NCBI GenBank assembly: GCA_947476535.1
Contig: CANJRC010000005.1
Coordinates: 1 to 64,000, forward strand
Reading direction: 5' to 3'
DNA length: 64,000 bases
DNA from: Betaproteobacteria bacterium
Lineage (GTDB): Bacteria; Pseudomonadota; Gammaproteobacteria; Burkholderiales; SG8-39
Part shown: positions 1 to 64,000 of the stretch, piece after piece
Position numbering within the stretch: the first letter of the stretch is position 1
Layout: each line of letters begins with the position of its first letter
Program-made: the position numbers and the translations under genes
The notes under the pieces: model-generated
Databases searched by the model: none
What the model saw: the letters and a program-made list of their open reading frames with translations, nothing else
Told to the model about the DNA's origin: nothing

Positions 1-1
1 G

Positions 2-1105
2 CGTACGGGCTCAGCCATGGCGCTGGGTTGGGTCGGACTGGTGCAAATCGCGCCGGTCATCGTGTTGTTTCTGCCCGCCGGCCAGATCGCCGACCGGCAT
101 GACCGACGCAACATCATCATTGCGAGCCTTGCGCTCGCCGTGTTGGCGGCCGCCTCGCTCGCCTACGCCGGGTTTTCAGGTGCCTCGGTTGGATGGCTTT
201 ATCTTGCCTGCGCCGCAGGCAGCGCCGCGCAAACCATCAACCGCCCCTCGAGGCAGGCCCTCCTGCCTAGCGTCGTCCCCGTTCCGATGCTCGAGAACGC
301 GATGACCTGGAGCTCGGGGGCTTTCCAGCTAGCCGCCGTCGCCGGACCGGCACTGGCCGGCATGCTGATAGCCAGCGCCAATAGCGCGGCCGCAGTCTAT
401 GCGGTGAGCCTCGGGCTGCTGGGACTTTCCCTGCTGTTCGCCACGCGCATCAAACGTGCACCCATGGTCGCAAGGCCTTCCGAGCGCACTTGGCGCGACC
501 TGTTCGCAGGGGTGGTGCACGTCTGGAAAACACAGGTCATTCTGGCCGTCATCTCCATGGATTTGCTGGCCGTCCTGTTTGGCGGCGCCACGGCGCTGCT
601 GCCGATCTACGCCAAGGACATCCTCCAGGTTGGACCGACTGGCCTGGGTTGGCTTGCGGCGGCAACGCCGGCGGGCGCATGCCTCATGGTGATCGCGCAA
701 GGGCATCTGCCGCCCTCCAAGAACGCCGGCGCAAGGTTTCTCTGGGCAGTAGCGGGTTTCGGCATTGCCACCGTCGTGTTCGGACTATCGACGACGTTCT
801 GGCTGTCCATGCTGGCGCTGGCCGCCATCGGGGCCCTGGACAACATCAGTGTCGTCACGCGACAGACCGTGGTGCAGTCCTACACGCCGGACGCGCTGCG
901 CGGCCGGGTTTCGTCCGTCAACAGCGTCTTCATCAGCACCTCGAACGAGCTAGGCGCATTTGAATCGGGGCTGGTCGCCTCACTCACTACACCGGTGTTC
1001 GCGGTGGTGTCCGGCGGCATTGCCACGGTATTGCTCGTGGCCGCCGGTGCGAAGGCATTCCCCGAGCTGCGACGCATGAAATCCCTCATCCGCCCCGGCA
1101 CCTGA
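2..1105 (+). CDS. MFS exporter, DHA3/EntS-like (5' end cut by window)
   Basis: This is an inner-membrane major facilitator superfamily transporter. The reading frame is open from the first complete codon of the window, so the N-terminus (about one helix) is missing; the ATG at 17 lies inside a typical helix-1/2 sequence (GWVGLVQIAPVIVLF) and is not the true start. The MFS motif A appears as GQIADRHDRR, followed by alternating hydrophobic segments to the C-terminus. The spacing resembles the MFS_3/enterobactin-exporter (EntS) subfamily, which exports small molecules by proton antiport. The substrate cannot be told from sequence. It lies 12 bases upstream of a glycosyltransferase-like gene, so the two may be co-transcribed. 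Confidence 0.85.
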   Translation, partial: RTGSAMALGWVGLVQIAPVIVLFLPAGQIADRHDRRNIIIASLALAVLAAASLAYAGFSGASVGWLYLACAAGSAAQTINRPSRQALLPSVVPVPMLENAMTWSSGAFQLAAVAGPALAGMLIASANSAAAVYAVSLGLLGLSLLFATRIKRAPMVARPSERTWRDLFAGVVHVWKTQVILAVISMDLLAVLFGGATALLPIYAKDILQVGPTGLGWLAAATPAGACLMVIAQGHLPPSKNAGARFLWAVAGFGIATVVFGLSTTFWLSMLALAAIGALDNISVVTRQTVVQSYTPDALRGRVSSVNSVFISTSNELGAFESGLVASLTTPVFAVVSGGIATVLLVAAGAKAFPELRRMKSLIRPGT

Positions 1106-1117
1106 CCGATACCCGTC

Positions 1118-2320
1118 TTGCGCTTCCTGCTGCCCTACAACACCACGCTGTCAACTGCGACGTCTTCGTTTTACAGCGACTTTCATCTCGGTATCGCTGA
1201 AGCCGCGCATAAACTCGGACACGACACGCTGCGCTTCGACATTGCGGACGGGGCCCAAGCCAGCGCAGTGGAGCGCGATACCCTCTACCGCGCGCTGGCC
1301 ACGAGCCCCTGCGACACGGTGATCGACCTGTGCTGCTGGGGTCTGGGGCTGTCTCAGATCACCGTATGGGACGGATCCACTCGGGGCGAGCCGCTGTTCG
1401 ACTCCCTGGACATGGACTACGTAGCGCTACTCATCGACCAGCCCTGGTTCCAGCCCCTGCCCGGAGTGCACTCGGCACGACTGCATGCCGCCGTACCCGA
1501 CCGCGACAATCTCACCGACATTCCAGCGATCTATCCAGAGCTGCGGCTGCGCGGCATGGCATTTGCGCCGCCGGCCATACGAATTGCCAACGATCACTCA
1601 CAGCCCTGGGGCGCGCGTGACCTGGACGTCCTCTTCATCGGCCATTTGCAGCATGCCGCACTTGCGGCGGCCGACAACTGGCCTAAAGAGTGTGCCGACC
1701 TTTGCGAGGAAAGTGTCGCACAAGCACTCGCCACCCCTTCCGAATCACTTTATCGCGTGGTGCTGCGCGCTGCCGCGCAACTGGAGCTGCCGGTCGGAGG
1801 AAGCGGCGGTGCATCCACCGTTTTCACGGTGTTGCGAGCGGTCGGGCACTACCTTCGTGCGCGCATGCGCCTGGATGCAGTGCGCGCCGCCGCTCAGAGC
1901 GGCGCCATGGTGCATGTCGTAGGCGAGGGCTGGGACTCGATTGAAGTTCCCGACAATGTCATTTGCCACGCCCCGACCGCGGACTATGAAGGCATGTTTT
2001 CACTCGCGGGACGCGCGCGCATCTGTCTCGATGTGTCGAGCTACCCGAGCGGGGCCAACGACCGGGTGTTCAGCTATAGCCTTAACCGCGCCCTGTGCTT
2101 GTCCAATGCTACCGGCTACCTCGGGGAGGTCTACCGCGAATCGGGCGGCGTGCAGTTCTACTCGGTCGCCGCACCCGGGGAGCTCGCGGAAACCATCGCT
2201 CGCTTGCTGGCATCCCCCAGACGGTTGCAAGAGCAGGCCGACGCCGGGCGACAAGTCACTCTGGAATCACAGAACTGGCTCGTACGCCTGGAGACGATCC
2301 TCAACTGTCTGAAACCCTGA
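1118..2320 (+). CDS. CgeB-like glycosyltransferase family protein
   Basis: A 400-residue cytoplasmic protein without signal peptide or membrane segments. The C-terminal third resembles the Glyco_trans_1_2 domain of CgeB-like proteins: a CLDVSSYPSGANDRVFSYS segment, then a nucleotide-sugar-type stretch (LCLSNATGYLGEVYRESGG) and a closing helix (AETIARLLASPRRLQEQ). The N-terminal half carries the DUF3880-like part. The start is a TTG at 1118, giving a natural N-terminus (RFLLPYNTT) just after the MFS gene stop; no ATG fits as well. Family members transfer sugars to proteins or surface polymers, but the acceptor is unknown. It may act with the upstream exporter, which is inference from spacing only. 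Confidence 0.6.
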   Translation: MRFLLPYNTTLSTATSSFYSDFHLGIAEAAHKLGHDTLRFDIADGAQASAVERDTLYRALATSPCDTVIDLCCWGLGLSQITVWDGSTRGEPLFDSLDMDYVALLIDQPWFQPLPGVHSARLHAAVPDRDNLTDIPAIYPELRLRGMAFAPPAIRIANDHSQPWGARDLDVLFIGHLQHAALAAADNWPKECADLCEESVAQALATPSESLYRVVLRAAAQLELPVGGSGGASTVFTVLRAVGHYLRARMRLDAVRAAAQSGAMVHVVGEGWDSIEVPDNVICHAPTADYEGMFSLAGRARICLDVSSYPSGANDRVFSYSLNRALCLSNATGYLGEVYRESGGVQFYSVAAPGELAETIARLLASPRRLQEQADAGRQVTLESQNWLVRLETILNCLKP

Positions 2321-2347
2321 GCGCGGCAAAGCCCGTGACGGGCGTCG

Positions 2348-2716
2348 CTAGCGACAGACCAGATTCCCGGCCGAAGCATCGATGGGGCGGGTGCAATCTT
2401 GAACTTGCACTCGTGGTGGGGCGATCCGGGCCTGCTCGGCAACCGCCGCCGACACGGGCGTGCGCCGCCCCCCGGGTGATTGCAGGAAATAGCGGATCTC
2501 TTCGGCAAAAAGTATTGCCACAATAATCGCGGCGCCCACCACAGAATCCGTTGCCAATTGCACCTGGGTCGTCGTGCTCGTGACATTGCCCTGCGTGCCG
2601 CTGCCTGCGCGAACATCGATGCTGGCGCAGCCTGGGAGCAACAAGCTCAGCACCAATGCAACCGTCGGCAACAGCGCTTTTCTTCTGCGATCAGAAGAAC
2701 CATAAATTATTATCAT
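2348..2716 (-). CDS. Small predicted outer-membrane or periplasmic lipoprotein
   Basis: A 122-residue protein with a positively charged N-terminus (SSDRRRKA), a hydrophobic stretch and a lipobox LLPGC, so it should be lipidated at the cysteine near residue 30. A second hydrophobic stretch (VVGAAIIVAILFAEEI) follows about 35 residues later and could insert in a membrane. No domain was recognised in the remainder. It converges on the glycosyltransferase gene with 27 bases between the stops. The upstream region is AT-rich and may hold its promoter, but no clear hexamers were seen. Confidence 0.6.
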   Translation of the reverse strand: MIIIYGSSDRRRKALLPTVALVLSLLLPGCASIDVRAGSGTQGNVTSTTTQVQLATDSVVGAAIIVAILFAEEIRYFLQSPGGRRTPVSAAVAEQARIAPPRVQVQDCTRPIDASAGNLVCR

Positions 2717-2804
2717 TTCCGATTTATAGCCCTTACCATTCCTATATAAAATAAAGCAATGTATTCATTTTGTAGGCTGACATAGCGCCGCCCCGGAACC
2801 GGCA

Positions 2805-3443
2805 TCAGGCGCCGTCTCGAACGAACGGGTTGCTCTCACGCTCCTCACCGAACGTCGACATCGGGCCATGCCCCGGAATGAATGCCACGTCATCGCCCAG
2901 CGGCCACAGGCGCGTGCGAATCGAACGCACCAGCGTGGCATGGTCGCCACGCGGAAAATCCGAGCGGCCGATCGAACCCTGGAACAACACGTCTCCTACC
3001 ATAGCGAGACGATGTTCATCGTTGTAAAAAATGACATGCCCGGGCGTATGGCCGGGGCAATGGCGCACCTTCAGCCTCACGTCGCCAAAGCTCACGGTAT
3101 CGCCATCCTCAAGCCAGCGATCCGGCTCGAAGGCATCACAGTGCGGCAATCCATAGCGAGCACAACTATCCGGTAATTGTTCGATCCAGAAGGCATCTTC
3201 CTTCTGCGGCCCTTCCACCGGGATGCCCAGGCGCTGGCGCAATTCGCTGGTACCCCCGCAATGATCGAGATGGCCGTGGGTCAGAAAAACTTTCTCCAGC
3301 ACCGCGCCCTGAGATTCCACCGCGCGCAGAATCTCCTCGATGTCTCCGCCCGGATCGACCACGGCAGCACGCTTCGTCGTTTCACAAATGAGCAGTGAAC
3401 AGTTCTGCTGGAAAGGTGTCACGGGAATGATGGTCACTTTCAT
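2805..3443 (-). CDS. Metallo-beta-lactamase-fold hydrolase, glyoxalase II-like (YcbL type)
   Basis: A cytoplasmic 212-residue hydrolase of the short glyoxalase II/YcbL group, which hydrolyses thioesters such as S-lactoylglutathione. The metal-binding set is complete: H56, H58, D60 and H61 in THGHLDHCGG, H132 in HCPGHTPGH, D151 in VGDVLFQGS and H192 in PGHGP, consistent with a dinuclear site. The length matches YcbL rather than the longer GloB, which has an extra C-terminal substrate domain. The start MKVTIIPVTP is the usual one for the family. It is transcribed away from the LLM oxidoreductase gene, with about 135 bases between starts. The exact substrate is unproven. Confidence 0.88.
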   Translation of the reverse strand: MKVTIIPVTPFQQNCSLLICETTKRAAVVDPGGDIEEILRAVESQGAVLEKVFLTHGHLDHCGGTSELRQRLGIPVEGPQKEDAFWIEQLPDSCARYGLPHCDAFEPDRWLEDGDTVSFGDVRLKVRHCPGHTPGHVIFYNDEHRLAMVGDVLFQGSIGRSDFPRGDHATLVRSIRTRLWPLGDDVAFIPGHGPMSTFGEERESNPFVRDGA

Positions 3444-3578
3444 CCAGTGGATTATAGCGATGACAAGGTACCTGCCAGTCGCACGAATACCCCTCCATGG
3501 GATAACAGTTCCGCAGGAATGTTACGATTCTCCTCAGTTCGTCGCGCACCCCTACTAAAATCACCCAGGAGTTTTCGC

Positions 3579-4481
3579 ATGAAGATCGGCGCCATCTTTC
3601 CGCACAACGAAATCACCGCCGACCCCGCTGCCGTGCGCGATTACGCGCAGGCAGTCGAGGACCTCGGTTTCAACCACATCCTCGCCTATGATCACGTGCT
3701 GGGTGCCAACGGGGCGACCTACGACCAGCAGCGGCTGCCCGGCCCCTATCGCGAAGGACATTTGTTTCATGAACCCTTTGTCCTGTTCGGCTATATCGCC
3801 GGCTTCACCAGCCGCATCGAACTTGCCACGGGCGTCATCATCCTGCCGCAGCGCCAGACGGCACTGGTGGCAAAGCAGGCAGCCCAGGTCGACGTTTTGT
3901 CCCGCGGGCGCCTGCGCCTGGGCGTAGGCACAGGCTGGAACTGGGTGGAGTACGAAGCACTGGGAATGAATTTCAACGACCGCGGCGCGCGCCAGGCAGA
4001 GCAGATACGCCTGCTGCGCGAGCTGTGGACCAAGCCGCTGGTGACCTTCGAGGGCCGCTTCCACAAGGTGACCGATGCCGGTATCAATCCGCTGCCGGTT
4101 CAGCGCCCCATCCCCATCTGGCTGGGCGGGATGGCCGATGCGGTGTTGAAGCGCGTCGGCGAGGTGGCCGACGGCTGGTACCCCCGCTTCCATCAACTGG
4201 ACCCGCTGATGGTGTCGCATCGCCAGAAACGTCCGGAAGAACCGGCGGAACTGGTCGAGCGCATGCGACAGCACGCGAGGAACGCCGGTCGCGACCCGTC
4301 CAAGATCGGCATCGAGGGATTCGTCGCGCATGCAGGGCGCACGCCGGAGGCATGGGTGCGCGATGTGGAAGGCTACCGAGCAGCGGGCGCCACGCACGTG
4401 TCGTTCAATACCATGTACTCAGGATTGAAGTCACCAGCAGAACATATAGCCGCAATTCGGGCCTTTCGCGGCCTCTTCTAG
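3579..4481 (+). CDS. LLM class flavin/F420-dependent oxidoreductase
   Basis: A 300-residue TIM-barrel protein of the luciferase-like monooxygenase superfamily, close to the subgroup named after Rv2161c (TIGR03619). Typical features are the N-terminal MKIGAIFPHNE, the AYDHVLGAN segment, TGVIILPQRQTALVAKQAAQVD and LRLGVGTGWNWVEYEALG. The start at 3579 has an AGGAG ribosome-binding site seven bases upstream; the frame is open further upstream to 3447 but that part shows no family similarity. Most proteobacteria lack coenzyme F420, so FMN is the likelier cofactor here, though this cannot be decided from the sequence. The substrate is unknown and the gene stands alone. Confidence 0.85.
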   Translation: MKIGAIFPHNEITADPAAVRDYAQAVEDLGFNHILAYDHVLGANGATYDQQRLPGPYREGHLFHEPFVLFGYIAGFTSRIELATGVIILPQRQTALVAKQAAQVDVLSRGRLRLGVGTGWNWVEYEALGMNFNDRGARQAEQIRLLRELWTKPLVTFEGRFHKVTDAGINPLPVQRPIPIWLGGMADAVLKRVGEVADGWYPRFHQLDPLMVSHRQKRPEEPAELVERMRQHARNAGRDPSKIGIEGFVAHAGRTPEAWVRDVEGYRAAGATHVSFNTMYSGLKSPAEHIAAIRAFRGLF

Positions 4482-4765
4482 ATTAAGTTTGGAGTAAGGG
4501 GGGATCTGTCGCAGACCCAAGTACAAAATCACGCAGATTCACGGTTGCTGCGCACTCAATCAAGTAATGCACAAATCTAGCTGAAGCGATCTTTGCGCTC
4601 GAACAGGGTTTGCTGTTCTCGGCCGCGCCCTGCCCCTCCCGTGAGATGAGTGTCGGCACTGGATCGATTACAGTCGAAGATCATCGCGCGCAGTTGATGG
4701 AGCAAACGAGCAACTACCGCCAATCAGCGCATCAGTTCACGGCACGCGCATACGGCGGCGAAGAA

Positions 4766-5752
4766 TCAACGGCGTCGACGCGACAGCACTTCCGGATTGA
4801 CCAGGCACGGCGGCACCTTGCCGGCGAGCGCGCGCCTGAGGTTTTCAATGGCGAGCCTCGCCATGGCGAGACGCGTGGCGCGCGTGGCGCTGCCCATGTG
4901 CGGCGCCAGCACGACATTGTCCAGGGTGAGGAGCTTCGGATTGACATTGGGCTCACCGTCGAACACGTCGAGCCCTGCGCCGGCAATCCGATCATCGCGC
5001 AACGCCTCGGCCAACGCATCCTCGTCGATCAAGCCACCGCGCGAGGCATTGACAAGGATGGCAGTGCGCTTCATCGCGGCCAGTTGCGCCGCGCCGATCA
5101 CATGGCGGTTGGCATCGGTATAGGGCACGTGCAGCGATAGGAAATCGGACTCGGCAAGCAATTCATCCATCGACACGTAACGCGCATTGGCTGCGCGCTC
5201 CAGAGCGGGCTCGAGGCGCGTGCGGTTGTGATAGATCACACGCATGTCGAATCCGGCCGCCCGGCGCGCCACGGCTCGCCCTATCCTCCCCATGCCGAGG
5301 ATGCCAAGCGTGGCGTGATGCACATCGCGCCCAAAGCGGTCGCTGAACTTCATGCCGTGCCAGTTCCCGGCGCGCAGCCAGCGATCCGATTCGGCGATGC
5401 GCCGCGCCGCGGCCAGCAGCAGCGCCCAAGTCATGTCAGCGGTGGTGTCATCGAGCACGCCCGGCGCATTGGTGACGAGAATGCCGCGCTCGGTGCAAGC
5501 CGCGACATCGACGTTGTTGTAGCCCACCGTGATGTTGCAGACGGCCTTCAGGCGTGGTGCCACATCCAGCGTGGCCGCATCGATGCGGTCGGCGAACAGC
5601 AGCACGCCGTCCTTATCGGCGAGGCGCGTGCGCAGCTCATCCACGGAATGTGGGCCGTCGTGCAGTTGGCTGTCGTCGACATCCCACGTCGCTCGCAACT
5701 CCGCAATGAGCTCATCGACCAGCGTACGCGTGACAAGAATGCGATGGTTCAT
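4766..5752 (-). CDS. D-2-hydroxyacid dehydrogenase (glyoxylate/hydroxypyruvate reductase)
   Basis: A 328-residue NAD(P)-dependent dehydrogenase of the GyaR/GhrB group, which reduces glyoxylate, hydroxypyruvate or related 2-oxoacids to D-2-hydroxyacids. The Rossmann motif is GILGMGRIGRAV. The catalytic triad is visible: R238 in NASRGGLID, E267 in GLDVFDGEP and H285 in LAPHMGSAT. The ATG at 5752 is preferred over the one 21 bases upstream because an AAGGGGA ribosome-binding sequence lies about ten bases before it. The gene is monocistronic by spacing. About 280 bases downstream, up to the LLM gene stop, hold no recognisable feature. Confidence 0.88.
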   Translation of the reverse strand: MNHRILVTRTLVDELIAELRATWDVDDSQLHDGPHSVDELRTRLADKDGVLLFADRIDAATLDVAPRLKAVCNITVGYNNVDVAACTERGILVTNAPGVLDDTTADMTWALLLAAARRIAESDRWLRAGNWHGMKFSDRFGRDVHHATLGILGMGRIGRAVARRAAGFDMRVIYHNRTRLEPALERAANARYVSMDELLAESDFLSLHVPYTDANRHVIGAAQLAAMKRTAILVNASRGGLIDEDALAEALRDDRIAGAGLDVFDGEPNVNPKLLTLDNVVLAPHMGSATRATRLAMARLAIENLRRALAGKVPPCLVNPEVLSRRRR

Positions 5753-5773
5753 CCCTGCTCGTTCCCCTTGCAT

Positions 5774-6083
5774 TTTGAATCCAATGCGCGCCGGACCCGC
5801 GCCCGCCCTCCTTCCACAGTACAGCTACCACCGGCGTGGACACCGCCAGCGCCGGTGTCGGCTTGTATGGGCTGCCGAATCAGCTATGAACCACGATGAT
5901 TTGCACCCGGCATGGCCTGAGCGCACCGTTCACGATAGCCCGCTCGATATAGCCTGCACGCAACGGCCCGGATATGAAGTTGACCGCACGAATCAGCTCG
6001 TTAGAGAAATTCATCTGCACATTGTAAGGCAGCTTGTCCCGCGCCCATCCTTTGCAGGTGCGAATCATTGTTCAGCTTCAAAG
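5774..6083. other. Gene-poor interval before the IS remnant
   Basis: About 310 bases without a gene I can support. Open frames exist on both strands, including a 62-codon one on the reverse strand (5880-6068), but none shows a recognisable domain, a convincing ribosome-binding site or a start context. Given the transposase remnant immediately downstream, part of this stretch may be decayed mobile-element DNA. Confidence 0.4.
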
Positions 6084-6245
6084 ATGCTGAACGAACCACT
6101 CTGCCTGGCGTGGCGAACGGGTTATAAGGAGAGACGTCCCCACTCCGCACTACAGTGGGCTACACCCGTTGAATTCGCCCGACGTAGCAGGCAATTGCCT
6201 GCTACGTCGGGCACTAAAGAGCCGGATATTTCTGCAACTGAGTGA
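6084..6245 (+). pseudogene. 3'-terminal remnant of an IS3-family transposase (OrfB)
   Basis: Only the last 50 or so codons of an IS3-type transposase remain. The diagnostic block is LAWRTGYKERRPHSALQW followed by ATPVEFARRS, matching the conserved C-terminal end of IS3-family integrase cores (consensus YN..RPHSAL...TP.EFA). The DDE catalytic residues and all upstream parts are missing, and nothing similar was seen in the preceding 300 bases. About 20 bases after the stop, GGGTACAGGGTCA (6255-6267) resembles an IS3 right end finishing in CA. No left end or target duplication was found, so the element is dead. The last codons lie in a perfect palindrome. Confidence 0.7.
6177..6212. repeat. Perfect 36-bp palindrome
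   Basis: The 18 bases 6177-6194 (GCCCGACGTAGCAGGCAA) are followed directly by their exact reverse complement (6195-6212), with no spacer. It overlaps the last transposase-like codons (ARRSRQ). As RNA it would fold into a very stable hairpin, but no T-tract follows on either strand, so it is not a standard terminator. Confidence 0.95.
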
Positions 6246-6358
6246 TACGGAAACGGGTACAGGGTCAAGGACTGGGACCCACTACGCCGCTACGTGGCTC
6301 CTTTTGGGTCCGCCATTCACAACCAGTTTTTTACACCAGCTACTTTTCGCCGTGGAGG

Positions 6359-7120
6359 CTAATACGAGTTTCTTCGTTCGTTTTCGATCATAGGGACATA
6401 GAGCGCAGCGGCCAGTACTAACATTCGTCCCTCGTTATCAAGGGAGTTGTCATGGAATTCAACCCTGACTTGTAAAAAGGCTTTGAAAAAACTTGACAGG
6501 ACTCCCCCCCCGGATTTGCTACTGACCGACGCGACTTTTTTTCCGTCAGTCGTAAAAACAAGCGGTGATAATCCCCAAATAGGGGACTCCACTTCGATGA
6601 TGGCCTCCCCATCGCCGTTCTCGATGCTGAACTTGGTTGTCAGGAGGGATCGCATCGAACGGATCGCGCCAATCCCCAGCTTTTGAGAGTCGTAAATTAA
6701 AAAGTAAGAAGAACCCATCCAAGGAGAGACATTCACTGCGTGAAAAACAGTCTTCCCGACAAGGTTAAAGAAATGAAGTTCAAATTGAAGGCTAGAGTCA
6801 CCCTTCTTGGCCGCGTAGCCTATGGGCCTCCCCGCCGTCCCCGATATCCTGTAAGGATTTTTTGTTTCGATCGGGAGTAACTGCACTACCTCGGACTTCT
6901 GTCCGATCAAGACTTCCCGGCACGCCATCAGATCAAGGCCAGCAACAGCAGGCCCGCTTAAAGTACGACCACCGATATGTCGTTGGGGCTTCGGCTGCAC
7001 CTCCACATACTTGAGATAGGCTATTCCACAATTGGGGCACTGCCAGTCAGGAACGGTTTCGGCCGCAGCACGCACGTATGCACATTTCGGACAAGGTTTT
7101 CCTGCGTAGCCACTTTGCAT
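6359..7120 (-). CDS. Zinc-ribbon plus LURP-one/scramblase-like protein
   Basis: A 253-residue protein. The first 35 residues hold a zinc ribbon, CPKCAYVR...CPNCGIAY, of the kind seen at the N-terminus of many betaproteobacterial envelope or stress proteins. The rest resembles the LURP-one-related/phospholipid-scramblase (Tubby C-terminal-like) fold: a phosphate- or lipid-related domain with YFLIYDSQKLGIGAIRSM, an EAIIEVESPIWG strand and a closing RMLVLAAALYVPMIENE helix. The start at 7120 was chosen because the zinc ribbon begins directly after it; the open frame continues upstream to 7240 without recognisable content, and no strong ribosome-binding site is present. Its function in bacteria is unknown. 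The flanks are degraded DNA, so recent acquisition is possible. Confidence 0.6.
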   Translation of the reverse strand: MQSGYAGKPCPKCAYVRAAAETVPDWQCPNCGIAYLKYVEVQPKPQRHIGGRTLSGPAVAGLDLMACREVLIGQKSEVVQLLPIETKNPYRISGTAGRPIGYAAKKGDSSLQFELHFFNLVGKTVFHAVNVSPWMGSSYFLIYDSQKLGIGAIRSMRSLLTTKFSIENGDGEAIIEVESPIWGLSPLVFTTDGKKVASVSSKSGGGVLSSFFKAFLQVRVEFHDNSLDNEGRMLVLAAALYVPMIENERRNSY

Positions 7121-7274
7121 GAGAGGGGGAGACCTTGGCAATTGAAGGTTAGAGCGGGTGGCAAAAACGATGATGCGGCTTTTTTGTATTGAAGCATAGT
7201 AGGCCGAAGAGCATGGATAAATGCAGCCGCCTTGGAGCAATGTTCATCCAATGGCAAGGCCGCAGCATCCCTGT

Positions 7275-7512
7275 TTATCTTGAGAAGTAACCACGGCTGG
7301 CCGAAGCCCAAAAGAGGGCGTCCTCGGAAATAAGCTGCTCTATCTCCCGGGCTGCCCTCAAAGTCTCGCGCGGGTTACCCCGAAAGCCATTTTCGGGCAA
7401 CGATTGCCTTGCCCTCGGTGGTTTTTGGGCCAGTGCTTTTTTCCCATGGCCGCCACCGCTTGATGAGTTCCGCGCGCAGTCGCCGATGCTCAGGAGTCCG
7501 GATGTAGGTCAT
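7275..7512 (-). pseudogene. Small conserved protein gene broken by a one-base frameshift
   Basis: The intact frame from 7512 encodes MTYIRTPEHRRLRAELIKRW followed by a STGPKTTEGKAIVAR segment, matching a small conserved proteobacterial family (STGPRTPEGKA.VARN motif) of unknown function. It then stops early at 7375-7377 (KWLSG). In the next frame the family's usual continuation appears (NGFRGNPRETLRAAREIEQL) and runs to a TAA at 7275-7277. One extra A in the AAAA run of the Arg-Asn junction explains the shift. The restored product would be about 79 residues. Either the gene is inactive or the base is a sequencing error; nearby decay favours the former. Confidence 0.65.
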
Positions 7513-7600
7513 ACTGAGCTCTGAAAGATAGGAATGGGGTAATTTTACCGGTGCCGGGCCTGACGATTTCAGGTTTATTAAACCAAAAGGAGTTTGATAT

Positions 7601-7855
7601 ATGGTTCCCATGAAAAGTTTCTGTCTGCTTACTTTTATTGTGGCCGCTAGTTTTCCGACATTCGCCCAAGTAGGTTGGGTGGGGCAGGATGGAATTTATC
7701 GTCCGCCACCTGCCCCGGCGGCAAATCAAGTTCAGCCATATGTGCCGCCTTCTCGAGCAAGTTCTTACGGCGGGTATCCAACTCAAACACCCTACGCCCC
7801 ACCACCAAACGCCAGTTCTTACCAAGTGGCTCCGACGTCCCCCCGCTCTGAGTAG
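7601..7855 (+). CDS. Small secreted proline/tyrosine-rich protein
   Basis: An 84-residue protein with a clear signal peptide (VPMKSFCLLTFIVAASFPTFA, cleavage probably after TFA) and a mature part of about 60 residues rich in Pro, Tyr, Ser and Ala (PPPAPAANQVQPYVPPSR). No cysteine remains in the mature part and no fold is expected. The ATG at 7601 has an AAGGAG ribosome-binding site eight bases upstream (7587-7592), which supports translation. A second ATG nine bases later would also give a valid signal peptide. No relative was recognised; it could be a periplasmic linker-like or cell-wall-associated peptide. Confidence 0.6.
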   Translation: MVPMKSFCLLTFIVAASFPTFAQVGWVGQDGIYRPPPAPAANQVQPYVPPSRASSYGGYPTQTPYAPPPNASSYQVAPTSPRSE

Positions 7856-7917
7856 CGGTTTGGTTTTCGGACGATCTTGGACTCCAGCAAACGTAACCCC
7901 GGTGTAACGCCAAGGCA

Positions 7918-7950
7918 CAAAAGCAAACGGCCCTCCTCTCGGAGAGCCGC
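7918..7950 (-). terminator. Rho-independent terminator after tRNA-Thr
   Basis: On the reverse strand GCGGCTCTCC, a GAGA loop and GGAGGGCCGT form a ten-pair stem with two G-U pairs, followed by TTTGCTTTTG. It begins nine bases after the tRNA 3' end. Confidence 0.75.
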
Positions 7951-7958
7951 TTGGATAA

Positions 7959-8034
7959 TGGTGCCGGGTAAAGGAATCGAACCCTCGACCTTCTGATTAC
8001 AAATCAGCTGCTCTACCAACTGAGCTAACCCGGC
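7959..8034 (-). tRNA. tRNA-Thr (anticodon UGU)
   Basis: The reverse strand reads as a complete 76-base tRNA with encoded CCA: acceptor arm GCCGGGT pairing with ACCCGGC, D arm AGCTCAGTTGGTAGAGC, anticodon loop TTTGTAA giving UGU (reads ACA threonine codons), and T arm GAGGGTTCGATTCCTTT. It is a single-gene unit with its own -10 box and terminator. Confidence 0.96.
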
Positions 8035-8043
8035 TATGTTGGA

Positions 8044-8049
8044 ATTATA
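8044..8049 (-). promoter_or_regulatory. -10 box of tRNA-Thr promoter
   Basis: A perfect TATAAT on the reverse strand ends ten bases before the tRNA 5' end, so transcription would begin two to four bases upstream of the mature tRNA. No good -35 hexamer lies at 16-18 bases. Confidence 0.6.
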
Positions 8050-8105
8050 CGGGTCCGCCAACGGCCTGGGACTCGCAGGCGCCCGGCTTGGGGCGCGCCT
8101 CCGAT

Positions 8106-9161
8106 TCAGCGCAGCGACGCGTTGATCTTTTCCAGTGCTGCAGATCCGGGGCAAAGTTCCTTCGCGCCAAGCCGGTTCAACGCAACATCGGCGGTATTCA
8201 GGTGCGCGTGCAGGTCTTCCGATTCCGGGTTGACATAAAGAAGACCAGTGACAATTTCCCCGGCGGCCTCCTGCTGCAGAAGGTAATTCATTGCCTTGAG
8301 TCGATCCGATGGGTCATATTCGGCATGCAGCTTGCGCAACCTCAATACCGACCCGTCATGCTGCACGACATCCTTGACGCTGCCCGGCTCGTAATCGGTG
8401 GTGATAGCTTCACGACCGGGGAAGAAATCGATGCGATTGACCGCCTCGTTGTGCTCACGCACATAGTCGTAGCTGCGCGTCGAGCCGGTATGGTTGTTGA
8501 AAGCCACGCAGGGAGAAATCACGTCGATGAACGCCGAACCCTTGTGCTCGATCGCTGCCTTGACTAGCGGGATCAGTTGCTCCTTGTCACCTGAGAAGCT
8601 GCGCGCAACGAAAGTTGCGCCCAACTGCAGCGCGACCATCACCATATCGATCGACTCGTCGGTATTTACCACGCCGCGCTTGGACTTCGAGCCTTTGTCC
8701 GCAGTGGCCGAGAATTGGCCCTTGGTAAGGCCGTACACGCCATTGTTTTCCACGATATAGACCATGTTCACACCACGCCGAATGCTATGCGCGAACTGGC
8801 CGAATCCGATGGATGCCGAGTCACCATCGCCCGACACGCCCAGGTACAGGAGATCACGGTTGGCAAGATTGGCACCTGTCAGCACCGAAGGCATGCGGCC
8901 ATGAACGGTATTGAACCCGTGCGAGCTGCCCAGGAAATAGTCCGGCGTCTTGGAACTGCAGCCAATGCCCGACAGTTTCGCGACCTTGTGCGGTTCAATC
9001 GCAAGCTCCCAGCAGGCCTGGATGATGGCCGCCGAGATGGAATCGTGCCCGCAGCCGGCGCACAAGGTGGAAACCCGGCCTTCGTAGTCGCGCCGGGTAT
9101 AACCCAGGCGATTGGTTGGCAGCGTCGGGTGGTGAAGCTTCGGTTTTGCGAGGTAGGTCAT
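8106..9161 (-). CDS. korB: 2-oxoacid:acceptor oxidoreductase, beta subunit (KorB-like)
   Basis: This 351-residue subunit binds thiamine diphosphate and one [4Fe-4S] cluster in a cytoplasmic 2-oxoacid oxidoreductase, which decarboxylates 2-oxoglutarate (or a related 2-oxoacid) to the CoA thioester. Cluster ligands appear as CAGCGH, GIGCSSK and a later ISPCVAFNNH cysteine. The thiamine motif is GVSGDGD followed about 28 residues on by ENNGVYGLTKGQ. It is the last gene of korC-korA-korB, 38 bases after korA. The size (about 38 kDa) fits the small subunit of the Azoarcus evansii enzyme. Substrate choice between 2-oxoglutarate and pyruvate-type acids is inferred from family resemblance. Confidence 0.9.
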   Translation of the reverse strand: MTYLAKPKLHHPTLPTNRLGYTRRDYEGRVSTLCAGCGHDSISAAIIQACWELAIEPHKVAKLSGIGCSSKTPDYFLGSSHGFNTVHGRMPSVLTGANLANRDLLYLGVSGDGDSASIGFGQFAHSIRRGVNMVYIVENNGVYGLTKGQFSATADKGSKSKRGVVNTDESIDMVMVALQLGATFVARSFSGDKEQLIPLVKAAIEHKGSAFIDVISPCVAFNNHTGSTRSYDYVREHNEAVNRIDFFPGREAITTDYEPGSVKDVVQHDGSVLRLRKLHAEYDPSDRLKAMNYLLQQEAAGEIVTGLLYVNPESEDLHAHLNTADVALNRLGAKELCPGSAALEKINASLR

Positions 9162-9199
9162 GTTTTTGCCTTGAAGGTGCTGGGGTTCGGCGCGCCGGA

Positions 9200-11041
9200 T
9201 CAGGCAGCCTTGCCCTTCTTGATCGGCTTGACGTTGAATGCGGACAGGCGCTGCGAGATTTCAGCAACAATGAATCGCGCCGTGATCGGCGTGCCGTCGT
9301 AATGCAACACCGGCATTAACTTGGCCGGGTCGATCGCGCCCTCGTTGACCAGCAGGCAGCGCAACTGTGCATCGCGGTTTTGCTCTACGACAAAGACATG
9401 GTCGTGCTCGCTGATGAAGTCGATGATGGACTCATGGAACGGGAAGGCCTTGATACGCAGTGCGTCCACATGCAGCCCTTGTTCCTCCAGTCGATCCAGG
9501 CATTCGGTCATGGCCGGGCTGGTCGAGCCGTAATAGATGATGCCGAACCGTGTCGCCTTTCCAGCCTTGCGGACCACCGGCTTGGGGACGAGCTCCTTTG
9601 CCGTTTCGAATTTTCGCAGCAGCCGCTGCACGTTGTACATGTAATCAGGGCCAGCCTCGCTGTACTGAGCGTAGGCATTGCGTGTCGTGCCGCGCGTGAA
9701 ATACCCCCCCTTGGTCGGATGGGTTGCGGGCAGCGTGCGGTAGGGAATGCCATCGCCATCGACATCAAGGTAACGCCCGAAATCCTTGCCAGCTTCGAGC
9801 TCCTCAGCCGTCATGATCTTGCCGCGATCGTAGCTGTGGCTATCGTCCCATGCGAACGGTTCGCACAAGCGCTGGTTCATGCCGATATCAAGGTCGGTAA
9901 GGACGAAGATCGGCGTCTGAAGGCGGTCCGCCAGGTCGAGGGCGGCCGCGGAAAACTCGAAGCATTCGCGGGGGTCTTCCGGAAACAGCAGCACGTGCTT
10001 GGTGTCGCCATGCGAGGCATAGGCGCAGGAAAGCACGTCGGACTGCTGTGTGCGCGTGGGCATTCCAGTCGACGGCCCTCCACGCTGCACGTCGATGATG
10101 GTGCAGGGAATTTCCGCAAAGTACGCCAGGCCAAGGAACTCCTGCATGAGGGAAATTCCCGGGCCTGAAGTCGTTGTGAATGACCTAGCCCCGTTCCATC
10201 CGGCACCGACTACGATGCCGATCGATGCGAGTTCATCTTCAGCCTGAACAATGGCGAACTTGTTTTTCCCCGTTACCGGGTCCACGCGCAGTTTTTCGCA
10301 ATACTTGATGAACGCCTCTGCCAAGGACGAAGACGGCGTAATGGGATACCAGGCGCAGACGCTGGCCCCGCCATAGACACAACCGAGCGCAGCGGCCGCA
10401 TTACCCTCGACGAGAATCTTGTTTCCGACCTTGTCCGCCTTCTGGACGCGCAGGCCGATCGGGCACTTCAGGTTGTTCTTCGCGTAGTCATACCCGAGCT
10501 GCAGCGCATGGATGTTTGACTTCAGCAGCTTTTCCTTGCCGCGGTACTGGTCGCCGATAACTCCCGCGATCATCTCGGTATCCATGTCCAGCAAAGCCGC
10601 CAAGGCTCCCACGTACATGATGTTCTTGAACAGCTGGCGCTGGCGCGAATCGGTGTAGGTCGCGTTGCAGATTTCCGTCAGCGGCACGCCAAGCACCGTG
10701 ATGTCATCGCGGAACTTCGACTTGGGCATCGGCTTGGACGAGTCATAGACGAGATACCCGCCCGGCTCGAGCTCCTTCACGTCGGCATCCCAGGTCTGCG
10801 GATTCATCGCCACCATCATGTCGATGCCGCCGCGCCGACCGAGATAACCCTCTTCGGTCACACGCACCTCGAACCAGGTGGGCAGGCCCTGAATATTGGA
10901 CGGAAAGATATTGCGCGGGCTGATCGGGACGCCGTGGCGCAGGATGGACTTAGCAAATGTCTCGTTGGCCGAGGCAGACCCCGAGCCATTGACATTGGCG
11001 AACTTGACAACGAAATCGTTGACTGCCGCTATGGGTTTCAT
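9200..11041 (-). CDS. korA: 2-oxoacid:acceptor oxidoreductase, fused gamma-alpha subunit (KorA-like)
   Basis: A 613-residue subunit in which a gamma domain (about residues 1-190, including GSGSASANETFAKSIL and EEGYLGRRGG) is fused to the alpha domain (YPITPSSSLAEAFIKY, TTSGPGISLMQEFLGLAYF, DVQRGGPSTGMPTRTQQSD). This is the arrangement of the TIGR03710 group of 2-oxoglutarate oxidoreductases. The alpha domain forms the thiamine-binding active site together with KorB; the gamma domain binds CoA. It lies between korC and korB, 59 and 38 bases away. The enzyme links the TCA-cycle intermediate to a low-potential electron carrier or, with KorC, to NADP. Confidence 0.9.
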   Translation of the reverse strand: MKPIAAVNDFVVKFANVNGSGSASANETFAKSILRHGVPISPRNIFPSNIQGLPTWFEVRVTEEGYLGRRGGIDMMVAMNPQTWDADVKELEPGGYLVYDSSKPMPKSKFRDDITVLGVPLTEICNATYTDSRQRQLFKNIMYVGALAALLDMDTEMIAGVIGDQYRGKEKLLKSNIHALQLGYDYAKNNLKCPIGLRVQKADKVGNKILVEGNAAAALGCVYGGASVCAWYPITPSSSLAEAFIKYCEKLRVDPVTGKNKFAIVQAEDELASIGIVVGAGWNGARSFTTTSGPGISLMQEFLGLAYFAEIPCTIIDVQRGGPSTGMPTRTQQSDVLSCAYASHGDTKHVLLFPEDPRECFEFSAAALDLADRLQTPIFVLTDLDIGMNQRLCEPFAWDDSHSYDRGKIMTAEELEAGKDFGRYLDVDGDGIPYRTLPATHPTKGGYFTRGTTRNAYAQYSEAGPDYMYNVQRLLRKFETAKELVPKPVVRKAGKATRFGIIYYGSTSPAMTECLDRLEEQGLHVDALRIKAFPFHESIIDFISEHDHVFVVEQNRDAQLRCLLVNEGAIDPAKLMPVLHYDGTPITARFIVAEISQRLSAFNVKPIKKGKAA

Positions 11042-11100
11042 CGTTGGGATCCGCTTTTTTCGTTATACGCGTGGGGCTCGAACCGCAGCTGCGGCAGGTT

Positions 11101-12924
11101 TCAAGCCGCCTGTTTGACGGGAATATACTTGTCGCGACAGGAAGGCCCTGCCTTTGTCATGTCGATCAGCGTCTTCTGCATGTCCCAGGCCCCCGTGGGG
11201 CAGCGCTCGGCACACAGGCCGCAGTGCAGACAGACGTCCTCATCCTTCACCATGACTCGCTTGGTCTTGAGCTCTTCGGACACGTAGAGGTCCTGAGTCA
11301 GGTTGTTGGCCGGCGCCAGGAGCTGCTTGCGAAGGTTGGCCTCCTCTGCGTTCGGAGTGAAGGTGATGCAATCCATCGGGCAGATGTCCACACAAGCATC
11401 ACACTCGATGCAGGCATCCTTCGAGAACACCGTCTGGACATCGCAATTGAGGCAACGCTGGGCTTCCTTGAACGCCGTGGACGGATCAAAGCCCATCTCC
11501 ACTTCGATCTTGATGTTCTTCAGGGTGATCTGCGTATCGCGCCATGGCACCTTGAACCGAATGTCATTGGAAACCTGGTTATCGTAGCTCCACTCGTGTA
11601 TGCCCATTTTCTGCGACATCAGGTTGACCATCGGTGGCGGACGCTTGCCGATGTCCTCACCGTTGCAGAACTTGTCAATGGATATTGCAGCATCGTGGCC
11701 GTGCGCCACCGCCCAAATGATGTTCTTCGGCCCGAATGCGGCGTCGCCACCGAAAAAGAGATTGGGAATTGTCGATTGCATAGTCTTTTCGTCAACCTTC
11801 GGCATGCCCCATTTGTCGAGCTCAAGTCCGATGTCTCGCTCGATCCAAGGAAACGAGTTTTCCTGGCCGACGGCAATAAGCACATCGTCACATTCGAAAT
11901 GCTGGTCCGGCTCCCCGGTTGATACGAGGTTCCGGCGCCCCTTTTCGTCGTACACCGCCTTCACCTTCTCGAAGGTCATCCCCGTCAGCTTCCCATTCGT
12001 GTGAACGAAACTCTTGGGAACGAGGAAATTTAGGATGGGGATGCCCTCGTGGATCGCATCCTCTTTCTCCCACGGCGATGCCTTCATCTCCTCAAAGCCG
12101 GAGCGCACGATTACTTTGACATCGTCACCGCCCAAGCGCCGCGAGGTACGGCAGCAATCCATCGCGGTGTTGCCGCCCCCCAGGACGATGACGCGCTTAC
12201 CAATCTTGTCGATATGGCCGAAAGAAACCGACGACAGCCAGTCAATGCCCAAGTGGATGTTCTTGGCGGCCTCCTTGCGACCCGGAGCCTCCAGGTCACG
12301 ACCCCGCGGCGCTCCCGAACCGACGAACACGGCATCGTAGCCTTCTGCAAGCAGCGATTTGAGCGAGTCCACATGATGCCCCGCGCGAAACTCGACACCG
12401 AGCCCCAAGATATATCCCGTTTCCTCGTCGATGACTTCTTCCGGCAGACGAAAACGTGGAATTTGCGAACGAATCATTCCCCCCGCGCGCTTGTCACCAT
12501 CGAAAATCGTGACGCTATATCCCAGCGGCGCAAGGTCGCGCGCCACGGTTAGCGAAGCTGGACCCGCACCTACGCACGCAATCCGCTTGCCGTTCTTTAT
12601 CTTGGGAACTTCGGGAAGTCGCGCAGTGATGTCGTCCTTGTAATCTGCGGCCACGCGCTTGAGTCGACAGATTGCGACGGGTTCCTTCGACTCTTCTTCT
12701 TCGACACGACCGCGTCGGCACGCCGGCTCGCATGGGCGATCACAGGTGCGGCCAAGGATTCCCGGGAATACGTTGGATTTCCAATTGATCATGTATGCGT
12801 CGCTGTAGCGACCATGCGCGATCAAGCGAATATATTCAGGTACGGGGGTGTGAGCCGGACAGGCCCATTGGCAGTCCACGACTTTATGGAAGTAACTGGG
12901 GTCACCGATATCAGTAGGCTTCAA
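11101..12924 (-). CDS. korC: GltD-like FAD/NADPH oxidoreductase with two [4Fe-4S] clusters (KorC-like)
   Basis: A 607-residue electron-transfer subunit. Order of parts: an N-terminal cysteine cluster region (CQWACPAH, CDRPCEPACRRG) as in the glutamate synthase small subunit, an FAD-binding motif (CVGAGPASLTVA), an NADPH-binding motif (IVLGGGNTAMDCCRTSRRLG), and a C-terminal ferredoxin-like part with two full cluster motifs, CIECDACVDICP and CLHCGLCAERCP. It would pass electrons between 2-oxoacid oxidation at KorAB and NADP(H). In Azoarcus evansii a three-subunit 2-oxoglutarate:NADP+ oxidoreductase with a subunit of this size has been described. It is the promoter-proximal gene of the operon. 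A role in feeding a reductive pathway is inference. Confidence 0.85.
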   Translation of the reverse strand: MKPTDIGDPSYFHKVVDCQWACPAHTPVPEYIRLIAHGRYSDAYMINWKSNVFPGILGRTCDRPCEPACRRGRVEEEESKEPVAICRLKRVAADYKDDITARLPEVPKIKNGKRIACVGAGPASLTVARDLAPLGYSVTIFDGDKRAGGMIRSQIPRFRLPEEVIDEETGYILGLGVEFRAGHHVDSLKSLLAEGYDAVFVGSGAPRGRDLEAPGRKEAAKNIHLGIDWLSSVSFGHIDKIGKRVIVLGGGNTAMDCCRTSRRLGGDDVKVIVRSGFEEMKASPWEKEDAIHEGIPILNFLVPKSFVHTNGKLTGMTFEKVKAVYDEKGRRNLVSTGEPDQHFECDDVLIAVGQENSFPWIERDIGLELDKWGMPKVDEKTMQSTIPNLFFGGDAAFGPKNIIWAVAHGHDAAISIDKFCNGEDIGKRPPPMVNLMSQKMGIHEWSYDNQVSNDIRFKVPWRDTQITLKNIKIEVEMGFDPSTAFKEAQRCLNCDVQTVFSKDACIECDACVDICPMDCITFTPNAEEANLRKQLLAPANNLTQDLYVSEELKTKRVMVKDEDVCLHCGLCAERCPTGAWDMQKTLIDMTKAGPSCRDKYIPVKQAA

Positions 12925-13400
12925 AAGCGAATCTCCTAGGGCGCATAGCCTTGTCCATGCCTAAAAATGGGCGAAATGAAAGCCCTGGCAGCGGAATGGC
13001 GCACATGGTACCGCGTGGCGCCAACACTGAAAAGGGCTTTGTTTTCAAAAGTTAGGGCTGAATTCCTGCTTTGATCACGAGGTCATTGCAGCCGGTCGCC
13101 ATCCTCTTGAGCAACGACTCTTGTGCTCGTGATACCTGCGCCAGAAAAACTATCACCCCTTACCCGAATAAACCTAGTCATTCAACGTCTTGGAAAACCT
13201 TCCGACTCCCCATCCATTACCGAGGGGTAAATCTCTCTGGGTTCCCGTGCCGAATCAGTAGTGTGAGACCTGAGTCGCGGGCGCTACAGCAAGCCTCTGG
13301 TAGTTCGTAGCCAACTCAAGATACTGGTCAATCCTACTTAGAATCCATGTACACAAACGAGGAAGATACCCCCCCATTCCGGCAATTATGCAATGGGCAC
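12925..13400. other. Intergenic region between korC and sspB
   Basis: About 475 bases without a supportable gene. The part next to korC must hold the kor promoter (reverse strand), but I see no convincing -35/-10 pair or -24/-12 element. Short open frames on the forward strand lack ribosome-binding sites and recognisable content. No RNA gene or repeat was identified. Confidence 0.5.
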
Positions 13401-13841
13401 TTACTTGACTCTGCGCAAGGTCGGTTTTCCTGGTTTGGGTGGGGGAGTGGGTTCTTCCGTTGCGTCGACCGAAGGGTCGATTGCCTTCAAGTGCGGTGCC
13501 ACAGCATTCGAGACAGGGCCAGGGCTTGCTCCCACCTCAAAGGACATGCCCTGTCCGTTTTCGCGTGCGTAGATCGCAGCCACCTGAGCGACAGGTATTG
13601 ACAATTCGCGAGCAACGCCTGCGAACCGGGCCGTGCATTCGATGGATTCATTGCCCATCGTAATGCGGGACGTTGCCAACGGACCCATGTTGAGCACGAT
13701 CTCGCCGTCCCGCACATACTCCATCGGCACACGCGTGGAACTGTCGACGATAACCGACAGGTAGGGCGTGAATCCGTTATCCACGCACCACTCATACAGG
13801 GCACGAAGCAAATAGGGTTTAGTGGAGGTCGCCTCAGCCAT
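13401..13841 (-). CDS. sspB: ClpXP protease specificity-enhancing factor SspB
   Basis: A 146-residue adaptor that brings ssrA-tagged proteins to the ClpXP protease. The family opening TKPYLLRALYEWCVDNGFTP is clear, followed by the beta-sheet domain (GEIVLNMGPLATSRITMGNESIE, RFAGVARELSIPVAQVAAIYARENGQG). The tail is proline- and lysine-rich and ends with PTLRRVK, resembling the short ClpX-binding peptide (LRVVK in E. coli). The start at 13841 gives the usual N-terminus; an AAGGG lies about five bases upstream. It follows sspA by 77 bases, the usual sspAB pair. Confidence 0.93.
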   Translation of the reverse strand: MAEATSTKPYLLRALYEWCVDNGFTPYLSVIVDSSTRVPMEYVRDGEIVLNMGPLATSRITMGNESIECTARFAGVARELSIPVAQVAAIYARENGQGMSFEVGASPGPVSNAVAPHLKAIDPSVDATEEPTPPPKPGKPTLRRVK

Positions 13842-13918
13842 GTCGCCCTTGCAGGAAATGATTTTCCTGCCCCTGTTTGACCACGACACATGTCGGAAGG
13901 CAGGGATGAAAGATCAGG

Positions 13919-14518
13919 CTACTTTCGCATGACCTTTTCGGAAGGGGTCAGCGCCTCAATGAAGGCTGGTCGAGAAAACAGGCGCTCAGCGTATTTCATG
14001 AGCGGCGCAGCCGATTTAGGCAACGATACGCCATAGTGGTCGAGCCGCCAAAGCAACGGCGATATGGCTACGTCTAGCATCGAAAATTCCTCGCCAAGCA
14101 TGAATTTTTGCTTCTGAAACACAGGCGATAGTTCGGTCAGGCGATCCGCCACCTGTTGTCGGGCTCGGTCCTGCTGCTTCTGGTTTCCGTGATCTAGCGC
14201 ATCGATCTGGCTGAAAAGCTCGACTTCGAAGTTAAACAGGAACAAACGCGCCCGGGCCCGCATTACTGGGTCAGCCGGCATCAGTTGCGGATGCGGAAAA
14301 CGCTCATCGATGTATTCGTTGATGATGTTGGACTCATACAAGATCAAATCTCTTTCGACCAGTACAGGAAGACGGTTATACGGATTCATCACCGCAATGT
14401 CCTCTGGCTTGTTGTACATGTCCACATCGATAATCTGGAAGTCCATGCCCTTTTCATACAGCACGATCCTGCAGCGCTGGGAAAAAGGACAGGTCGTACC
14501 GGAATACAGGTTCATCAT
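13919..14518 (-). CDS. sspA: Stringent starvation protein A (GST-fold RNA polymerase partner)
   Basis: A 199-residue protein of the glutathione S-transferase fold that associates with RNA polymerase in stationary phase or stress. The N-terminal thioredoxin-like part shows MNLYSGTTCPFSQRCRIVL and the cis-proline segment NRLPVLVERDLILYESNIINEYIDE; the helical C-terminal part follows (LFLFNFEVELFSQIDAL). It begins just after the petABC terminator, so it needs its own promoter within about 50 bases upstream, or readthrough. It is followed directly by sspB. Confidence 0.93.
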   Translation of the reverse strand: MMNLYSGTTCPFSQRCRIVLYEKGMDFQIIDVDMYNKPEDIAVMNPYNRLPVLVERDLILYESNIINEYIDERFPHPQLMPADPVMRARARLFLFNFEVELFSQIDALDHGNQKQQDRARQQVADRLTELSPVFQKQKFMLGEEFSMLDVAISPLLWRLDHYGVSLPKSAAPLMKYAERLFSRPAFIEALTPSEKVMRK

Positions 14519-14546
14519 GACGGTCTACCTTGTGCCATTGCTATGG

Positions 14547-14597
14547 CTGGGCCGAAGCCCAGAAGAAAAAGGCGCGGCGCCTCGCCGGGCCGCGCCT
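14547..14597 (-). terminator. Terminator of petABC, followed by a second hairpin
   Basis: On the reverse strand AGGCGCGGC and GCCGCGCCT (14570-14597) form a nine-pair stem with a ten-base loop, followed by TTTTCTTCT. Immediately after, CTGGGC-TTCG-GCCCAG (14547-14562) forms a second UUCG-type hairpin upstream of sspA. Confidence 0.85.
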
Positions 14598-14613
14598 GAC
14601 TAATTGAAGGACG

Positions 14614-15378
14614 TCAGTGGACGTCTTTCCAGTACTCTTTCTTGAGCAACCAGGTCAGCAGGATCAGGATACCAAGTACGATCAGTACCCAAAAACCAAC
14701 TTGCTTGCGCAAGATCTGATTGGGCTCGGCAACCCAAACCAGAAAATTAACCAGATCCCGCACGAGAACATCGTACTCCAGAGTCGACATCGAGCCCGGT
14801 GTCACCATCTCAAGTTTTAGCACCTTGCGGACACCACCATGGCCGTCACCAAGATCCTTGCCCGAAGGGTCCTTGAGGATCACTTCGGTGCGCACCCTCT
14901 CGCCCTGAAGAGTCCACAGCACGTGCGGCATAGCCACGCGGTCAAACGCAAGGTTGTTCCAGCCGGTCGTCGTTGAGGGGTCTCGGTAAAACCCGCGCAG
15001 ATAGGTGTAGAGCCAGTCCGCGCCGCGCGCGCGCGCAACCACCGACAGGTCGGGCGGTGCTGCGCCAAACCACTCCTTGGCGTCCTTCTTGCTCATCGCA
15101 ACGTTCATCATTTCCCCGACCTTGCCAGCCGAGAACAGCAGGTTGTCCTTGATCTGCTCTTCGGTCAGGCCGATGTCTTGCAATCGGCTGTGACGCATCA
15201 AAGATGCTGAATGACAATTCAGGCAATAGTTCACGAACGCACGTGCGCCAGCCTGCAGGCTAGCGACATCGTGCGTATCGATCGGTGCAGGATCAAGCTT
15301 GAGCGACTCCGTAGCTATTGCAAACTGCGATGACAATGCAAGCGCTGCAATCAATGTGCCAAGCAGCTTTTTCATCAT
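14614..15378 (-). CDS. petC: Cytochrome c1 of the bc1 complex
   Basis: A 254-residue periplasmic haem protein anchored at its C-terminus. It has a signal peptide (MMKKLLGTLIAALALSSQFA), one haem c motif CLNCH at residues 52-56, and a C-terminal membrane helix (FWVLIVLGILILLTWLL) with a lysine-rich cytoplasmic end. It passes electrons from the Rieske protein to soluble cytochrome c. The ATG overlaps the petB stop by four bases (ATGA), so translation is coupled. The length is usual for proteobacterial petC when not fused to petB. Confidence 0.95.
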   Translation of the reverse strand: MMKKLLGTLIAALALSSQFAIATESLKLDPAPIDTHDVASLQAGARAFVNYCLNCHSASLMRHSRLQDIGLTEEQIKDNLLFSAGKVGEMMNVAMSKKDAKEWFGAAPPDLSVVARARGADWLYTYLRGFYRDPSTTTGWNNLAFDRVAMPHVLWTLQGERVRTEVILKDPSGKDLGDGHGGVRKVLKLEMVTPGSMSTLEYDVLVRDLVNFLVWVAEPNQILRKQVGFWVLIVLGILILLTWLLKKEYWKDVH

Positions 15379-16679
15379 GACGTCACCCTTTCCGGCTCAG
15401 CCAGTACCTTGTCCATTCGCGAATACCACGGCATCAAGATGAAAAATGAAAAATAGATCACCGTGCAAATTCGCGCCACCACCGTGGCGCGCTCCACCTC
15501 ACCCAGCCAGGGTCCGAATTGACCCCACACATTCGTCGGCTCGGTGCCGAGATAACCCAAAAGGAGAAATACCACAACGAATGCCGCCAGCCAGCGCTTG
15601 TAGATCGGTCCGCGATACCTGATGGACTTGACCGGGCTACGATCGAGCCAAGGCAACAGGAAAAGAATCATGGTTGCAGCCCCGAACAGTGCAACCCCCG
15701 GGAACTGCGAGTCGAACATCGGAGGCACAGCGCGCAGGACAGAATAGAACGGCGTGAAGTACCAGACCGGCGCAATGTGCAACGGCGTCTTCAGCGGATC
15801 CGCGGGGATGAAGTTGTTGTATTCGAGAAAATACCCGCCAACCTCCGGGGCAAAGAAAACGACGATCGCGAAAATGAACAGAAACACGGTCGCGCCAAAT
15901 GCATCCTTCACCGTGTAGTAAGGATGGAAGGGTATTCCGTCGAGCGGAATGCCAGTCTTGGGGTCCTTATTATTCTTGATTTCAATGCCATCAGGATTAT
16001 TTGACCCCACCTCATGAAGCGCCAGGATGTGCGCCGCAACCAGTCCTAGCAGGACCAGCGGAATCGCGATGACATGGAAAGCGAAGAATCGGTTCAGCGT
16101 AGCATCGGAGACAACGTAGTCGCCGCGGATCCACTCAGAAAGATCCGGCCCGATGAACGGGATGGTCGAAAACAGATTGACGATGACCTGAGCCCCCCAG
16201 AAGGACATCTGGCCCCAAGGCAGGAGGTACCCAAAAAAGGCCTCGGCCATCAGGGTGAGATAGATCACGACGCCAATCACCCAGAGCAATTCACGAGGCT
16301 TTCGATGCGACCCGTACAAGAGCGCACGGAACATATGTAGATAGACCACCACGAAGAAGGCCGAAGCACCCGTTGAGTGCATATATCGGACCAGCCAGCC
16401 AAAAGAGACCTCTCGCATGATGTACTCAACCGACGCAAAGGCCAGATTGGCATCGGGCTTGTAATTCATGGTGAGAAAGATTCCAGTCACGATCTGCAAT
16501 GCAAGCACCAGCATTGCCAAGCCACCCATGAAGTACCAGAAATTGAAATTCTTCGGGGCGTAGTAACGGGAAAGGTGCGCCCGCCAGTTCTCGATCAGCG
16601 GAAACCGCTCGTCCACCCACGTCAGAATGCCATTGAGCGGACCGGCTCCGGTGACGGGTTCTTTTTGCGTTGCAGCCAT
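15375..16679 (-). CDS. petB: Cytochrome b of the bc1 complex
   Basis: A 434-residue integral membrane protein that carries haems bL and bH and both quinone sites. Typical segments include the first helix (FWYFMGGLAMLVLALQIVTG), the haem-binding MRDV-like region (MREVSFGWLVRYMHSTGAS), the GYLLPWGQMSFWGAQVI segment and the PEVGGYFLEYNNF loop near the Qo site (PEWY/PDWY-like motif in other species). Haem-ligand histidines sit in helices B and D (for example MHSTGASAFF and AFHVIAIPLVLLGLVAAHILALHEVGS). It is the second gene of petABC, three bases after petA. Confidence 0.95.
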   Translation of the reverse strand: MAATQKEPVTGAGPLNGILTWVDERFPLIENWRAHLSRYYAPKNFNFWYFMGGLAMLVLALQIVTGIFLTMNYKPDANLAFASVEYIMREVSFGWLVRYMHSTGASAFFVVVYLHMFRALLYGSHRKPRELLWVIGVVIYLTLMAEAFFGYLLPWGQMSFWGAQVIVNLFSTIPFIGPDLSEWIRGDYVVSDATLNRFFAFHVIAIPLVLLGLVAAHILALHEVGSNNPDGIEIKNNKDPKTGIPLDGIPFHPYYTVKDAFGATVFLFIFAIVVFFAPEVGGYFLEYNNFIPADPLKTPLHIAPVWYFTPFYSVLRAVPPMFDSQFPGVALFGAATMILFLLPWLDRSPVKSIRYRGPIYKRWLAAFVVVFLLLGYLGTEPTNVWGQFGPWLGEVERATVVARICTVIYFSFFILMPWYSRMDKVLAEPERVTS

Positions 16680-16682
16680 GAA

Positions 16683-17288
16683 TTAGGCCCCCTTCTTATC
16701 GTCGCCGATGAGTATCTTGGAATCCGACAAGTATGTGTAGGGCGGAACCTCAAGGTTGGTTGGCGCAGGAACGCCTTTGTACACCCTGCCTGCAAAATCG
16801 AATTTGGATCCATGGCAGGGACAATAAAAACCACCGCCCCAATTGGCGCCCATCTCAGCTTGCGCATCGGAAGTCTTCATCTGCGGTGAACACCCCAGAT
16901 GGGTACACACGCCAACCAGAACTGCGAATTCATCCTTGATCGACCGAAATTCATTCTTGGCATATTCGGGCTGCTGGGGAACCCGGGAATTGGGGTCGGC
17001 CACGTTTGCATCGCTCTTCTTGATGCCCTCAAGCATTTCCTTCGTGCGACGCACGATCCAAACGGGCTTCCCTCGCCACTCCAGAATCTGCATTTCGCCT
17101 GGCGCCATTGAGCCTATATCTGCCTCAACAGGGGCACCGAGCGCCTTGGCTCGATCCGAGGGAAGCATCGTCGCAGCAAACGGCAACGCAGTTGCAACCG
17201 AAGCCACACCACCTGCCGTCACGGTCACAGCGAGCAAACTCCGTCTGCCGCCGTCCATTTCATTGGTCTTGCCTTTGGGATTACTCAT
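16683..17288 (-). CDS. petA: Rieske iron-sulfur protein of the bc1 complex
   Basis: A 201-residue protein carrying the [2Fe-2S] cluster that oxidises ubiquinol at the Qo site. The cluster ligands are complete: C128 and H130 with C133 in CTHLGCSPQ, and C156, C158 and H159 in CPCHGSKFD. The N-terminus has a twin-arginine signal (GGRRSLLAVTVTAGG), so the folded protein is expected to be Tat-exported and anchored; the tatABC genes lie 1.5 kb away. It is the first gene of petABC and follows a good sigma-70 promoter. Confidence 0.95.
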   Translation of the reverse strand: MSNPKGKTNEMDGGRRSLLAVTVTAGGVASVATALPFAATMLPSDRAKALGAPVEADIGSMAPGEMQILEWRGKPVWIVRRTKEMLEGIKKSDANVADPNSRVPQQPEYAKNEFRSIKDEFAVLVGVCTHLGCSPQMKTSDAQAEMGANWGGGFYCPCHGSKFDFAGRVYKGVPAPTNLEVPPYTYLSDSKILIGDDKKGA

Positions 17289-17334
17289 CTAGAAACCTTG
17301 TTCGAGGGAGAGGCACAGAGGGGGAGGCAAATAG

Positions 17335-17371
17335 CCTTCCGATTATACCGGAAGGCATGAGCACTCTTCAA
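17335..17371 (-). promoter_or_regulatory. Sigma-70 promoter of petABC with overlapping inverted repeat
   Basis: On the reverse strand TTGAAG (17366-17371) and TATAAT (17342-17347) are 18 bases apart, about 55 bases before petA. The -10 box lies inside an inverted repeat, CCTTCCG-GTATAAT-CGGAAGG (17335-17355), a possible operator. Confidence 0.7.
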
Positions 17372-17398
17372 ATAATCATGTTCAATTACATGATTATT
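17371..17398. repeat. AT-rich perfect inverted repeat between petA and the protease gene
   Basis: AATAATCATGT (17371-17381) and ACATGATTATT (17388-17398) are exact reverse complements around a six-base centre. It touches the petABC -35 box and lies about 185 bases before the protease gene, so it could be a binding site serving either side. Confidence 0.8.
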
Positions 17399-17583
17399 AT
17401 GGTGAAAGGGATGGGGACGCCAAAAAGAGGAGAAAGCCTTCTTGGGCCGATCTCCCAGGTTTCAGCAATAATCCTGCTGCCGGGAAATACATGCCTCGTC
17501 ATGCGGGTACGCGACAAAGTGATTCACCCCTCGACGGCGGTGCAGTCCCCCTCAATGCACATACTCACTCCGGGTCGCCTTAA

Positions 17584-18753
17584 ATGTCGTTACGTAACAC
17601 TTGGATCCTGTTTGCCCAAACCGTCACGGTGGCGCTGGCACTACTATTCGTCGTTTCGTCCCTGCGCCCGGAATGGCTCTGGAGGAATGACCACCCCGAA
17701 GTCAGGTGGCCGGCTGTTAGCCCTCAAGAGTCAGCACCCAACCCAAGCGTTTCAGCTCAGCAGAATTCCTATCGCGAGGCCGTAAGTCGGGCGGTTCCTG
17801 CGGTCGTCAACATATTCAGCCGCAAGGAGGTCAAGGGAGGCCGCAATCCACTTTTCACCGACCCTTTGTTTCACCGATTTTTCGGAAACCGCTCAAACGA
17901 CAGGGCTCAACAGGTGCAAGGCTTGGGATCTGGTGTCATTGTCAGTACCAGCGGCCACATCCTCACCAACCAACATGTGATTGAAGCGGCCGACGAAATT
18001 GAAGTTGCATTGTCCGATGGGCGAAAGGTTCGGGCAAAAGTGATCGGATCGGATCCGGAAACGGACCTCGCGGTCATACAAATAGATGCCAAACCCATTC
18101 GTCCCATTCATTTCGGAAACGACTCGGCGCTCCAGCTCGGTGACGTCGTTCTGGCTATTGGAAATCCATTTGGGGTGGGTCAGACCGTCACCATGGGAAT
18201 CGTCAGCGGCTTAGGACGCACGCCAGGCATCAACACCTACGAAAACTTTATACAGACCGATGCCGCCATCAACCCTGGGAATTCGGGAGGGGCGCTGGTT
18301 GATGCGCAAGGCAACCTCGTGGGAATCAATACCGCGATATTCTCCCGTTCGGGCGGATCTCTGGGCATCGGCTTTGCAATTCCCGCCTCCAGTGCTCGTA
18401 ATGTTCTGGAGTCGATCATTTCGACAGGTTCCGTCAGCCGTGGCTGGATCGGGATTGAAACCTCGGAGCTGACGCCAGAAATTGCCGATGCACTGAAGCT
18501 CCCTGCCAAGACCGGCACATTGGTTTCAGGTGTCCTGCGCGGCGGGCCGGCGGAAAAGTCCGGTGTAAAGCCCGGCGACGTATTGACAACGATCTCTGGT
18601 ATGGCGATCAAAGATCAGGCCGCCATGTTGAACCTGATCGCCGCCCTGCCTCCGGGCAAGAGGGCGGCATTGACCTTGATCAGAAATCGGCAGGAAATCG
18701 AACTGCTTGTCGAGGTCGACCAAAGGCCACGCCCTCGGCAACAGTCCCCATAA
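17584..18753 (+). CDS. Membrane-anchored S1C serine protease, DegS/AlgW type
   Basis: A 389-residue periplasmic protease held by one N-terminal membrane helix (about residues 7-26) rather than a cleaved signal peptide. The catalytic triad is H131 (TNQHVIEAAD), D161 (DPETDLAVIQ) and S234 (NPGNSGGALV). A single PDZ domain follows (about 270-375, with RGWIGIETSELTPE and GPAEKSGVKPGDVLTTI). One PDZ and a membrane anchor point to DegS/AlgW, the sensor that cuts an anti-sigma factor in envelope stress, more than to DegP. The ATG at 17584 has no clear ribosome-binding site. It converges on tatC, seven bases away, so its transcript must end inside or beyond tatC. Confidence 0.88.
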   Translation: MSLRNTWILFAQTVTVALALLFVVSSLRPEWLWRNDHPEVRWPAVSPQESAPNPSVSAQQNSYREAVSRAVPAVVNIFSRKEVKGGRNPLFTDPLFHRFFGNRSNDRAQQVQGLGSGVIVSTSGHILTNQHVIEAADEIEVALSDGRKVRAKVIGSDPETDLAVIQIDAKPIRPIHFGNDSALQLGDVVLAIGNPFGVGQTVTMGIVSGLGRTPGINTYENFIQTDAAINPGNSGGALVDAQGNLVGINTAIFSRSGGSLGIGFAIPASSARNVLESIISTGSVSRGWIGIETSELTPEIADALKLPAKTGTLVSGVLRGGPAEKSGVKPGDVLTTISGMAIKDQAAMLNLIAALPPGKRAALTLIRNRQEIELLVEVDQRPRPRQQSP

Positions 18754-18760
18754 ATAACGC

Positions 18761-19513
18761 CTACGTCCCCTCGCCATCGCCCTCCAACTTCAGTACCCCC
18801 GGCTTTACAAGCAAGGCAGCAACGATGATGCCGAGTTCGTACAAGATGCACAGTGGGACGGCCAACAACAATTGCGACAATACGTCAGGCGGGGTGAATA
18901 TCGCCCCCACGACAAAAGCGCCAACGATCACGTAAGGGCGAATCTCCCTCAGCTTGGCCACCGAGACCACCCCCATCCTCACAAGGACAATGACCACTAC
19001 CGGAACCTCGAAGGTCACCCCAAAAGCCACAAACGTGGTCAATGCAAACGACAGGTACTTCTCAATGTCGGTCATCCATGCCACGCCCTCCGGGGCGATC
19101 GAAGCCATAAATTTGAAGATCACTGGAAAAACGACAAAATACGCGAACGCCATTCCCACAAGGAACAGAACGGAACTCGCAGTCACCAACGGCAAGACCA
19201 ACCGCTTTTCATGGACGTACAGCCCTGGCGCAACGAAAGCCCATGCTTGATAAAGCACATAGGGCAGTGCAATCACGAAGGCAACCAGTAGCGCTACCTT
19301 CATAGGGACCAGAAATACGCCCACCACATCCGTCGCAATCATCTGGCCACCTTGCGGGAGCGCGAGCAACAGGGGTCGTGCCAACAACGAGTACAGGTCC
19401 TTAGCCCACGGGAAGAGGCACAAAAACACAAGTACCACCGCGAGAATGGCGCGTAGAAGCCGGTCCCGAAGCTCGATGAGGTGTGAAATCAGGGATTCCT
19501 GATTCTCACTCAC
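18761..19513 (-). CDS. tatC: Twin-arginine translocase subunit TatC
   Basis: A 250-residue membrane protein with six hydrophobic segments that recognises twin-arginine signal peptides. The N-terminal family signature is present (SLISHLIELRDRLLRAILAV), as is the conserved periplasmic/cytoplasmic loop region (ALPYVLYQAWAFVAPGLYVHEKR, and FAYFVVFPVIFKFM). It ends the tatABC set and overlaps tatB by four bases. Its likely local client is the Rieske protein. Confidence 0.96.
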   Translation of the reverse strand: MSENQESLISHLIELRDRLLRAILAVVLVFLCLFPWAKDLYSLLARPLLLALPQGGQMIATDVVGVFLVPMKVALLVAFVIALPYVLYQAWAFVAPGLYVHEKRLVLPLVTASSVLFLVGMAFAYFVVFPVIFKFMASIAPEGVAWMTDIEKYLSFALTTFVAFGVTFEVPVVVIVLVRMGVVSVAKLREIRPYVIVGAFVVGAIFTPPDVLSQLLLAVPLCILYELGIIVAALLVKPGVLKLEGDGEGT

Positions 19514-19887
19514 GATGCCTTGCCCGTCACATTGGGAGTTCCGGAGCTTAGTTGCACATGCTCAGCGGGAGTGGCCACGTGTTCAACGGCATCCATGGAA
19601 ACCACCTTGTCTGCTGCTGCGTTTAATTCGGCCTGTGTGCCCTGCAGCTCGCCATGAATAGTCTGCTCAATATTCTGGGCAGAGCGCTGAAATTCGTCCT
19701 TCAGCTTGCGCAGTTCCTCAAGCTCCATTTCGCGGTTGATATCTGCCTTGACGTCATTAACATAACGTTGCAGGCGACCGACCAAATGCCCCAAGGTGCG
19801 TGCAACCTTCGGCAGCCTCTCCGGGCCGATGACCACAAGGGCAACCACGGCGATCACAATCATTTCGGAAAAGCCGACGTCAAACAT
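19510..19887 (-). CDS. tatB: Twin-arginine translocase subunit TatB
   Basis: A 125-residue protein with one N-terminal membrane helix (FDVGFSEMIVIAVVALVVIG), the PERLPKVARTLGHLVGRLQRYV amphipathic helix that follows the hinge, and a charged coiled-coil-like tail (REMELEELRKLKDEFQRSAQN). It forms the receptor with TatC. The glutamate in the membrane segment (E8) typical of TatB is present. It sits between tatA and tatC. Confidence 0.95.
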   Translation of the reverse strand: MFDVGFSEMIVIAVVALVVIGPERLPKVARTLGHLVGRLQRYVNDVKADINREMELEELRKLKDEFQRSAQNIEQTIHGELQGTQAELNAAADKVVSMDAVEHVATPAEHVQLSSGTPNVTGKAS

Positions 19888-19965
19888 CGAAGTAGCCGTC
19901 GAAATGAGTTAGCTTGACCGGGCCGGTATTGCCCAAGATCGGGGACGCGATACGGCTAGAACGGC

Positions 19966-20184
19966 TCACACCCTCGTCTTTTCATCAGCTTTTCCTTCAA
20001 TGGCACGGCCACCAGTCGTGCCGGGCCCTACGGCTGATTCCGACCCAACATCCTTCATGCCGTCCTTAAATCCACGGACAGCCCCGCCCAGATCAGATCC
20101 GATGTTTCGAAGCTTCTTCGTTCCGAATACGACAACCACAATGGCAAGAACGATCAGCCAATGCCAAATGCTCAATGTTCCCAT
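19966..20184 (-). CDS. tatA: Twin-arginine translocase subunit TatA
   Basis: A 72-residue pore-forming subunit. The N-terminal helix [16 protein letters not shown] leads into [24 protein letters not shown], the standard TatA hinge and amphipathic helix. The tail is short and charged. Translation starts at the ATG at 20184, with GGAGAG upstream. It lies 78 bases before tatB and just after a remnant of a HIT-family gene. Confidence 0.95.
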
Positions 20185-20224
20185 GCTTGCTCTCCTCAGG
20201 AACGCGCAATATACGCAGCGCCAC

Positions 20225-20311
20225 TACTCTGCCAGGCGGGGATGTCCCGCTGGGCAGATGACGACGCAAATGATACACCTCCTGCCAGCCCACTCGCGTA
20301 GCCCTCACCAT
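20225..20311 (-). pseudogene. Remnant of a HIT-family (hinT-like) gene
   Basis: Between hisE and tatA, where related genomes often carry a HIT-family nucleotide hydrolase, the reverse strand encodes VGWQEVYHLRRHLPSGTSPPG. It resembles the C-terminal HIT signature (GGQEVYHLHVH..GG) but the motif HxHxHxx has one histidine replaced by arginine and only some 25 residues remain. The rest of the gene is absent: only 136 bases separate hisE from tatA. I read it as a deletion remnant; chance similarity is possible. Confidence 0.45.
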
Positions 20312-20320
20312 CGCACGACA

Positions 20321-20689
20321 CTAGCCAGAACTATCTTTGCTAACTCCTTTCCTCGGGCTTTCGCCTGCTCGAGTCGGCGCGCGCGCAGCTTTTTCATCGA
20401 TTCCCGAAATCCCCTCCCTGCGCCTTAGCTCCATCAAGACGTCTGACGGCCGCAGCCCGTAATGGGCGAGCATGATCAAGCAGTGAAACCAGAGGTCTGC
20501 AGTCTCCTCCACGATTCGCAGTCTTTGACCGTCTTTTGCCGCCATGACGGCCTCGGTGGCTTCCTCACCAATTTTTTTCAGGACCGCATCTTCTCCCCGG
20601 GCCAAAAGGCGCGACACGTACGATGCCTCCGGATCCCCGCCCTTGCGACTTTCAATTACGTCAGCCAATTTCTCCAGTATGTCGCTCAT
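20321..20689 (-). CDS. hisE: Phosphoribosyl-ATP pyrophosphatase
   Basis: A 122-residue enzyme for step two of histidine synthesis, removing pyrophosphate from phosphoribosyl-ATP. The all-alpha MazG-like core is visible: [26 protein letters not shown], then [17 protein letters not shown] with the metal-binding EExxE pattern, and [19 protein letters not shown]. The ATG at 20689 overlaps the hisI stop (ATGA). The last 25 residues ([20 protein letters not shown]) extend past the usual end and look unstructured. The enzyme is separate from HisI, as in most betaproteobacteria. Confidence 0.95.
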
Positions 20690-21069
20690 TTTTCGTAAAT
20701 TTCCGAAGGGTTCTTCAGCACCGGGTCCGCTACAACCCATTTACCGTCGACCAGTTTGTGGAAGAAACAATTGTGGCGCCCGGTATGACAGGCTATTCCA
20801 CCGGCCTGCTCAACCTGCAACAGCAGCACATCCTCATCGCAATCGAGGCGAACTTCCAGCACTTTCTGTACGTGACCCGACTCTTCGCCTTTTTTCCAAA
20901 GACGCCCCCGTGAGCGGGACCAGTAGACGGCAACGCCAGACGTGGCCGTAAGTTGTAGCGCCTCCCGATTCATCCAAGCGACCATCAGCACCTTGCCTGA
21001 ACCGTACTCCTGTGCAATCACCGGTATCAAACCATCCGGGTTCCAACGCACTTCGTCCAGCCAGGTCAT
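20686..21069 (-). CDS. hisI: Phosphoribosyl-AMP cyclohydrolase
   Basis: A 127-residue zinc enzyme that opens the adenine ring of phosphoribosyl-AMP (step three). The signatures are [33 protein letters not shown], and the zinc ligands [13 protein letters not shown] with [10 protein letters not shown]. The start at 21069 ([16 protein letters not shown]) matches the family; the frame is open upstream without similarity. It lies between hisF (67 bases upstream) and hisE. Confidence 0.95.
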
Positions 21070-21136
21070 CGCCCACGCCCTCCGCCGAGCGCTGCTCGAT
21101 TTGGCGTGAACCTTGCGCTCCAGCATCGTTGCCGGC

Positions 21137-21895
21137 TCACCTTCGCACCTCGATTCCTTTTTTCTCTAGAAAATCCTTGGCTTGTCCGACCGAAAACTGA
21201 CCGAAGTGGAAAATGCTTGCTGCAAGCACGGCATCAGCCCCCCCGCGCACAATTCCATCTGCGAGATGTTCAAGAGTCCCGACACCCCCACTGGCAATCA
21301 CGGGGATGTCCACCGCGTCGGCAACGGCCCTGGTTAGCCCGATATCGAATCCTTCCCTGGTTCCGTCACGATCCATACTGGTCAGTAGGATCTCACCAGC
21401 ACCCCGGCGCTGCATCTCGCGTGCCCATGCAACCGCATCGAGTCCCGTTGCGCGACGCCCACCATGCGTGAAAACCTCCCATCGATCACCTTGGCGCTTG
21501 GCATCGATTGCAACCACGATGCATTGCGAGCCGAAGTGACTGGATGCGTCCGAGACCAACTGCGGACTCTGAACTGCCGATGTGTTGATGGATACCTTGT
21601 CCGCCCCGGAATTCAATAAACGCTGCACGTCTTCCACTTGCCTGACGCCCCCACCGACGGTGAGCGGGATGAACACCTGTGCCGCAACCTCCTCGATGAC
21701 GCGAAGCAATAATCCGCGATCGTCCGAGCTCGCCGTTATGTCCAAGAAGGTCAGTTCATCCGCGCCTTGCTCATCATAGCGACGAGCAATTTCCACTGGA
21801 TCGCCGGCATCGCGCAAGGAGACAAAATTGACCCCCTTCACGACGCGCCCGCTAGTCACGTCAAGACACGGAATAATTCGCTTTGCCAGCGTCAT
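21137..21895 (-). CDS. hisF: Imidazole glycerol phosphate synthase, cyclase subunit
   Basis: A 252-residue beta/alpha barrel that, with HisH, converts PRFAR and ammonia to imidazole glycerol phosphate and AICAR. The N-terminus [20 protein letters not shown] carries the catalytic aspartate, and the second catalytic aspartate is in [16 protein letters not shown]. Phosphate-binding loops VGGGVR and ASGGVG are present. It lies 77 bases after hisA. Confidence 0.97.
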
Positions 21896-21972
21896 GGGGT
21901 CGGGATGGCGTTTGAGGGAATCTGGACAGCACCCAGACTCATTTCAAATGCGCGACCATCGAAAGCGCCCGC

Positions 21973-22722
21973 TCATTGCTTGCTGCCGGCAATCTTGTCG
22001 GCCGTTTCCTGCGCCTTCTTGAAGTCCAGTGTGCCTTCATAAATTGCGCGACCTGAAATAACGGCCGCAATCCCTTCCGACTCCAGCGCGCACAATTGCT
22101 CTACATCGGCCAGCTTCGTCAATCCGCCACTGGCGATAACGGGAATACGAAGTCCTCGCGCAAGTTTCACGGTCGCATCTACATTGACCCCAGACAACAT
22201 TCCGTCACGTCCGATATCGGTGTAGATCACAGCCTCGACGCCATAGTCTTCGAATTTTTTTGCGAGATCCGACACATCGTGACCGGTCATCTTCGACCAG
22301 CCCTCTACGGCAACCTTGCCGTCCTTCGCATCTAGTCCCACAATGATGTGGCCCTTAAAAGCAGTACAGGCATCTTGCAGAAATCCGGGATTCTTGACCG
22401 CCGCCGTGCCAATGATGATGTACGAGACACCGAGATCGAGGTAGTGCTCAATGGTGTCCAGATCTCTAATCCCCCCTCCCAGTTGGACGGGAATGCTATC
22501 GCCAATCGCCTTGACGATCGATCGGATCGCGGGTTCATTTTTCGGCTTTCCCGCAACCGCTCCGTTGAGGTCGACGACATGCAGTCGCCGCGCACCTTGC
22601 CCGAGCCAGTGGCGGGCCATGCTGAACGGATCCTCCGAATAGACCGTTGCATCGTTCATGTCACCTTGCTTCAGGCGAACGCAATGGCCTTCCTTGATGT
22701 CGATTGCAGGGATGATCAGCAT
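21973..22722 (-). CDS. hisA: Phosphoribosylformimino-AICAR phosphate isomerase
   Basis: A 249-residue barrel enzyme for the Amadori rearrangement of ProFAR to PRFAR. The catalytic aspartates are in [16 protein letters not shown] and [16 protein letters not shown]; the phosphate-binding LGGGIRD and IASGGLTK loops are intact. Sister to HisF by fold. It follows hisH by 54 bases. Confidence 0.97.
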
Positions 22723-22776
22723 GTCAAATGAGTAGTGGTCTGGGGCACGATGTGTAACTGCGGCGAATTGCAGATA

Positions 22777-23403
22777 TCAAGGATTCCATTCAATGAAGTT
22801 GGATAGCAGCTGAAGTCCGGACGATTGGCTCTTCTCCGGGTGAAACTGTACCGCAAAAATGTTTTCCCGCGCTACTGCCGAACAAAACGCCAATCCGTAA
22901 TGGGTTGCACCACACATCAGCCGATCTTCCCCAGGAATTGCATAGTAACTATGAACAAAGTAGAAGCGTGTACCATCGGAAATCCCCTGCCACATGGGAT
23001 GCTGCGCGGTCTGCTGCACCCCGTTCCAACCCATGTGAGGGACTTTATATCGACCAGCGCCCATATCTTCGGAGCGAAAACGCCTCACGGCTCCATGGAA
23101 CACCTGAAGTCCGGACACGTCCCCCTCCTCGCTTCGTTCAAACAACATCTGCAGCCCGATACAGATTCCCAGAAACGGCCTTCTTCTCGTGCACTCAATG
23201 ACCGCTGCGCGCAAACCCCGCCGATCAAGCTCTCTAATGCAATCAGGCATGGCACCCTGGCCGGGGAAAACCACCCTGTCCGCCATCACCACCTGATCAG
23301 GATCAGAGGTCACCACGACTGTAGCTCGCGGGGCAACGTGTTCCAGCGCCTTCGAGACAGAGCGCAGGTTTCCCATTCCATAATCGACTACGGCGATCTT
23401 CAT
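22777..23403 (-). CDS. hisH: Imidazole glycerol phosphate synthase, glutaminase subunit
   Basis: A 208-residue class I glutamine amidotransferase supplying ammonia to HisF. The catalytic cysteine lies in FLGICIGLQMLFE and the His-Glu pair in FAVQFHPEKSQ. The start at 23403 (MKIAVVDYGMGNLRSV) is the family start; 13 further codons upstream are not conserved. It follows hisB by 83 bases. Confidence 0.96.
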   Translation of the reverse strand: MKIAVVDYGMGNLRSVSKALEHVAPRATVVVTSDPDQVVMADRVVFPGQGAMPDCIRELDRRGLRAAVIECTRRRPFLGICIGLQMLFERSEEGDVSGLQVFHGAVRRFRSEDMGAGRYKVPHMGWNGVQQTAQHPMWQGISDGTRFYFVHSYYAIPGEDRLMCGATHYGLAFCSAVARENIFAVQFHPEKSQSSGLQLLSNFIEWNP

Positions 23404-23486
23404 GCGTCTTTCAGCGCCCCACCGATGCAACTGGCGTTCCACAGGAATTGCTCATATTCAATATCGAACCCTGCGGACGGATAGAC

Positions 23487-24074
23487 CTACAGGCTGCCCT
23501 TGGTTGAAGGTACGGAATCAGGGATCCGGGGATCGCGCTCTACAGCCATGCATATCGCTCTTCCAAATGCCTTGAATATCGTTTCGCACTGATGATGCGC
23601 GTTATCACCACGAATGTTGTCGATATGGACCGTCGCCAGTGCGTGGTTCGTGAAGCCCTGGAAAAACTCGTGCGCCAGATCCACGTCGAATTCACCGATC
23701 AATGCGCGCGAATAGGTCACCGCGTAGACCAAGCCTGGGCGCCCCGAAAAATCGATGACCACACGAGATAGGGCCTCGTCCAGAGGAACATAGGCATGCC
23801 CATAGCGCCGAATGCCTCGCTTGTCACCCAACGCCGCCGCTACAGCCTGCCCCAGCACAATGCCGACGTCTTCGACGGTATGGTGACCATCGATATGCAA
23901 ATCGCCCTTCGCCTCGATCTGCAAGTCGAGCATCCCGTGACGCGCCACCTGATCAATCATGTGGTCGAGAAAGGATATGCCAGTCGCGATACTGGATTTG
24001 CCAGTGCCATCGAGATTGACGGTAACGCTTATTTGCGTCTCGTTGGTCCTGCGCTGCTTGCTTGCTGTACGCAT
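23487..24074 (-). CDS. hisB: Imidazoleglycerol-phosphate dehydratase
   Basis: A 195-residue manganese enzyme for the dehydration step. Both family signatures are present: [20 protein letters not shown] and [17 protein letters not shown]. It is monofunctional, without the phosphatase domain found in enterobacterial HisB. The ATG at 24074 gives [15 protein letters not shown], the usual N-terminus; a TTG four codons upstream is also possible. It lies 26 bases after hisC. Confidence 0.96.
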
Positions 24075-24100
24075 TTCATTGCCCAAAGGTCATAGCCTCG

Positions 24101-25213
24101 TTAGCCTACACGAAGCTGTGGTGGCACGCCATTGCCTCGGTCGTCCAGACATGCGGAAAGCGCGAAGAGCAACTGCTCGTTCTCAGACGGCGTACCAACG
24201 GTAATACGCAGGCACTGCTCGAGTACCGCGTGAGCACCATGGAGATTTTTGACCAAAACGCCCCTGCGCTTGAGCCCAGCGAAAATCGTTGCCGCATCGG
24301 GCACACGAACAAGGAGAAAATTGGCGGCACTTGGATAGGCAATTACTTCTGGGAACTCGCCCAGTCGCGCAATGAGGGTGGCACGGTCAGCCCGAATAGC
24401 GGCTGCCTGATGTTCCAGCACATCAAAATTCGCGAGGACGCGCTCCGCCACCAATTGCGTCAGGGAATTGACGTTGTAGGGTGAACGCACTTTGTCCAGT
24501 TCACGCACCCATTCGGGGCGAGCTACCGCATATCCAAGCCGAATTCCCGCGAGACCAAGTTTTGAAAGTGTTCTCAGCACTAGGAGGTTCGGATAGTTCC
24601 CCAATCGATCCAGAAACGAACTCTCTGCGAAGGGCTGGTAAGCCTCGTCAACGACCACCAGTCCGGGCGCCTCTTCAAGAATGGCGGTCATGGCGTCGCC
24701 TGAAAAGAGGTTCCCGGTCGGATTGTTGGGATATGCAATCAAGACTACCGATGGTCGATGTTCCCGAATCGCCGCGATCATTTTGTCTGGATCAAGCGAA
24801 AAATCCGCCTCCACCGAGACCTCGACGAATCGCAGGCCCGCTATCAGCGAGTACATTCGATACATCACAAAGCCCGGGCTCGGCGCAAGCACGGTGGCGC
24901 CGGGCCGGGCACAGGCATTGATGATAATTTGCAGCAATTCGTCCGAACCGTTGCCAAGCAACACGTCAAACGATTCCGGGATTTGCATTGCCCGTCGCAG
25001 GCATTTCTTGAGCTGAATGGCACCCGCATCCGGATATCGGTTGAACTCGACCGACGCGAGCATCCGTGCAATCTCCGCCCGCAGGGATTCCGGGAGGGAA
25101 TAAGGATTTTCCATGGCGTCAAGCTTCACCAGCCCCGCAGCGGATTGCACATGGTATGCAGAGATCTGCTGAATCTCGTCGCGAATAACCTGATCCGGCC
25201 TCAGTCCCTTCAT
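24101..25213 (-). CDS. hisC: Histidinol-phosphate aminotransferase
   Basis: A 370-residue PLP-dependent fold-type I aminotransferase. The landmarks are [10 protein letters not shown] (cofactor asparagine), [12 protein letters not shown] (aspartate to the pyridine nitrogen) and [16 protein letters not shown] (Schiff-base lysine). The ATG overlaps the hisD stop (ATGA). The length and N-terminal arm match the HisC2-type proteins common in betaproteobacterial his operons. Confidence 0.95.
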
Positions 25214-26517
25214 TGATTGTCCAAACGGTATTCGGCGGACAGGGCGTGCGCCAGAAGCCCCTCGCCCCGCGCCAAGGTCCCGGCAATACGCCCAAGACGC
25301 TGCGCGCCCAAGCGAGAAACCCCAAGGATGCTCGTGCGCTTCTGAAAATCGTAAACGCCCAATGGCGAGGAAAACCGTGCCGTTCCAGAGGTCGGCAGGA
25401 CATGACTGGGCCCCGCGCAGTAGTCCCCGAGCGACTCGGACGAATATCGGCCCAAAAATACCGCTCCGGCATGACGAATCGATCCGAGGAGCGCCTCAGG
25501 ATCCTCAACTGAAAGTTCAAGGTGCTCCGGGGCTAGCCTGTTCGCCAGTACGCACGCCTCTTCCAGGCTTTCCACCTCGATCAATGCGCCTCGGCCAACA
25601 AGAGACGCGCGCACCGTATCCCTGCGCGGCAGGGAGTCGATCAAACGAGACATACTCGCTTCCACACGGTCGAGAAAACCGGTGTCAGGCGACATCAGAA
25701 TGGATTGCGCCAATGCATCGTGTTCGGCTTGTGAAAAAATATCCATGGCAATCCAATCAGGCTCCGTCTTGCCATCGCAAATCACGAGAATCTCCGACGG
25801 GCCTGCAATCATGTCAATGCCAACACGGCCAAAAACCTGTCGCTTGGCGGCAGCCACATAAGCGTTACCCGGCCCTACGATCTTGTCCACCTGCGGAATC
25901 GTTTGGGTGCCATATGCGAGTGCTCCGATAGCCTGTGCCCCACCGATTGCGAAAACCCTGTCAACTCCAGCCAATGCCGCCGCGGCCAGTACGAGTGGAT
26001 TACGATCGCCGCCTGGCGTCGGAACTACCATCAAGATTTCTGAGACACCGGCAACTTTTGCCGGTAAGGCATTCATCAACACGGACGATGGATAGGCCGC
26101 CTTGCCACCCGGCACATAGATACCGACCCGATCAAGCGGGGTAACGCGCTGCCCCAACACCGAGCCGTCATCGTCGGTGAATCGCCAACCGGCAACCTTC
26201 TGTCGGTCATGAAACGACGTTATTCGAACGGCCGCTGCTTCAAGTGCTGCACGTCGTTCGGATGGAAGGCTCTCGAGTGCCGAGAGCAGCTCCGCCCGCG
26301 GAATTTCCAGATCAACGAGGCGATGCGCATCGAGCCGGTCGAAGCGATTCGTGAACTCCAGCACCGCTGCATCACCTCGCAAATGCACATCCGCTAGGAT
26401 CTCCCGAACGGTAGCGTCAATGCGCTCGTCCTGAACTGAGTTCGAGCTTGATAGAGCGGCGAAAGCTTCAGTGAACCCGGCGCCTTGTGAACGCATCCTA
26501 CGGATCAAGGTGCCCAC
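25210..26517 (-). CDS. hisD: Histidinol dehydrogenase
   Basis: A 435-residue zinc enzyme performing the last two oxidations to histidine. Signatures include [58 protein letters not shown] and the metal-site segment [24 protein letters not shown] at 26517, directly after the hisG stop, is the likely start ([12 protein letters not shown]); the next ATG is seven codons later. The close packing with hisG and hisC indicates translational coupling. Confidence 0.94.
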
Positions 26518-26518
26518 G

Positions 26519-27163
26519 TCATGCCCGCCGAGTTGTCGCTGCAGCAAAGGCGTCCAGCAAGGGCTGTACCCGATCTCGCTTGAGTTTCAATGCCGCTTGA
26601 TTGACGATCAGCCTCGCGCTGATTGGACGAATTTCTTCCACGACACGCAGGTTGTTCGCGCGCAATGTGCCACCACTGGATACCAAATCGACGATGGCAT
26701 CAGCCAACCCAACCAATGGCGCAAGTTCCATGGAACCATATAGCTTGATCAAGTCAACATGAACGCCCTTACTAGCAAAATGTTGCCTGGCGGTCTGAAT
26801 GTATTTTGTCGCCACGCGTATCCGCGCGCCCTGTTGCACCGCGCGCGCATAGTCAAAATCCGCCCTGGCAGCAACCATCAACCTGCAGGTCGCAATCTGC
26901 AGATCCTGAGGCTGATACAAGCCGGTGCCGCCATGTTCCAGCAACACATCTTTTCCGGCGATCCCGAGCTCAGCAGCACCATATTGAACATAAGTAGGGG
27001 TATCTGACGCTCGCACGATCACCAGACGAACATCCTCCCGGTCGGTCCCGATGATCAGCTTGCGGGATGTTTCGGGGCTCTCGCGAGGCGTAATGCCGGC
27101 AGCCGCAAGTAGCGGGAGCGTTTCGTCAAAAATTCGGCCTTTTGACAAGGCAATGGTAATCAC
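26519..27163 (-). CDS. hisG: ATP phosphoribosyltransferase, short form
   Basis: A 214-residue catalytic subunit for the first step of histidine synthesis. The start is a GTG at 27163, giving [19 protein letters not shown]; codons upstream lack similarity. The family block is [17 protein letters not shown]. The C-terminal regulatory domain of long HisG is absent, so this is the short form that needs the HisRS-like regulatory partner HisZ, which is not in this window. It opens the his gene group, 126 bases after murA. Confidence 0.95.
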
Positions 27164-27289
27164 GTTGAACACGCCTATAAAACGACAATTGTACTGCCGC
27201 AAAGACAATAGTGCCAGTAAAAACAATATCTTGCGAAAAACTTCAGACACAGAAACTACTTGATAGGATATTTTCCGATGCCTCGAACC

Positions 27290-28778
<1,489 letters not shown>

Positions 28779-28918
28779 GTGATTCCCCTTGATTGATGGA
28801 CCCGCTATTGCTCATACCCATGAATTGGCTTCGTACTTTGTCGTCACAAAACCAATTGCGACCATCTCATATCGGCATTGCAACTATGCACGAAAACAGC
28901 CGATCTCTCGCGGTGGCA

Positions 28919-29677
28919 TCACGCGCGAAGCTTGTGCCCCCGTGCAACCAGAACATAGGCAATGGAAAATATCGTCGCAAAGCATGCAAGCGCGATCGAG
29001 ATGCTGATCTGAGGTGCCACATCCGAGACACCGAAGAAACCATAGCGAAACCCATCAATCATGTAGAAGACCGGGTTCAAGTGAGATGCTTTTTGCCAAA
29101 ACTCCGATAGCGAATGTATCGAAAAAAAGACCCCAGACAGAAACGTCAGCGGCATAATGACAAAATTCTGGAACGCTGCCATCTGGTCGATTTTGTCCAC
29201 AACCAGCGCGGCAATGAGCCCGAATGCACCGAAAGTTCCCGTACCCACAACACAGAATGCGACCAGCCAAACCGGTTCTCTGACGGTCGGGGCCCAAAAA
29301 GGAACCGCGACAAGCAATACGCCGGCACCAACGACGATGCCGCGCAGAATTGCCGCAAGAACGTAGGCACCGAGGAACTCCAGATGCGATAGAGGCGCAA
29401 GCAAAACAAAAACAACGTTACCCGTCATCTTCGACTGAATTAGCGACGAGGATGAGTTTGCAAACGCATTCTGCAAGGCAGACATCATGGCAAGGCCAGG
29501 TATCAAGAACATCGCGTAGGGAACACCGGGGTAGACCTCAAGTCGTCGGTCAAGCAAATTGGCGAATATCAGCACATACAGTAACGACGTCAGCACAGGC
29601 GCGGCAACAGTCTGCAAAGCGACCTTCCAGAACCGCAGCACTTCCTTGTAAAGGAGGGTGGGGAAGCCGGTCATCAT
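28919..29677 (-). CDS. ABC-2 type transporter permease (YadH-like)
   Basis: A 252-residue membrane protein with about six helices. The ABC-2 signature region is FQNFVIMPLTFLSGVFFSIHSL followed by NPVFYMIDGFRYGFFG. The start is one of two ATGs at 29677 and 29674; the longer open frame upstream lies inside the ATPase gene and is not conserved. It pairs with the ATPase gene directly upstream. YadGH-type exporters sit beside mla genes in many betaproteobacteria; the substrate is unknown. Confidence 0.92.
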   Translation of the reverse strand: MMTGFPTLLYKEVLRFWKVALQTVAAPVLTSLLYVLIFANLLDRRLEVYPGVPYAMFLIPGLAMMSALQNAFANSSSSLIQSKMTGNVVFVLLAPLSHLEFLGAYVLAAILRGIVVGAGVLLVAVPFWAPTVREPVWLVAFCVVGTGTFGAFGLIAALVVDKIDQMAAFQNFVIMPLTFLSGVFFSIHSLSEFWQKASHLNPVFYMIDGFRYGFFGVSDVAPQISISIALACFATIFSIAYVLVARGHKLRA

Positions 29678-29757
29678 GGCAGCCAAAAGAAATAAATCCG
29701 GCCCAATCCCGAACGCGGCATGCTCTTTGTGACGAAAAGACAGCGCGAATTCTGCAT

Positions 29758-30657
29758 TCAGTGGTCCCGATTCATCAGATGGATGAATACGTCTTCGAGG
29801 TCGGGCTGCTGGAGGTCGAGTTCGACGATTCGACAACCGCAGGTCCGAAGCACGCTGAGAGTGGGCTCCAACTCGTCGTAGTCGCGCAACGGAATCACGT
29901 GACAATCTCCCAGACTTGCAACGCCTTCAATTCGTAGCTGCGCTGGTAACACCCCCTCTATTCGCACCTTTAACTGCAAACTATGCAGGGTACGGACCAA
30001 ATTGGCAGCTGAATCCAGAGCGATCACACGACCCGCCTTGAGCATAGCAATACGCCCGCACAAGGTCTCGGCCTCTTCCAAGTAGTGCGTCGTCAGGACG
30101 ACGGTATGCCCATCAGCATTCAAGCGCTTGATGAAAGCCCACAACCCCCTGCGCAACGCAACATCCACACCTGCAGTCGGTTCGTCGAGCACGATAACAG
30201 GCGGTTTATGAACCAAGGCCTGTGCCACCAAAACCCTACGCTTCATGCCCCCGGACAATGCGCGCATGTTGGAATCTGCCTTGGGTGTCAGATCGAGGTT
30301 GTACATCACCTCCTCAATCCAGTCATCGTTCTGCCGGAGGCCGAAGTACCCTGACTGTATTCTAAGCGCTTCGCGAACAGTGAAAAAAGGATCGAATACC
30401 AGTTCCTGGGGTACGACACCGAGCAATCGGCGCGCCAGCCGATATTGCGTGCGTACATTGTGCCCAAGTATTTTCGCGACGCCAGAGTCCGCACGAGCGA
30501 GGCCGGCCAGGATACTGATCAAGGTGGTCTTGCCCGCGCCATTCGGTCCCAACAGCCCGAAAAACTCGCCTTGCTGGATCGTAAGGTCGATATCGGCGAG
30601 CGCCTGAAGCGTTCCAAATTGCTTGTTGACGCCTGCAAGTTCGATTGCCGCAGTCAT
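29758..30657 (-). CDS. ABC transporter ATPase (YadG/CcmA-like)
   Basis: A 299-residue ATP-binding subunit. Walker A is GLLGPNGAGKTTL, the signature is ALSGGMKRRVLVAQAL, and Walker B is VIVLDEPTAGVD, followed by the switch histidine in VVLTTHYLEEAE. A C-terminal extension of about 75 residues is typical of the group that works with ABC-2 permeases. It follows mlaB by 57 bases and precedes its permease. Confidence 0.93.
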   Translation of the reverse strand: MTAAIELAGVNKQFGTLQALADIDLTIQQGEFFGLLGPNGAGKTTLISILAGLARADSGVAKILGHNVRTQYRLARRLLGVVPQELVFDPFFTVREALRIQSGYFGLRQNDDWIEEVMYNLDLTPKADSNMRALSGGMKRRVLVAQALVHKPPVIVLDEPTAGVDVALRRGLWAFIKRLNADGHTVVLTTHYLEEAETLCGRIAMLKAGRVIALDSAANLVRTLHSLQLKVRIEGVLPAQLRIEGVASLGDCHVIPLRDYDELEPTLSVLRTCGCRIVELDLQQPDLEDVFIHLMNRDH

Positions 30658-30714
30658 GCTGAGGCTAGCGCTGGCGCTGCTTGTGGCAGATATGTTTCAG
30701 TCCCAGCAATTTGA

Positions 30715-30996
30715 TCAGGCCGCAGACGGCGTGATCAAATCCGTCACGCCATAGAGGTTGGCGAGATTCTGCAGCGTCTCCGGAACATTGAGGAATGACA
30801 TTGGCAGATTACGCGCAGAGGCTAGCCGCTGCCATTCGAGAGCAAGGGCGACTGCCGCCGAGTCGACCTGTGTCACCTTGGAAAAATCGACTCGTCGTAC
30901 ACCCGAGTTCAGCAACGAAGGAATCTGCCCAACCAATACCGGGACAGTATGAATGTTCACCGGCCCTTCGAGAATCAGGGCTTCCCCTTGCGTCAT
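30715..30996 (-). CDS. mlaB: MlaB, STAS-domain subunit of the Mla lipid transporter
   Basis: A 93-residue cytoplasmic STAS-domain protein that binds and stabilises the MlaF ATPase. The conserved VDSAAVALALEW segment with the STAS serine region is present. It overlaps the mlaC stop by four bases (ATGA). Confidence 0.9.
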   Translation of the reverse strand: MTQGEALILEGPVNIHTVPVLVGQIPSLLNSGVRRVDFSKVTQVDSAAVALALEWQRLASARNLPMSFLNVPETLQNLANLYGVTDLITPSAA

Positions 30997-31601
30997 GTAC
31001 GGCTGCGGCTTTCCGCCTGGCGGTTTTTCCCGCTGAGGGTCTTGATCAAACCATCCAACCCTGCGTCGCGCACTTGATTGGAAAACTCTTCTTTATAGGT
31101 GGTTATTAGGCTGACCCCACCCACCTTGACATCGAACACCTTCCAACCAGAGGAGGTTTTTTCCATCTCGTAATCGATGGTGACGGCCTGCGCGCCTTTT
31201 TGCTTGACCTCTGACCTTACCGTAACTTCGGTATCCTCCGCCCGCGCCCGGAGCGGCTTGATTTCTATTGCCTGATCTCGATAACTTGACAAGGCGCTGG
31301 AATAGGTACGAACCAGAAGCGCTCGAAATTCCTGCGTGAGCGATTTTTGCTGCTCGGGGGACGCCTTGCGCCAGTTAACCGCGACAGCCAACTGCGTCAT
31401 GCGCTGAAAATTGAAATGGGGGAGAACTTTTGCGTCGACAAGCTCCGCAATCCTCCTGGAATTGCCGGACTGAATTTCCTTGTCCTGCCTGATGATCGAC
31501 ACGACTTCCTGGGTGATCCCCCTCACCAAGGCGTCAGGCGCAACCTCTTGCGCAAACGCCGGGGCAACAAAAAGGCAAATCAGCAGTTGAAAGTACTTCA
31601 T
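30993..31601 (-). CDS. mlaC: MlaC, periplasmic phospholipid shuttle
   Basis: A 202-residue periplasmic protein (Tol_Tol_Ttg2 family) carrying phospholipids between MlaA in the outer membrane and MlaFEDB in the inner membrane. The signal peptide is KYFQLLICLFVAPAFA. Typical blocks are VLPHFNFQRMTQLAVAVNW, FRALLVRTYSSALSSYRDQ and GWKVFDVKVGGVSLITTYKEEF. It lies 14 bases after mlaA and overlaps mlaB. Confidence 0.94.
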   Translation of the reverse strand: MKYFQLLICLFVAPAFAQEVAPDALVRGITQEVVSIIRQDKEIQSGNSRRIAELVDAKVLPHFNFQRMTQLAVAVNWRKASPEQQKSLTQEFRALLVRTYSSALSSYRDQAIEIKPLRARAEDTEVTVRSEVKQKGAQAVTIDYEMEKTSSGWKVFDVKVGGVSLITTYKEEFSNQVRDAGLDGLIKTLSGKNRQAESRSRT

Positions 31602-31615
31602 GCTTTATTCACACG

Positions 31616-32473
31616 CTATTGTTGGGTGGAGATCGGCAATCCCGCCAGTGGAGTTGAAGGTGCTGGAGAATCAACCGAAGTCTTGTCATCTGGGACTGTG
31701 GGAGGCTCCGAGACCAATGCATTATCCACTTCATCACTGTCCAATGATGACTGTGAGTCGCGCGGAGGATTGCCGTCGTAGACCAGGCTCTGGCGGCGCT
31801 GCAGATACGCGTCGCGCGTAAAAGTGTACTTGTCGAGCGCGGCCTCTTCAACGATCCGGGAGGCGTCAAGGAGATTCGTCCTAAGGTTGATGGTACGCAG
31901 TGCAAACGCCGTGTTGCGCGCCGGCACCCTCCGGTGCTGCCGGACCAGATCGGCGTGAACATCCACCAGCCCATGGCTAAGCGCATCCCTGAGCGTGCTG
32001 GACCCCAAGAACGGAATCACCAGATAGGGGCCGGTACCTACGCCCCATGTTCCGAGGGTCTGTCCAAAATCCTCGTTGCGCTTTTCCAGCCCCAAGTCGC
32101 TCGCAATATCAAACAACCCAGCTATGCCGATTGTGGTATTCAAAAACAGCCGGGTCCAATCGTCCAGCGCCTTGGCGGGCTTTCCTTGAATTAAGTCATT
32201 GATTGCAATCCAAAAATCTTCTAAATTCGAGAAGAAATTGGTCACCCCGGTCCTGGCAAAGCTAGGAACCGCGGAACGATAGCCCTCGGCCACAGGCTTT
32301 GCAATCGCCTTATCGAAGCCATCATTAAAACTGAAAATTGCCCGATTTACCGGCTCCAGCGGATCCCGCGGATTACCGGCCGTGGCACAGCCAAATAGGG
32401 TAACCACTGCGCCAATGGCCACAATCCGACGCACAGCGGTAAGCGTAGAAGCCCGTTTCAAGCGGATTTTCAT
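31616..32473 (-). CDS. mlaA: MlaA (VacJ), outer-membrane lipoprotein
   Basis: A 285-residue lipoprotein with lipobox TLFGCA near residue 30 and the VacJ core DPLEPVNRAIFSFNDGFDK, NTTIGIAGLFDIASDLGL and TLGTWGVGTGPYLVIPFLGS. It extracts misplaced phospholipids from the outer leaflet. An ATG at 32497 overlapping mlaD is the other possible start; MKIRLKRAS at 32473 gives the better signal peptide. The C-terminal 60 residues are acidic and Pro/Ser-rich, longer than in E. coli. Inclusion of mlaA within the mla operon is common in betaproteobacteria and unlike E. coli. Confidence 0.93.
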   Translation of the reverse strand: MKIRLKRASTLTAVRRIVAIGAVVTLFGCATAGNPRDPLEPVNRAIFSFNDGFDKAIAKPVAEGYRSAVPSFARTGVTNFFSNLEDFWIAINDLIQGKPAKALDDWTRLFLNTTIGIAGLFDIASDLGLEKRNEDFGQTLGTWGVGTGPYLVIPFLGSSTLRDALSHGLVDVHADLVRQHRRVPARNTAFALRTINLRTNLLDASRIVEEAALDKYTFTRDAYLQRRQSLVYDGNPPRDSQSSLDSDEVDNALVSEPPTVPDDKTSVDSPAPSTPLAGLPISTQQ

Positions 32474-32480
32474 CGAATTC

Positions 32481-32969
32481 TTATTTCTTGTTGTCATTGG
32501 TGCCGCCGTCGGCAGCCTTACTATACAGGAACTGACTAATCAGGTTCTCGAGGACCACGGCGGACTGCGTAATCTTCAACGTATCTCCAGTCTTCAGGTT
32601 CACGGAGTCCCCCCCGGCCGACAGGCCAATGTATTGCTCACCCAGCAATCCAGAGGTCAGTATCTTTGCCGATGTATCGCGTGGGAATTGGTACCGCGCA
32701 TCCACCAAAAACGTGACTGCCGCCTCGAACGTCACATTGTCGAAATGCACGTCGCTCACCCGCCCCACCACTACGCCAGCCGCCTTGACAGGGGCTCGGG
32801 GCTTTAGGCCACCAATATTATCGAACTTGGCCTTGATCTGGTAAGTCTCGGATGCCGAAAATGAGGACAGATTGGCCACTTTCATTGACAAAAACAACAG
32901 CGCCCCAATCCCGATCGCAACAAATACGCCAACCCACAGGTCCAATTCCTTGCGTGACATCATGGTCAA
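32481..32969 (-). CDS. mlaD: MlaD, MCE-domain subunit of the Mla transporter
   Basis: A 162-residue protein with one N-terminal membrane helix ([19 protein letters not shown]) and an MCE domain ([32 protein letters not shown]) that forms a hexameric lipid-binding ring above MlaE. The hydrophobic pore-loop region [17 protein letters not shown] is present. It overlaps mlaE by four bases. Confidence 0.95.
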
Positions 32970-33757
32970 ACTCCTCGAAACATCAATGCCGTCATCACAA
33001 AATCAAGTGCCAAGACCGCCAAGGATGAGGTCACCACGGTTCGGGTCGTCGCCCCGGAGACCCCCTCCGCGGTTGGCGGGGCGTCGTAGCCCTCGAAAAC
33101 TGCGATCCAGGTAATCGCAATTCCGAACACGAAGCTCTTTGCCACCCCATTCATCACGTCTTCCCTGAAATCGACTGCTGCTTGCATCTGCGACCAAAAT
33201 GAACCTTCGTCCACGCCGATGAGACGCACACCAACGAGATAGCCGCCGAAGACCCCCATCGCGGAAAACAAGGCAGCCAACAACGGCATTGAAATGACCC
33301 CGGCCCAGAAGCGTGGTGCCACGACCCGCGCGATGGGATCCACAGCCATCATTTCCATTGCCGCCAGCTGCTCCGTGGCTTTCATCAAGCCAATTTCTGC
33401 GGTAATCGCCGACCCGGCACGACTCGCGAATAGCAGCCCCGCAACCACCGGCCCCAGTTCCCTGATCAACGACAACGAAACCAAAACCCCAAGCGCCTCC
33501 GACGAGCCATAGCGTACCAGCGTGTCGTAGCCCTGCAATCCAAGGACCATGCCGACAAACAGCCCCGACACCAGGATGATCACCAGGGACAAGACACCTG
33601 CGAAATATACTTCGCGAATTATCAGATGAAACCGTCGAAAACTGGTTCCCGAATGCGCAATGATCAACCAGAAGAAGCGACTCGCAAACCCGAGCCTCCA
33701 CACCCAATTGGTGACCCGTGCACCCATGGTTCGCAAAATCTCCGAAACTCTGGACAT
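32966..33757 (-). CDS. mlaE: MlaE, permease subunit of the Mla transporter
   Basis: A 263-residue membrane protein with the MlaE family core: [52 protein letters not shown] and a set of C-terminal helices. An N-terminal amphipathic helix precedes the first membrane segment. The start overlaps the mlaF stop by one base. Confidence 0.95.
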
Positions 33758-34584
33758 CAGTGCACGCTCTCAAACAGATCTTGGCGATATTCAGTTGCCG
33801 GATACTGGAATGGCAACGGACCATCCGCTTCACCATATACAAACTGGTGAACGAACGCCTCCTTGGAGGCGCGGATGTCGTCTGGCGTTCCATGGGCAAT
33901 CACGGCACCGTCTGCCATGAAATAAACGTAATCGACCAACGCTAGCGCTTCAGTAACGTCATGCGTGACAATGATCGAAGTGGCGCCCAATGCATCGTTC
34001 AAACGCCTGATCAACTGCCCGATTACACCCAGTGAAAGGGGATCCAGGCCCGCGAAGGGCTCGTCGTACATCATCAGCATCGGATCCAGCGCTATTGATC
34101 GCGCCAAAGCCACTCGCCTTGCCATGCCACCCGACAATTCGGATGGCAGCAGTTGTGCTGCACCGCGCAGACCCACTGCCTGAAGCTTCAGCAGCGTCAG
34201 GTCTCGAATCTGATCCTCCGACAGAGCCGTGTGTTCACGCATCTGGAACGCCACATTCTCGAACACCGTCATGTCGGTAAACAGCGCCCCAAACTGAAAC
34301 AACATCCCCATTCGGCGCCGCAGGGAAAACAGGGCCGCATGATCCAAATGATTTACGACTTCGCCATCCACCCTGACCTCGCCTACGCTGGGCCTGAGCC
34401 AGCCACCGATCAGGCGCAATAGGGTTGTCTTGCCGCACCCGCTCAAGCCCATGATTGCCACGACCTTCCCGCGTGGGATCGTCATGTTGATGTCCCGTAA
34501 AACGGTCCTGTTCCTGTCGTACGCGAATGTAACGCCATCCACCTGGACGAGATCGGTTGGGCTGTTGGAGACGCTATTGGCCAC
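33757..34584 (-). CDS. mlaF: MlaF, ATPase subunit of the Mla transporter
   Basis: A 275-residue ATPase. Walker A is [12 protein letters not shown], the signature [20 protein letters not shown], Walker [16 protein letters not shown], and the switch histidine follows in [10 protein letters not shown]. It is the first gene of a long reverse-strand series that runs through mla, ibaG, murA and his to tatC with no large gap. It diverges from the pilus locus: only 128 bases separate its start from the ABC ATPase at 34713, so both promoters must lie there. Confidence 0.95.
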
Positions 34585-34712
34585 TGAGGATCGTCAAAAA
34601 GTGCGAATTGTATCGCACAAACGACTCGACAACGCCCACTACGATCCGTCGCTAGGCGGCCCCCCTTGATCGCTTGCGCTATCATGACAGCGGTTACATT
34701 CAATTCGCCACC

Positions 34713-35456
34713 ATGAACGACGACGATCAACCGGCCCCGATTGTTCGATTCGAGCGGGTATCAAAGAAATTCGGGACAACCCCGGTTTTGCGCGAAGTCA
34801 CGCTTGACCTGATGCCAGGCATGCTAGCCGGCCTGGTCGGCGTAAACGGCGCAGGCAAAACAACAATGATCAAGTGTCTTCTGGATTTCTGCAGTTTCGA
34901 GTCTGGAAGAATTGAATTGCTGGGATTGCCGCATTCACAGCCGCAGTCGCGCCAACAGCTCGCGTTTCTTCCCGAGCGATTTGTGCCCCCGCATTTTCTG
35001 ACGGGAAGACAGTTCATCAAGGCCATGGCCGGCATCGCAGCGCACCCATATGATGAGGAGCTGGTCCTCGGCACTTTCGGGGACCTGGATCTTTCCTCTG
35101 ACGTCCTCGACAGACCGGTACGCACACTTTCCAAAGGCATGACCCAAAAGCTCGGCCTCGCGGCATGTCTATTGTCAAAGCGTCGTTTCTTTGTCCTCGA
35201 TGAACCAATGAGCGGCCTCGACCCCAAGGGTCGTGTCCGCGTCAAGCACAAGCTCAAACAATTGAAGCAGAACGGCAACACGCTCCTAATGACATCCCAT
35301 TCGCTCGCAGACATCGAGGAAATCTGCGACCATATGCTGGTGCTTCATAATGGGCAGATTGCGTTTGCCGGCGCACCTGCGGAATTCCGTTCACGGTTCG
35401 GTGCAAGCAACCTGGAGCAGGCGTTCCTAAGCTGCATAGAAAGTAGCCATGGCTGA
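34713..35456 (+). CDS. ABC transporter ATPase of the pilus locus
   Basis: A 247-residue ATP-binding subunit with Walker A GLVGVNGAGKTTMIK, an atypical signature LSKGMTQKLGLA (Lys where Gly is usual) and Walker B FFVLDEPMSGLDPKG with the switch histidine in LLMTSHSLADIEE. No permease lies beside it. Its likely partner is the ABC-2-type permease at 54320, 19 kb away at the other end of the same locus. The ATG at 34713 is preferred over 34674. The stop overlaps the response-regulator start by eight bases, so the two are translated together, which ties the transporter to the regulatory circuit. The substrate is unknown. Confidence 0.85.
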   Translation: MNDDDQPAPIVRFERVSKKFGTTPVLREVTLDLMPGMLAGLVGVNGAGKTTMIKCLLDFCSFESGRIELLGLPHSQPQSRQQLAFLPERFVPPHFLTGRQFIKAMAGIAAHPYDEELVLGTFGDLDLSSDVLDRPVRTLSKGMTQKLGLAACLLSKRRFFVLDEPMSGLDPKGRVRVKHKLKQLKQNGNTLLMTSHSLADIEEICDHMLVLHNGQIAFAGAPAEFRSRFGASNLEQAFLSCIESSHG

Positions 35457-36867
35457 AAAACCGAGCCTCTTGATCGTCGACGACGATCCGCTGATCACCG
35501 ACACGCTGTCCTTTGCGCTCGGTAGGGACTTCGACGTGCTGACCAGCGATTCGCGAGCACACGCCATCAGCCTGCTGCGGCAACTGGATCACCCCCCCCA
35601 AGTTGCACTAGTGGATCTTGGCCTACCGCCAATGCCCCATCGCCCCGACGAAGGTTTCAATTTGATCCAGGATCTGCTGGCCCATTCGCCAGCGATGAAG
35701 ATCCTTGTTCTATCCGGACAAAACGACGCGTCCAATGCTCGTCATGCACGAGCGCTGGGGGCCACGGAATTCGTGGCCAAGCCTTGCGACGCAGACAACC
35801 TGAAGAAGGTACTCTTGCACGCGCTCCAGTTCCGCGCAGCGGAGATGGAGGGTTCGGGAATTGCCGACGGCGACTCGCTGATCGGCAGAAGCCCGGCCTT
35901 GCACAAATTGAAAAGCCAGATCAGCCAATATGCGGACTCACCGTTTCCCGCGCTGATTGCCGGCGAATCCGGCAGCGGCAAGGAAGTAGCTGCAAGCCTG
36001 TTACACAAGCTCTCGATACGCAAGTCCAAACCGTGGTTTGCGCTCAATTGTGCAGCCATCGCCCCGACGCTGGTGGAGCCCACGCTATTCGGTTACGTCA
36101 AAGGGGCATTTACCGGGGCGACCCAGAACAAATCCGGGTATTTCGAGGATGCCGGTGAGGGCACGCTGTTCCTCGATGAAATAGGGGAGCTGCCGCTGGA
36201 ACTGCAGGCCAAGCTGTTGAGAGTGCTTGAGAATGGCGAATTCCAGCGCGTCGGGGAAACCCAATTGAGGTACTCGCGAGCCCGCGTTGTGGCTGCGACC
36301 AACCGGGACTTGCGCGCGGAGATCAAGAAGGGAAACTTTCGCGCCGACCTGTACCACCGGTTATCGGTGTTTACTATTGAAGTCCCGCCCCTTCGTGACA
36401 TGGATGACGACAGCGTGCTGTTGCTGGAGCATTTCCGGAAATTCTATGCCGAACAGGCTCGGCTCGCGCCCTTCAGCCTTGACGAGTCCGGCATTCGCGC
36501 TTGGCGCGGATACAGCTTCCCCGGGAATGTTCGTGAGCTTCGCAACATCACCATCCGGCTCACAACAAAACACGCAGGGCAGCGCCTTTCCTCGGCAGAG
36601 GTTGAGCCGGAGTTTGACTCCACTTCAGAACCGCAGTCCGGCCAAGCGCTACCCGCAGACGCCGGCGACCTCGTTGAGCAGGCGCGGCGACACCTGGAGC
36701 GAGAGCGCGGATTCAATCTAGATAACATCCTTCAAGCTTGGGAGCTGGGCTACATCGAGGCCGCGATGAAGATTACTCGCGGCAATGTCAGCCAGGCCGC
36801 AAAGTTGCTTGGCATCAACCGGACAACACTGTATTCACGCATGGAGTCAGCGCAGAAGCAGACGTAA
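35449..36867 (+). CDS. Sigma-54-dependent response regulator, PrsR-like
   Basis: A 472-residue NtrC-family activator. Receiver domain: D11/D12, phosphoacceptor D56 in ALVDLGLPP and K111 in VAKP. The DLGLPP segment and spacing resemble PrsR, the activator linked with PEP-CTERM loci. AAA+ domain: Walker A GESGSGKE (172-179), intact sigma-54 contact loop GAFTGA (219-224), Walker B GTLFLDEIGEL and arginine finger region FRADLYHRLSVF. The C-terminal Fis-type helix-turn-helix is GNVSQAAKLLGINRTTLYSRM. The presumed partner is the histidine kinase at 52353-54074. A predicted target is the -24/-12 promoter at 55951 before the pilin pair. Confidence 0.9.
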   Translation: MAEKPSLLIVDDDPLITDTLSFALGRDFDVLTSDSRAHAISLLRQLDHPPQVALVDLGLPPMPHRPDEGFNLIQDLLAHSPAMKILVLSGQNDASNARHARALGATEFVAKPCDADNLKKVLLHALQFRAAEMEGSGIADGDSLIGRSPALHKLKSQISQYADSPFPALIAGESGSGKEVAASLLHKLSIRKSKPWFALNCAAIAPTLVEPTLFGYVKGAFTGATQNKSGYFEDAGEGTLFLDEIGELPLELQAKLLRVLENGEFQRVGETQLRYSRARVVAATNRDLRAEIKKGNFRADLYHRLSVFTIEVPPLRDMDDDSVLLLEHFRKFYAEQARLAPFSLDESGIRAWRGYSFPGNVRELRNITIRLTTKHAGQRLSSAEVEPEFDSTSEPQSGQALPADAGDLVEQARRHLERERGFNLDNILQAWELGYIEAAMKITRGNVSQAAKLLGINRTTLYSRMESAQKQT

Positions 36868-36974
36868 CGACAACAGACTGAATGAGTACCCCACAGTAAC
36901 ATCTCCATGTTATCTGATAATAATTATGCGGTTAACTCCAGTATCATTGGGATGATCCATGGAGAATTGATAAT

Positions 36975-38582
36975 ATGTACCTCAGCCACTTCGGCCTCAA
37001 TGAGCCGCCGTTCCGCATCACGCCGCATACCGATTTCTTCTTCGGTGGCGCCAATCGCGCAGCAACGCTTGAAGCCTTGCTCTACGCAATTAGCCACGAC
37101 GAGGGCATTGTCAAGGTTAGCGGGGAAGTTGGCAGCGGCAAGACCATGCTCAGTCGCGTCCTCATGGAGCGACTCCCGCCAGAGGTCGAGACCATCTACT
37201 TGGCAAATCCGTCCCTGTCTCGGGAGGAGATACTGTACGCCATTGCCGATGAACTCAAGCTCGAACTCACTGCGGAGCGCACCACTCGTCTCCTCAAGGG
37301 ATTGCTGGATCATCTAATCAAGCTGTACGCATCGGGCAGGCGCGTCGTGGTGTTGATCGACGAAGCGCATGCGATGCCCAAAGAAACATTGGAGGAAGTC
37401 CGCCTACTGTCGAACCTGGAGTCGGGACGCCACAAGCTGCTGCAGATCGTCCTGTTCGGCCAGCCGGAACTCGACGAGCAGCTCAACGCCGCCGACATGC
37501 GGCAACTAAAGGAGCGAATCACCCAGAGCTTTCGACTCGAACCGCTGGTCCGTGACGACATTGCCAGCTATATCGATTTTCGCATGCGGGCGGCCGGCTA
37601 TCGGGGACCCAACGTGTTCTCCCCCAGAGCAACGCGATTGATCGCCATCGCGTCCGAGGGACTGACACGGCGCGTCAACATCCTTGCGGACAAGTCGTTG
37701 CTGGCGGCGTTTGCCCACAACACGCATGGCGTCACCGAAAAAGAAGCGAGGGCAGCAATCCGCGACTCGAATTTTTTCAAGCCGCAAACCCGTTGGAGGC
37801 GCTGGCAGCTGATCACTTTGGGCGTTGTCGCCGGCTTGGTTGCAGGCCTTGCCGCCGGCTGGTTCGCCCAACGATCTGGGATCGAGTCGCGTGTTGATCT
37901 TCGCACACCCGCGGCATCGGTTACCGCGAACGTCCCGTCCCAATCAATAACCGCGGCCAATTCAGACAACCCAGCGACGAATGGATCGGCCCCTGCGACC
38001 CCCAGCCAAGGAAATTCGGCCCCCTCAGTGCCCTTGACGGCGTTAATGCCGCAAGCAACGCCGGCATTGCCGTTGAGCACGGGGGAGCGTGCTGGGTCAA
38101 CGACCCCTACCGCTTCTCCTGCTCGCACTCAACCGCTGGCCGAACGCCCTGTTGGCGCCGTCAACGACAAACGACAGAATGCCGACGCAAAGCTCGCGCC
38201 CGGCACGCCAACAAGGGACGCAGCGGCCAACACGGTGCCGCCACAACAGGGAAAACTGTTCACGACCCGCTATGAGTCCACTCAGGAATGGCTCAAGACG
38301 ACACCTGGTGGCATTCAGTCAATTCAATTACTTACGGTCAAGGAAGAGCAACTTCCCCGGATGGAACGTTTTCTGCAGCGCGCCACGACCTTGGTCCCGG
38401 CAGACAAATTGCACGTCTATAGCGTCAAAATTGACGGGCATCAGCATTACCGGGCAGCCTATGGGGAGTTCGCGGATGCGACTCAGGCGCGGGCAGCCAT
38501 GGCTGAACTTCCACCGCAACTCAAGTCACAGAGTCCGTATATTCGATCCGTTGCACGGATGCAAAGTCAGAATCGGCAGTGA
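36975..38582 (+). CDS. MshM/ExeA-like AAA ATPase with membrane anchor and SPOR-like tail
   Basis: A 535-residue inner-membrane protein. The cytoplasmic part opens with the ExeA/MshM signature MYLSHFGLNEPPFRITPH and has Walker A GEVGSGKT (50-57) and Walker B LIDEAH (about 127-132). One membrane helix lies at about 279-297. The periplasmic part is low-complexity (Pro, Ala, Thr, Ser; about 300-440) and ends in a SPOR-like domain (YSVKIDGHQHYRAAYGEFAD, TQARAAMAELP), as in DamX-type proteins that bind septal peptidoglycan. It would help pass the secretin through the cell wall. It opens the assembly gene series, 107 bases after the regulator. Upstream is a small inverted repeat (36897-36912). Confidence 0.88.
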   Translation: MYLSHFGLNEPPFRITPHTDFFFGGANRAATLEALLYAISHDEGIVKVSGEVGSGKTMLSRVLMERLPPEVETIYLANPSLSREEILYAIADELKLELTAERTTRLLKGLLDHLIKLYASGRRVVVLIDEAHAMPKETLEEVRLLSNLESGRHKLLQIVLFGQPELDEQLNAADMRQLKERITQSFRLEPLVRDDIASYIDFRMRAAGYRGPNVFSPRATRLIAIASEGLTRRVNILADKSLLAAFAHNTHGVTEKEARAAIRDSNFFKPQTRWRRWQLITLGVVAGLVAGLAAGWFAQRSGIESRVDLRTPAASVTANVPSQSITAANSDNPATNGSAPATPSQGNSAPSVPLTALMPQATPALPLSTGERAGSTTPTASPARTQPLAERPVGAVNDKRQNADAKLAPGTPTRDAAANTVPPQQGKLFTTRYESTQEWLKTTPGGIQSIQLLTVKEEQLPRMERFLQRATTLVPADKLHVYSVKIDGHQHYRAAYGEFADATQARAAMAELPPQLKSQSPYIRSVARMQSQNRQ

Positions 38583-38664
38583 AACGATATTATTTCAATT
38601 AAAATCATGCTCTTATATGATAATGTTATACTTTGTTAAGGTTCTATAAGGGATTCTGCCTCAC

Positions 38665-40389
38665 ATGCCTAAACCGGCTCGCAGCTACACGCGCTACGCA
38701 CCTGTCTTGCTGGTGCTTGCGGTCATGGCATGTTCGACACCGCCGATGCGGCGGTCAGAAAACCACGTTACCCAAACGACGACACCGCCGAGCGGGACCA
38801 TTCCTTCGCCGGTACAGGTACCAGCCAATCTGCCGCGCCCCAAGGTCATCCAGAAGCCGGAAACTTACAGTGTGGTGGTCAACAATGTCCGCGTCCAGGA
38901 GCTGCTGTTCGCCTTGGCTCGCGACGCGAAATTGAATGTAGACATTCAGGCGGGGATCAATGGCACGGTCACCATGAATGCCATCGACCAGACCCTCCCC
39001 CAGCTGTTGAGCCGCGTTGCAAGGCAGGCAGACATTCGATGGGAACTCAACGGGCCCAACCTGTCGGTGATGCCGGACTCACCCTACCTACAGGTCTATC
39101 GTGTTGATTACCTGAACATGGAACGCTCCAGTACCAGCACCGTCAGCGTCACCGGGAACATTGCCTCTGGGGGCGGTGGAGGTGGCAACGCCTCGAGCTC
39201 TTCGGTCACTAACCGGGTCGATAGCCAGTTCTGGAAAGTCCTCGTCGACAACATCAAGAGCCTCCTTCAGGAAACCGACAAGATTTTTCCAGTAGGCGCC
39301 GCGCAGCCTGCGCCAGCTGCCGCGGCCCAAGCCCCCGCCCTACCCGGTGCGCCAGGGCAACCGGCACCCGCTGCGACGGGAAGTGCGGCTTCAACACCGA
39401 GCGCGACATTCAGAGAAGCCGCATCAGTCATTGCCAACCCAGAATCCGGGGTATTGAGCATCCGTGCCACCGCCCGCCAGCACGAAAAAGTCCAGGAATT
39501 CCTGGATCAGGTGATTGCCGGTGCAACGCGCCAAGTGCTGATCGAGGCCACGATCCTCGAGGTGACCCTGAACAACGACTATCAGCAGGGCATTGATTGG
39601 TCGATCCTTAGCCGCGGGGGACCGCGAATCCCGTTCAGCATCACCCAGGGGTCGGCCGCCGCGCTGCCCGGCTCACCGACGGGTGCGTTCTTCAACGGAA
39701 CCATTTCCGACCCAACCTTCAGCCTGGGCAACGTTTCGGCAACCGTCAGGCTGCTCGAATCCTTCGGCAACGTGCGCGTCCTCTCTAGTCCGAAGCTATC
39801 CGTGATGAACAACCAGTCGGCGCTACTGCGAGTTGTCGATGACATTGTCTATTTCAAGATCGACTCGACAGTCGTGCCGGCAACGGTGGCAGGCGCGGCG
39901 CCCACGGTTTCCTTCAACACGACCGCCAACACCGTTGCCGTCGGCTTCGTAATGAGCATGACACCACAGATCGCCGAAAACGATACCGTGCTACTCAATG
40001 TGCGCCCGTCGCTCACCCGGATTCTCAGCTTCGTCAATGACCCCAATCCCAACATCCCCGCCGGAAGCCCCAATCGCGTGCCGCAACTGCAGCGCAGGGA
40101 AATGGAATCGCTGATCAAGGTGAACAACGGACAGATCGCGGTCATGGGCGGCTTGATCCAGGACGAAGTGCGCGAGTTCGATGACTCGATTCCCGGTGCA
40201 AGTCGTACCGGCTTCGGCGCGCTTTTCGGCCAGCGCTCACGGACCAATGTCAAAACGGAACTTGTGATATTCCTACGGCCCTTGGTCATCAGGGATCCAA
40301 GCATCGACGGCGACTACCGCGCATTCCGCGCCTTGCTGCCCGACGAAAATTTCACGTCCCGCCCCAATCCGGCGAGACCAGCCCGTTAG
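38665..40389 (+). CDS. MshL-like outer-membrane secretin (lipoprotein)
   Basis: A 574-residue secretin forming the outer-membrane pore for the pilus. It carries a lipobox (LAVMACSTPP), a periplasmic secretin/TonB short N-terminal domain (NNVRVQELLFALARDAKLNVDI), an N1-type domain (RATARQHEKVQEFLDQVIAGATRQVLIEA-type region, about 270-300) and the C-terminal secretin core (NVRVLSSPKLSVMNNQSALLRV, VGFVMSMTPQI, NNGQIAVMGGLIQDEV). A Pro/Ala-rich linker follows a glycine run near residue 170. The 83-base upstream gap is very AT-rich, so a promoter there is possible, but no strong hexamers are seen. Confidence 0.92.
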   Translation: MPKPARSYTRYAPVLLVLAVMACSTPPMRRSENHVTQTTTPPSGTIPSPVQVPANLPRPKVIQKPETYSVVVNNVRVQELLFALARDAKLNVDIQAGINGTVTMNAIDQTLPQLLSRVARQADIRWELNGPNLSVMPDSPYLQVYRVDYLNMERSSTSTVSVTGNIASGGGGGGNASSSSVTNRVDSQFWKVLVDNIKSLLQETDKIFPVGAAQPAPAAAAQAPALPGAPGQPAPAATGSAASTPSATFREAASVIANPESGVLSIRATARQHEKVQEFLDQVIAGATRQVLIEATILEVTLNNDYQQGIDWSILSRGGPRIPFSITQGSAAALPGSPTGAFFNGTISDPTFSLGNVSATVRLLESFGNVRVLSSPKLSVMNNQSALLRVVDDIVYFKIDSTVVPATVAGAAPTVSFNTTANTVAVGFVMSMTPQIAENDTVLLNVRPSLTRILSFVNDPNPNIPAGSPNRVPQLQRREMESLIKVNNGQIAVMGGLIQDEVREFDDSIPGASRTGFGALFGQRSRTNVKTELVIFLRPLVIRDPSIDGDYRAFRALLPDENFTSRPNPARPAR

Positions 40390-40398
40390 CCCGAACTC

Positions 40399-41913
40399 AT
40401 GAGCCTGCTACTTGAAGCGCTGAAAAAGGCCGAGCTTGCCAAGCAAAGCATCAAGCCGGCACGGACGGAAAACCCGGACCCTCCACGGACCCAACCGGTC
40501 ATCACACGGGAAAATCTCCCAGACATCACGCTGCCGCTAGAGATTCTTGCCCACGACCTGCCCTCAGCCTCATCCGCCCGCGCGCCACAGCCTGAACTCA
40601 GCCTGGCCGAAGCGGCGAGCCCCGCTTACTCGGCAAGTCCATACGCGAGCCCGCTTGAGCAGCGAGCCGCGGAGGCTGCGACAGGAGACACAATGCCCCC
40701 TGCAGCAATGCAAGCCGATAGCGCCCCCCTTGACCGGCTAGGCGACAACAGTGCCCCTTTGGGTGCCAACCCGTCCCAGGCGGCTGCGCGCCAGATGTTT
40801 GAAGTCAAGGAGATGGACTATAACCCGCGACGGCCGTTCTATATCACCTTAGGTGTTCTGGTGCTCTGTGGTGCCGGATACGGGGGCTATGTCTGGTGGC
40901 AGATGCAGCCACGCTCTCTTTACAACGCGGCGGCCGCCAAGACTGCGCCCAAAGGCGTTGAAGAAACACCGTCAGCAGCCCCCCCCGCGAGTCCAGCGCC
41001 GACCGCGAACGCGGAAGCCGCCTCACCTGGATCTGCGACGACAACGGCAGCCGCTGCAGGCGCCCAGCAATCGCCCTCGACGCCTGCAACAACACCGGCC
41101 CCGCAAGTTACTGGCCAACCGGCACCAGCGCCCTTGCCCACTGGCAAGGCTCCAACGCAACCCGCTCCACCGCAGCAAACGGCACCCCAACCTGGGAGAC
41201 CGCCCGTGGTTGCTGGGAATGCGGATCTCACTGCTGCACAGGCAGCACCGGTTGCCCCGGCCGGCACGCCACGCCGTACACCCACCGGAGATGGAAGCAC
41301 GAGGGGAACGCGCTCAGCGATCACGGTGGCTCCTCCGAGGAACATCGTCGATCCGCAGATCGAACGGGCCTACACAGCCTTTCAGAAAGGCGACCTTGCC
41401 ACTGCGCGCGATCAATACCAGAAAGCCTTGCAGCAAGAACCCTCGAACCGGGACGCGCTGCTGGGGCTGGCTGCCATAGATACCCGGACGCGCGATTTCG
41501 AGTTGGCCGAATCGCGCTACATCAGACTGCTTGAAAGCGACCCGCGCGACGCGTATGCAATGGCCGGACTCATATCCCTGCGCGGTAATATCGACCCGAT
41601 ACAAGCGATAAGCCGCCTGAAAACCCTGATTGCATCGCAACCCGAAGTAGGTCAACTTCACTTTACGCTGGGCAACCAATTTGCCGCCCAGCGTCGCTGG
41701 CCCGATGCGCAGGCCGCCTATTTCAAAGCCTATTCGCTCGAACCGGAGAATCCGGACTTTGCCTTCAATCTGGCCATCAGCCTCGATCAAATGCATCAGA
41801 CCAAGCCCGCGCTCGAATACTACCGCCGAGCATTGACTCTTTCCGAGGCGCGAGCATTCAGTTTTGACAAGGATCTTGCTTCGAGGCGCATATCGGAGCT
41901 TGCAAGGCAATGA
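40399..41913 (+). CDS. MshN-like TPR protein with one membrane helix
   Basis: A 504-residue inner-membrane protein. It begins MSLLLEALKKAELAKQ, the standard opening of this family, has a membrane helix at about residues 150-170 (FYITLGVLVLCGAGYGGYVWW), a long Pro/Ala/Thr-rich periplasmic linker (about 180-310) and C-terminal tetratricopeptide repeats (AYTAFQKGDLATARDQYQKAL and following units, about 325-495). MshN-type proteins are thought to bridge secretin and inner-membrane parts. It lies nine bases after the secretin gene and overlaps the ATPase gene by four bases. Confidence 0.85.
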   Translation: MSLLLEALKKAELAKQSIKPARTENPDPPRTQPVITRENLPDITLPLEILAHDLPSASSARAPQPELSLAEAASPAYSASPYASPLEQRAAEAATGDTMPPAAMQADSAPLDRLGDNSAPLGANPSQAAARQMFEVKEMDYNPRRPFYITLGVLVLCGAGYGGYVWWQMQPRSLYNAAAAKTAPKGVEETPSAAPPASPAPTANAEAASPGSATTTAAAAGAQQSPSTPATTPAPQVTGQPAPAPLPTGKAPTQPAPPQQTAPQPGRPPVVAGNADLTAAQAAPVAPAGTPRRTPTGDGSTRGTRSAITVAPPRNIVDPQIERAYTAFQKGDLATARDQYQKALQQEPSNRDALLGLAAIDTRTRDFELAESRYIRLLESDPRDAYAMAGLISLRGNIDPIQAISRLKTLIASQPEVGQLHFTLGNQFAAQRRWPDAQAAYFKAYSLEPENPDFAFNLAISLDQMHQTKPALEYYRRALTLSEARAFSFDKDLASRRISELARQ

Positions 41914-43637
41914 ACTCCCCACGCCCGGCGACTCAGGCCGGGGCCACTCAGGCTAAACGGCACATCGGTCAGATTCTCATTGCCCAGGGAATTCTGACCG
42001 AGGACCAGCTTCGCATCGCCCTGCTTGAGCAGCTCAAGACGAGCCAACCCGTTGGAAAGCTGCTCGTCAACCTCGGCTTCGTCTCCGAGGCGACCCTTCG
42101 GGATGCGCTGTCCGAAAAGCTCGGCCTGCAATCGGTCGACTTGACCCAAATCGTCGTTGATTCGGCGGCGCTCAAACTGATCCCCAGGGATTTCGCCAAG
42201 CGCCACAATATTTTCCCGGTCGCGCTTGACCGCGAGCGTCGCCGCTTGATTGTCGCAACCTCCGATACCCACAACATCGTTGCGCTTGATCAGGTGCGCG
42301 CCCAATTGCGCGGCGAAGTAGAAATCGAATCCCGGCTGGCGGGCGAAACAGAAATTGCCAGGGCAATCGAGCAGTACTATGGCCACGATTTCTCAATCGA
42401 CGGGATACTGCATGAAATCGAAACCGGCGAAATCGATTTCCAGAGCCTGCAAACCTCGGGGGACGCCTACTCCCAACCTGTCGTCCGCTTGATCTCGGCA
42501 CTGCTCGCCGATGCGGTGGAGCGTGGGTCATCGGACATTCACTTTGAACCCGAGCAGAATTTCCTACGAATCCGCTACCGAATCGACGGCGTGTTGCGGC
42601 AGATTCGAAGCCTGCACAAAACCTACTGGCCCGCCATGGCAGTGCGCCTCAAAGTCATGGCGAAGATGAACATCGCCGAGACGCGCGCCCCGCAGGATGG
42701 CAGGATTTCATTGAATCTTACCGGTCGCCAGGTGGACTTTCGCGTTGCATCCCAGGCCACAACTCACGGCGAGAACGTGGTACTGCGTATCCTGGACCGG
42801 CAGAAGGGTATCGTCGCGCTGGATGCTCTAGGCCTCGAAGCAAGTCAGCTTGCGCTGCTGAAGAAGATGATTGCGCGACCCGAAGGCATCATTCTCGTCA
42901 CGGGCCCGACGGGCAGCGGCAAGACCACGACGCTCTACTCGGTGCTAAACCACATCAACAATGACGGCCTCAATATCATGACGCTCGAGGACCCCGTCGA
43001 GTACCCGATGACGCTGATCCGGCAAACGTCCGTCAACGAGGCCGCGAAGATGGATTTCGGCAACGGCATCCGGTCCCTGATGCGTCAGGACCCGGACGTC
43101 ATACTTGTCGGCGAAATCCGCGACCAGGACACGGCGACCATGGCCTTTCGTGCCGCCATGACGGGCCATCAAGTCTACTCAACCCTGCACACCAATTCAG
43201 CCATCGGCAGCATCCCGCGCCTGATCGATATCGGCATTGTCCCGGACATCCTGGCCGGAAACATCATCGGCGTCATCGCCCAGCGCCTGATCAGGCGCTT
43301 GTGCAAGCAATGCAAGCAGCCGTACGAAGCCACCGTAGCCGAAGGCCGCCTGCTGGGAGTCAATACCGACCGCTCGCCAACCCTGTATCGGGCGGTAGGC
43401 TGCGACCATTGCGACTACCAGGGATACAAGGGTCGCGTCGCGATCATGGAGATCCTCAAGCTGGACGGGGAACTCGACGAGCTGATTGCGCATCGGGCGA
43501 CCGTGCGTGAAGTCCTGAAGGCGGCGATTTCAAAAGGATTTCGCACGCTGGCGGACGACGGCATCCGTCGCGTCCTCGACGGATCGACATCGCTGGAAGA
43601 ACTCATGCGCATTGTCGACCTGACGGACCGAATGTAA
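41910..43637 (+). CDS. MshE/PilB-like pilus extension ATPase
   Basis: A 575-residue type II/IV secretion ATPase that powers pilin polymerisation. Walker A is GPTGSGKTTTLYS (332-339), the Asp box is IMTLEDPVEYP, Walker B is LMRQDPDVILVGEIRD, and the His box FRAAMTGHQVYSTLHTNSA follows. A CxxC pair with a second pair (RRLCKQCKQP, GCDHCDYQGYKG) gives the zinc site. The N-terminus holds two copies of a 24-residue MshEN-like pattern spaced by five residues (18-41 and 47-70), the fold that binds cyclic di-GMP in Vibrio MshE, though the key first-position arginine is not in register. No retraction ATPase accompanies it. Confidence 0.95.
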   Translation: MNSPRPATQAGATQAKRHIGQILIAQGILTEDQLRIALLEQLKTSQPVGKLLVNLGFVSEATLRDALSEKLGLQSVDLTQIVVDSAALKLIPRDFAKRHNIFPVALDRERRRLIVATSDTHNIVALDQVRAQLRGEVEIESRLAGETEIARAIEQYYGHDFSIDGILHEIETGEIDFQSLQTSGDAYSQPVVRLISALLADAVERGSSDIHFEPEQNFLRIRYRIDGVLRQIRSLHKTYWPAMAVRLKVMAKMNIAETRAPQDGRISLNLTGRQVDFRVASQATTHGENVVLRILDRQKGIVALDALGLEASQLALLKKMIARPEGIILVTGPTGSGKTTTLYSVLNHINNDGLNIMTLEDPVEYPMTLIRQTSVNEAAKMDFGNGIRSLMRQDPDVILVGEIRDQDTATMAFRAAMTGHQVYSTLHTNSAIGSIPRLIDIGIVPDILAGNIIGVIAQRLIRRLCKQCKQPYEATVAEGRLLGVNTDRSPTLYRAVGCDHCDYQGYKGRVAIMEILKLDGELDELIAHRATVREVLKAAISKGFRTLADDGIRRVLDGSTSLEELMRIVDLTDRM

Positions 43638-43666
43638 ATTCACTCGAAGTCCCGCGGAAAGCCACG

Positions 43667-44872
43667 ATGGCACGCTTTACCTACAAGGCAATTGACGCGC
43701 ATGGCAAGGCGATCATGGGTCAGATCGAGGCCCTGAATATCGTCGACCTGGAGATGCGCCTGCAGCGCATGGGGCTAGACCTCATCACCGGCGGGCAGGC
43801 GCGCCGCGATGTCAACCCCTTCGGCGGCTCGCCCGTCACGCGCACCGACCTGATCAATTTCTGCTTCCACCTCGAACAGCTGACGAGCGCAGGCGTGCCT
43901 CTCGTCGATGGACTGACGGATCTGAGGGACAGCGTCGAGAACGTGCGCTTCCGGGAGGTCCTTTCAGGGGTGCTCGAGAGCATCGGCGGCGGAAAGAATC
44001 TATCGCAATCGTTGTCCGACTATCCGAATGTGTTCGCCCCGGTATTCAACAGCCTCATTCGCGCAGGCGAAGATACGGGGCAACTGCCCAAAGTACTCAA
44101 GGAGCTGGCAGAGAGCCTGAAGTGGGAAGACGAACTCGCTGCCCAGACCAAGAAACTCATCATGTATCCGGCATTCGTCGGATCGATCGTGCTGCTCGTC
44201 ACATTCTTCCTGATGATCTATCTCGTCCCGCAGATGGTCGGCTTTATCAAGAACATGGGGCAGCAGATTCCCTTGCAGACAGTCATCCTCATCGAAGTAT
44301 CCACTTTCTTCGTCAATTACTGGTGGGCGATCATCATCGTGCCCGTCATCGTCGTCGCAGCACTCAAGATCGCCGCAAAGCAATATACGTCAGTGCGTTA
44401 CAACCTTGACCGCTTCAAACTGGGCCTGCCTCTTATCGGGCCGGTGCTGCGCAAGATCATCCTGTCCCGATTTGCCAGCACTTTTGCATTGATGTATGCG
44501 TCCGGGATCACTGTTCTGGATGCCGTTCGAAGCTCCGAGGAAACCGCAGGCAACCTGGTCATTCAGCGCGCGCTCCAGTTGTCCGGGCAGCAAATTGCCG
44601 ACGGCAAGAACGTGACCACCGCATTTCAGGACGCAGGCATCTTTCCGCCGCTGGTCATCCGGATGCTGCGGATCGGCGAATCCACAGGCGCGCTCGACAC
44701 CGCCTTGCTCAACGTCTCGTACTTCTACAACAGGGAGGTCAAGGAGTCGATCGGTCGCATCCAGGTCATGATCGAGCCCGCGATGACGGTCATACTGGGT
44801 GCAATTCTCGGATGGGTCATGCTCTCGGTTCTGGGCCCAGTGTACGATGTGATCAGCAAGATCAAGGTTTGA
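43667..44872 (+). CDS. MshG/PilC-like inner-membrane platform protein
   Basis: A 401-residue membrane protein of the GspF/PilC family. The start MARFTYKAIDAHGKAIMGQIEA, the two GspF domains (HLEQLTSAGVPLVDGLTDL in the first; SRFASTFALMYASGITVLDAV in the second) and three membrane segments (about 170-195, 215-240 and 370-395) are clear. It anchors the extension ATPase and hands pilins to the base of the fibre. It lies 29 bases after the ATPase gene. Confidence 0.95.
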   Translation: MARFTYKAIDAHGKAIMGQIEALNIVDLEMRLQRMGLDLITGGQARRDVNPFGGSPVTRTDLINFCFHLEQLTSAGVPLVDGLTDLRDSVENVRFREVLSGVLESIGGGKNLSQSLSDYPNVFAPVFNSLIRAGEDTGQLPKVLKELAESLKWEDELAAQTKKLIMYPAFVGSIVLLVTFFLMIYLVPQMVGFIKNMGQQIPLQTVILIEVSTFFVNYWWAIIIVPVIVVAALKIAAKQYTSVRYNLDRFKLGLPLIGPVLRKIILSRFASTFALMYASGITVLDAVRSSEETAGNLVIQRALQLSGQQIADGKNVTTAFQDAGIFPPLVIRMLRIGESTGALDTALLNVSYFYNREVKESIGRIQVMIEPAMTVILGAILGWVMLSVLGPVYDVISKIKV

Positions 44873-44883
44873 GCCGAGGATCC

Positions 44884-46452
44884 ATGGCCGCCAAGCACCT
44901 ACTCTACTTCACATCGCAGCAAGTGTCGGTTTTTCAATGGATGGGCGGCACGCTGTCGCTGGACAAGATCCTCTCTGCGAACGAGGAGGGCGCAGCCGCC
45001 TTCGGGGAATACGCCTCGGTCCGCACCAGCAGCCTGTTCTACATCCTGGCGGACCTCGTCGAAGAAGACTTTTCCCAGGAAAACCTTCCCGCGGTCCGGG
45101 GCAAGGATCGACGCCAGCTGATTCAGCGCAAGCTGGCGCAACGCTATCGCGACACTAGTCTGGCACTCTCCCTGTCACTCGGATTTGAAAAGATCGGGGA
45201 TCGGCGGGAGGAACAGATCCTGTTCAGCTCATTTACGAATACCCAGCAATTCCAACCGTGGCTGGAAGTCCTTCGCGCGCAGTCGGCGCGACTCGTGGGT
45301 ATCTATTCCATGCCACTTGTTGCCCCGCTGGTCGGCAAGAAGCTCGAGCTCAAGGGCAGCGAATACCTTCTCATCAGCCTCGAAGGCGCCGGGCTGCGAC
45401 AGACCTACGTGCAGAACGGACAGATTCGTTTCTCCCGATTGGGGAATGCAGATCGTAGCGATCCGCAGGCCATGGCCGAGACCTGCGCCGCGGAATCCAG
45501 CCGCATCCACCAATACCTGGTGAATTTGAGGGTTATCCCGCGAACGGCCACCTCGCTTGACGCGATCGTCCTCGTACCGCAGCGCTACAAAGAGCAATAT
45601 CAAGCCGCCTGCAAATCCACGGCCAATTTGCGATTCAGGATACTGGATCTCAACGAAGCATCCGGTGTCTCGAAGCTCAAGCGAGCCCCCGAAGAGTCCG
45701 AGGCGGAAGCACTGTTCCTGCACGTGCTTGCCGGCGCCCAACCAGCCGCGCAGTTCGCCACCGATGACCTGCGACGCTTCTACCATCTCTGGCGCGCCAA
45801 GATTGCGCTACTGACAGTCGGGGCGGCGGCGTTCATGTTTTGCATGCTGCTATCCGGCCTGAAACTCATCGAACTCTACAACGTCAATCAGGACGCGGCG
45901 CTCGACATGAGGCAGGAGACGGTCTCGGCGCAGCAGTATGCGCGCATGCAGGCGACGTTTCCCCAGACACCGGCGCCCAGCGAAAAACTCAAGGTGATTG
46001 TCGACAACTACGATGTCGTGCTTGCACAGCCCAACAGTCCGGAGCCGATGCTTGTAATGATCAGCAGAGCATTGGCGGCGGTGCCGCAAATCGAAATTGA
46101 GCGCATCGATTGGAGTGTCAACGCCGCCTACAAGAAGGATGCGCCAAAAGCGGCGACCCCTGCTTCGAAATCAACGCCAGCCGCCAAGGCCGGGCCCGCG
46201 GGAGTCGAGCGGGAATCGGCCCAAATTTCCGGACGAATCATTTCCGGACAGAACAACGACTATCGCGCCATCACGCTGATCGTCGACCAGTTTGCAGCGG
46301 CACTTCGCACGCAACCCGGCATTGAAGTCGTCAGCCGACAACTGCCCTTCGACATCAATGCTCAAAAGGCCCTGTCCGGAGACATCGGGGCCACGCGCCA
46401 GGCAGAAATTCCACGCTTCACATTGGTACTCAGCAAGCGGGAAGTGCAATGA
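44884..46452 (+). CDS. PilM-PilN fusion protein (MshI/GspL-like)
   Basis: A 522-residue protein. Residues 1-300 look like the actin-like cytoplasmic fold of PilM/MshI (KHLLYFTSQQVSVFQWMGG; YLLISLEGAGLRQTYVQNG; AAESSRIHQYLVNLRV). One membrane helix lies at 306-328, followed by a coiled region and a ferredoxin-like periplasmic part resembling PilN (MLVMISRALAAVPQIEIERIDW). A Pro/Ala/Lys linker sits near residue 430. In classic type IV pili these are two genes; the fusion resembles GspL of type II secretion. The ATG at 44884 follows GAGGATCC closely. It overlaps the PilO-like gene by four bases. Confidence 0.78.
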   Translation: MAAKHLLYFTSQQVSVFQWMGGTLSLDKILSANEEGAAAFGEYASVRTSSLFYILADLVEEDFSQENLPAVRGKDRRQLIQRKLAQRYRDTSLALSLSLGFEKIGDRREEQILFSSFTNTQQFQPWLEVLRAQSARLVGIYSMPLVAPLVGKKLELKGSEYLLISLEGAGLRQTYVQNGQIRFSRLGNADRSDPQAMAETCAAESSRIHQYLVNLRVIPRTATSLDAIVLVPQRYKEQYQAACKSTANLRFRILDLNEASGVSKLKRAPEESEAEALFLHVLAGAQPAAQFATDDLRRFYHLWRAKIALLTVGAAAFMFCMLLSGLKLIELYNVNQDAALDMRQETVSAQQYARMQATFPQTPAPSEKLKVIVDNYDVVLAQPNSPEPMLVMISRALAAVPQIEIERIDWSVNAAYKKDAPKAATPASKSTPAAKAGPAGVERESAQISGRIISGQNNDYRAITLIVDQFAAALRTQPGIEVVSRQLPFDINAQKALSGDIGATRQAEIPRFTLVLSKREVQ

Positions 46453-47060
46453 TCGTGGGAAAGGGCGATATCAAGCGACTGCGCTGGCCGATCATCGGTG
46501 CCGCCATCCTCATTGCCATGGGCGTTGCCGCAATCACGGCCTCGGAACGGTATGTCGACGTTGCCAAGGAAAGCCGCAAGGGAACCCTTGCCCGACGCAC
46601 CGCTGCGCAGGAAAGACTGGCCAGCGCCGCAGAAGAGGAAAAGCAGATTCGGGCCAATCTGGTCTACTACCAGAAGATGATCGACGCCGGAATAGTGGGG
46701 CCCAAGGATCGTCTCGACCTGATCGAAAAGATTGCCGCAATCAAGACTGACCGGAAGCTCTTCGAGATCAAGTACAACATTTCCCCCCAGCGTGCGCTGG
46801 AGTACCCCGGCATCCAGCCCACCGGGGCCTGGGATTTCGTCAACAGTCCGATGCGACTGGACATGACACTACTCCATGAAGACGACTTGCTCAATTTTCT
46901 TGCCGACCTGCAGGCCAGTAAGCAGACACATGTCGTAGTACGAAAATGCGTGTTGCAGCGGATTCCCGGTGCTGCCTTGACGCCGACCACTGCGGCGCCG
47001 ATGCTTCAATCGGAATGCCTGGTGGACCTGATCAATCTCATGGAATCGAAGCCCTCGTGA
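46449..47060 (+). CDS. PilO/GspM-like alignment protein
   Basis: A 203-residue bitopic membrane protein: one N-terminal helix (LRWPIIGAAILIAMGVAAITAS), a charged coiled coil (ESRKGTLARRTAAQERLASAAEEEKQI) and a C-terminal ferredoxin-like domain (MRLDMTLLHEDDLLNFLADLQ). This architecture and its position after the PilM-PilN gene point to PilO/MshJ. It would pair with the PilN part of the preceding protein. It overlaps both neighbours by four bases. Confidence 0.75.
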   Translation: MIVGKGDIKRLRWPIIGAAILIAMGVAAITASERYVDVAKESRKGTLARRTAAQERLASAAEEEKQIRANLVYYQKMIDAGIVGPKDRLDLIEKIAAIKTDRKLFEIKYNISPQRALEYPGIQPTGAWDFVNSPMRLDMTLLHEDDLLNFLADLQASKQTHVVVRKCVLQRIPGAALTPTTAAPMLQSECLVDLINLMESKPS

Positions 47061-47506
47061 TCAATAGCGCACCGCGCCAGCGCCGCAACCTCCAAGGAGC
47101 AGTGGCTGCACTGTTGGTGACTGCGGCATTGATTCCCGCGACGTCCGCGCTGGCTGCAGAAGAGCTGGGACGCCTGTTCCTGACGCCTCAGCAGCGCCAG
47201 GACCTGGAGCGGCGGCGTGCATCGAACGTGCCGGCAGTCGCCGCCCAAGCTGCCGTGGTGGAGAGCCTGATTACCATCAATGGTCATGTGAGGCGTACCG
47301 GCGGAAACACCACGACGTGGATCAACGGCCAACCACAACTCGATTTGCCGAAAACCGGCGATCCCGCCACAGTGTCGCTCAGCCAGGGAGAAGGCGACGC
47401 CACGATCACCTTGCGTGTGGGACAGACCCTTGACAAGGGCAAAGGCGAGGTGCGTGACGGACTCAATGGGGGCGAAGTCAAGGCACCTGCGCGGCGAGGC
47501 CGATGA
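47057..47506 (+). CDS. Small exported protein in the MshK/PilP position
   Basis: A 149-residue protein with a signal peptide (GAVAALLVTAALIPATSALA) and a short mature domain containing ELGRLFLTPQQRQDLERRR and a beta-rich segment (SLITINGHVRRTGGNTTTWING). The GRLF(L/F)TP..R..L motif occurs in small proteins of betaproteobacterial MSHA-like loci. The GTG at 47057 overlaps the previous stop (GTGA) and is the likely start; the open frame before it lies in the PilO-like gene. By location it may link the inner-membrane ring to the secretin, as PilP does, but the family link is weak. Confidence 0.6.
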   Translation: MINSAPRQRRNLQGAVAALLVTAALIPATSALAAEELGRLFLTPQQRQDLERRRASNVPAVAAQAAVVESLITINGHVRRTGGNTTTWINGQPQLDLPKTGDPATVSLSQGEGDATITLRVGQTLDKGKGEVRDGLNGGEVKAPARRGR

Positions 47507-49290
47507 ATCCGTTTAAGCGTTCCGCTGGGCGAGTTCTATCGCCAATAGCTTCCAATTGGGCCCCACAACCTGGGCTGCTCCCAGCGCGGTTGAATCGAGG
47601 ATTCGCGATGATCGCGATGATCACGATGGTCGCCCTGATCAGCGCTTTCCTCCTCGCCAGCGCCTTGAGTCGAACCAGTTCCGAGGTGCGCCTGGACAAT
47701 GACCGTCGCACGCAGCTGGCGCTACGGGAAGCCAAGGCCGCACTGATCGGATATGCCGCATCGCTTGCCTGGGACAACGATCCACCGACCAATGCCTGGG
47801 ACGTGCAACCCGGGGCGCTCCCCTGCCCCTCGTCAAATGAGAGCGGCATCGCAGCAAACTCCTGCACAACCGCGACAACCCGTGTGGGCCGGCTGCCTTG
47901 GAAGAAAATCGGCTCAGCCGACCTGCGTGATGGCGGCGGCAACATTCTTTGGTATGCCCTTTCAGCCAATTTCGTGAAGAACCCCGGCACCACGGTAATT
48001 AACAGTGATACCCAAGGCACTTTAACTGTTAGCGGTGCCATGTCCGCGACCAACGTGGTGGCCGTGGTGATTGCGCCGGGTGCCGCTTTAACAGGACAAG
48101 CAAGACCCATATTCAACAGTGATGGCATCTACTCCTCGGGAACCGCCCTCCCCGCCATCAGTGCCTACCTCGAGGGGAGCAATGCCACCAACACGGACAC
48201 GTTCGTGACGGCCACTTCTTCGTCCGACACCTTCAATGATCAATTGATCACCATCACCCAGGCTGAACTGATGGCGGCCGTAGAGCCTGCCGTGGCCGCG
48301 CGCATCGAGCGCGATGTCACGCCCTACCTGACCAGCTACTACACGCTGTGGGGACGCTATCCGTTTCCGGTGGCGTTCAGCCCCGGCCCCGGAACCAGCG
48401 GCACGCGGGCACAAAGCAGCTACGTCGGCAGCTCGAGTGCCACAGAGGGGCTCCTGCCTGTTATCTACACGCCCACTTATGCGTGGGGCACCGGATTGGG
48501 GGCCGTGACCAAAACCGGCGGCACCGGGACCATCAGCGGCACGCCCTCATGCGCATTGTCGGGCACGAGCTGGCGGTGTTCCTTCAATGGCACCGGCGCC
48601 AACTGTGGCTCAACCGCTGGATGCGCATTCACCATCACGGTCAATGTCGATGGTCAAGTGACGAATGTCGGCAATACCCTCGCCAAATACACCACAGGAC
48701 TGAATGTAGACGATTTCATGCACCCCGCAACTAGCGTGACCACGACCGGGACAACGTCAGTCTCTTCAGCGAGCATCGGAATCTCGTTACTCAGCAGCGG
48801 CAATGGACGCGTGCGGTACAGCGCAACGCTGGGTTACACCGCCCCATGTGCTTCTTCTTTTTTCGGATTCTGCGTTTCGTTGGGAACCCGTGCTATCACG
48901 GTGACGATACCCTCCGATCCGGCCTACATTTATACGTCGGGGGCATCGAGCACAGACCCGAATTCCGGCTGGTTTATCAAGGGGCAATGGTACCGACAGG
49001 TCTACTACTCGGTTGCTCCCGGATACTTGCCGGGCGGCAGTGGAAGCTGCACCGCTGGGACAGATTGCCTGACCGTCTCCGACCTGTCGTCCACAACCTA
49101 CCCGACCACCAACGACAAGCATGCAATCCTGGTCTTCATGGGACGCACATTGAATGCATCGGCGCGACCATCGGCAACGCTCTCCGATTACCTGGAAGGC
49201 CTGAACGCCACCACCGGTGATCGCAGCTTCCAGCACACGTCGGCAGTTTCACCGTCGATCAACGATCGGGTGGTGGTCGTTGCGCCCTGA
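47503..49290 (+). CDS. Large pilin-like protein, PilX/GspK-like (595 aa)
   Basis: A 595-residue secreted protein with a prepilin-like N-terminus: basic leader ending LPARLNRG, cleavage expected before FAMIAMITMVALISAFLLASAL. The +5 residue is Ala rather than Glu, as in GspK/PilX minor pilins, which start the fibre. The following helix (LDNDRRTQLALREAKAALIGYAASL) resembles the PilX-type stem. The large remaining part is rich in Ser, Thr, Gly and Ala with several cysteine pairs and no known domain. Size exceeds PilX several-fold. It overlaps the next pseudopilin gene, suggesting a tip or adhesin complex. Confidence 0.65.
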   Translation: MNPFKRSAGRVLSPIASNWAPQPGLLPARLNRGFAMIAMITMVALISAFLLASALSRTSSEVRLDNDRRTQLALREAKAALIGYAASLAWDNDPPTNAWDVQPGALPCPSSNESGIAANSCTTATTRVGRLPWKKIGSADLRDGGGNILWYALSANFVKNPGTTVINSDTQGTLTVSGAMSATNVVAVVIAPGAALTGQARPIFNSDGIYSSGTALPAISAYLEGSNATNTDTFVTATSSSDTFNDQLITITQAELMAAVEPAVAARIERDVTPYLTSYYTLWGRYPFPVAFSPGPGTSGTRAQSSYVGSSSATEGLLPVIYTPTYAWGTGLGAVTKTGGTGTISGTPSCALSGTSWRCSFNGTGANCGSTAGCAFTITVNVDGQVTNVGNTLAKYTTGLNVDDFMHPATSVTTTGTTSVSSASIGISLLSSGNGRVRYSATLGYTAPCASSFFGFCVSLGTRAITVTIPSDPAYIYTSGASSTDPNSGWFIKGQWYRQVYYSVAPGYLPGGSGSCTAGTDCLTVSDLSSTTYPTTNDKHAILVFMGRTLNASARPSATLSDYLEGLNATTGDRSFQHTSAVSPSINDRVVVVAP

Positions 49291-50239
49291 TCGTGACCTC
49301 CGACCCCGACGCCAGCGCGGCTTCACGCTCGCAGAACTGGCCATCGGCTTCCTGATCATCGGCCTGCTGCTCGCCGGCGCCTTCATGCCATTGTCGTCGC
49401 AAATCGAAGTGCGCAATACCGCAGACACGCGCAGGACCATGGACCAGATCAAGGAGGCGCTGATCGGCTTCGCGCAGTCCAACGGGCGCCTGCCCTGTCC
49501 CGCTCGCGGGGCAACGGCCGCCGGCACAACGGACAGCAGTTGGGGCGCGGCCATTGCCGCAGGTGTCGAACAATACAACACAGCGACGAAGAGCTGCTAC
49601 ATCGCCTTAGGCGTTGTACCGTGGTCCACACTGGGCATAACGGAAACCGATGCCTGGGGAAGACGCATGACATACCGGGTCGCCCCAGCCTTTGCCGACG
49701 ATACCACCCTGACCACCTGGAACTCGCGACTGAGCGCGCCTGGCGGATCACAATCAAGAGCTTTACCCCCCCCCTACAGCCCTGCGGACCAATCCCCCGC
49801 TTGTCCCAGTACAGGAGCCAGCAATGCGCCGACACCCACTCCGACACTGTCGTCCTTCGCCCTGTGCACGCTCGGGGATATTGCCGTCCTCACGCGCAGC
49901 GACTCGGACCACAGTGTCGTCACGCCGCTGGGGACCGGACTGCCTGCGGTCATCGTCTCCCACGGCAGGAATGGCAACGGCGCCTGGCAGCCAACCGGGA
50001 TTCAGCTTGTTGCGGCGGCCGCCAGTAGCGACGAGTTGGTCAATTCCGGCGGCACGACGACGGCCACGCCGTCAGGCGGTTATTTAAGTTATATCTTCTA
50101 CAGCCGCAATTACTCACCCAGCGCTACCGGCTGCAGCGATACCTCCGGCACCTTGTTCTGCGAGTTCGATGACATTGTCGCAATGATCTCCACCAACACA
50201 CTGGTTGCCCGAATGATCAGCGCGGGTCGGCTGCCCTAG
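49280..50239 (+). CDS. Pilin-like protein (minor pseudopilin)
   Basis: A protein of about 319 residues with a type IV prepilin leader: RPDRDLRPRRQRG followed by FTLAELAIGFLIIGLLLAGAF, cleavage after Gly and Glu at +5. The C-terminal part is Ser/Thr/Gly/Pro-rich with cysteines (SPACPSTG, SFALCTLGD, GTLFCEFDD). The stem helix TMDQIKEALIGFAQSNGRLPCPARG is shared with the preceding large protein (EAKAALIGYAAS and PGALPCPSS), so the two are related. The start is uncertain: a TTG at 49280, 11 bases before the preceding stop, gives a normal leader; an in-frame ATG at 49217 would add 21 residues. It is the last assembly gene before the cyclase. Confidence 0.75.
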   Translation: MRPDRDLRPRRQRGFTLAELAIGFLIIGLLLAGAFMPLSSQIEVRNTADTRRTMDQIKEALIGFAQSNGRLPCPARGATAAGTTDSSWGAAIAAGVEQYNTATKSCYIALGVVPWSTLGITETDAWGRRMTYRVAPAFADDTTLTTWNSRLSAPGGSQSRALPPPYSPADQSPACPSTGASNAPTPTPTLSSFALCTLGDIAVLTRSDSDHSVVTPLGTGLPAVIVSHGRNGNGAWQPTGIQLVAAAASSDELVNSGGTTTATPSGGYLSYIFYSRNYSPSATGCSDTSGTLFCEFDDIVAMISTNTLVARMISAGRLP

Positions 50240-50496
50240 CGAGCCAGCGAGCGCCACGCCGTCCGAGATTCCGCTGCAGAGGGCATGGGTACAGCCCACC
50301 TCCCAAATTCCTGGCGGATGCAAGGTGCGTTTCGCAACCACTTCTCCCCCCCCCGGTCGCCCAACCCACGTCGATTTCGGCGATTGAAAGTTCCGCAGGG
50401 AGTCCCACCAAGGCGACAGTGCTGGCGTAGAATGCAAAAGGTGGAGACGCTACACATTTCCAGACTCAGAAGCCCAATTACGCCACACCTTCGTTG

Positions 50497-51801
50497 ATGT
50501 CTGCCCAGTCCAATTTCTTCGCCCGGCTTCGCAGTGCGGGCGTAAGCCCCGGCGACACGGAAGACATCAGGATTCGCAAGTCCATTCTTGTCTTTGCCAT
50601 GGGGCTGATGACAGCGGCCCCCATGTTCTGGCTCGCGTTGTACTGGTTGATGGGATTGCAGTTATCCGCGTCACTGCCGATGGCCTATCAGCTCCTTTCG
50701 GTGGCGACATTCCTGATCTTCGTCAAGACCGGCAATTTCATCTTCTTCCGCTATGCACAACTGGGACTGTTCCTGTTCTTCCCGTTCATCGTGCAACTGG
50801 CAATCGGCAATTTCATTGCCGCAAGCGGGGTCGTTCTGTGGGGCATACTCGCACCGGTCGTTGCCGTGCTCGTCCTGAGCGGTCGCGAGTCCATTCCATG
50901 GTTCATTGCCCACATCGTGATGCTTCTGCTTTGTGGCTATATCGACTTCGAACTTGTCGGCACTTCACAACCAAGACCGAACGTTCCGCTACGGACCAGC
51001 GCAACGTTCTTCATGCTCAACTTCATCGCAATATCGGGCATCGTGTATTTCCTGATGCGATACTCGGCAAAGGAAAAAGATCGTTACGAAGCCGACCTCG
51101 AGACTGCGCACGGATTGCTGAAGATTGAGCAGGAAAAATCGGAACGGCTCCTGCTGAATATCCTGCCTAGACCGGTTGCGGAACGGCTCAAGGCCAGCAA
51201 CAGCACCATTGCTGATGGCTTTGCGGACGTGACGGTGATGTTCGCGGACATCGTCAATTTCACCGCCATTGCCGAAGGGATGTCCCCGAGCCAGATCTTT
51301 TCGATGCTAAACAAGATTTTCTCGACATTCGATTCACTCGCCGAAAAGCACGGCCTTGAAAAAATCAAGACGATCGGCGATGCGTACATGGTCGCGGGCG
51401 GGCTCAATGACGATGCCGGCATCAACTATTCGGAGGCCATCGCAAACATGGCACTGGACATGCGCGACGTCCTGGCAAACGACACAACCATCAACGACAT
51501 GCGGCTGGAAATCCGCATGGGAATTGGTACCGGTCCCGTGGTCGCCGGAGTGGTCGGCACCAAGAAGTTCATCTATGACCTGTGGGGCGATACCGTCAAT
51601 CTGGCCAGCCGCATCACCTCGGAAGGAACGCCCGGCACCATTCATGTGGATGCAACGACCTGGCGCCGCCTGCGTTCACGCTTCGCCTTCGATGCGCCCC
51701 AAACTATCCGCCTCAAAGGGAAAGGGGAGACGGTGGTCTACCGGTTGATTGGCCACTCCGAAGCCGGACAGCCCGGTAGCGGTGGACTGGACAGATCATG
51801 A
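50497..51801 (+). CDS. Membrane class III adenylate cyclase
   Basis: A 434-residue membrane protein with about six N-terminal helices (residues 28-188), a coiled signalling helix (KEKDRYEADLETAHGLLKIEQEKSERLL-type, about 192-220) and a complete C-terminal cyclase domain. Metal ligands D251 (MFADIVNFT) and D295 (KTIGDAYMV), adenine-selecting K291 and D361 (DLWGDTVNLASR), and transition-state N368 and R372 are present, so it should make cAMP and not cGMP. It follows the pseudopilin gene by about 255 bases and overlaps the next gene by four, so it belongs to this locus. The signal sensed by its membrane part is unknown. Confidence 0.9.
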   Translation: MSAQSNFFARLRSAGVSPGDTEDIRIRKSILVFAMGLMTAAPMFWLALYWLMGLQLSASLPMAYQLLSVATFLIFVKTGNFIFFRYAQLGLFLFFPFIVQLAIGNFIAASGVVLWGILAPVVAVLVLSGRESIPWFIAHIVMLLLCGYIDFELVGTSQPRPNVPLRTSATFFMLNFIAISGIVYFLMRYSAKEKDRYEADLETAHGLLKIEQEKSERLLLNILPRPVAERLKASNSTIADGFADVTVMFADIVNFTAIAEGMSPSQIFSMLNKIFSTFDSLAEKHGLEKIKTIGDAYMVAGGLNDDAGINYSEAIANMALDMRDVLANDTTINDMRLEIRMGIGTGPVVAGVVGTKKFIYDLWGDTVNLASRITSEGTPGTIHVDATTWRRLRSRFAFDAPQTIRLKGKGETVVYRLIGHSEAGQPGSGGLDRS

Positions 51802-52313
51802 ATCGATCGCAGACCGTTGTGCTCTCGGTGGCAGCGGTGAATCTCGCGCTGCTATTGCTGTTCCCCCCCTTCGACTCGATCGTGATCGGTCGGGGAATCA
51901 GTACGCTCGATGCTTTCTATTTCGTGTTCGACAGGCAATACAACAAGGTCGTCAACACGGACCTGTTATTCCTGCTTCTCGGTTGGGTGCTCCTGAATGC
52001 CGGCATTGGCTGGTTGTGGGCAAAAAGCTCAAAATCCGGCGTGCCCCTCCTGAGCGGAAGAAATGCTGTATTGGTCTTCGCCATTGGAAACCTCATGGCA
52101 ATATTGCTATTTCCGCCATTCGAGAATTACGCATCGATGAGCAGGCTCAGCGGAACCTATTTTGACGGCTTCTACTTCGTCTTCGGTGACAAGTGGCAGC
52201 GCCGGTTTTATGTGCCGCTGCTGTATATCGAGATACTCTGGGCACTGATCAACAGTGGCGTGCTATGGCTCTTGTTTCAAGAGCAGAAAGAGGAAGCGCC
52301 GACAGCCGCGTGA
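51798..52313 (+). CDS. Internally duplicated small membrane protein
   Basis: A 171-residue membrane protein with four hydrophobic segments arranged as two similar halves. Each half has LLFPPF (residues about 20-26 and 95-101), then a DAFYFVF / DGFYFVF motif, then a helix ending LNAGIGWLW / INSGVLWLL. The first half runs from about residue 9 to 75, the second from about 84 to 160. No known family was recognised. Translation is coupled to the adenylate cyclase by a four-base overlap, suggesting a partner of that enzyme or of the pilus machine. It converges on the histidine kinase gene. Confidence 0.7.
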   Translation: MNRSQTVVLSVAAVNLALLLLFPPFDSIVIGRGISTLDAFYFVFDRQYNKVVNTDLLFLLLGWVLLNAGIGWLWAKSSKSGVPLLSGRNAVLVFAIGNLMAILLFPPFENYASMSRLSGTYFDGFYFVFGDKWQRRFYVPLLYIEILWALINSGVLWLLFQEQKEEAPTAA

Positions 52314-52352
52314 TCGAAGTTCGTAACCGAGCGCAAGGCCTTCTCAGCCTGT

Positions 52353-54074
52353 CTACCTGTTGCTCGCGCGAGGAATGTCCCCCTTTAGGGTAAAACATAC
52401 GTGGCCACGCGCATTTTCCGTCAATTGCAGTGAATAGCCCGACACCTCGGCAAGACGAGCTGCTTGATACAGGCCAATGCCGAACCCCGACTCGGAAGGG
52501 ACAGGCCCGCGCAGCAGGCCCTTGAGGACTTCAGGCGCCACTGGCGCGCCGCTGTCGCAGACCCGCAGCTCGATTGCGGCTCCGCACGAAAACCCGGCCC
52601 GGATCGATACTCCAGGATCCTGTTTCTTTTTCCTCACTGCGTTCTGCAACAGATTGTCGGATGCGCTGTCGAAGAGCTCCTTGGGCAGTAGCAACGATTC
52701 CGGTATTTCCGCCGCGTCGAACTGAATCTCATGGTTCTGGTAGGTACGCAGCAACCCCTCCCACCAGAGGCGCGCCTGAACAAATCTCCCCGTGTCGGTC
52801 TGCGGTTTTTGCAATTTATCCACCGTCTGCTGCAACCGCTGGGTGATTGCAGGCAATTGCCGGCGAATCAGCGCAGCCAGCTCCGCTGAGTCCTGCTCCG
52901 AATCGCGCGCAGCCGCCGCACACAGCACGTTCAACGACTGGAGCAGGTTCTTGACGTCGTGCGTCATCCGCGCACCGGTTTCATGTACCGCCTGCACATA
53001 GGTCTGCTGCTGCAACTTTTGTTCACGAATCTTCGCAATGTAGAACTCACCGAGCAATTGCCCCAGCAGATGGAAATGCCACTCCAGAGACGGGCTCAGC
53101 TTCTGGCGGGTAAATACACGCAGGTGCAGCTCCTGGTTCGTATACTCGATGGAGTGCTTGGACACCTCTCCGAATTCACCCGCCTCGGTCGCCGATTGCC
53201 AGAATCCGCCTTGTACCCATGGCAATCGGGAAAGTCCATGGGTCGCCTCCTTGAGAAAGCGTTCCGGCTTCGATTCGAGCTGCGACAACTCGGCAAGTAT
53301 GAACAGCCATTGCTCGAATGGCATCCCGATGGATAGCAAATACCTCGAAAAGTACATCGACAATCCTGAGAATCCCGCCCGAGGATCCCATGCGGCCGAT
53401 AAGGCCATCAGCACGGCGGCCAAGATCAGCAGGCTGTACATCAATGCATAGACATAATCGACACGCCCTATCTGCATGAACGCAAATGCCCCCAGCACCA
53501 GCACTACCAACAACAGGAACAGGACCGTTGCATAGAAAAAGTCCACGATCTGCGGCGTTTCCGCGGAATCCGGTTCAACCGGAATAATGAGCATCACCGC
53601 AAACAAGCAGGGCAGGCCGAACTGCGCCAACATCGTGACTTCATTTTGCATTCGCGATGGAATCACCGCGTTGGGAACGATCCAAAGCAGCAACAACGCA
53701 ACCAGGTAAAAAAGCACCACAAGATAGAAGCGGCGCAACCCGCGCGCCTGGAACAGGAATACCTTTCCACCGACAATTCCCGAAAGAACGCTGACCCACA
53801 GGACCAGAAGCCACCAATTCAGGTAGAAAAGGATTCCGAGCGAGACAATGGCTATGCCGAAGATCTGGGTCGGACTCAGTCGTTGCTCGCCCCGCATGAA
53901 CGGCTGCCAAGTGATAAACAAGCCGAAGTGCGCCAGCATGAAAGCCCGCGCCCAAAAATCCTCGGCGCCGCGCAAGGCAGCTACGTGGAGCAGGACCAAC
54001 ATGATGAGGAATAACACCCGCCAGTAGCGGGTAATCGCCATTTGTGACGCGCCAATCAACGTGCTTGGAGCCAT
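52353..54074 (-). CDS. Membrane sensor histidine kinase, PrsK-like
   Basis: A 573-residue kinase. The first 225 residues hold about seven membrane helices, followed by a GAF-like linker (about 235-345) and the transmitter: phospho-acceptor H372 in MTHDVKNLLQSL, N-box DNLLQNAVRKK (N477), G1 box CDSGAPVAPE and G2 box GFGIGLYQAARLA. The HDxKN pattern resembles PrsK kinases that pair with PrsR regulators. The ATG at 54074 has GAGG six bases upstream. It is the only reverse-strand gene of the pilus locus, and its expected partner is the regulator at 35449, 16 kb away. Confidence 0.85.
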   Translation of the reverse strand: MAPSTLIGASQMAITRYWRVLFLIMLVLLHVAALRGAEDFWARAFMLAHFGLFITWQPFMRGEQRLSPTQIFGIAIVSLGILFYLNWWLLVLWVSVLSGIVGGKVFLFQARGLRRFYLVVLFYLVALLLLWIVPNAVIPSRMQNEVTMLAQFGLPCLFAVMLIIPVEPDSAETPQIVDFFYATVLFLLLVVLVLGAFAFMQIGRVDYVYALMYSLLILAAVLMALSAAWDPRAGFSGLSMYFSRYLLSIGMPFEQWLFILAELSQLESKPERFLKEATHGLSRLPWVQGGFWQSATEAGEFGEVSKHSIEYTNQELHLRVFTRQKLSPSLEWHFHLLGQLLGEFYIAKIREQKLQQQTYVQAVHETGARMTHDVKNLLQSLNVLCAAAARDSEQDSAELAALIRRQLPAITQRLQQTVDKLQKPQTDTGRFVQARLWWEGLLRTYQNHEIQFDAAEIPESLLLPKELFDSASDNLLQNAVRKKKQDPGVSIRAGFSCGAAIELRVCDSGAPVAPEVLKGLLRGPVPSESGFGIGLYQAARLAEVSGYSLQLTENARGHVCFTLKGDIPRASNR

Positions 54075-54261
54075 GAAGGACCTCAATTTATGGCGGATTG
54101 CGACGAACTGACTGCTTGCAGCCAACGGCCCTTGGCCTTAGGCTATGCGACGCACGTTTCGTACCATACTGATATGCGAAATGCGATTTTCTTAATGTTT
54201 GGCCTCAAGCGTCCGAGCGCGCCTACCAAAATTACCGTTTGGCGCCCTGAAGTAGGGGAGT

Positions 54262-54283
54262 TTGAGGGGGAGTATCCCCTCAA
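54262..54283. promoter_or_regulatory. Inverted repeat between kinase and ABC permease genes
   Basis: TTGAGGGG and CCCCTCAA are perfect inverted arms around a six-base centre (GAGTAT), 37 bases before the permease start. The arm spacing suits a dimeric regulator. No terminator-like T-tract follows. No clear -35/-10 or -24/-12 was found beside it. Confidence 0.45.
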
Positions 54284-54319
54284 TTGTGTTGGGTACTCTG
54301 AGAGAATCGGTACGGAATC

Positions 54320-55084
54320 ATGGCCTATTTCAATACAGTCATCCGACTCATCCTGATTGAAGCGGTCAGGTCGCGACTTCCCTGGCTGCTTTTGATCGTG
54401 ATTGTTGTCTCGTTCGGCTTGTCTCAATTTCTGGGGCAGGTAGCCATCATCGAAGCAAGGGAAATCCAGGCGACCCTGCAAGGGGCCTTCCTTCGCGTGA
54501 CCGCAGTCTTCATCATTGCCACATTCGTGATCACGAGCATGGTTCGCGAGGCGAATGACAAGGTTACCGAACTGCTGCTGTCGCAGCCTGCGCCAAGAGC
54601 CGCCTACTATTTCGGAAAATTGGCGGGGTACACAACGGTGGCAGCATTCGTCGCCATAATTTTTTCGCTGCCGTTGATCTTCTTCGCTCCGATACCCGGC
54701 CTGCTGGCTTGGACATTTTCCCTCGCCTGTGAACTGTCGATGATGGCGGCAATGAGCCTGTTTTGCGTCCTTTCCCTGACGCAAATACTGCCCGCCATCT
54801 CCGCCACGGCAGCGTTCTATTTGCTAGGGCGATCGCTTGCCGCGATGCAGCTCATTGCTACAGCGTCCGTGTCGAAGATCCCGTCGTTTGCCGACCTGGC
54901 AATCAGCACCCTGGTCAATGTGGTATCCCTGGTCCTTCCAAGCATCGATCAAATGACCATTTCCGAGTGGTTGGTCCATGCACCATCATCTGAGAGACTG
55001 CTTGCGTCCTCAGGTCAGGCCTTTCTCTGTGTCGCCTTGCTGGCCGCTGCATCCCTATTTGATGTTTATCGAAAAAATCTTTAG
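54320..55084 (+). CDS. ABC transporter permease of the pilus locus
   Basis: A 254-residue membrane protein with six predicted helices, resembling ABC-2 type permeases (NosY-like: FLRVTAVFIIATFVITSMVRE, KVTELLLSQPAPRAAYYFGKL). No ATPase lies nearby; the ATPase at 34713 is the likely partner, since both flank the same locus and both are otherwise unpaired. It overlaps the following gene by 23 bases, so the two are coupled. The ribosome-binding site is weak. The substrate is unknown. Confidence 0.8.
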   Translation: MAYFNTVIRLILIEAVRSRLPWLLLIVIVVSFGLSQFLGQVAIIEAREIQATLQGAFLRVTAVFIIATFVITSMVREANDKVTELLLSQPAPRAAYYFGKLAGYTTVAAFVAIIFSLPLIFFAPIPGLLAWTFSLACELSMMAAMSLFCVLSLTQILPAISATAAFYLLGRSLAAMQLIATASVSKIPSFADLAISTLVNVVSLVLPSIDQMTISEWLVHAPSSERLLASSGQAFLCVALLAAASLFDVYRKNL

Positions 55085-55823
55085 AAAGTCATCCGAGCGC
55101 AGCATCCAGGCAGTGCCGAAAGCGGTCCTGCTTGGACTGGCGATTACCCTGGCCCTGCAGATTTCAGTGAAAATCTACAGTCCTGCACCGCGCGCGGGCG
55201 CATCGGATCTCTCGAGCCTTCCTTCTGGTGCCATCCTCCACCTGGCAGCGGCAGGAGATCCCTCGCCGCTAGCGAAGCTGCTCATGTTGCATCTACAGGC
55301 CTTCGACCTCAATGCCGGCAATACACTGACGTATCCAGCGCTTGATTACGCGCGACTGATCGACTGGCTAGGAAAAATACTTGAGCTCGACCCTGCCGGG
55401 CAATATCCCCTGCACGCCGCCAGCCGCCTCTATGCGGAAATACCCAATCAGGATAAGCAGCGAAAGATGCTCGACTTCGTCTATCAACACTTTCTTGCCG
55501 ACCCGAACCGGCGCTGGCCGTGGCTGGCGCATGCTGCGGCCATTGCCAAGCATCAACTGAAGGACCTTCCCTTGGCGCGCCAGTATGCGGCCGCGCTACA
55601 GGTGCATGCGACTGCCCCCGGAATTCCACTCTGGGCCAAGCAAATGGAAGCATTCATTCTCGAGGACATGGATGAGCTCGAAACCGCCCGGGTCATGATT
55701 GGCGGATTTGTGAACAGTGGCCAGGTAAAAGACCCCGGTGAACTTCGATTCCTGGATCAGCGCCTGAAGGCAATCGAGGCGCGTATTGCCACAAAAAAGA
55801 AGGGGAAGTACGCAGGTCAGTGA
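55062..55823 (+). CDS. Membrane-anchored helical-repeat (TPR-like) protein
   Basis: A 253-residue protein with one N-terminal membrane helix (VPKAVLLGLAITLALQISVKI) and an all-helical exported part with short repeats resembling tetratricopeptides (GQYPLHAASRLYAEIPNQDKQ, LAHAAAIAKHQLKDLPLARQY, DELETARVMIGGFVNSGQV). I know no named family. The start at 55062 lies inside the permease gene; the longer open frame upstream is not supported. Its coupling to the ABC permease suggests a periplasmic partner of the transporter, possibly contacting the pilus. This is inference. Confidence 0.6.
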   Translation: MFIEKIFRKSSERSIQAVPKAVLLGLAITLALQISVKIYSPAPRAGASDLSSLPSGAILHLAAAGDPSPLAKLLMLHLQAFDLNAGNTLTYPALDYARLIDWLGKILELDPAGQYPLHAASRLYAEIPNQDKQRKMLDFVYQHFLADPNRRWPWLAHAAAIAKHQLKDLPLARQYAAALQVHATAPGIPLWAKQMEAFILEDMDELETARVMIGGFVNSGQVKDPGELRFLDQRLKAIEARIATKKKGKYAGQ

Positions 55824-55862
55824 GACGAATATGCCGTCAGCATTTCATCACTACCGTCGAAT

Positions 55863-55933
55863 AGTCAACAAGATAGAATCAGTCTATTGATTTCTGCTGC
55901 AGTTTTCTCCCCATTTAGTCAAAAAAGAGTCAA
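55863..55933 (+). promoter_or_regulatory. Three AGTCAA repeats, candidate activator sites
   Basis: AGTCAA occurs at 55863, 55917 and 55928, just upstream of the sigma-54 promoter at 55951. The last two are 11 bases apart (one helical turn) and the first is 54 bases (about five turns) from the second. They could bind the PrsR-like regulator. Confidence 0.35.
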
Positions 55934-55950
55934 ATCCGTCCCGAGGCTCT

Positions 55951-55966
55951 TGGTACGAATTTTGCG
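55951..55966 (+). promoter_or_regulatory. Sigma-54 promoter of the pilin genes
   Basis: TGGTACGAATTTTGCG has the GG and GC elements exactly ten bases apart (GG-N10-GC), matching the -24/-12 consensus TGGCAC-N5-TTGC at most positions. Transcription would start near 55977, giving a leader of about 30 bases before the first pilin ATG. The regulator gene at 35449 carries the sigma-54 contact motif. Confidence 0.75.
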
Positions 55967-56005
55967 TATTTGGGTAAACCTATTTTCGCCAATGGCGGAG
56001 GAATG

Positions 56006-56713
56006 ATGAAAAATCAGGTTATTACATCCCTGAACCTAAGCAAGAGTCTGGGAAAACGTCAGGGCGGTTTTACACTGGTTGAAATAGCCATTGTGCTGGT
56101 CATCATCGGGCTTCTGCTGGGCGGCATCCTGAAAGGTCAGGAAATGATCACCCAGGCCAAGATCAAGAATGTTGTCAATGACTTCAATGGCATTACGGCT
56201 GCATTGAACTCCTATCAGGATCGCTATCGCGCCATTCCCGGTGACGATCGTAACGCCTCCACGCGCTGGACCACTCAAAGCCTGCCCACGGCGGGCAGCT
56301 TGAACGGCAACGGACAGATCAGCGGCACCTACAACAACTCCTTGACCACGCTCGCTACGGCTGGACAGGAGTCCAACCTGTTCTGGTGGCATCTGCGGCT
56401 GTCGGGGTTTGTTGCCGGCCCGACTTCCGGCACCGCTGCCGGTATCCAGCCTAATAATGCGGTGAACGGCATCATGGGCGTTACCACGGGCAATGGCTCT
56501 GGATCGCTTGGATTCGCGTCCCTCATCATCTGCACTTCCAACCTGCCGGACAAGATTGCCATCGCCGTTGACTCGCAAATGGATGATGGCGCGCCGGACA
56601 CCGGCCAGGTGCGTGGCATGTCCCAGACGGGGCCCAACCCAAATGTTGGTACTGCAGCGACGGGTTATCAGGAGACCGGCACCAATCAATACCTGCTCTG
56701 CAAGAACCTGTAG
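56006..56713 (+). CDS. Major type IV pilin (first of a tandem pair)
   Basis: A 235-residue prepilin. The leader ends KRQG-G; the N-methylated phenylalanine would be F22 of FTLVEIAIVLVIIGLLLGG, with Glu at +5. The globular part is beta-rich with two cysteines (LIICTSNLP and YLLCKNL), probably disulfide-linked and closing the C-terminal loop. The mature protein is about 215 residues, larger than many type IV pilins. A GGAGG ribosome-binding site lies four bases before the ATG at 56006; the ATG at 56003 is too close. It lies behind the -24/-12 promoter. Its copy follows directly. Confidence 0.9.
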   Translation: MKNQVITSLNLSKSLGKRQGGFTLVEIAIVLVIIGLLLGGILKGQEMITQAKIKNVVNDFNGITAALNSYQDRYRAIPGDDRNASTRWTTQSLPTAGSLNGNGQISGTYNNSLTTLATAGQESNLFWWHLRLSGFVAGPTSGTAAGIQPNNAVNGIMGVTTGNGSGSLGFASLIICTSNLPDKIAIAVDSQMDDGAPDTGQVRGMSQTGPNPNVGTAATGYQETGTNQYLLCKNL

Positions 56714-56869
56714 GGCTGCTAGGGTCGGGAAGGGTTGTTATCCGGCGCGCGTTTTTTCTGTCCGCGAAAGCGACAATAGAAAGACACGCTCCCCGGAAAC
56801 TCTTCATAGATTGCAGGCTCGCGAAAACAACGTTTTCACTACTGCACATCAACAAATGGTGGAGGAATC

Positions 56870-57571
56870 ATGAAATATCAAATTCTTAGACATGCCATTT
56901 TGCACAGCAAGAAGTCGCAGCAGGGATTTACGCTGGTCGAAATCGCCATTGTTCTGGTCATCATCGGGCTGTTGCTTGGGGGAATTCTCAAGGGCCAGGA
57001 AATGATCACGCAGGCCAAGATCAAGAATGTCGTCAATGATTTCAACGGCATCACGGCCGCGTTGAATTCCTACCAGGATCGCTACAGAGCCATTCCCGGC
57101 GACGATCGCAATGCCGCCACGCGTTGGACCACGCAAAGCCTGCCCGCAGCAGGAACGATCACGGGGAACGGACAGATCACTGGCAAGTACAACGCCTCGT
57201 TGACGGCCGTCGCGGTGACAACGCAGGAGTCGAACCTGTTCTGGTGGCACCTGCGCCTTTCCGGTTTCGTTGCGGGTCCGACCAGCGGTGTTGCTGCCGG
57301 CATTCAGCCAAACAATGCGGTGAACGGCATCATGGGTGTTGAGACGGGCGCCGGCGCTGGAACCCAAGGGTTTGCCTCGCTGATCATCTGCACATCCAAC
57401 TTGCCGGACAAGATCGCCATCGCCGTCGATTCCCAGATGGATGACGGCGCCCCTGACACAGGGCAGGTGAGGGCTCAGTCCCAAACCGCACCCAACCCGG
57501 ATCTTGGCGCTGCAGCAACGGGCTATCAGGAAACGGGCACCAATCAATACCTGCTGTGCAAGAACCTGTAG
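56870..57571 (+). CDS. Major type IV pilin (second of a tandem pair)
   Basis: A 233-residue prepilin nearly the same as its neighbour: leader ending KKSQQG, F20 at +1 and Glu24 at +5 of FTLVEIAIVLVIIGLLLGG, and the same globular core including CTSNLP and LLCKNL. Differences concentrate in the N-terminal leader, in about residues 85-110 (GTITGNGQITGKYNASL) and before the C-terminus. The ribosome-binding site GGAGG resembles that of the first gene. A strong terminator follows 20 bases after the stop. The gap of 156 bases between the two pilin genes shows no clear second promoter, so they are probably co-transcribed. Confidence 0.9.
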   Translation: MKYQILRHAILHSKKSQQGFTLVEIAIVLVIIGLLLGGILKGQEMITQAKIKNVVNDFNGITAALNSYQDRYRAIPGDDRNAATRWTTQSLPAAGTITGNGQITGKYNASLTAVAVTTQESNLFWWHLRLSGFVAGPTSGVAAGIQPNNAVNGIMGVETGAGAGTQGFASLIICTSNLPDKIAIAVDSQMDDGAPDTGQVRAQSQTAPNPDLGAAATGYQETGTNQYLLCKNL

Positions 57572-57590
57572 GGTTAGCGCACCGTTGCTG

Positions 57591-57619
57591 AAAAAGCCCG
57601 CTTCGGCGGGCTTTTTCTT
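57591..57619 (+). terminator. Rho-independent terminator after the pilin pair
   Basis: AAAAAGCCCGC, a TTCG-type loop and GCGGGCTTTTT form a perfect stem, followed by CTTT. It lies 20 bases after the second pilin stop, so pilin transcripts normally end here and the next gene would depend on readthrough or its own promoter. Confidence 0.95.
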
Positions 57620-57638
57620 TGCTGCGATCCAACATTAC

Positions 57639-59447
57639 ATGGCCACGCAAATACCAGAATCCAAAGGTGCCTTGCCACGGTACATGGAACTGCCTTCTCT
57701 AATCGCAGCGTCGATTTGCGTGCTGCCATTCCTGCTCCCGCACCACGCACTGCCTCTGCCCAGCTTCCAGGCAGAGTGGCTGGCATTTGCCTTGGGAACT
57801 ACTGCAGTAGGTTTGGCTCTGATTAGCAATGCTCGACGAATGTCACCCCTTGCTCCCCTGCCCGGACTCTCACTAGCGTTGTTTGCGCTCGCCGCGTTTG
57901 TCGCCATTCAAAACCTCGCGCATCCCGGAGCCTACGCTTCGATTCCAATCTTGGCCATGGCCTATATGGGGTTTGCAGGCGCCATGATTTGGCTTGGCAG
58001 CCAAGTGTCCAGAGCACTTGGCCAGGAAAAGGTTCTTGGCCTGCTCGCAGGCTGGCTTTTCGCAGGCGCACTCATTACCGCCCTCCTGGCGTTTGTCCAA
58101 TACATCGGCAGGCCGGTATGGCTGGAAGAGTTTGTCGCAGGGCAGGCTTCGGAGCGTGCCTACGGGAACATCGCCCAGTCCAATTTGTTTGCCAATTACA
58201 TCGCTTTGGGTGAAGCGTCCCTGATATATCTTTGGGTCAAACGCAGTGTGAGCACGCCAGCGGCAGCAATGGCTGCCGTGATGCTCGCTGGTGCAGGGGC
58301 ACTTTCCGGAGCACGCAGCACCTTGCTCTTCGTCGCATGCTTCGCTGCGCTGGGCATGGCATCAGGATTGCGCAGAGCGAACCCCACATCCAAGCGGATG
58401 CTGGCCGCGTGGCTTGGCATGGCGTTTGTGATGCTCGCATGCACCTTTTTTGCGCACTGGATAGGAAACCTCATCCCCACCGCAGGATCACTGGCCCGCA
58501 CGCTCGATGGCGTTGGCCTGCAAGGGGAGCCCCGATGGCAGGCATGGCGCCTTGCGCTGGATATTTTCTGGCAGCACCCGTTACTCGGCTCAGGTTGGGG
58601 ATCATTCCCCGGAGCCGTGTTCTCAGCGGGGATTTCACCCGAGATGACGCTCTACGGAGAGGTGTGGACCTCGGCGCACAACCTGCCCCTGCATCTGCTA
58701 TCTGAAGTCGGACTGATCGGTACTGCAATCCTTGGGTTTGGATTATTTTCCTGGGCATGGAATGTCGGCCGAACCTGGCTGATCGACCCGAATCCCGCCT
58801 TGGGCTGGGTTTTTGCGATCGCGGGGATCGAACTCGCCCACTCGCTTGTTGAGTTTCCACTGTGGAGCGCGCACTTTCTCGGGCTCTCCGCGCTGGCCCT
58901 GGGCGTAGGCAGTCCAAGCCCGTCACACGAGGCGACGGCGTCCCGGCTTCGTGGGGCCGCGCTGGCCGTCACATGCATCGCCCTCTCGGTCGGACTCGTG
59001 TTTGCGATGCGTGACCATGTTCTTCTCGAATCAACCCATATCACCGGAACAACATTGACACTCGCTGCGCCAGCGCAGGTTGAACAAGATACCCAAACGA
59101 TGAATGCGCTTGCACGCGGACTCTTCGCGCCCATTGTGGAGGCCCAGATATTTTCCAGGCGCAGCCCGGAAAAGCCCACCGATGACACCATGCTGCAGAT
59201 GAGCGAGCGGCTCATGCGCTTCTGGCCGAGCCATGCCGTCGCACTCCGGCGTGCAATTGTCCTCGCCCAGTCGGACAGGCCAGCTGACGCCGTCGCGCTC
59301 GTCGTTGCGTTGGATCGGGCATTTCCGCTGCGATGCGTTGAAACACGTTCCGTGCTTGCAGGTGCTCGAGCACTCAATCCAAAGGCCTTGGACGATATGA
59401 TGGCGGCAATAGGAGCATCAACGTGCGGCCGCTCCCCCGCTCATTGA
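57639..59447 (+). CDS. PglL-like O-oligosaccharyltransferase (Wzy/WaaL fold)
   Basis: A 602-residue membrane protein with about twelve helices, moving preassembled lipid-linked glycans onto proteins in the periplasm. Family landmarks are the RAYGNIAQSNLFANYIALGE segment (PglL-type ERPYGNLAQPN motif), the Wzy_C block (WRLALDIFWQHPLLGSGWGSF) and HNLPLHLLSEVGLIGTAILG, with the catalytic-type histidine. A periplasmic C-terminal region of about 130 residues follows. Its position directly behind two pilins suggests it glycosylates them. A terminator separates it from the pilins. An alternative start is the ATG of MELPSLIAAS, ten codons downstream or so. Confidence 0.85.
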   Translation: MATQIPESKGALPRYMELPSLIAASICVLPFLLPHHALPLPSFQAEWLAFALGTTAVGLALISNARRMSPLAPLPGLSLALFALAAFVAIQNLAHPGAYASIPILAMAYMGFAGAMIWLGSQVSRALGQEKVLGLLAGWLFAGALITALLAFVQYIGRPVWLEEFVAGQASERAYGNIAQSNLFANYIALGEASLIYLWVKRSVSTPAAAMAAVMLAGAGALSGARSTLLFVACFAALGMASGLRRANPTSKRMLAAWLGMAFVMLACTFFAHWIGNLIPTAGSLARTLDGVGLQGEPRWQAWRLALDIFWQHPLLGSGWGSFPGAVFSAGISPEMTLYGEVWTSAHNLPLHLLSEVGLIGTAILGFGLFSWAWNVGRTWLIDPNPALGWVFAIAGIELAHSLVEFPLWSAHFLGLSALALGVGSPSPSHEATASRLRGAALAVTCIALSVGLVFAMRDHVLLESTHITGTTLTLAAPAQVEQDTQTMNALARGLFAPIVEAQIFSRRSPEKPTDDTMLQMSERLMRFWPSHAVALRRAIVLAQSDRPADAVALVVALDRAFPLRCVETRSVLAGARALNPKALDDMMAAIGASTCGRSPAH

Positions 59448-59460
59448 TGCCCACCCGTCG

Positions 59461-61434
59461 CTAGCCGGTCAGCAACTTCAATTCCGCAATCGCCAGTGCA
59501 TCTGGATTTCCCAGCAGAACCACAACGTCGCCCTCTTCGAAGATCGTATCCGCCGGCGGCTGGATCATGCGCACCTCCCGGCGCCTCAAGGCGGTCACGC
59601 TCACCATGTCATCCGCAAGCCGCAATTCGGCCAGTATTTTCCCGATGGCAAAGCTGCCCTGAACCAATACCACGGAATGCAGTCGAGGACCGGACGCCTC
59701 CTCGACAGAGTCCGCATCATCACTCGCGCCGTGGAAAAAGCCACGCAGCAACGAGTATCTGTCATCGCGTACCTCCCGGATTCGCCGAATCACGCGACGC
59801 AGCGGTACGCCCAGCACGACCAGCGCATGCGACGCCAGCATAAGACTGGACTCAAAGGTTTCCGGAACGACCTCGGCGGCGCCAGCCTCCAGCAACTTTT
59901 CCATGTCCGCATCGTCGCTCGTGCGCACGATGACGGGAAGGGCTGCGTTGATGGCGTGGGCATGATGTAACACGCGCATCGCCGCGGCCGTATCGGCAAA
60001 AGTGACGACCATCGCGCTTGCGCGCATGACACCTGCGGCTACCAATGTATCGGCGTGCGTCGCATCGCCAAACACCACGCGCTCGCCGGCCGATGCCGCT
60101 TCGGTCACGCGCTCCGGATCCGGATCAAGCGCGACAAATCCGATGCCCTCCTGCTCCAGGAGGTGCGCAAGTCGCTGGCCGGTGCGTCCGTACCCGCAGA
60201 TGATGACATGCCTCTCAATCGCAATGCTCTGTACCACCACCCGATGCAACGCAAGCGATTGGAGCATCCATTCGTTTTTTGACAGGCGCATCACGATCTT
60301 GTCACTTGCCTGGAGAATAAACGGCGTCGCGAGCATCGACAGCAGCATCGCGGCGATGATGATCTGTACGAAATCGTCCGGTATCAGCGAACTTTGCTGT
60401 GCCAGAACGAGAATCACCAGGCCGAATTCACCCGCCTGCGCCAGCGTCAGTCCGGTTCGCAATGCAGTACCGGATGCACTGCCAAAGGCGCGGGACAGCC
60501 CGGCTACCAGCGCAAACTTGAAAAGGACGGGAAAGACTGTAAGGGCGATCACCAGAACGACATGCTCGCCCACGACACGCACATCCAGTTTCATGCCCAT
60601 GGTGATGAAGAATAGTCCGAGGAGGATGTCCCTGAACGGCTTGATGTCCTCCTCGACCTGATGCTTGTATTCGGTCTCGGCAATCAGCATTCCGGCCAGA
60701 AAGGCACCAAGCGCCATGGACAGGCCGGCAAGCTCGGTGAGCCAGGCCAATCCCAGAGTAATGAAAAGAACATTGAGCACAAACAGTTCACGCGAACGGC
60801 GTTTTGCCACGATGTGGAACCACCCGCGCATGAATCGCTGGCCAAGGAACAGCAGGATGAAGAGAACCGTTGCCGCTTTTGACAAAGCGATACCCAGTCG
60901 CGCCGGCAGTTCCCCCGGGTCCCCGGCGATGGCAGGTATGACGATCAGCAAGGGGACAACCGCGAGATCCTGGAAGAGAAGCACACCAACCGCTTCTCGC
61001 CCATGCGGCGTTTCCAGTTGCATGCGTTCCATAAAAATTCGAACCACTATGGCCGTTGACGACATCGCCAAAGCACCGCCCATTGCAAAGCCCGGCCTCC
61101 AACCGAATCCTGCCAGCATGGACGCGACGGTCACCAGGAAAAGCGTGAACGCGACCTGCGCCAAACCCAAGCCAAACACGACTCGGCGCATGCGAAACAA
61201 TTGCGGAAGGCTGAACTCGAGTCCGATCGAGAACATCAGGAAAACCACCCCGAACTCCGCCAACCTGCCCGCGTCCGGTGAATCCGAAATCCAGCCCAGG
61301 GTATGCGGCCCGATCAAAATGCCAACGGCCAGATAAGCCAGCACCGGAGGCAGAGACAAGACCCGAAAGAGCGCGACCGCAGCGACGGCACTGGCCAACA
61401 GGACCAACACCAGTTCAAGGACTCCCATCACCAT
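59461..61434 (-). CDS. Monovalent cation:proton antiporter-2 family (KefB/YbaL-like)
   Basis: A 657-residue inner-membrane antiporter. About twelve membrane helices cover residues 1-385 (Na_H_Exchanger fold), followed by a TrkA-N/RCK nucleotide-binding domain (HVIICGYGRTGQRLAHLLEQ, with the GxGxxG loop) and a TrkA-C domain near the C-terminus (LAELRLADDMVSVTALRRREV). It probably exchanges potassium for protons under control of NAD(H) or glutathione adducts. It is transcribed away from kdsD, about 86 bases away, and converges on the PglL-like gene. YbaL and KefB cannot be told apart by eye. Confidence 0.9.
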   Translation of the reverse strand: MVMGVLELVLVLLASAVAAVALFRVLSLPPVLAYLAVGILIGPHTLGWISDSPDAGRLAEFGVVFLMFSIGLEFSLPQLFRMRRVVFGLGLAQVAFTLFLVTVASMLAGFGWRPGFAMGGALAMSSTAIVVRIFMERMQLETPHGREAVGVLLFQDLAVVPLLIVIPAIAGDPGELPARLGIALSKAATVLFILLFLGQRFMRGWFHIVAKRRSRELFVLNVLFITLGLAWLTELAGLSMALGAFLAGMLIAETEYKHQVEEDIKPFRDILLGLFFITMGMKLDVRVVGEHVVLVIALTVFPVLFKFALVAGLSRAFGSASGTALRTGLTLAQAGEFGLVILVLAQQSSLIPDDFVQIIIAAMLLSMLATPFILQASDKIVMRLSKNEWMLQSLALHRVVVQSIAIERHVIICGYGRTGQRLAHLLEQEGIGFVALDPDPERVTEAASAGERVVFGDATHADTLVAAGVMRASAMVVTFADTAAAMRVLHHAHAINAALPVIVRTSDDADMEKLLEAGAAEVVPETFESSLMLASHALVVLGVPLRRVIRRIREVRDDRYSLLRGFFHGASDDADSVEEASGPRLHSVVLVQGSFAIGKILAELRLADDMVSVTALRRREVRMIQPPADTIFEEGDVVVLLGNPDALAIAELKLLTG

Positions 61435-61520
61435 GCGCAGACCCCTGTTTTTGGATCGGAACTCATTGAATCACGTGGACAATTCGGAATCCCGCCATAC
61501 CCCTCTGATATACTGCAGGC

Positions 61521-62501
61521 ATGAAAATTGCCGCCAATCCCTCCTCGCTAACACTAGCTAGGCAGGTACTGCGTATTGAATCGGATGCGGTGGCCGCGCT
61601 CATTCCCCGCCTCGGCAACGATTTTCTCACGGCCGTTGAACTAATTCTCAACTGCGGCGGTCGCGTGGTCGTGTCGGGCATCGGGAAATCTGGCCATATC
61701 GCGAGAAAAATCGCTTCAACTATGGCCAGCACCGGGACACCCGCATTTTTTGTCCACCCCGCCGAGGCGAGTCATGGCGACATCGGAATGATAACGCGTG
61801 ATGACGTCATGCTCGCGCTGTCCAATTCCGGAGAAAGCGCAGAGTTGCTGACGATCGTGCCTGCGATCAGGCGCCAGGGCGCAAAACTGATTGCAATCAC
61901 CGGAAACGGAGATTCGACCCTCGCCCGCGAATGCGACGTCCACCTGGATGCCCATGTTGATCAGGAGGCATGTCCGCTCGGACTTGCGCCAACCGCCAGC
62001 ACCACAGCCGCCCTCGCCCTGGGCGACGCCTTGTCCGTCGCCCTCCTTGACGCCCGCGGGTTCAATGCCGATGACTTTGCGCGCTCGCATCCGGGCGGAA
62101 GCCTCGGTCGCAGGCTGCTCACCCGCGTCAGTGATGTCATGCGAACTGGCGAAGCCGTGCCTGCTGTCTCGACTGGCGCGAGCTTGCGCGACGCCGTCCT
62201 GGAAATGACCAACAAGCGCATGGGCATGACGGCCGTGCTGGACGAAGGCCATTGCATTGTTGGAATATTCACCGATGGCGACCTGCGCCGCTCCCTTGAC
62301 CAACTGGGTGACATCCGGACACGACCCGTGGTCGACGTCATGACGCGCAATCCGCGAACGATCGACGCCGACGACCTGGCCGTTGAAGCCGTGGAAATCA
62401 TGGAGCACCACAAGGTCAATCAGATCCTTGTGGCGGGAAAAGACCGTCGGCTTGTCGGCGCGCTCAACATGCACGACCTTTTCCGCGCCAAAGTCATATG
62501 A
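61521..62501 (+). CDS. kdsD: Arabinose-5-phosphate isomerase
   Basis: A 326-residue enzyme making arabinose 5-phosphate for Kdo synthesis. The SIS domain is seen in VVSGIGKSGHIARKIASTMASTGTPAFFVHPAEASHGD and the SNSGES loop, and two CBS domains follow (VSDVMRTGEAVPAVSTGASL, VDVMTRNPRTIDADDLAVEA). The ATG overlaps nothing upstream; kdsC overlaps the stop by four bases. It opens the kdsD-kdsC-lptC-lptA series. Confidence 0.96.
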   Translation: MKIAANPSSLTLARQVLRIESDAVAALIPRLGNDFLTAVELILNCGGRVVVSGIGKSGHIARKIASTMASTGTPAFFVHPAEASHGDIGMITRDDVMLALSNSGESAELLTIVPAIRRQGAKLIAITGNGDSTLARECDVHLDAHVDQEACPLGLAPTASTTAALALGDALSVALLDARGFNADDFARSHPGGSLGRRLLTRVSDVMRTGEAVPAVSTGASLRDAVLEMTNKRMGMTAVLDEGHCIVGIFTDGDLRRSLDQLGDIRTRPVVDVMTRNPRTIDADDLAVEAVEIMEHHKVNQILVAGKDRRLVGALNMHDLFRAKVI

Positions 62502-63025
62502 ACGACACCACCCTGGAGCGGGCAAAGGTGATTCGGCTGATGATCTTCGATGTCGACGGTATTCTCACCGATGGCCGACTCTACTTCAGTGCCCAAGGCG
62601 AAGAATTGAAGGCGTTCAACATCCTGGATGGGCATGGCCTGAAAATGCTGCGGGAGTCGGGGGTAGAGACGGCGATTCTGACGGCGCGCAAATCCGCCAT
62701 CGTGGAACGGCGCGCACAGGAGCTCGGGATCGCAAACGTGCGCCAGGGCGTCACCAACAAACTTGAAGGTTTTTTCGAACTGCTCGCCCATTGCCGATGC
62801 GCGGCCGGGGAAGCCGGCTATGCCGGCGATGATGTGGTGGACTTGCCGGTCCTCACCCGGTGCGGGTTTGCCGCATCGGTCCCGAATGCCGTGACGATCG
62901 TGAAGAGCCGGGCGCACTTGGTCACCCAAGCCAACGGTGGCCACGGCGCGGTCCGGGAAATCTGCGAATTCATCATGAGTGCGCAGGGAACGCTAGATGC
63001 TGCCCTCGCCCCTTATCTCGCATGA
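62498..63025 (+). CDS. kdsC: Kdo-8-phosphate phosphatase
   Basis: A 175-residue HAD-family phosphatase. The nucleophile and general acid are in MIFDVDGILTDG, with the second motif ILTARKS and the metal aspartates in GYAGDDVVDLPVL. It is the small tetrameric form without a cap. It overlaps both kdsD and lptC by four bases. Confidence 0.96.
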   Translation: MNDTTLERAKVIRLMIFDVDGILTDGRLYFSAQGEELKAFNILDGHGLKMLRESGVETAILTARKSAIVERRAQELGIANVRQGVTNKLEGFFELLAHCRCAAGEAGYAGDDVVDLPVLTRCGFAASVPNAVTIVKSRAHLVTQANGGHGAVREICEFIMSAQGTLDAALAPYLA

Positions 63026-63600
63026 ATTTTCGCGTCCATAATATGCTCCCGATACTGCTCGTGCTGCTTCTGGCAGGCCTGACCCTCTGGCTCAGGATAG
63101 CGGTGGAGCAGACCGAGCCAACCAGGACCGCCTCCAACCGACATGACGCAGATGCCATTGTCGACAATTTCAAGCTGGTGCGAATGAGTCCCGCCGGCAC
63201 CCCGCTGTACTCGATGACCGCGCGCCGGATGGCGCATTACCCGGATACCGACACGACGGAACTGGTCCAACCGATGTTCCAAAAGCGCGGCACGGATGGC
63301 GTAACCATGAGCGTCACTGCCAATACCGCGGTGATCACGCCCGATGCCGGAGAGGCCCGATTCAGGGGTAACGTACTGCTGAGTCGCAGCGCCATTGCTG
63401 AGCAGCCGCCCATGCTGGCACGAACGGAATTCCTGCACTTGTTGGCAGACAAGGACCTGGTCCGGACGGACGAACGGATCACGATTCAGGAGGGCAGTAC
63501 GGTATTTACGGGCGTAGGCATGGAACTCAATCGAGCCACGCGGCAAATTCAGCTGCACTCGCAAGTCAAAGGACATTTCAATGCCATCAAACGCAATTGA
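63022..63600 (+). CDS. lptC: LptC, inner-membrane LPS export bridge protein
   Basis: A 192-residue protein with one N-terminal membrane helix (LPILLVLLLAGLTLWLRIAV) and a periplasmic beta-jellyroll (NFKLVRMSPAGTPLYSMTARRM, GVTMSVTANTAVITPDAGEARFRGNV). It takes LPS from LptBFG to LptA. The ATG at 63022 overlaps the kdsC stop (ATGA); the longer open frame upstream lies inside kdsC. It overlaps lptA by 20 bases. Confidence 0.93.
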   Translation: MNFRVHNMLPILLVLLLAGLTLWLRIAVEQTEPTRTASNRHDADAIVDNFKLVRMSPAGTPLYSMTARRMAHYPDTDTTELVQPMFQKRGTDGVTMSVTANTAVITPDAGEARFRGNVLLSRSAIAEQPPMLARTEFLHLLADKDLVRTDERITIQEGSTVFTGVGMELNRATRQIQLHSQVKGHFNAIKRN

Positions 63601-64000
63601 ACGGGTACTGATTGGCTGCTCCTGGGCAGTGATTGCCCTGGCAATGATTTCCACCCAGGCCGCGCGAGCGGAGAAGGTAGACCGAGACAAACCCGTCAAC
63701 ATTGAGTCCGACCGCATGAACGCGGACGATGCCCGCAAGACAGCGATCTTCGATGGTCGAGTGGTATTGACCCAGGGCACGCTGACCATTCGGGCAGAAC
63801 GAATTACGGTCCGCCAGGACCGCGATGGTTTCCAGTTTGGCACGGCGACCGGGAGCCCCGCTTCGTTTCGGCAAAGGCGCGACGGCTCCAGCGAGTTCGT
63901 CGATGCCGAGGCCGAACGGATTGAATACGATGCACGCGCAGACAAAGTCGAGTTTTTCGAGAATGCCCGCATGCGCCGCGACGGCGGGGATGATGTTCGC
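63581..64000 (+). CDS. lptA: LptA, periplasmic LPS carrier (3' end cut by window)
   Basis: The first 140 residues of LptA: a signal peptide (VLIGCSWAVIALAMISTQAARA) and the OstA-like beta strands (NIESDRMNADDARKTAIFDG, RVVLTQGTLTIRAERITVRQ, DAEAERIEYDARADKVEFFE). It forms the periplasmic bridge for LPS between LptC and the outer-membrane LptD. The start overlaps the lptC end by 20 bases. The frame is open to the last base of the window, so the C-terminus is missing; lptB normally follows. Confidence 0.9.
   Translation, partial: MPSNAIERVLIGCSWAVIALAMISTQAARAEKVDRDKPVNIESDRMNADDARKTAIFDGRVVLTQGTLTIRAERITVRQDRDGFQFGTATGSPASFRQRRDGSSEFVDAEAERIEYDARADKVEFFENARMRRDGGDDVR

Follow-up and report, generated by a model that had tools for sequence, protein, structure and literature searches.

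The locus studied here raises the question of how the fibre subunit of a pilus is switched on, and whether the machine that assembles the fibre is switched on with it. The window, that is, the whole stretch of 64,000 nucleotides that was analysed, carries two tandem pilin genes in an MSHA-like type IV pilus cluster, and a preliminary description had placed a sigma-54 promoter exactly before them. The features concerned are listed in Table 1. The order of the cluster is kept across the family: genes for an ABC ATPase and the regulator are followed by the MSHA-like assembly genes and, in many genomes, a cyclase gene; then come the kinase gene on the opposite strand, the permease gene, a small conserved gene, the pilin genes, a kefB-like gene and kdsD. 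The ABC ATPase and ABC-2-like permease genes lie at opposite ends of the cluster, 19 kb apart, and are both conserved; their products may form one transporter. No structured RNA (riboswitch) was found in positions 30000-64000 with Rfam.

Table 1. Features of the pilus locus, in the order of their positions in the window
Feature	Positions	Strand	Basis or remark
ABC transporter ATPase gene (abcA)	34713-35456	+	just before regulator gene; start codon inferred; without sigma-54 site
NtrC-type response regulator gene	35449-36867	+	receiver, sigma-54 AAA+ domain with GAFTGA, Fis-type HTH
First assembly genes (ExeA-like ATPase, MshL-like secretin)	36975-40389	+	without sigma-54 site
Adenylate/guanylate cyclase gene	50494-51801	+	without sigma-54 site
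Membrane histidine kinase gene	52353-54074	-	HDVKNLLQ-type H-box; start codon inferred
Weaker sigma-54-like element before kinase gene	54151-54167	-	matrix scan
ABC-2-like permease gene	54320-55084	+	divergent from kinase gene
Distal dyad, putative upstream activating sequence	55835-55850	+	CGTCAGCATTTCATCA; degenerate; alignment with relatives
Proximal dyad, putative upstream activating sequence	55855-55870	+	CGTCGAATAGTCAACA; degenerate; alignment with relatives
-24/-12 sigma-54 promoter of pilin 1	55950-55966	+	TTGGTACGAATTTTGCG; rarity, matrix, conservation
Pilin 1 gene	56006-56713	+	235 aa; N-methylation/prepilin motif
Pilin 2 gene	56870-57571	+	aligned part 87% identical to pilin 1; without sigma-54 site of its own

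The GG-N10-GC sequence at positions 55951-55966 of the plus strand (TGGTACGAATTTTGCG) is correctly given in the preliminary description in its letters, coordinates and spacing, and the distance of about 40 bases to the first pilin ATG also agrees with our count, since 39 bases separate the end of the site from the likely start codon at 56006. There is an ATG at 56003 too; with the one at 56006, the distance from GGAGGA to the ATG equals that in pilin 2, and a good ribosome site stands immediately before the pilin 1 ATG. The site follows the consensus TGGCACG-N4-TTGCW with two departures, a T for C after the GG and a G for the final A/T, and it lies in the 182-bp gap that separates the start of pilin 1 from the preceding gene, whose stop is at 55823. 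Transcription is predicted to start at about position 55977. A consensus scan of 55824-56005 detected no sigma-70-like promoter.

Only three exact matches to TGGYACGN4TTGC are present in the whole 4.1-Mb assembly, and the pilin 1 site is one of them. As read from the translations, another lies before a gene for a nitrate-type transporter binding protein-like product adjoining an ANTAR-like regulator gene, which is a common type of target for sigma-54; the third falls within a gene. With one mismatch allowed the pattern showed no genome-wide enrichment and by itself was not decisive; the initial scan with up to two mismatches was likewise uninformative (23 found, 19.6 expected), and we therefore relied on a trained matrix and on conservation. 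The matrix was trained on other genera only, the genus of the window being left out. In this position-weight scan for -24/-12 sites, a check that the preliminary description had proposed, the sequence at 55951-55966 ranked first among approximately 128,000 window positions with 17.6 bits, whereas about 0.2 sites of at least 17 bits are expected by chance. At the level of sequence, the sigma-54 promoter is thus confirmed, well above chance.

Of 98 genomes from the family of the window, 72 encode relatives of the pilin. Upstream DNA was read for 45 orthologous first-pilin genes, and GG-N10-GC precedes every one of them; it starts 53-69 bases before the start codon in nearly all, and its position is conserved amid diverged flanks. 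A score of at least 10 bits was reached in 93% of 41 pilin upstream regions and in 0.7% of shuffles; because the best-scoring site was picked from each region, shuffles are the fair comparison. Among the second pilins of tandem arrays, none of 15 has a sigma-54 site at 12 bits or more. The comparison supports a refinement of the preliminary wording, in that the promoter would directly serve pilin 1, with no site of its own at pilin 2. No terminator was found between pilin 1 and pilin 2, and pilin 2 is probably transcribed by read-through from the pilin 1 promoter.

Two other arrangements of pilin genes were seen. Contig C27 of the same genome (L229) carries tandem short pilin-like genes, ORFs of 115 aa, before a ligase-like gene, and no sigma-54 site was found when looked for at these two genes. 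In one relative (G025, L051), the pilin gene directly follows abcA and a regulator homologue, beside kdsD, and does not follow the assembly genes.

Alignment of the pilin upstream regions of relatives revealed a second element, overlooked in the preliminary description: two dyads of the form TGTC-N8-GACA, which are a likely upstream activating sequence. With a spacer of 8, at least 7 of the 8 half-site letters are matched in 37 of the 45 promoters (2.2 expected from shuffles), whereas spacers of 3-7 and 9-14 give only 0 to 5 promoters. In 38 of the 45 the distance between the two dyad starts is exactly 20 bp, and the other spacings between 14 and 33 give 0 to 9. The proximal dyad usually starts 64-68 bases upstream of the -24 element; in the genus of the window the pair is placed further upstream than usual. 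The dyads of the window itself keep 11 of 16 half-site letters and align with better copies in sister species. A scan of the 98 family genomes showed that exact tandem pairs occur mostly at pilin promoters. Between the putative enhancer and the promoter, the sequence AATCAGTCTATTG at 55877-55889 is one mismatch from the IHF consensus WATCAANNNNTTR; this IHF-like site is kept in the closest relative only.

In the preliminary description, no sigma-54 pattern had been found before the assembly genes at 36975 and 38665 or before the cyclase gene, and separate control of assembly genes and pilins had been suggested. The absence holds in the window and in all 41 orthologues of each of the two assembly genes, as well as for the cyclase gene of the window; the counts for the regulator, ExeA-like and MshL-like genes are 0/42, 0/41 and 0/41, respectively, and none was found before abcA in 41-42 orthologues. 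In three relatives of one genus (L057-L059), a sigma-54-like site stands 56 bases ahead of the cyclase gene. Since the site occurs at the pilin orthologues but not at the assembly-gene orthologues, separate control is supported by this cross-genome comparison.

The region between the divergent kinase and permease genes is a different case. The weaker element before the kinase gene, also overlooked previously, scored 12.2 bits, a level at which approximately three sites per window are expected by chance; a similar element lies at nearly the same place in all four species of the window's genus that were read. Sigma-54-like elements precede 12 of 33 kinase orthologues and 9 of 35 permease orthologues (loci with the element between the two genes: L038, L039, L041, L046-L048, L052, L055, L057 and L058). 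In several genera the element is palindromic (GGCAY...RTGCC) and can therefore be read as -24/-12 towards both genes; it may serve as a further sigma-54 promoter or as an operator. These elements favour the explanation that the whole cluster is under the regulator, including the assembly and kinase genes, with the pilin promoter as one of several targets. We consider this unlikely, as it is opposed both by the lack of sites before abcA, the regulator gene, exeA and mshL described above and by the upstream regions of the kinase and permease genes, where no intact TGTC dyad was found.

We further compared pilin relatives from a scan of named genomes, split by whether the kinase gene stands beside the pilin gene. 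Of 32 loci with the kinase gene in this position, 26 have the promoter, as against 0 of 26 loci without that gene; when the family-like loci were set aside, the numbers were 15 of 21 and 0 of 26. The other 6 of the 32 kinase-positive loci have no site of at least 10 bits, and three of these are of the Thiotrichaceae type, without a recognisable site. A regulator orthologue (52-65% identity) was found in all 19 kinase-positive genomes tested and in none of 19 kinase-negative ones, although these counts overstate independence, since the sampled genomes share ancestry and were selected by kinase status. In Dechloromonas SSD3 the regulator gene is not near the pilin gene, and the association between kinase and regulator is therefore not one of linkage alone. 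Together with the synteny across the family, these comparisons lend good support to the self-contained circuit of kinase, activator and pilins proposed in the preliminary description. Because the promoter is found only where one particular sensor kinase adjoins the pilin gene, the pilus fibre seems to be turned on by a dedicated switch of its own.

Which activator would act at this promoter has to be considered against the other candidates in the genome. The intact GAFTGA loop previously noted in the local regulator is present there and is retained by 59 of the 60 orthologues inspected, among which the residues of the receiver and the HTH also show strong conservation. The regulator scores 363.4 bits against its closest NCBIfam model, TIGR02915 (PrsR; cut-off 502.6), and 348.9 bits against TIGR01818 (NtrC; cut-off 558.6), and it is also below the NifA cut-off. 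The genome, in an assembly 87% complete, encodes four full sigma-54 activators only, that of the window included; of the remaining three, one is encoded beside an NtrB-like kinase gene and two have GAFTDA. The latter are NtrC-type regulators (L079 and L080, on contigs C23 and C25), each encoded next to a histidine kinase gene. There are two copies of rpoN, one 2 kb past the end of the window (C5:65928), downstream of kds/lpt genes, and the other on contig C25 (20057).

The promoter could be activated by another enhancer-binding protein, such as NifA, PilR or NtrC, while the local kinase and regulator act elsewhere. The classic NifA site is TGT-N10-ACA, a box that TGTC-N8-GACA fits. NifA-like TGT-N11-AGA elements and GTCT elements have been described as the hallmarks of PilR sites (PMC6058289), and the activator beside the NtrB-like kinase provides a candidate within the genome. 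However, none of the 98 family genomes has a NifA over the cut-off, for which reason NifA was rejected as the activator; the other full activators in the assembly are the three proteins above, though a further one may be missing from it, at 87% completeness; and the promoter and dyads go with the local kinase, as the kinase does with the regulator of the window. We regard activation by another protein as improbable, slightly more so than control of the whole cluster. That the GG-N10-GC arose by chance and a sigma-70 promoter serves the pilins is scarcely credible and was rejected on conservation and matrix rank: loose GG-N10-GC patterns are common and the one-mismatch pattern is unenriched, but the site is conserved position by position in 45 of 45 orthologues and no sigma-70-like promoter was detected in the gap.

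With good confidence, we thus prefer the following model, in which the assembly genes stand apart. The membrane histidine kinase would phosphorylate the NtrC-type regulator, which would bind the two dyads, set 20 bp or about two helical turns apart; its GAFTGA loop would let it open the sigma-54 polymerase complex, with transcription dependent on RpoN, and the promoter would drive pilin 1. The assembly genes would use other promoters, so that the machine can be present while a signal switches on the fibre subunit. Against this model count the degenerate dyads of the window, the 17 kb between the kinase and regulator genes, the regulator gene of Dechloromonas SSD3 with its place away from the pilin gene, the six kinase-positive loci that have no site of at least 10 bits, and the relatedness of the genomes compared.

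Sigma-54 control of pilin genes by the two-component system PilSR has long been established (PMC6058289, PMC2725144). Judged by gene setting and cis-elements, the locus resembles the PilS-PilR/RpoN control of pilA in Pseudomonas aeruginosa and Geobacter sulfurreducens: as there, a two-component system would act through an NtrC-type activator whose gene lies in the same region, at a -24/-12 promoter immediately ahead of the major pilin gene and with an enhancer of TGT type. It differs in being set among MSHA-like assembly genes and the genes of an ABC transporter, in the distance of about 17 kb between kinase and activator genes, and in its enhancer, which is defined as two TGTC-N8-GACA dyads in tandem, 20 bp apart. 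PrsK-PrsR controls PEP-CTERM genes (PMC1569441), and pepA is RpoN-dependent (PMC9850573). The PrsR model is the closest to our regulator, the best match of the ExeA-like gene is an XrtA/PEP-CTERM-associated ATPase model (both below cut-off), and in both systems an activator site lies about 63 bases upstream of the sigma-54 element. On the other hand, the kinase has no match to the PrsK model, the regulator is under the PrsR cut-off and the target is a pilin; a PrsR-type activator site was rejected, because the conserved TGTC-N8-GACA differs from the PrsR site, a 17-mer ending in TTTACA (Haft et al. 2006, PMC1569441).

The cluster shares with that of MSHA pilus biogenesis the MshL-, MshE- and MshG-like genes, whose order is kept throughout the family, but it has a dedicated kinase, activator and ABC transporter, and its secretin scores 232.6 bits against TIGR02519 (MshL), just under the cut-off of 250.2, and is MSHA-like only. 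Like NifA-dependent promoters, it has TGT-N10-ACA, contained in the dyad, upstream of a -24/-12 promoter; unlike them, it has two dyads at a fixed 20-bp spacing, a conserved inner C and G, and a pilin as target.

No description of the kinase/activator/tandem-enhancer module was found in the open-access literature, and this particular module, with its tandem enhancer code in MSHA-like clusters, appears to be undescribed so far. On balance, and with modest confidence, we lean towards a new two-component system, distinct from PilSR and PrsKR, whose dedicated target would be the major pilin of MSHA-like pili in the Betaproteobacteria and in some Gammaproteobacteria; it would read TGTC-N8-GACA dyads 20 bp apart and activate the fibre subunit without activating the assembly machine. 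The kinase, the activator and the enhancer code form a separate module, travelling as a set across many environmental Betaproteobacteria, relatives of Azospira, Dechloromonas and Thiobacillus among them. The module allows a prediction of which pili in this group respond to a signal and what controls them, and its cis-code can be used to annotate such promoters in genomes known from metagenomes only.
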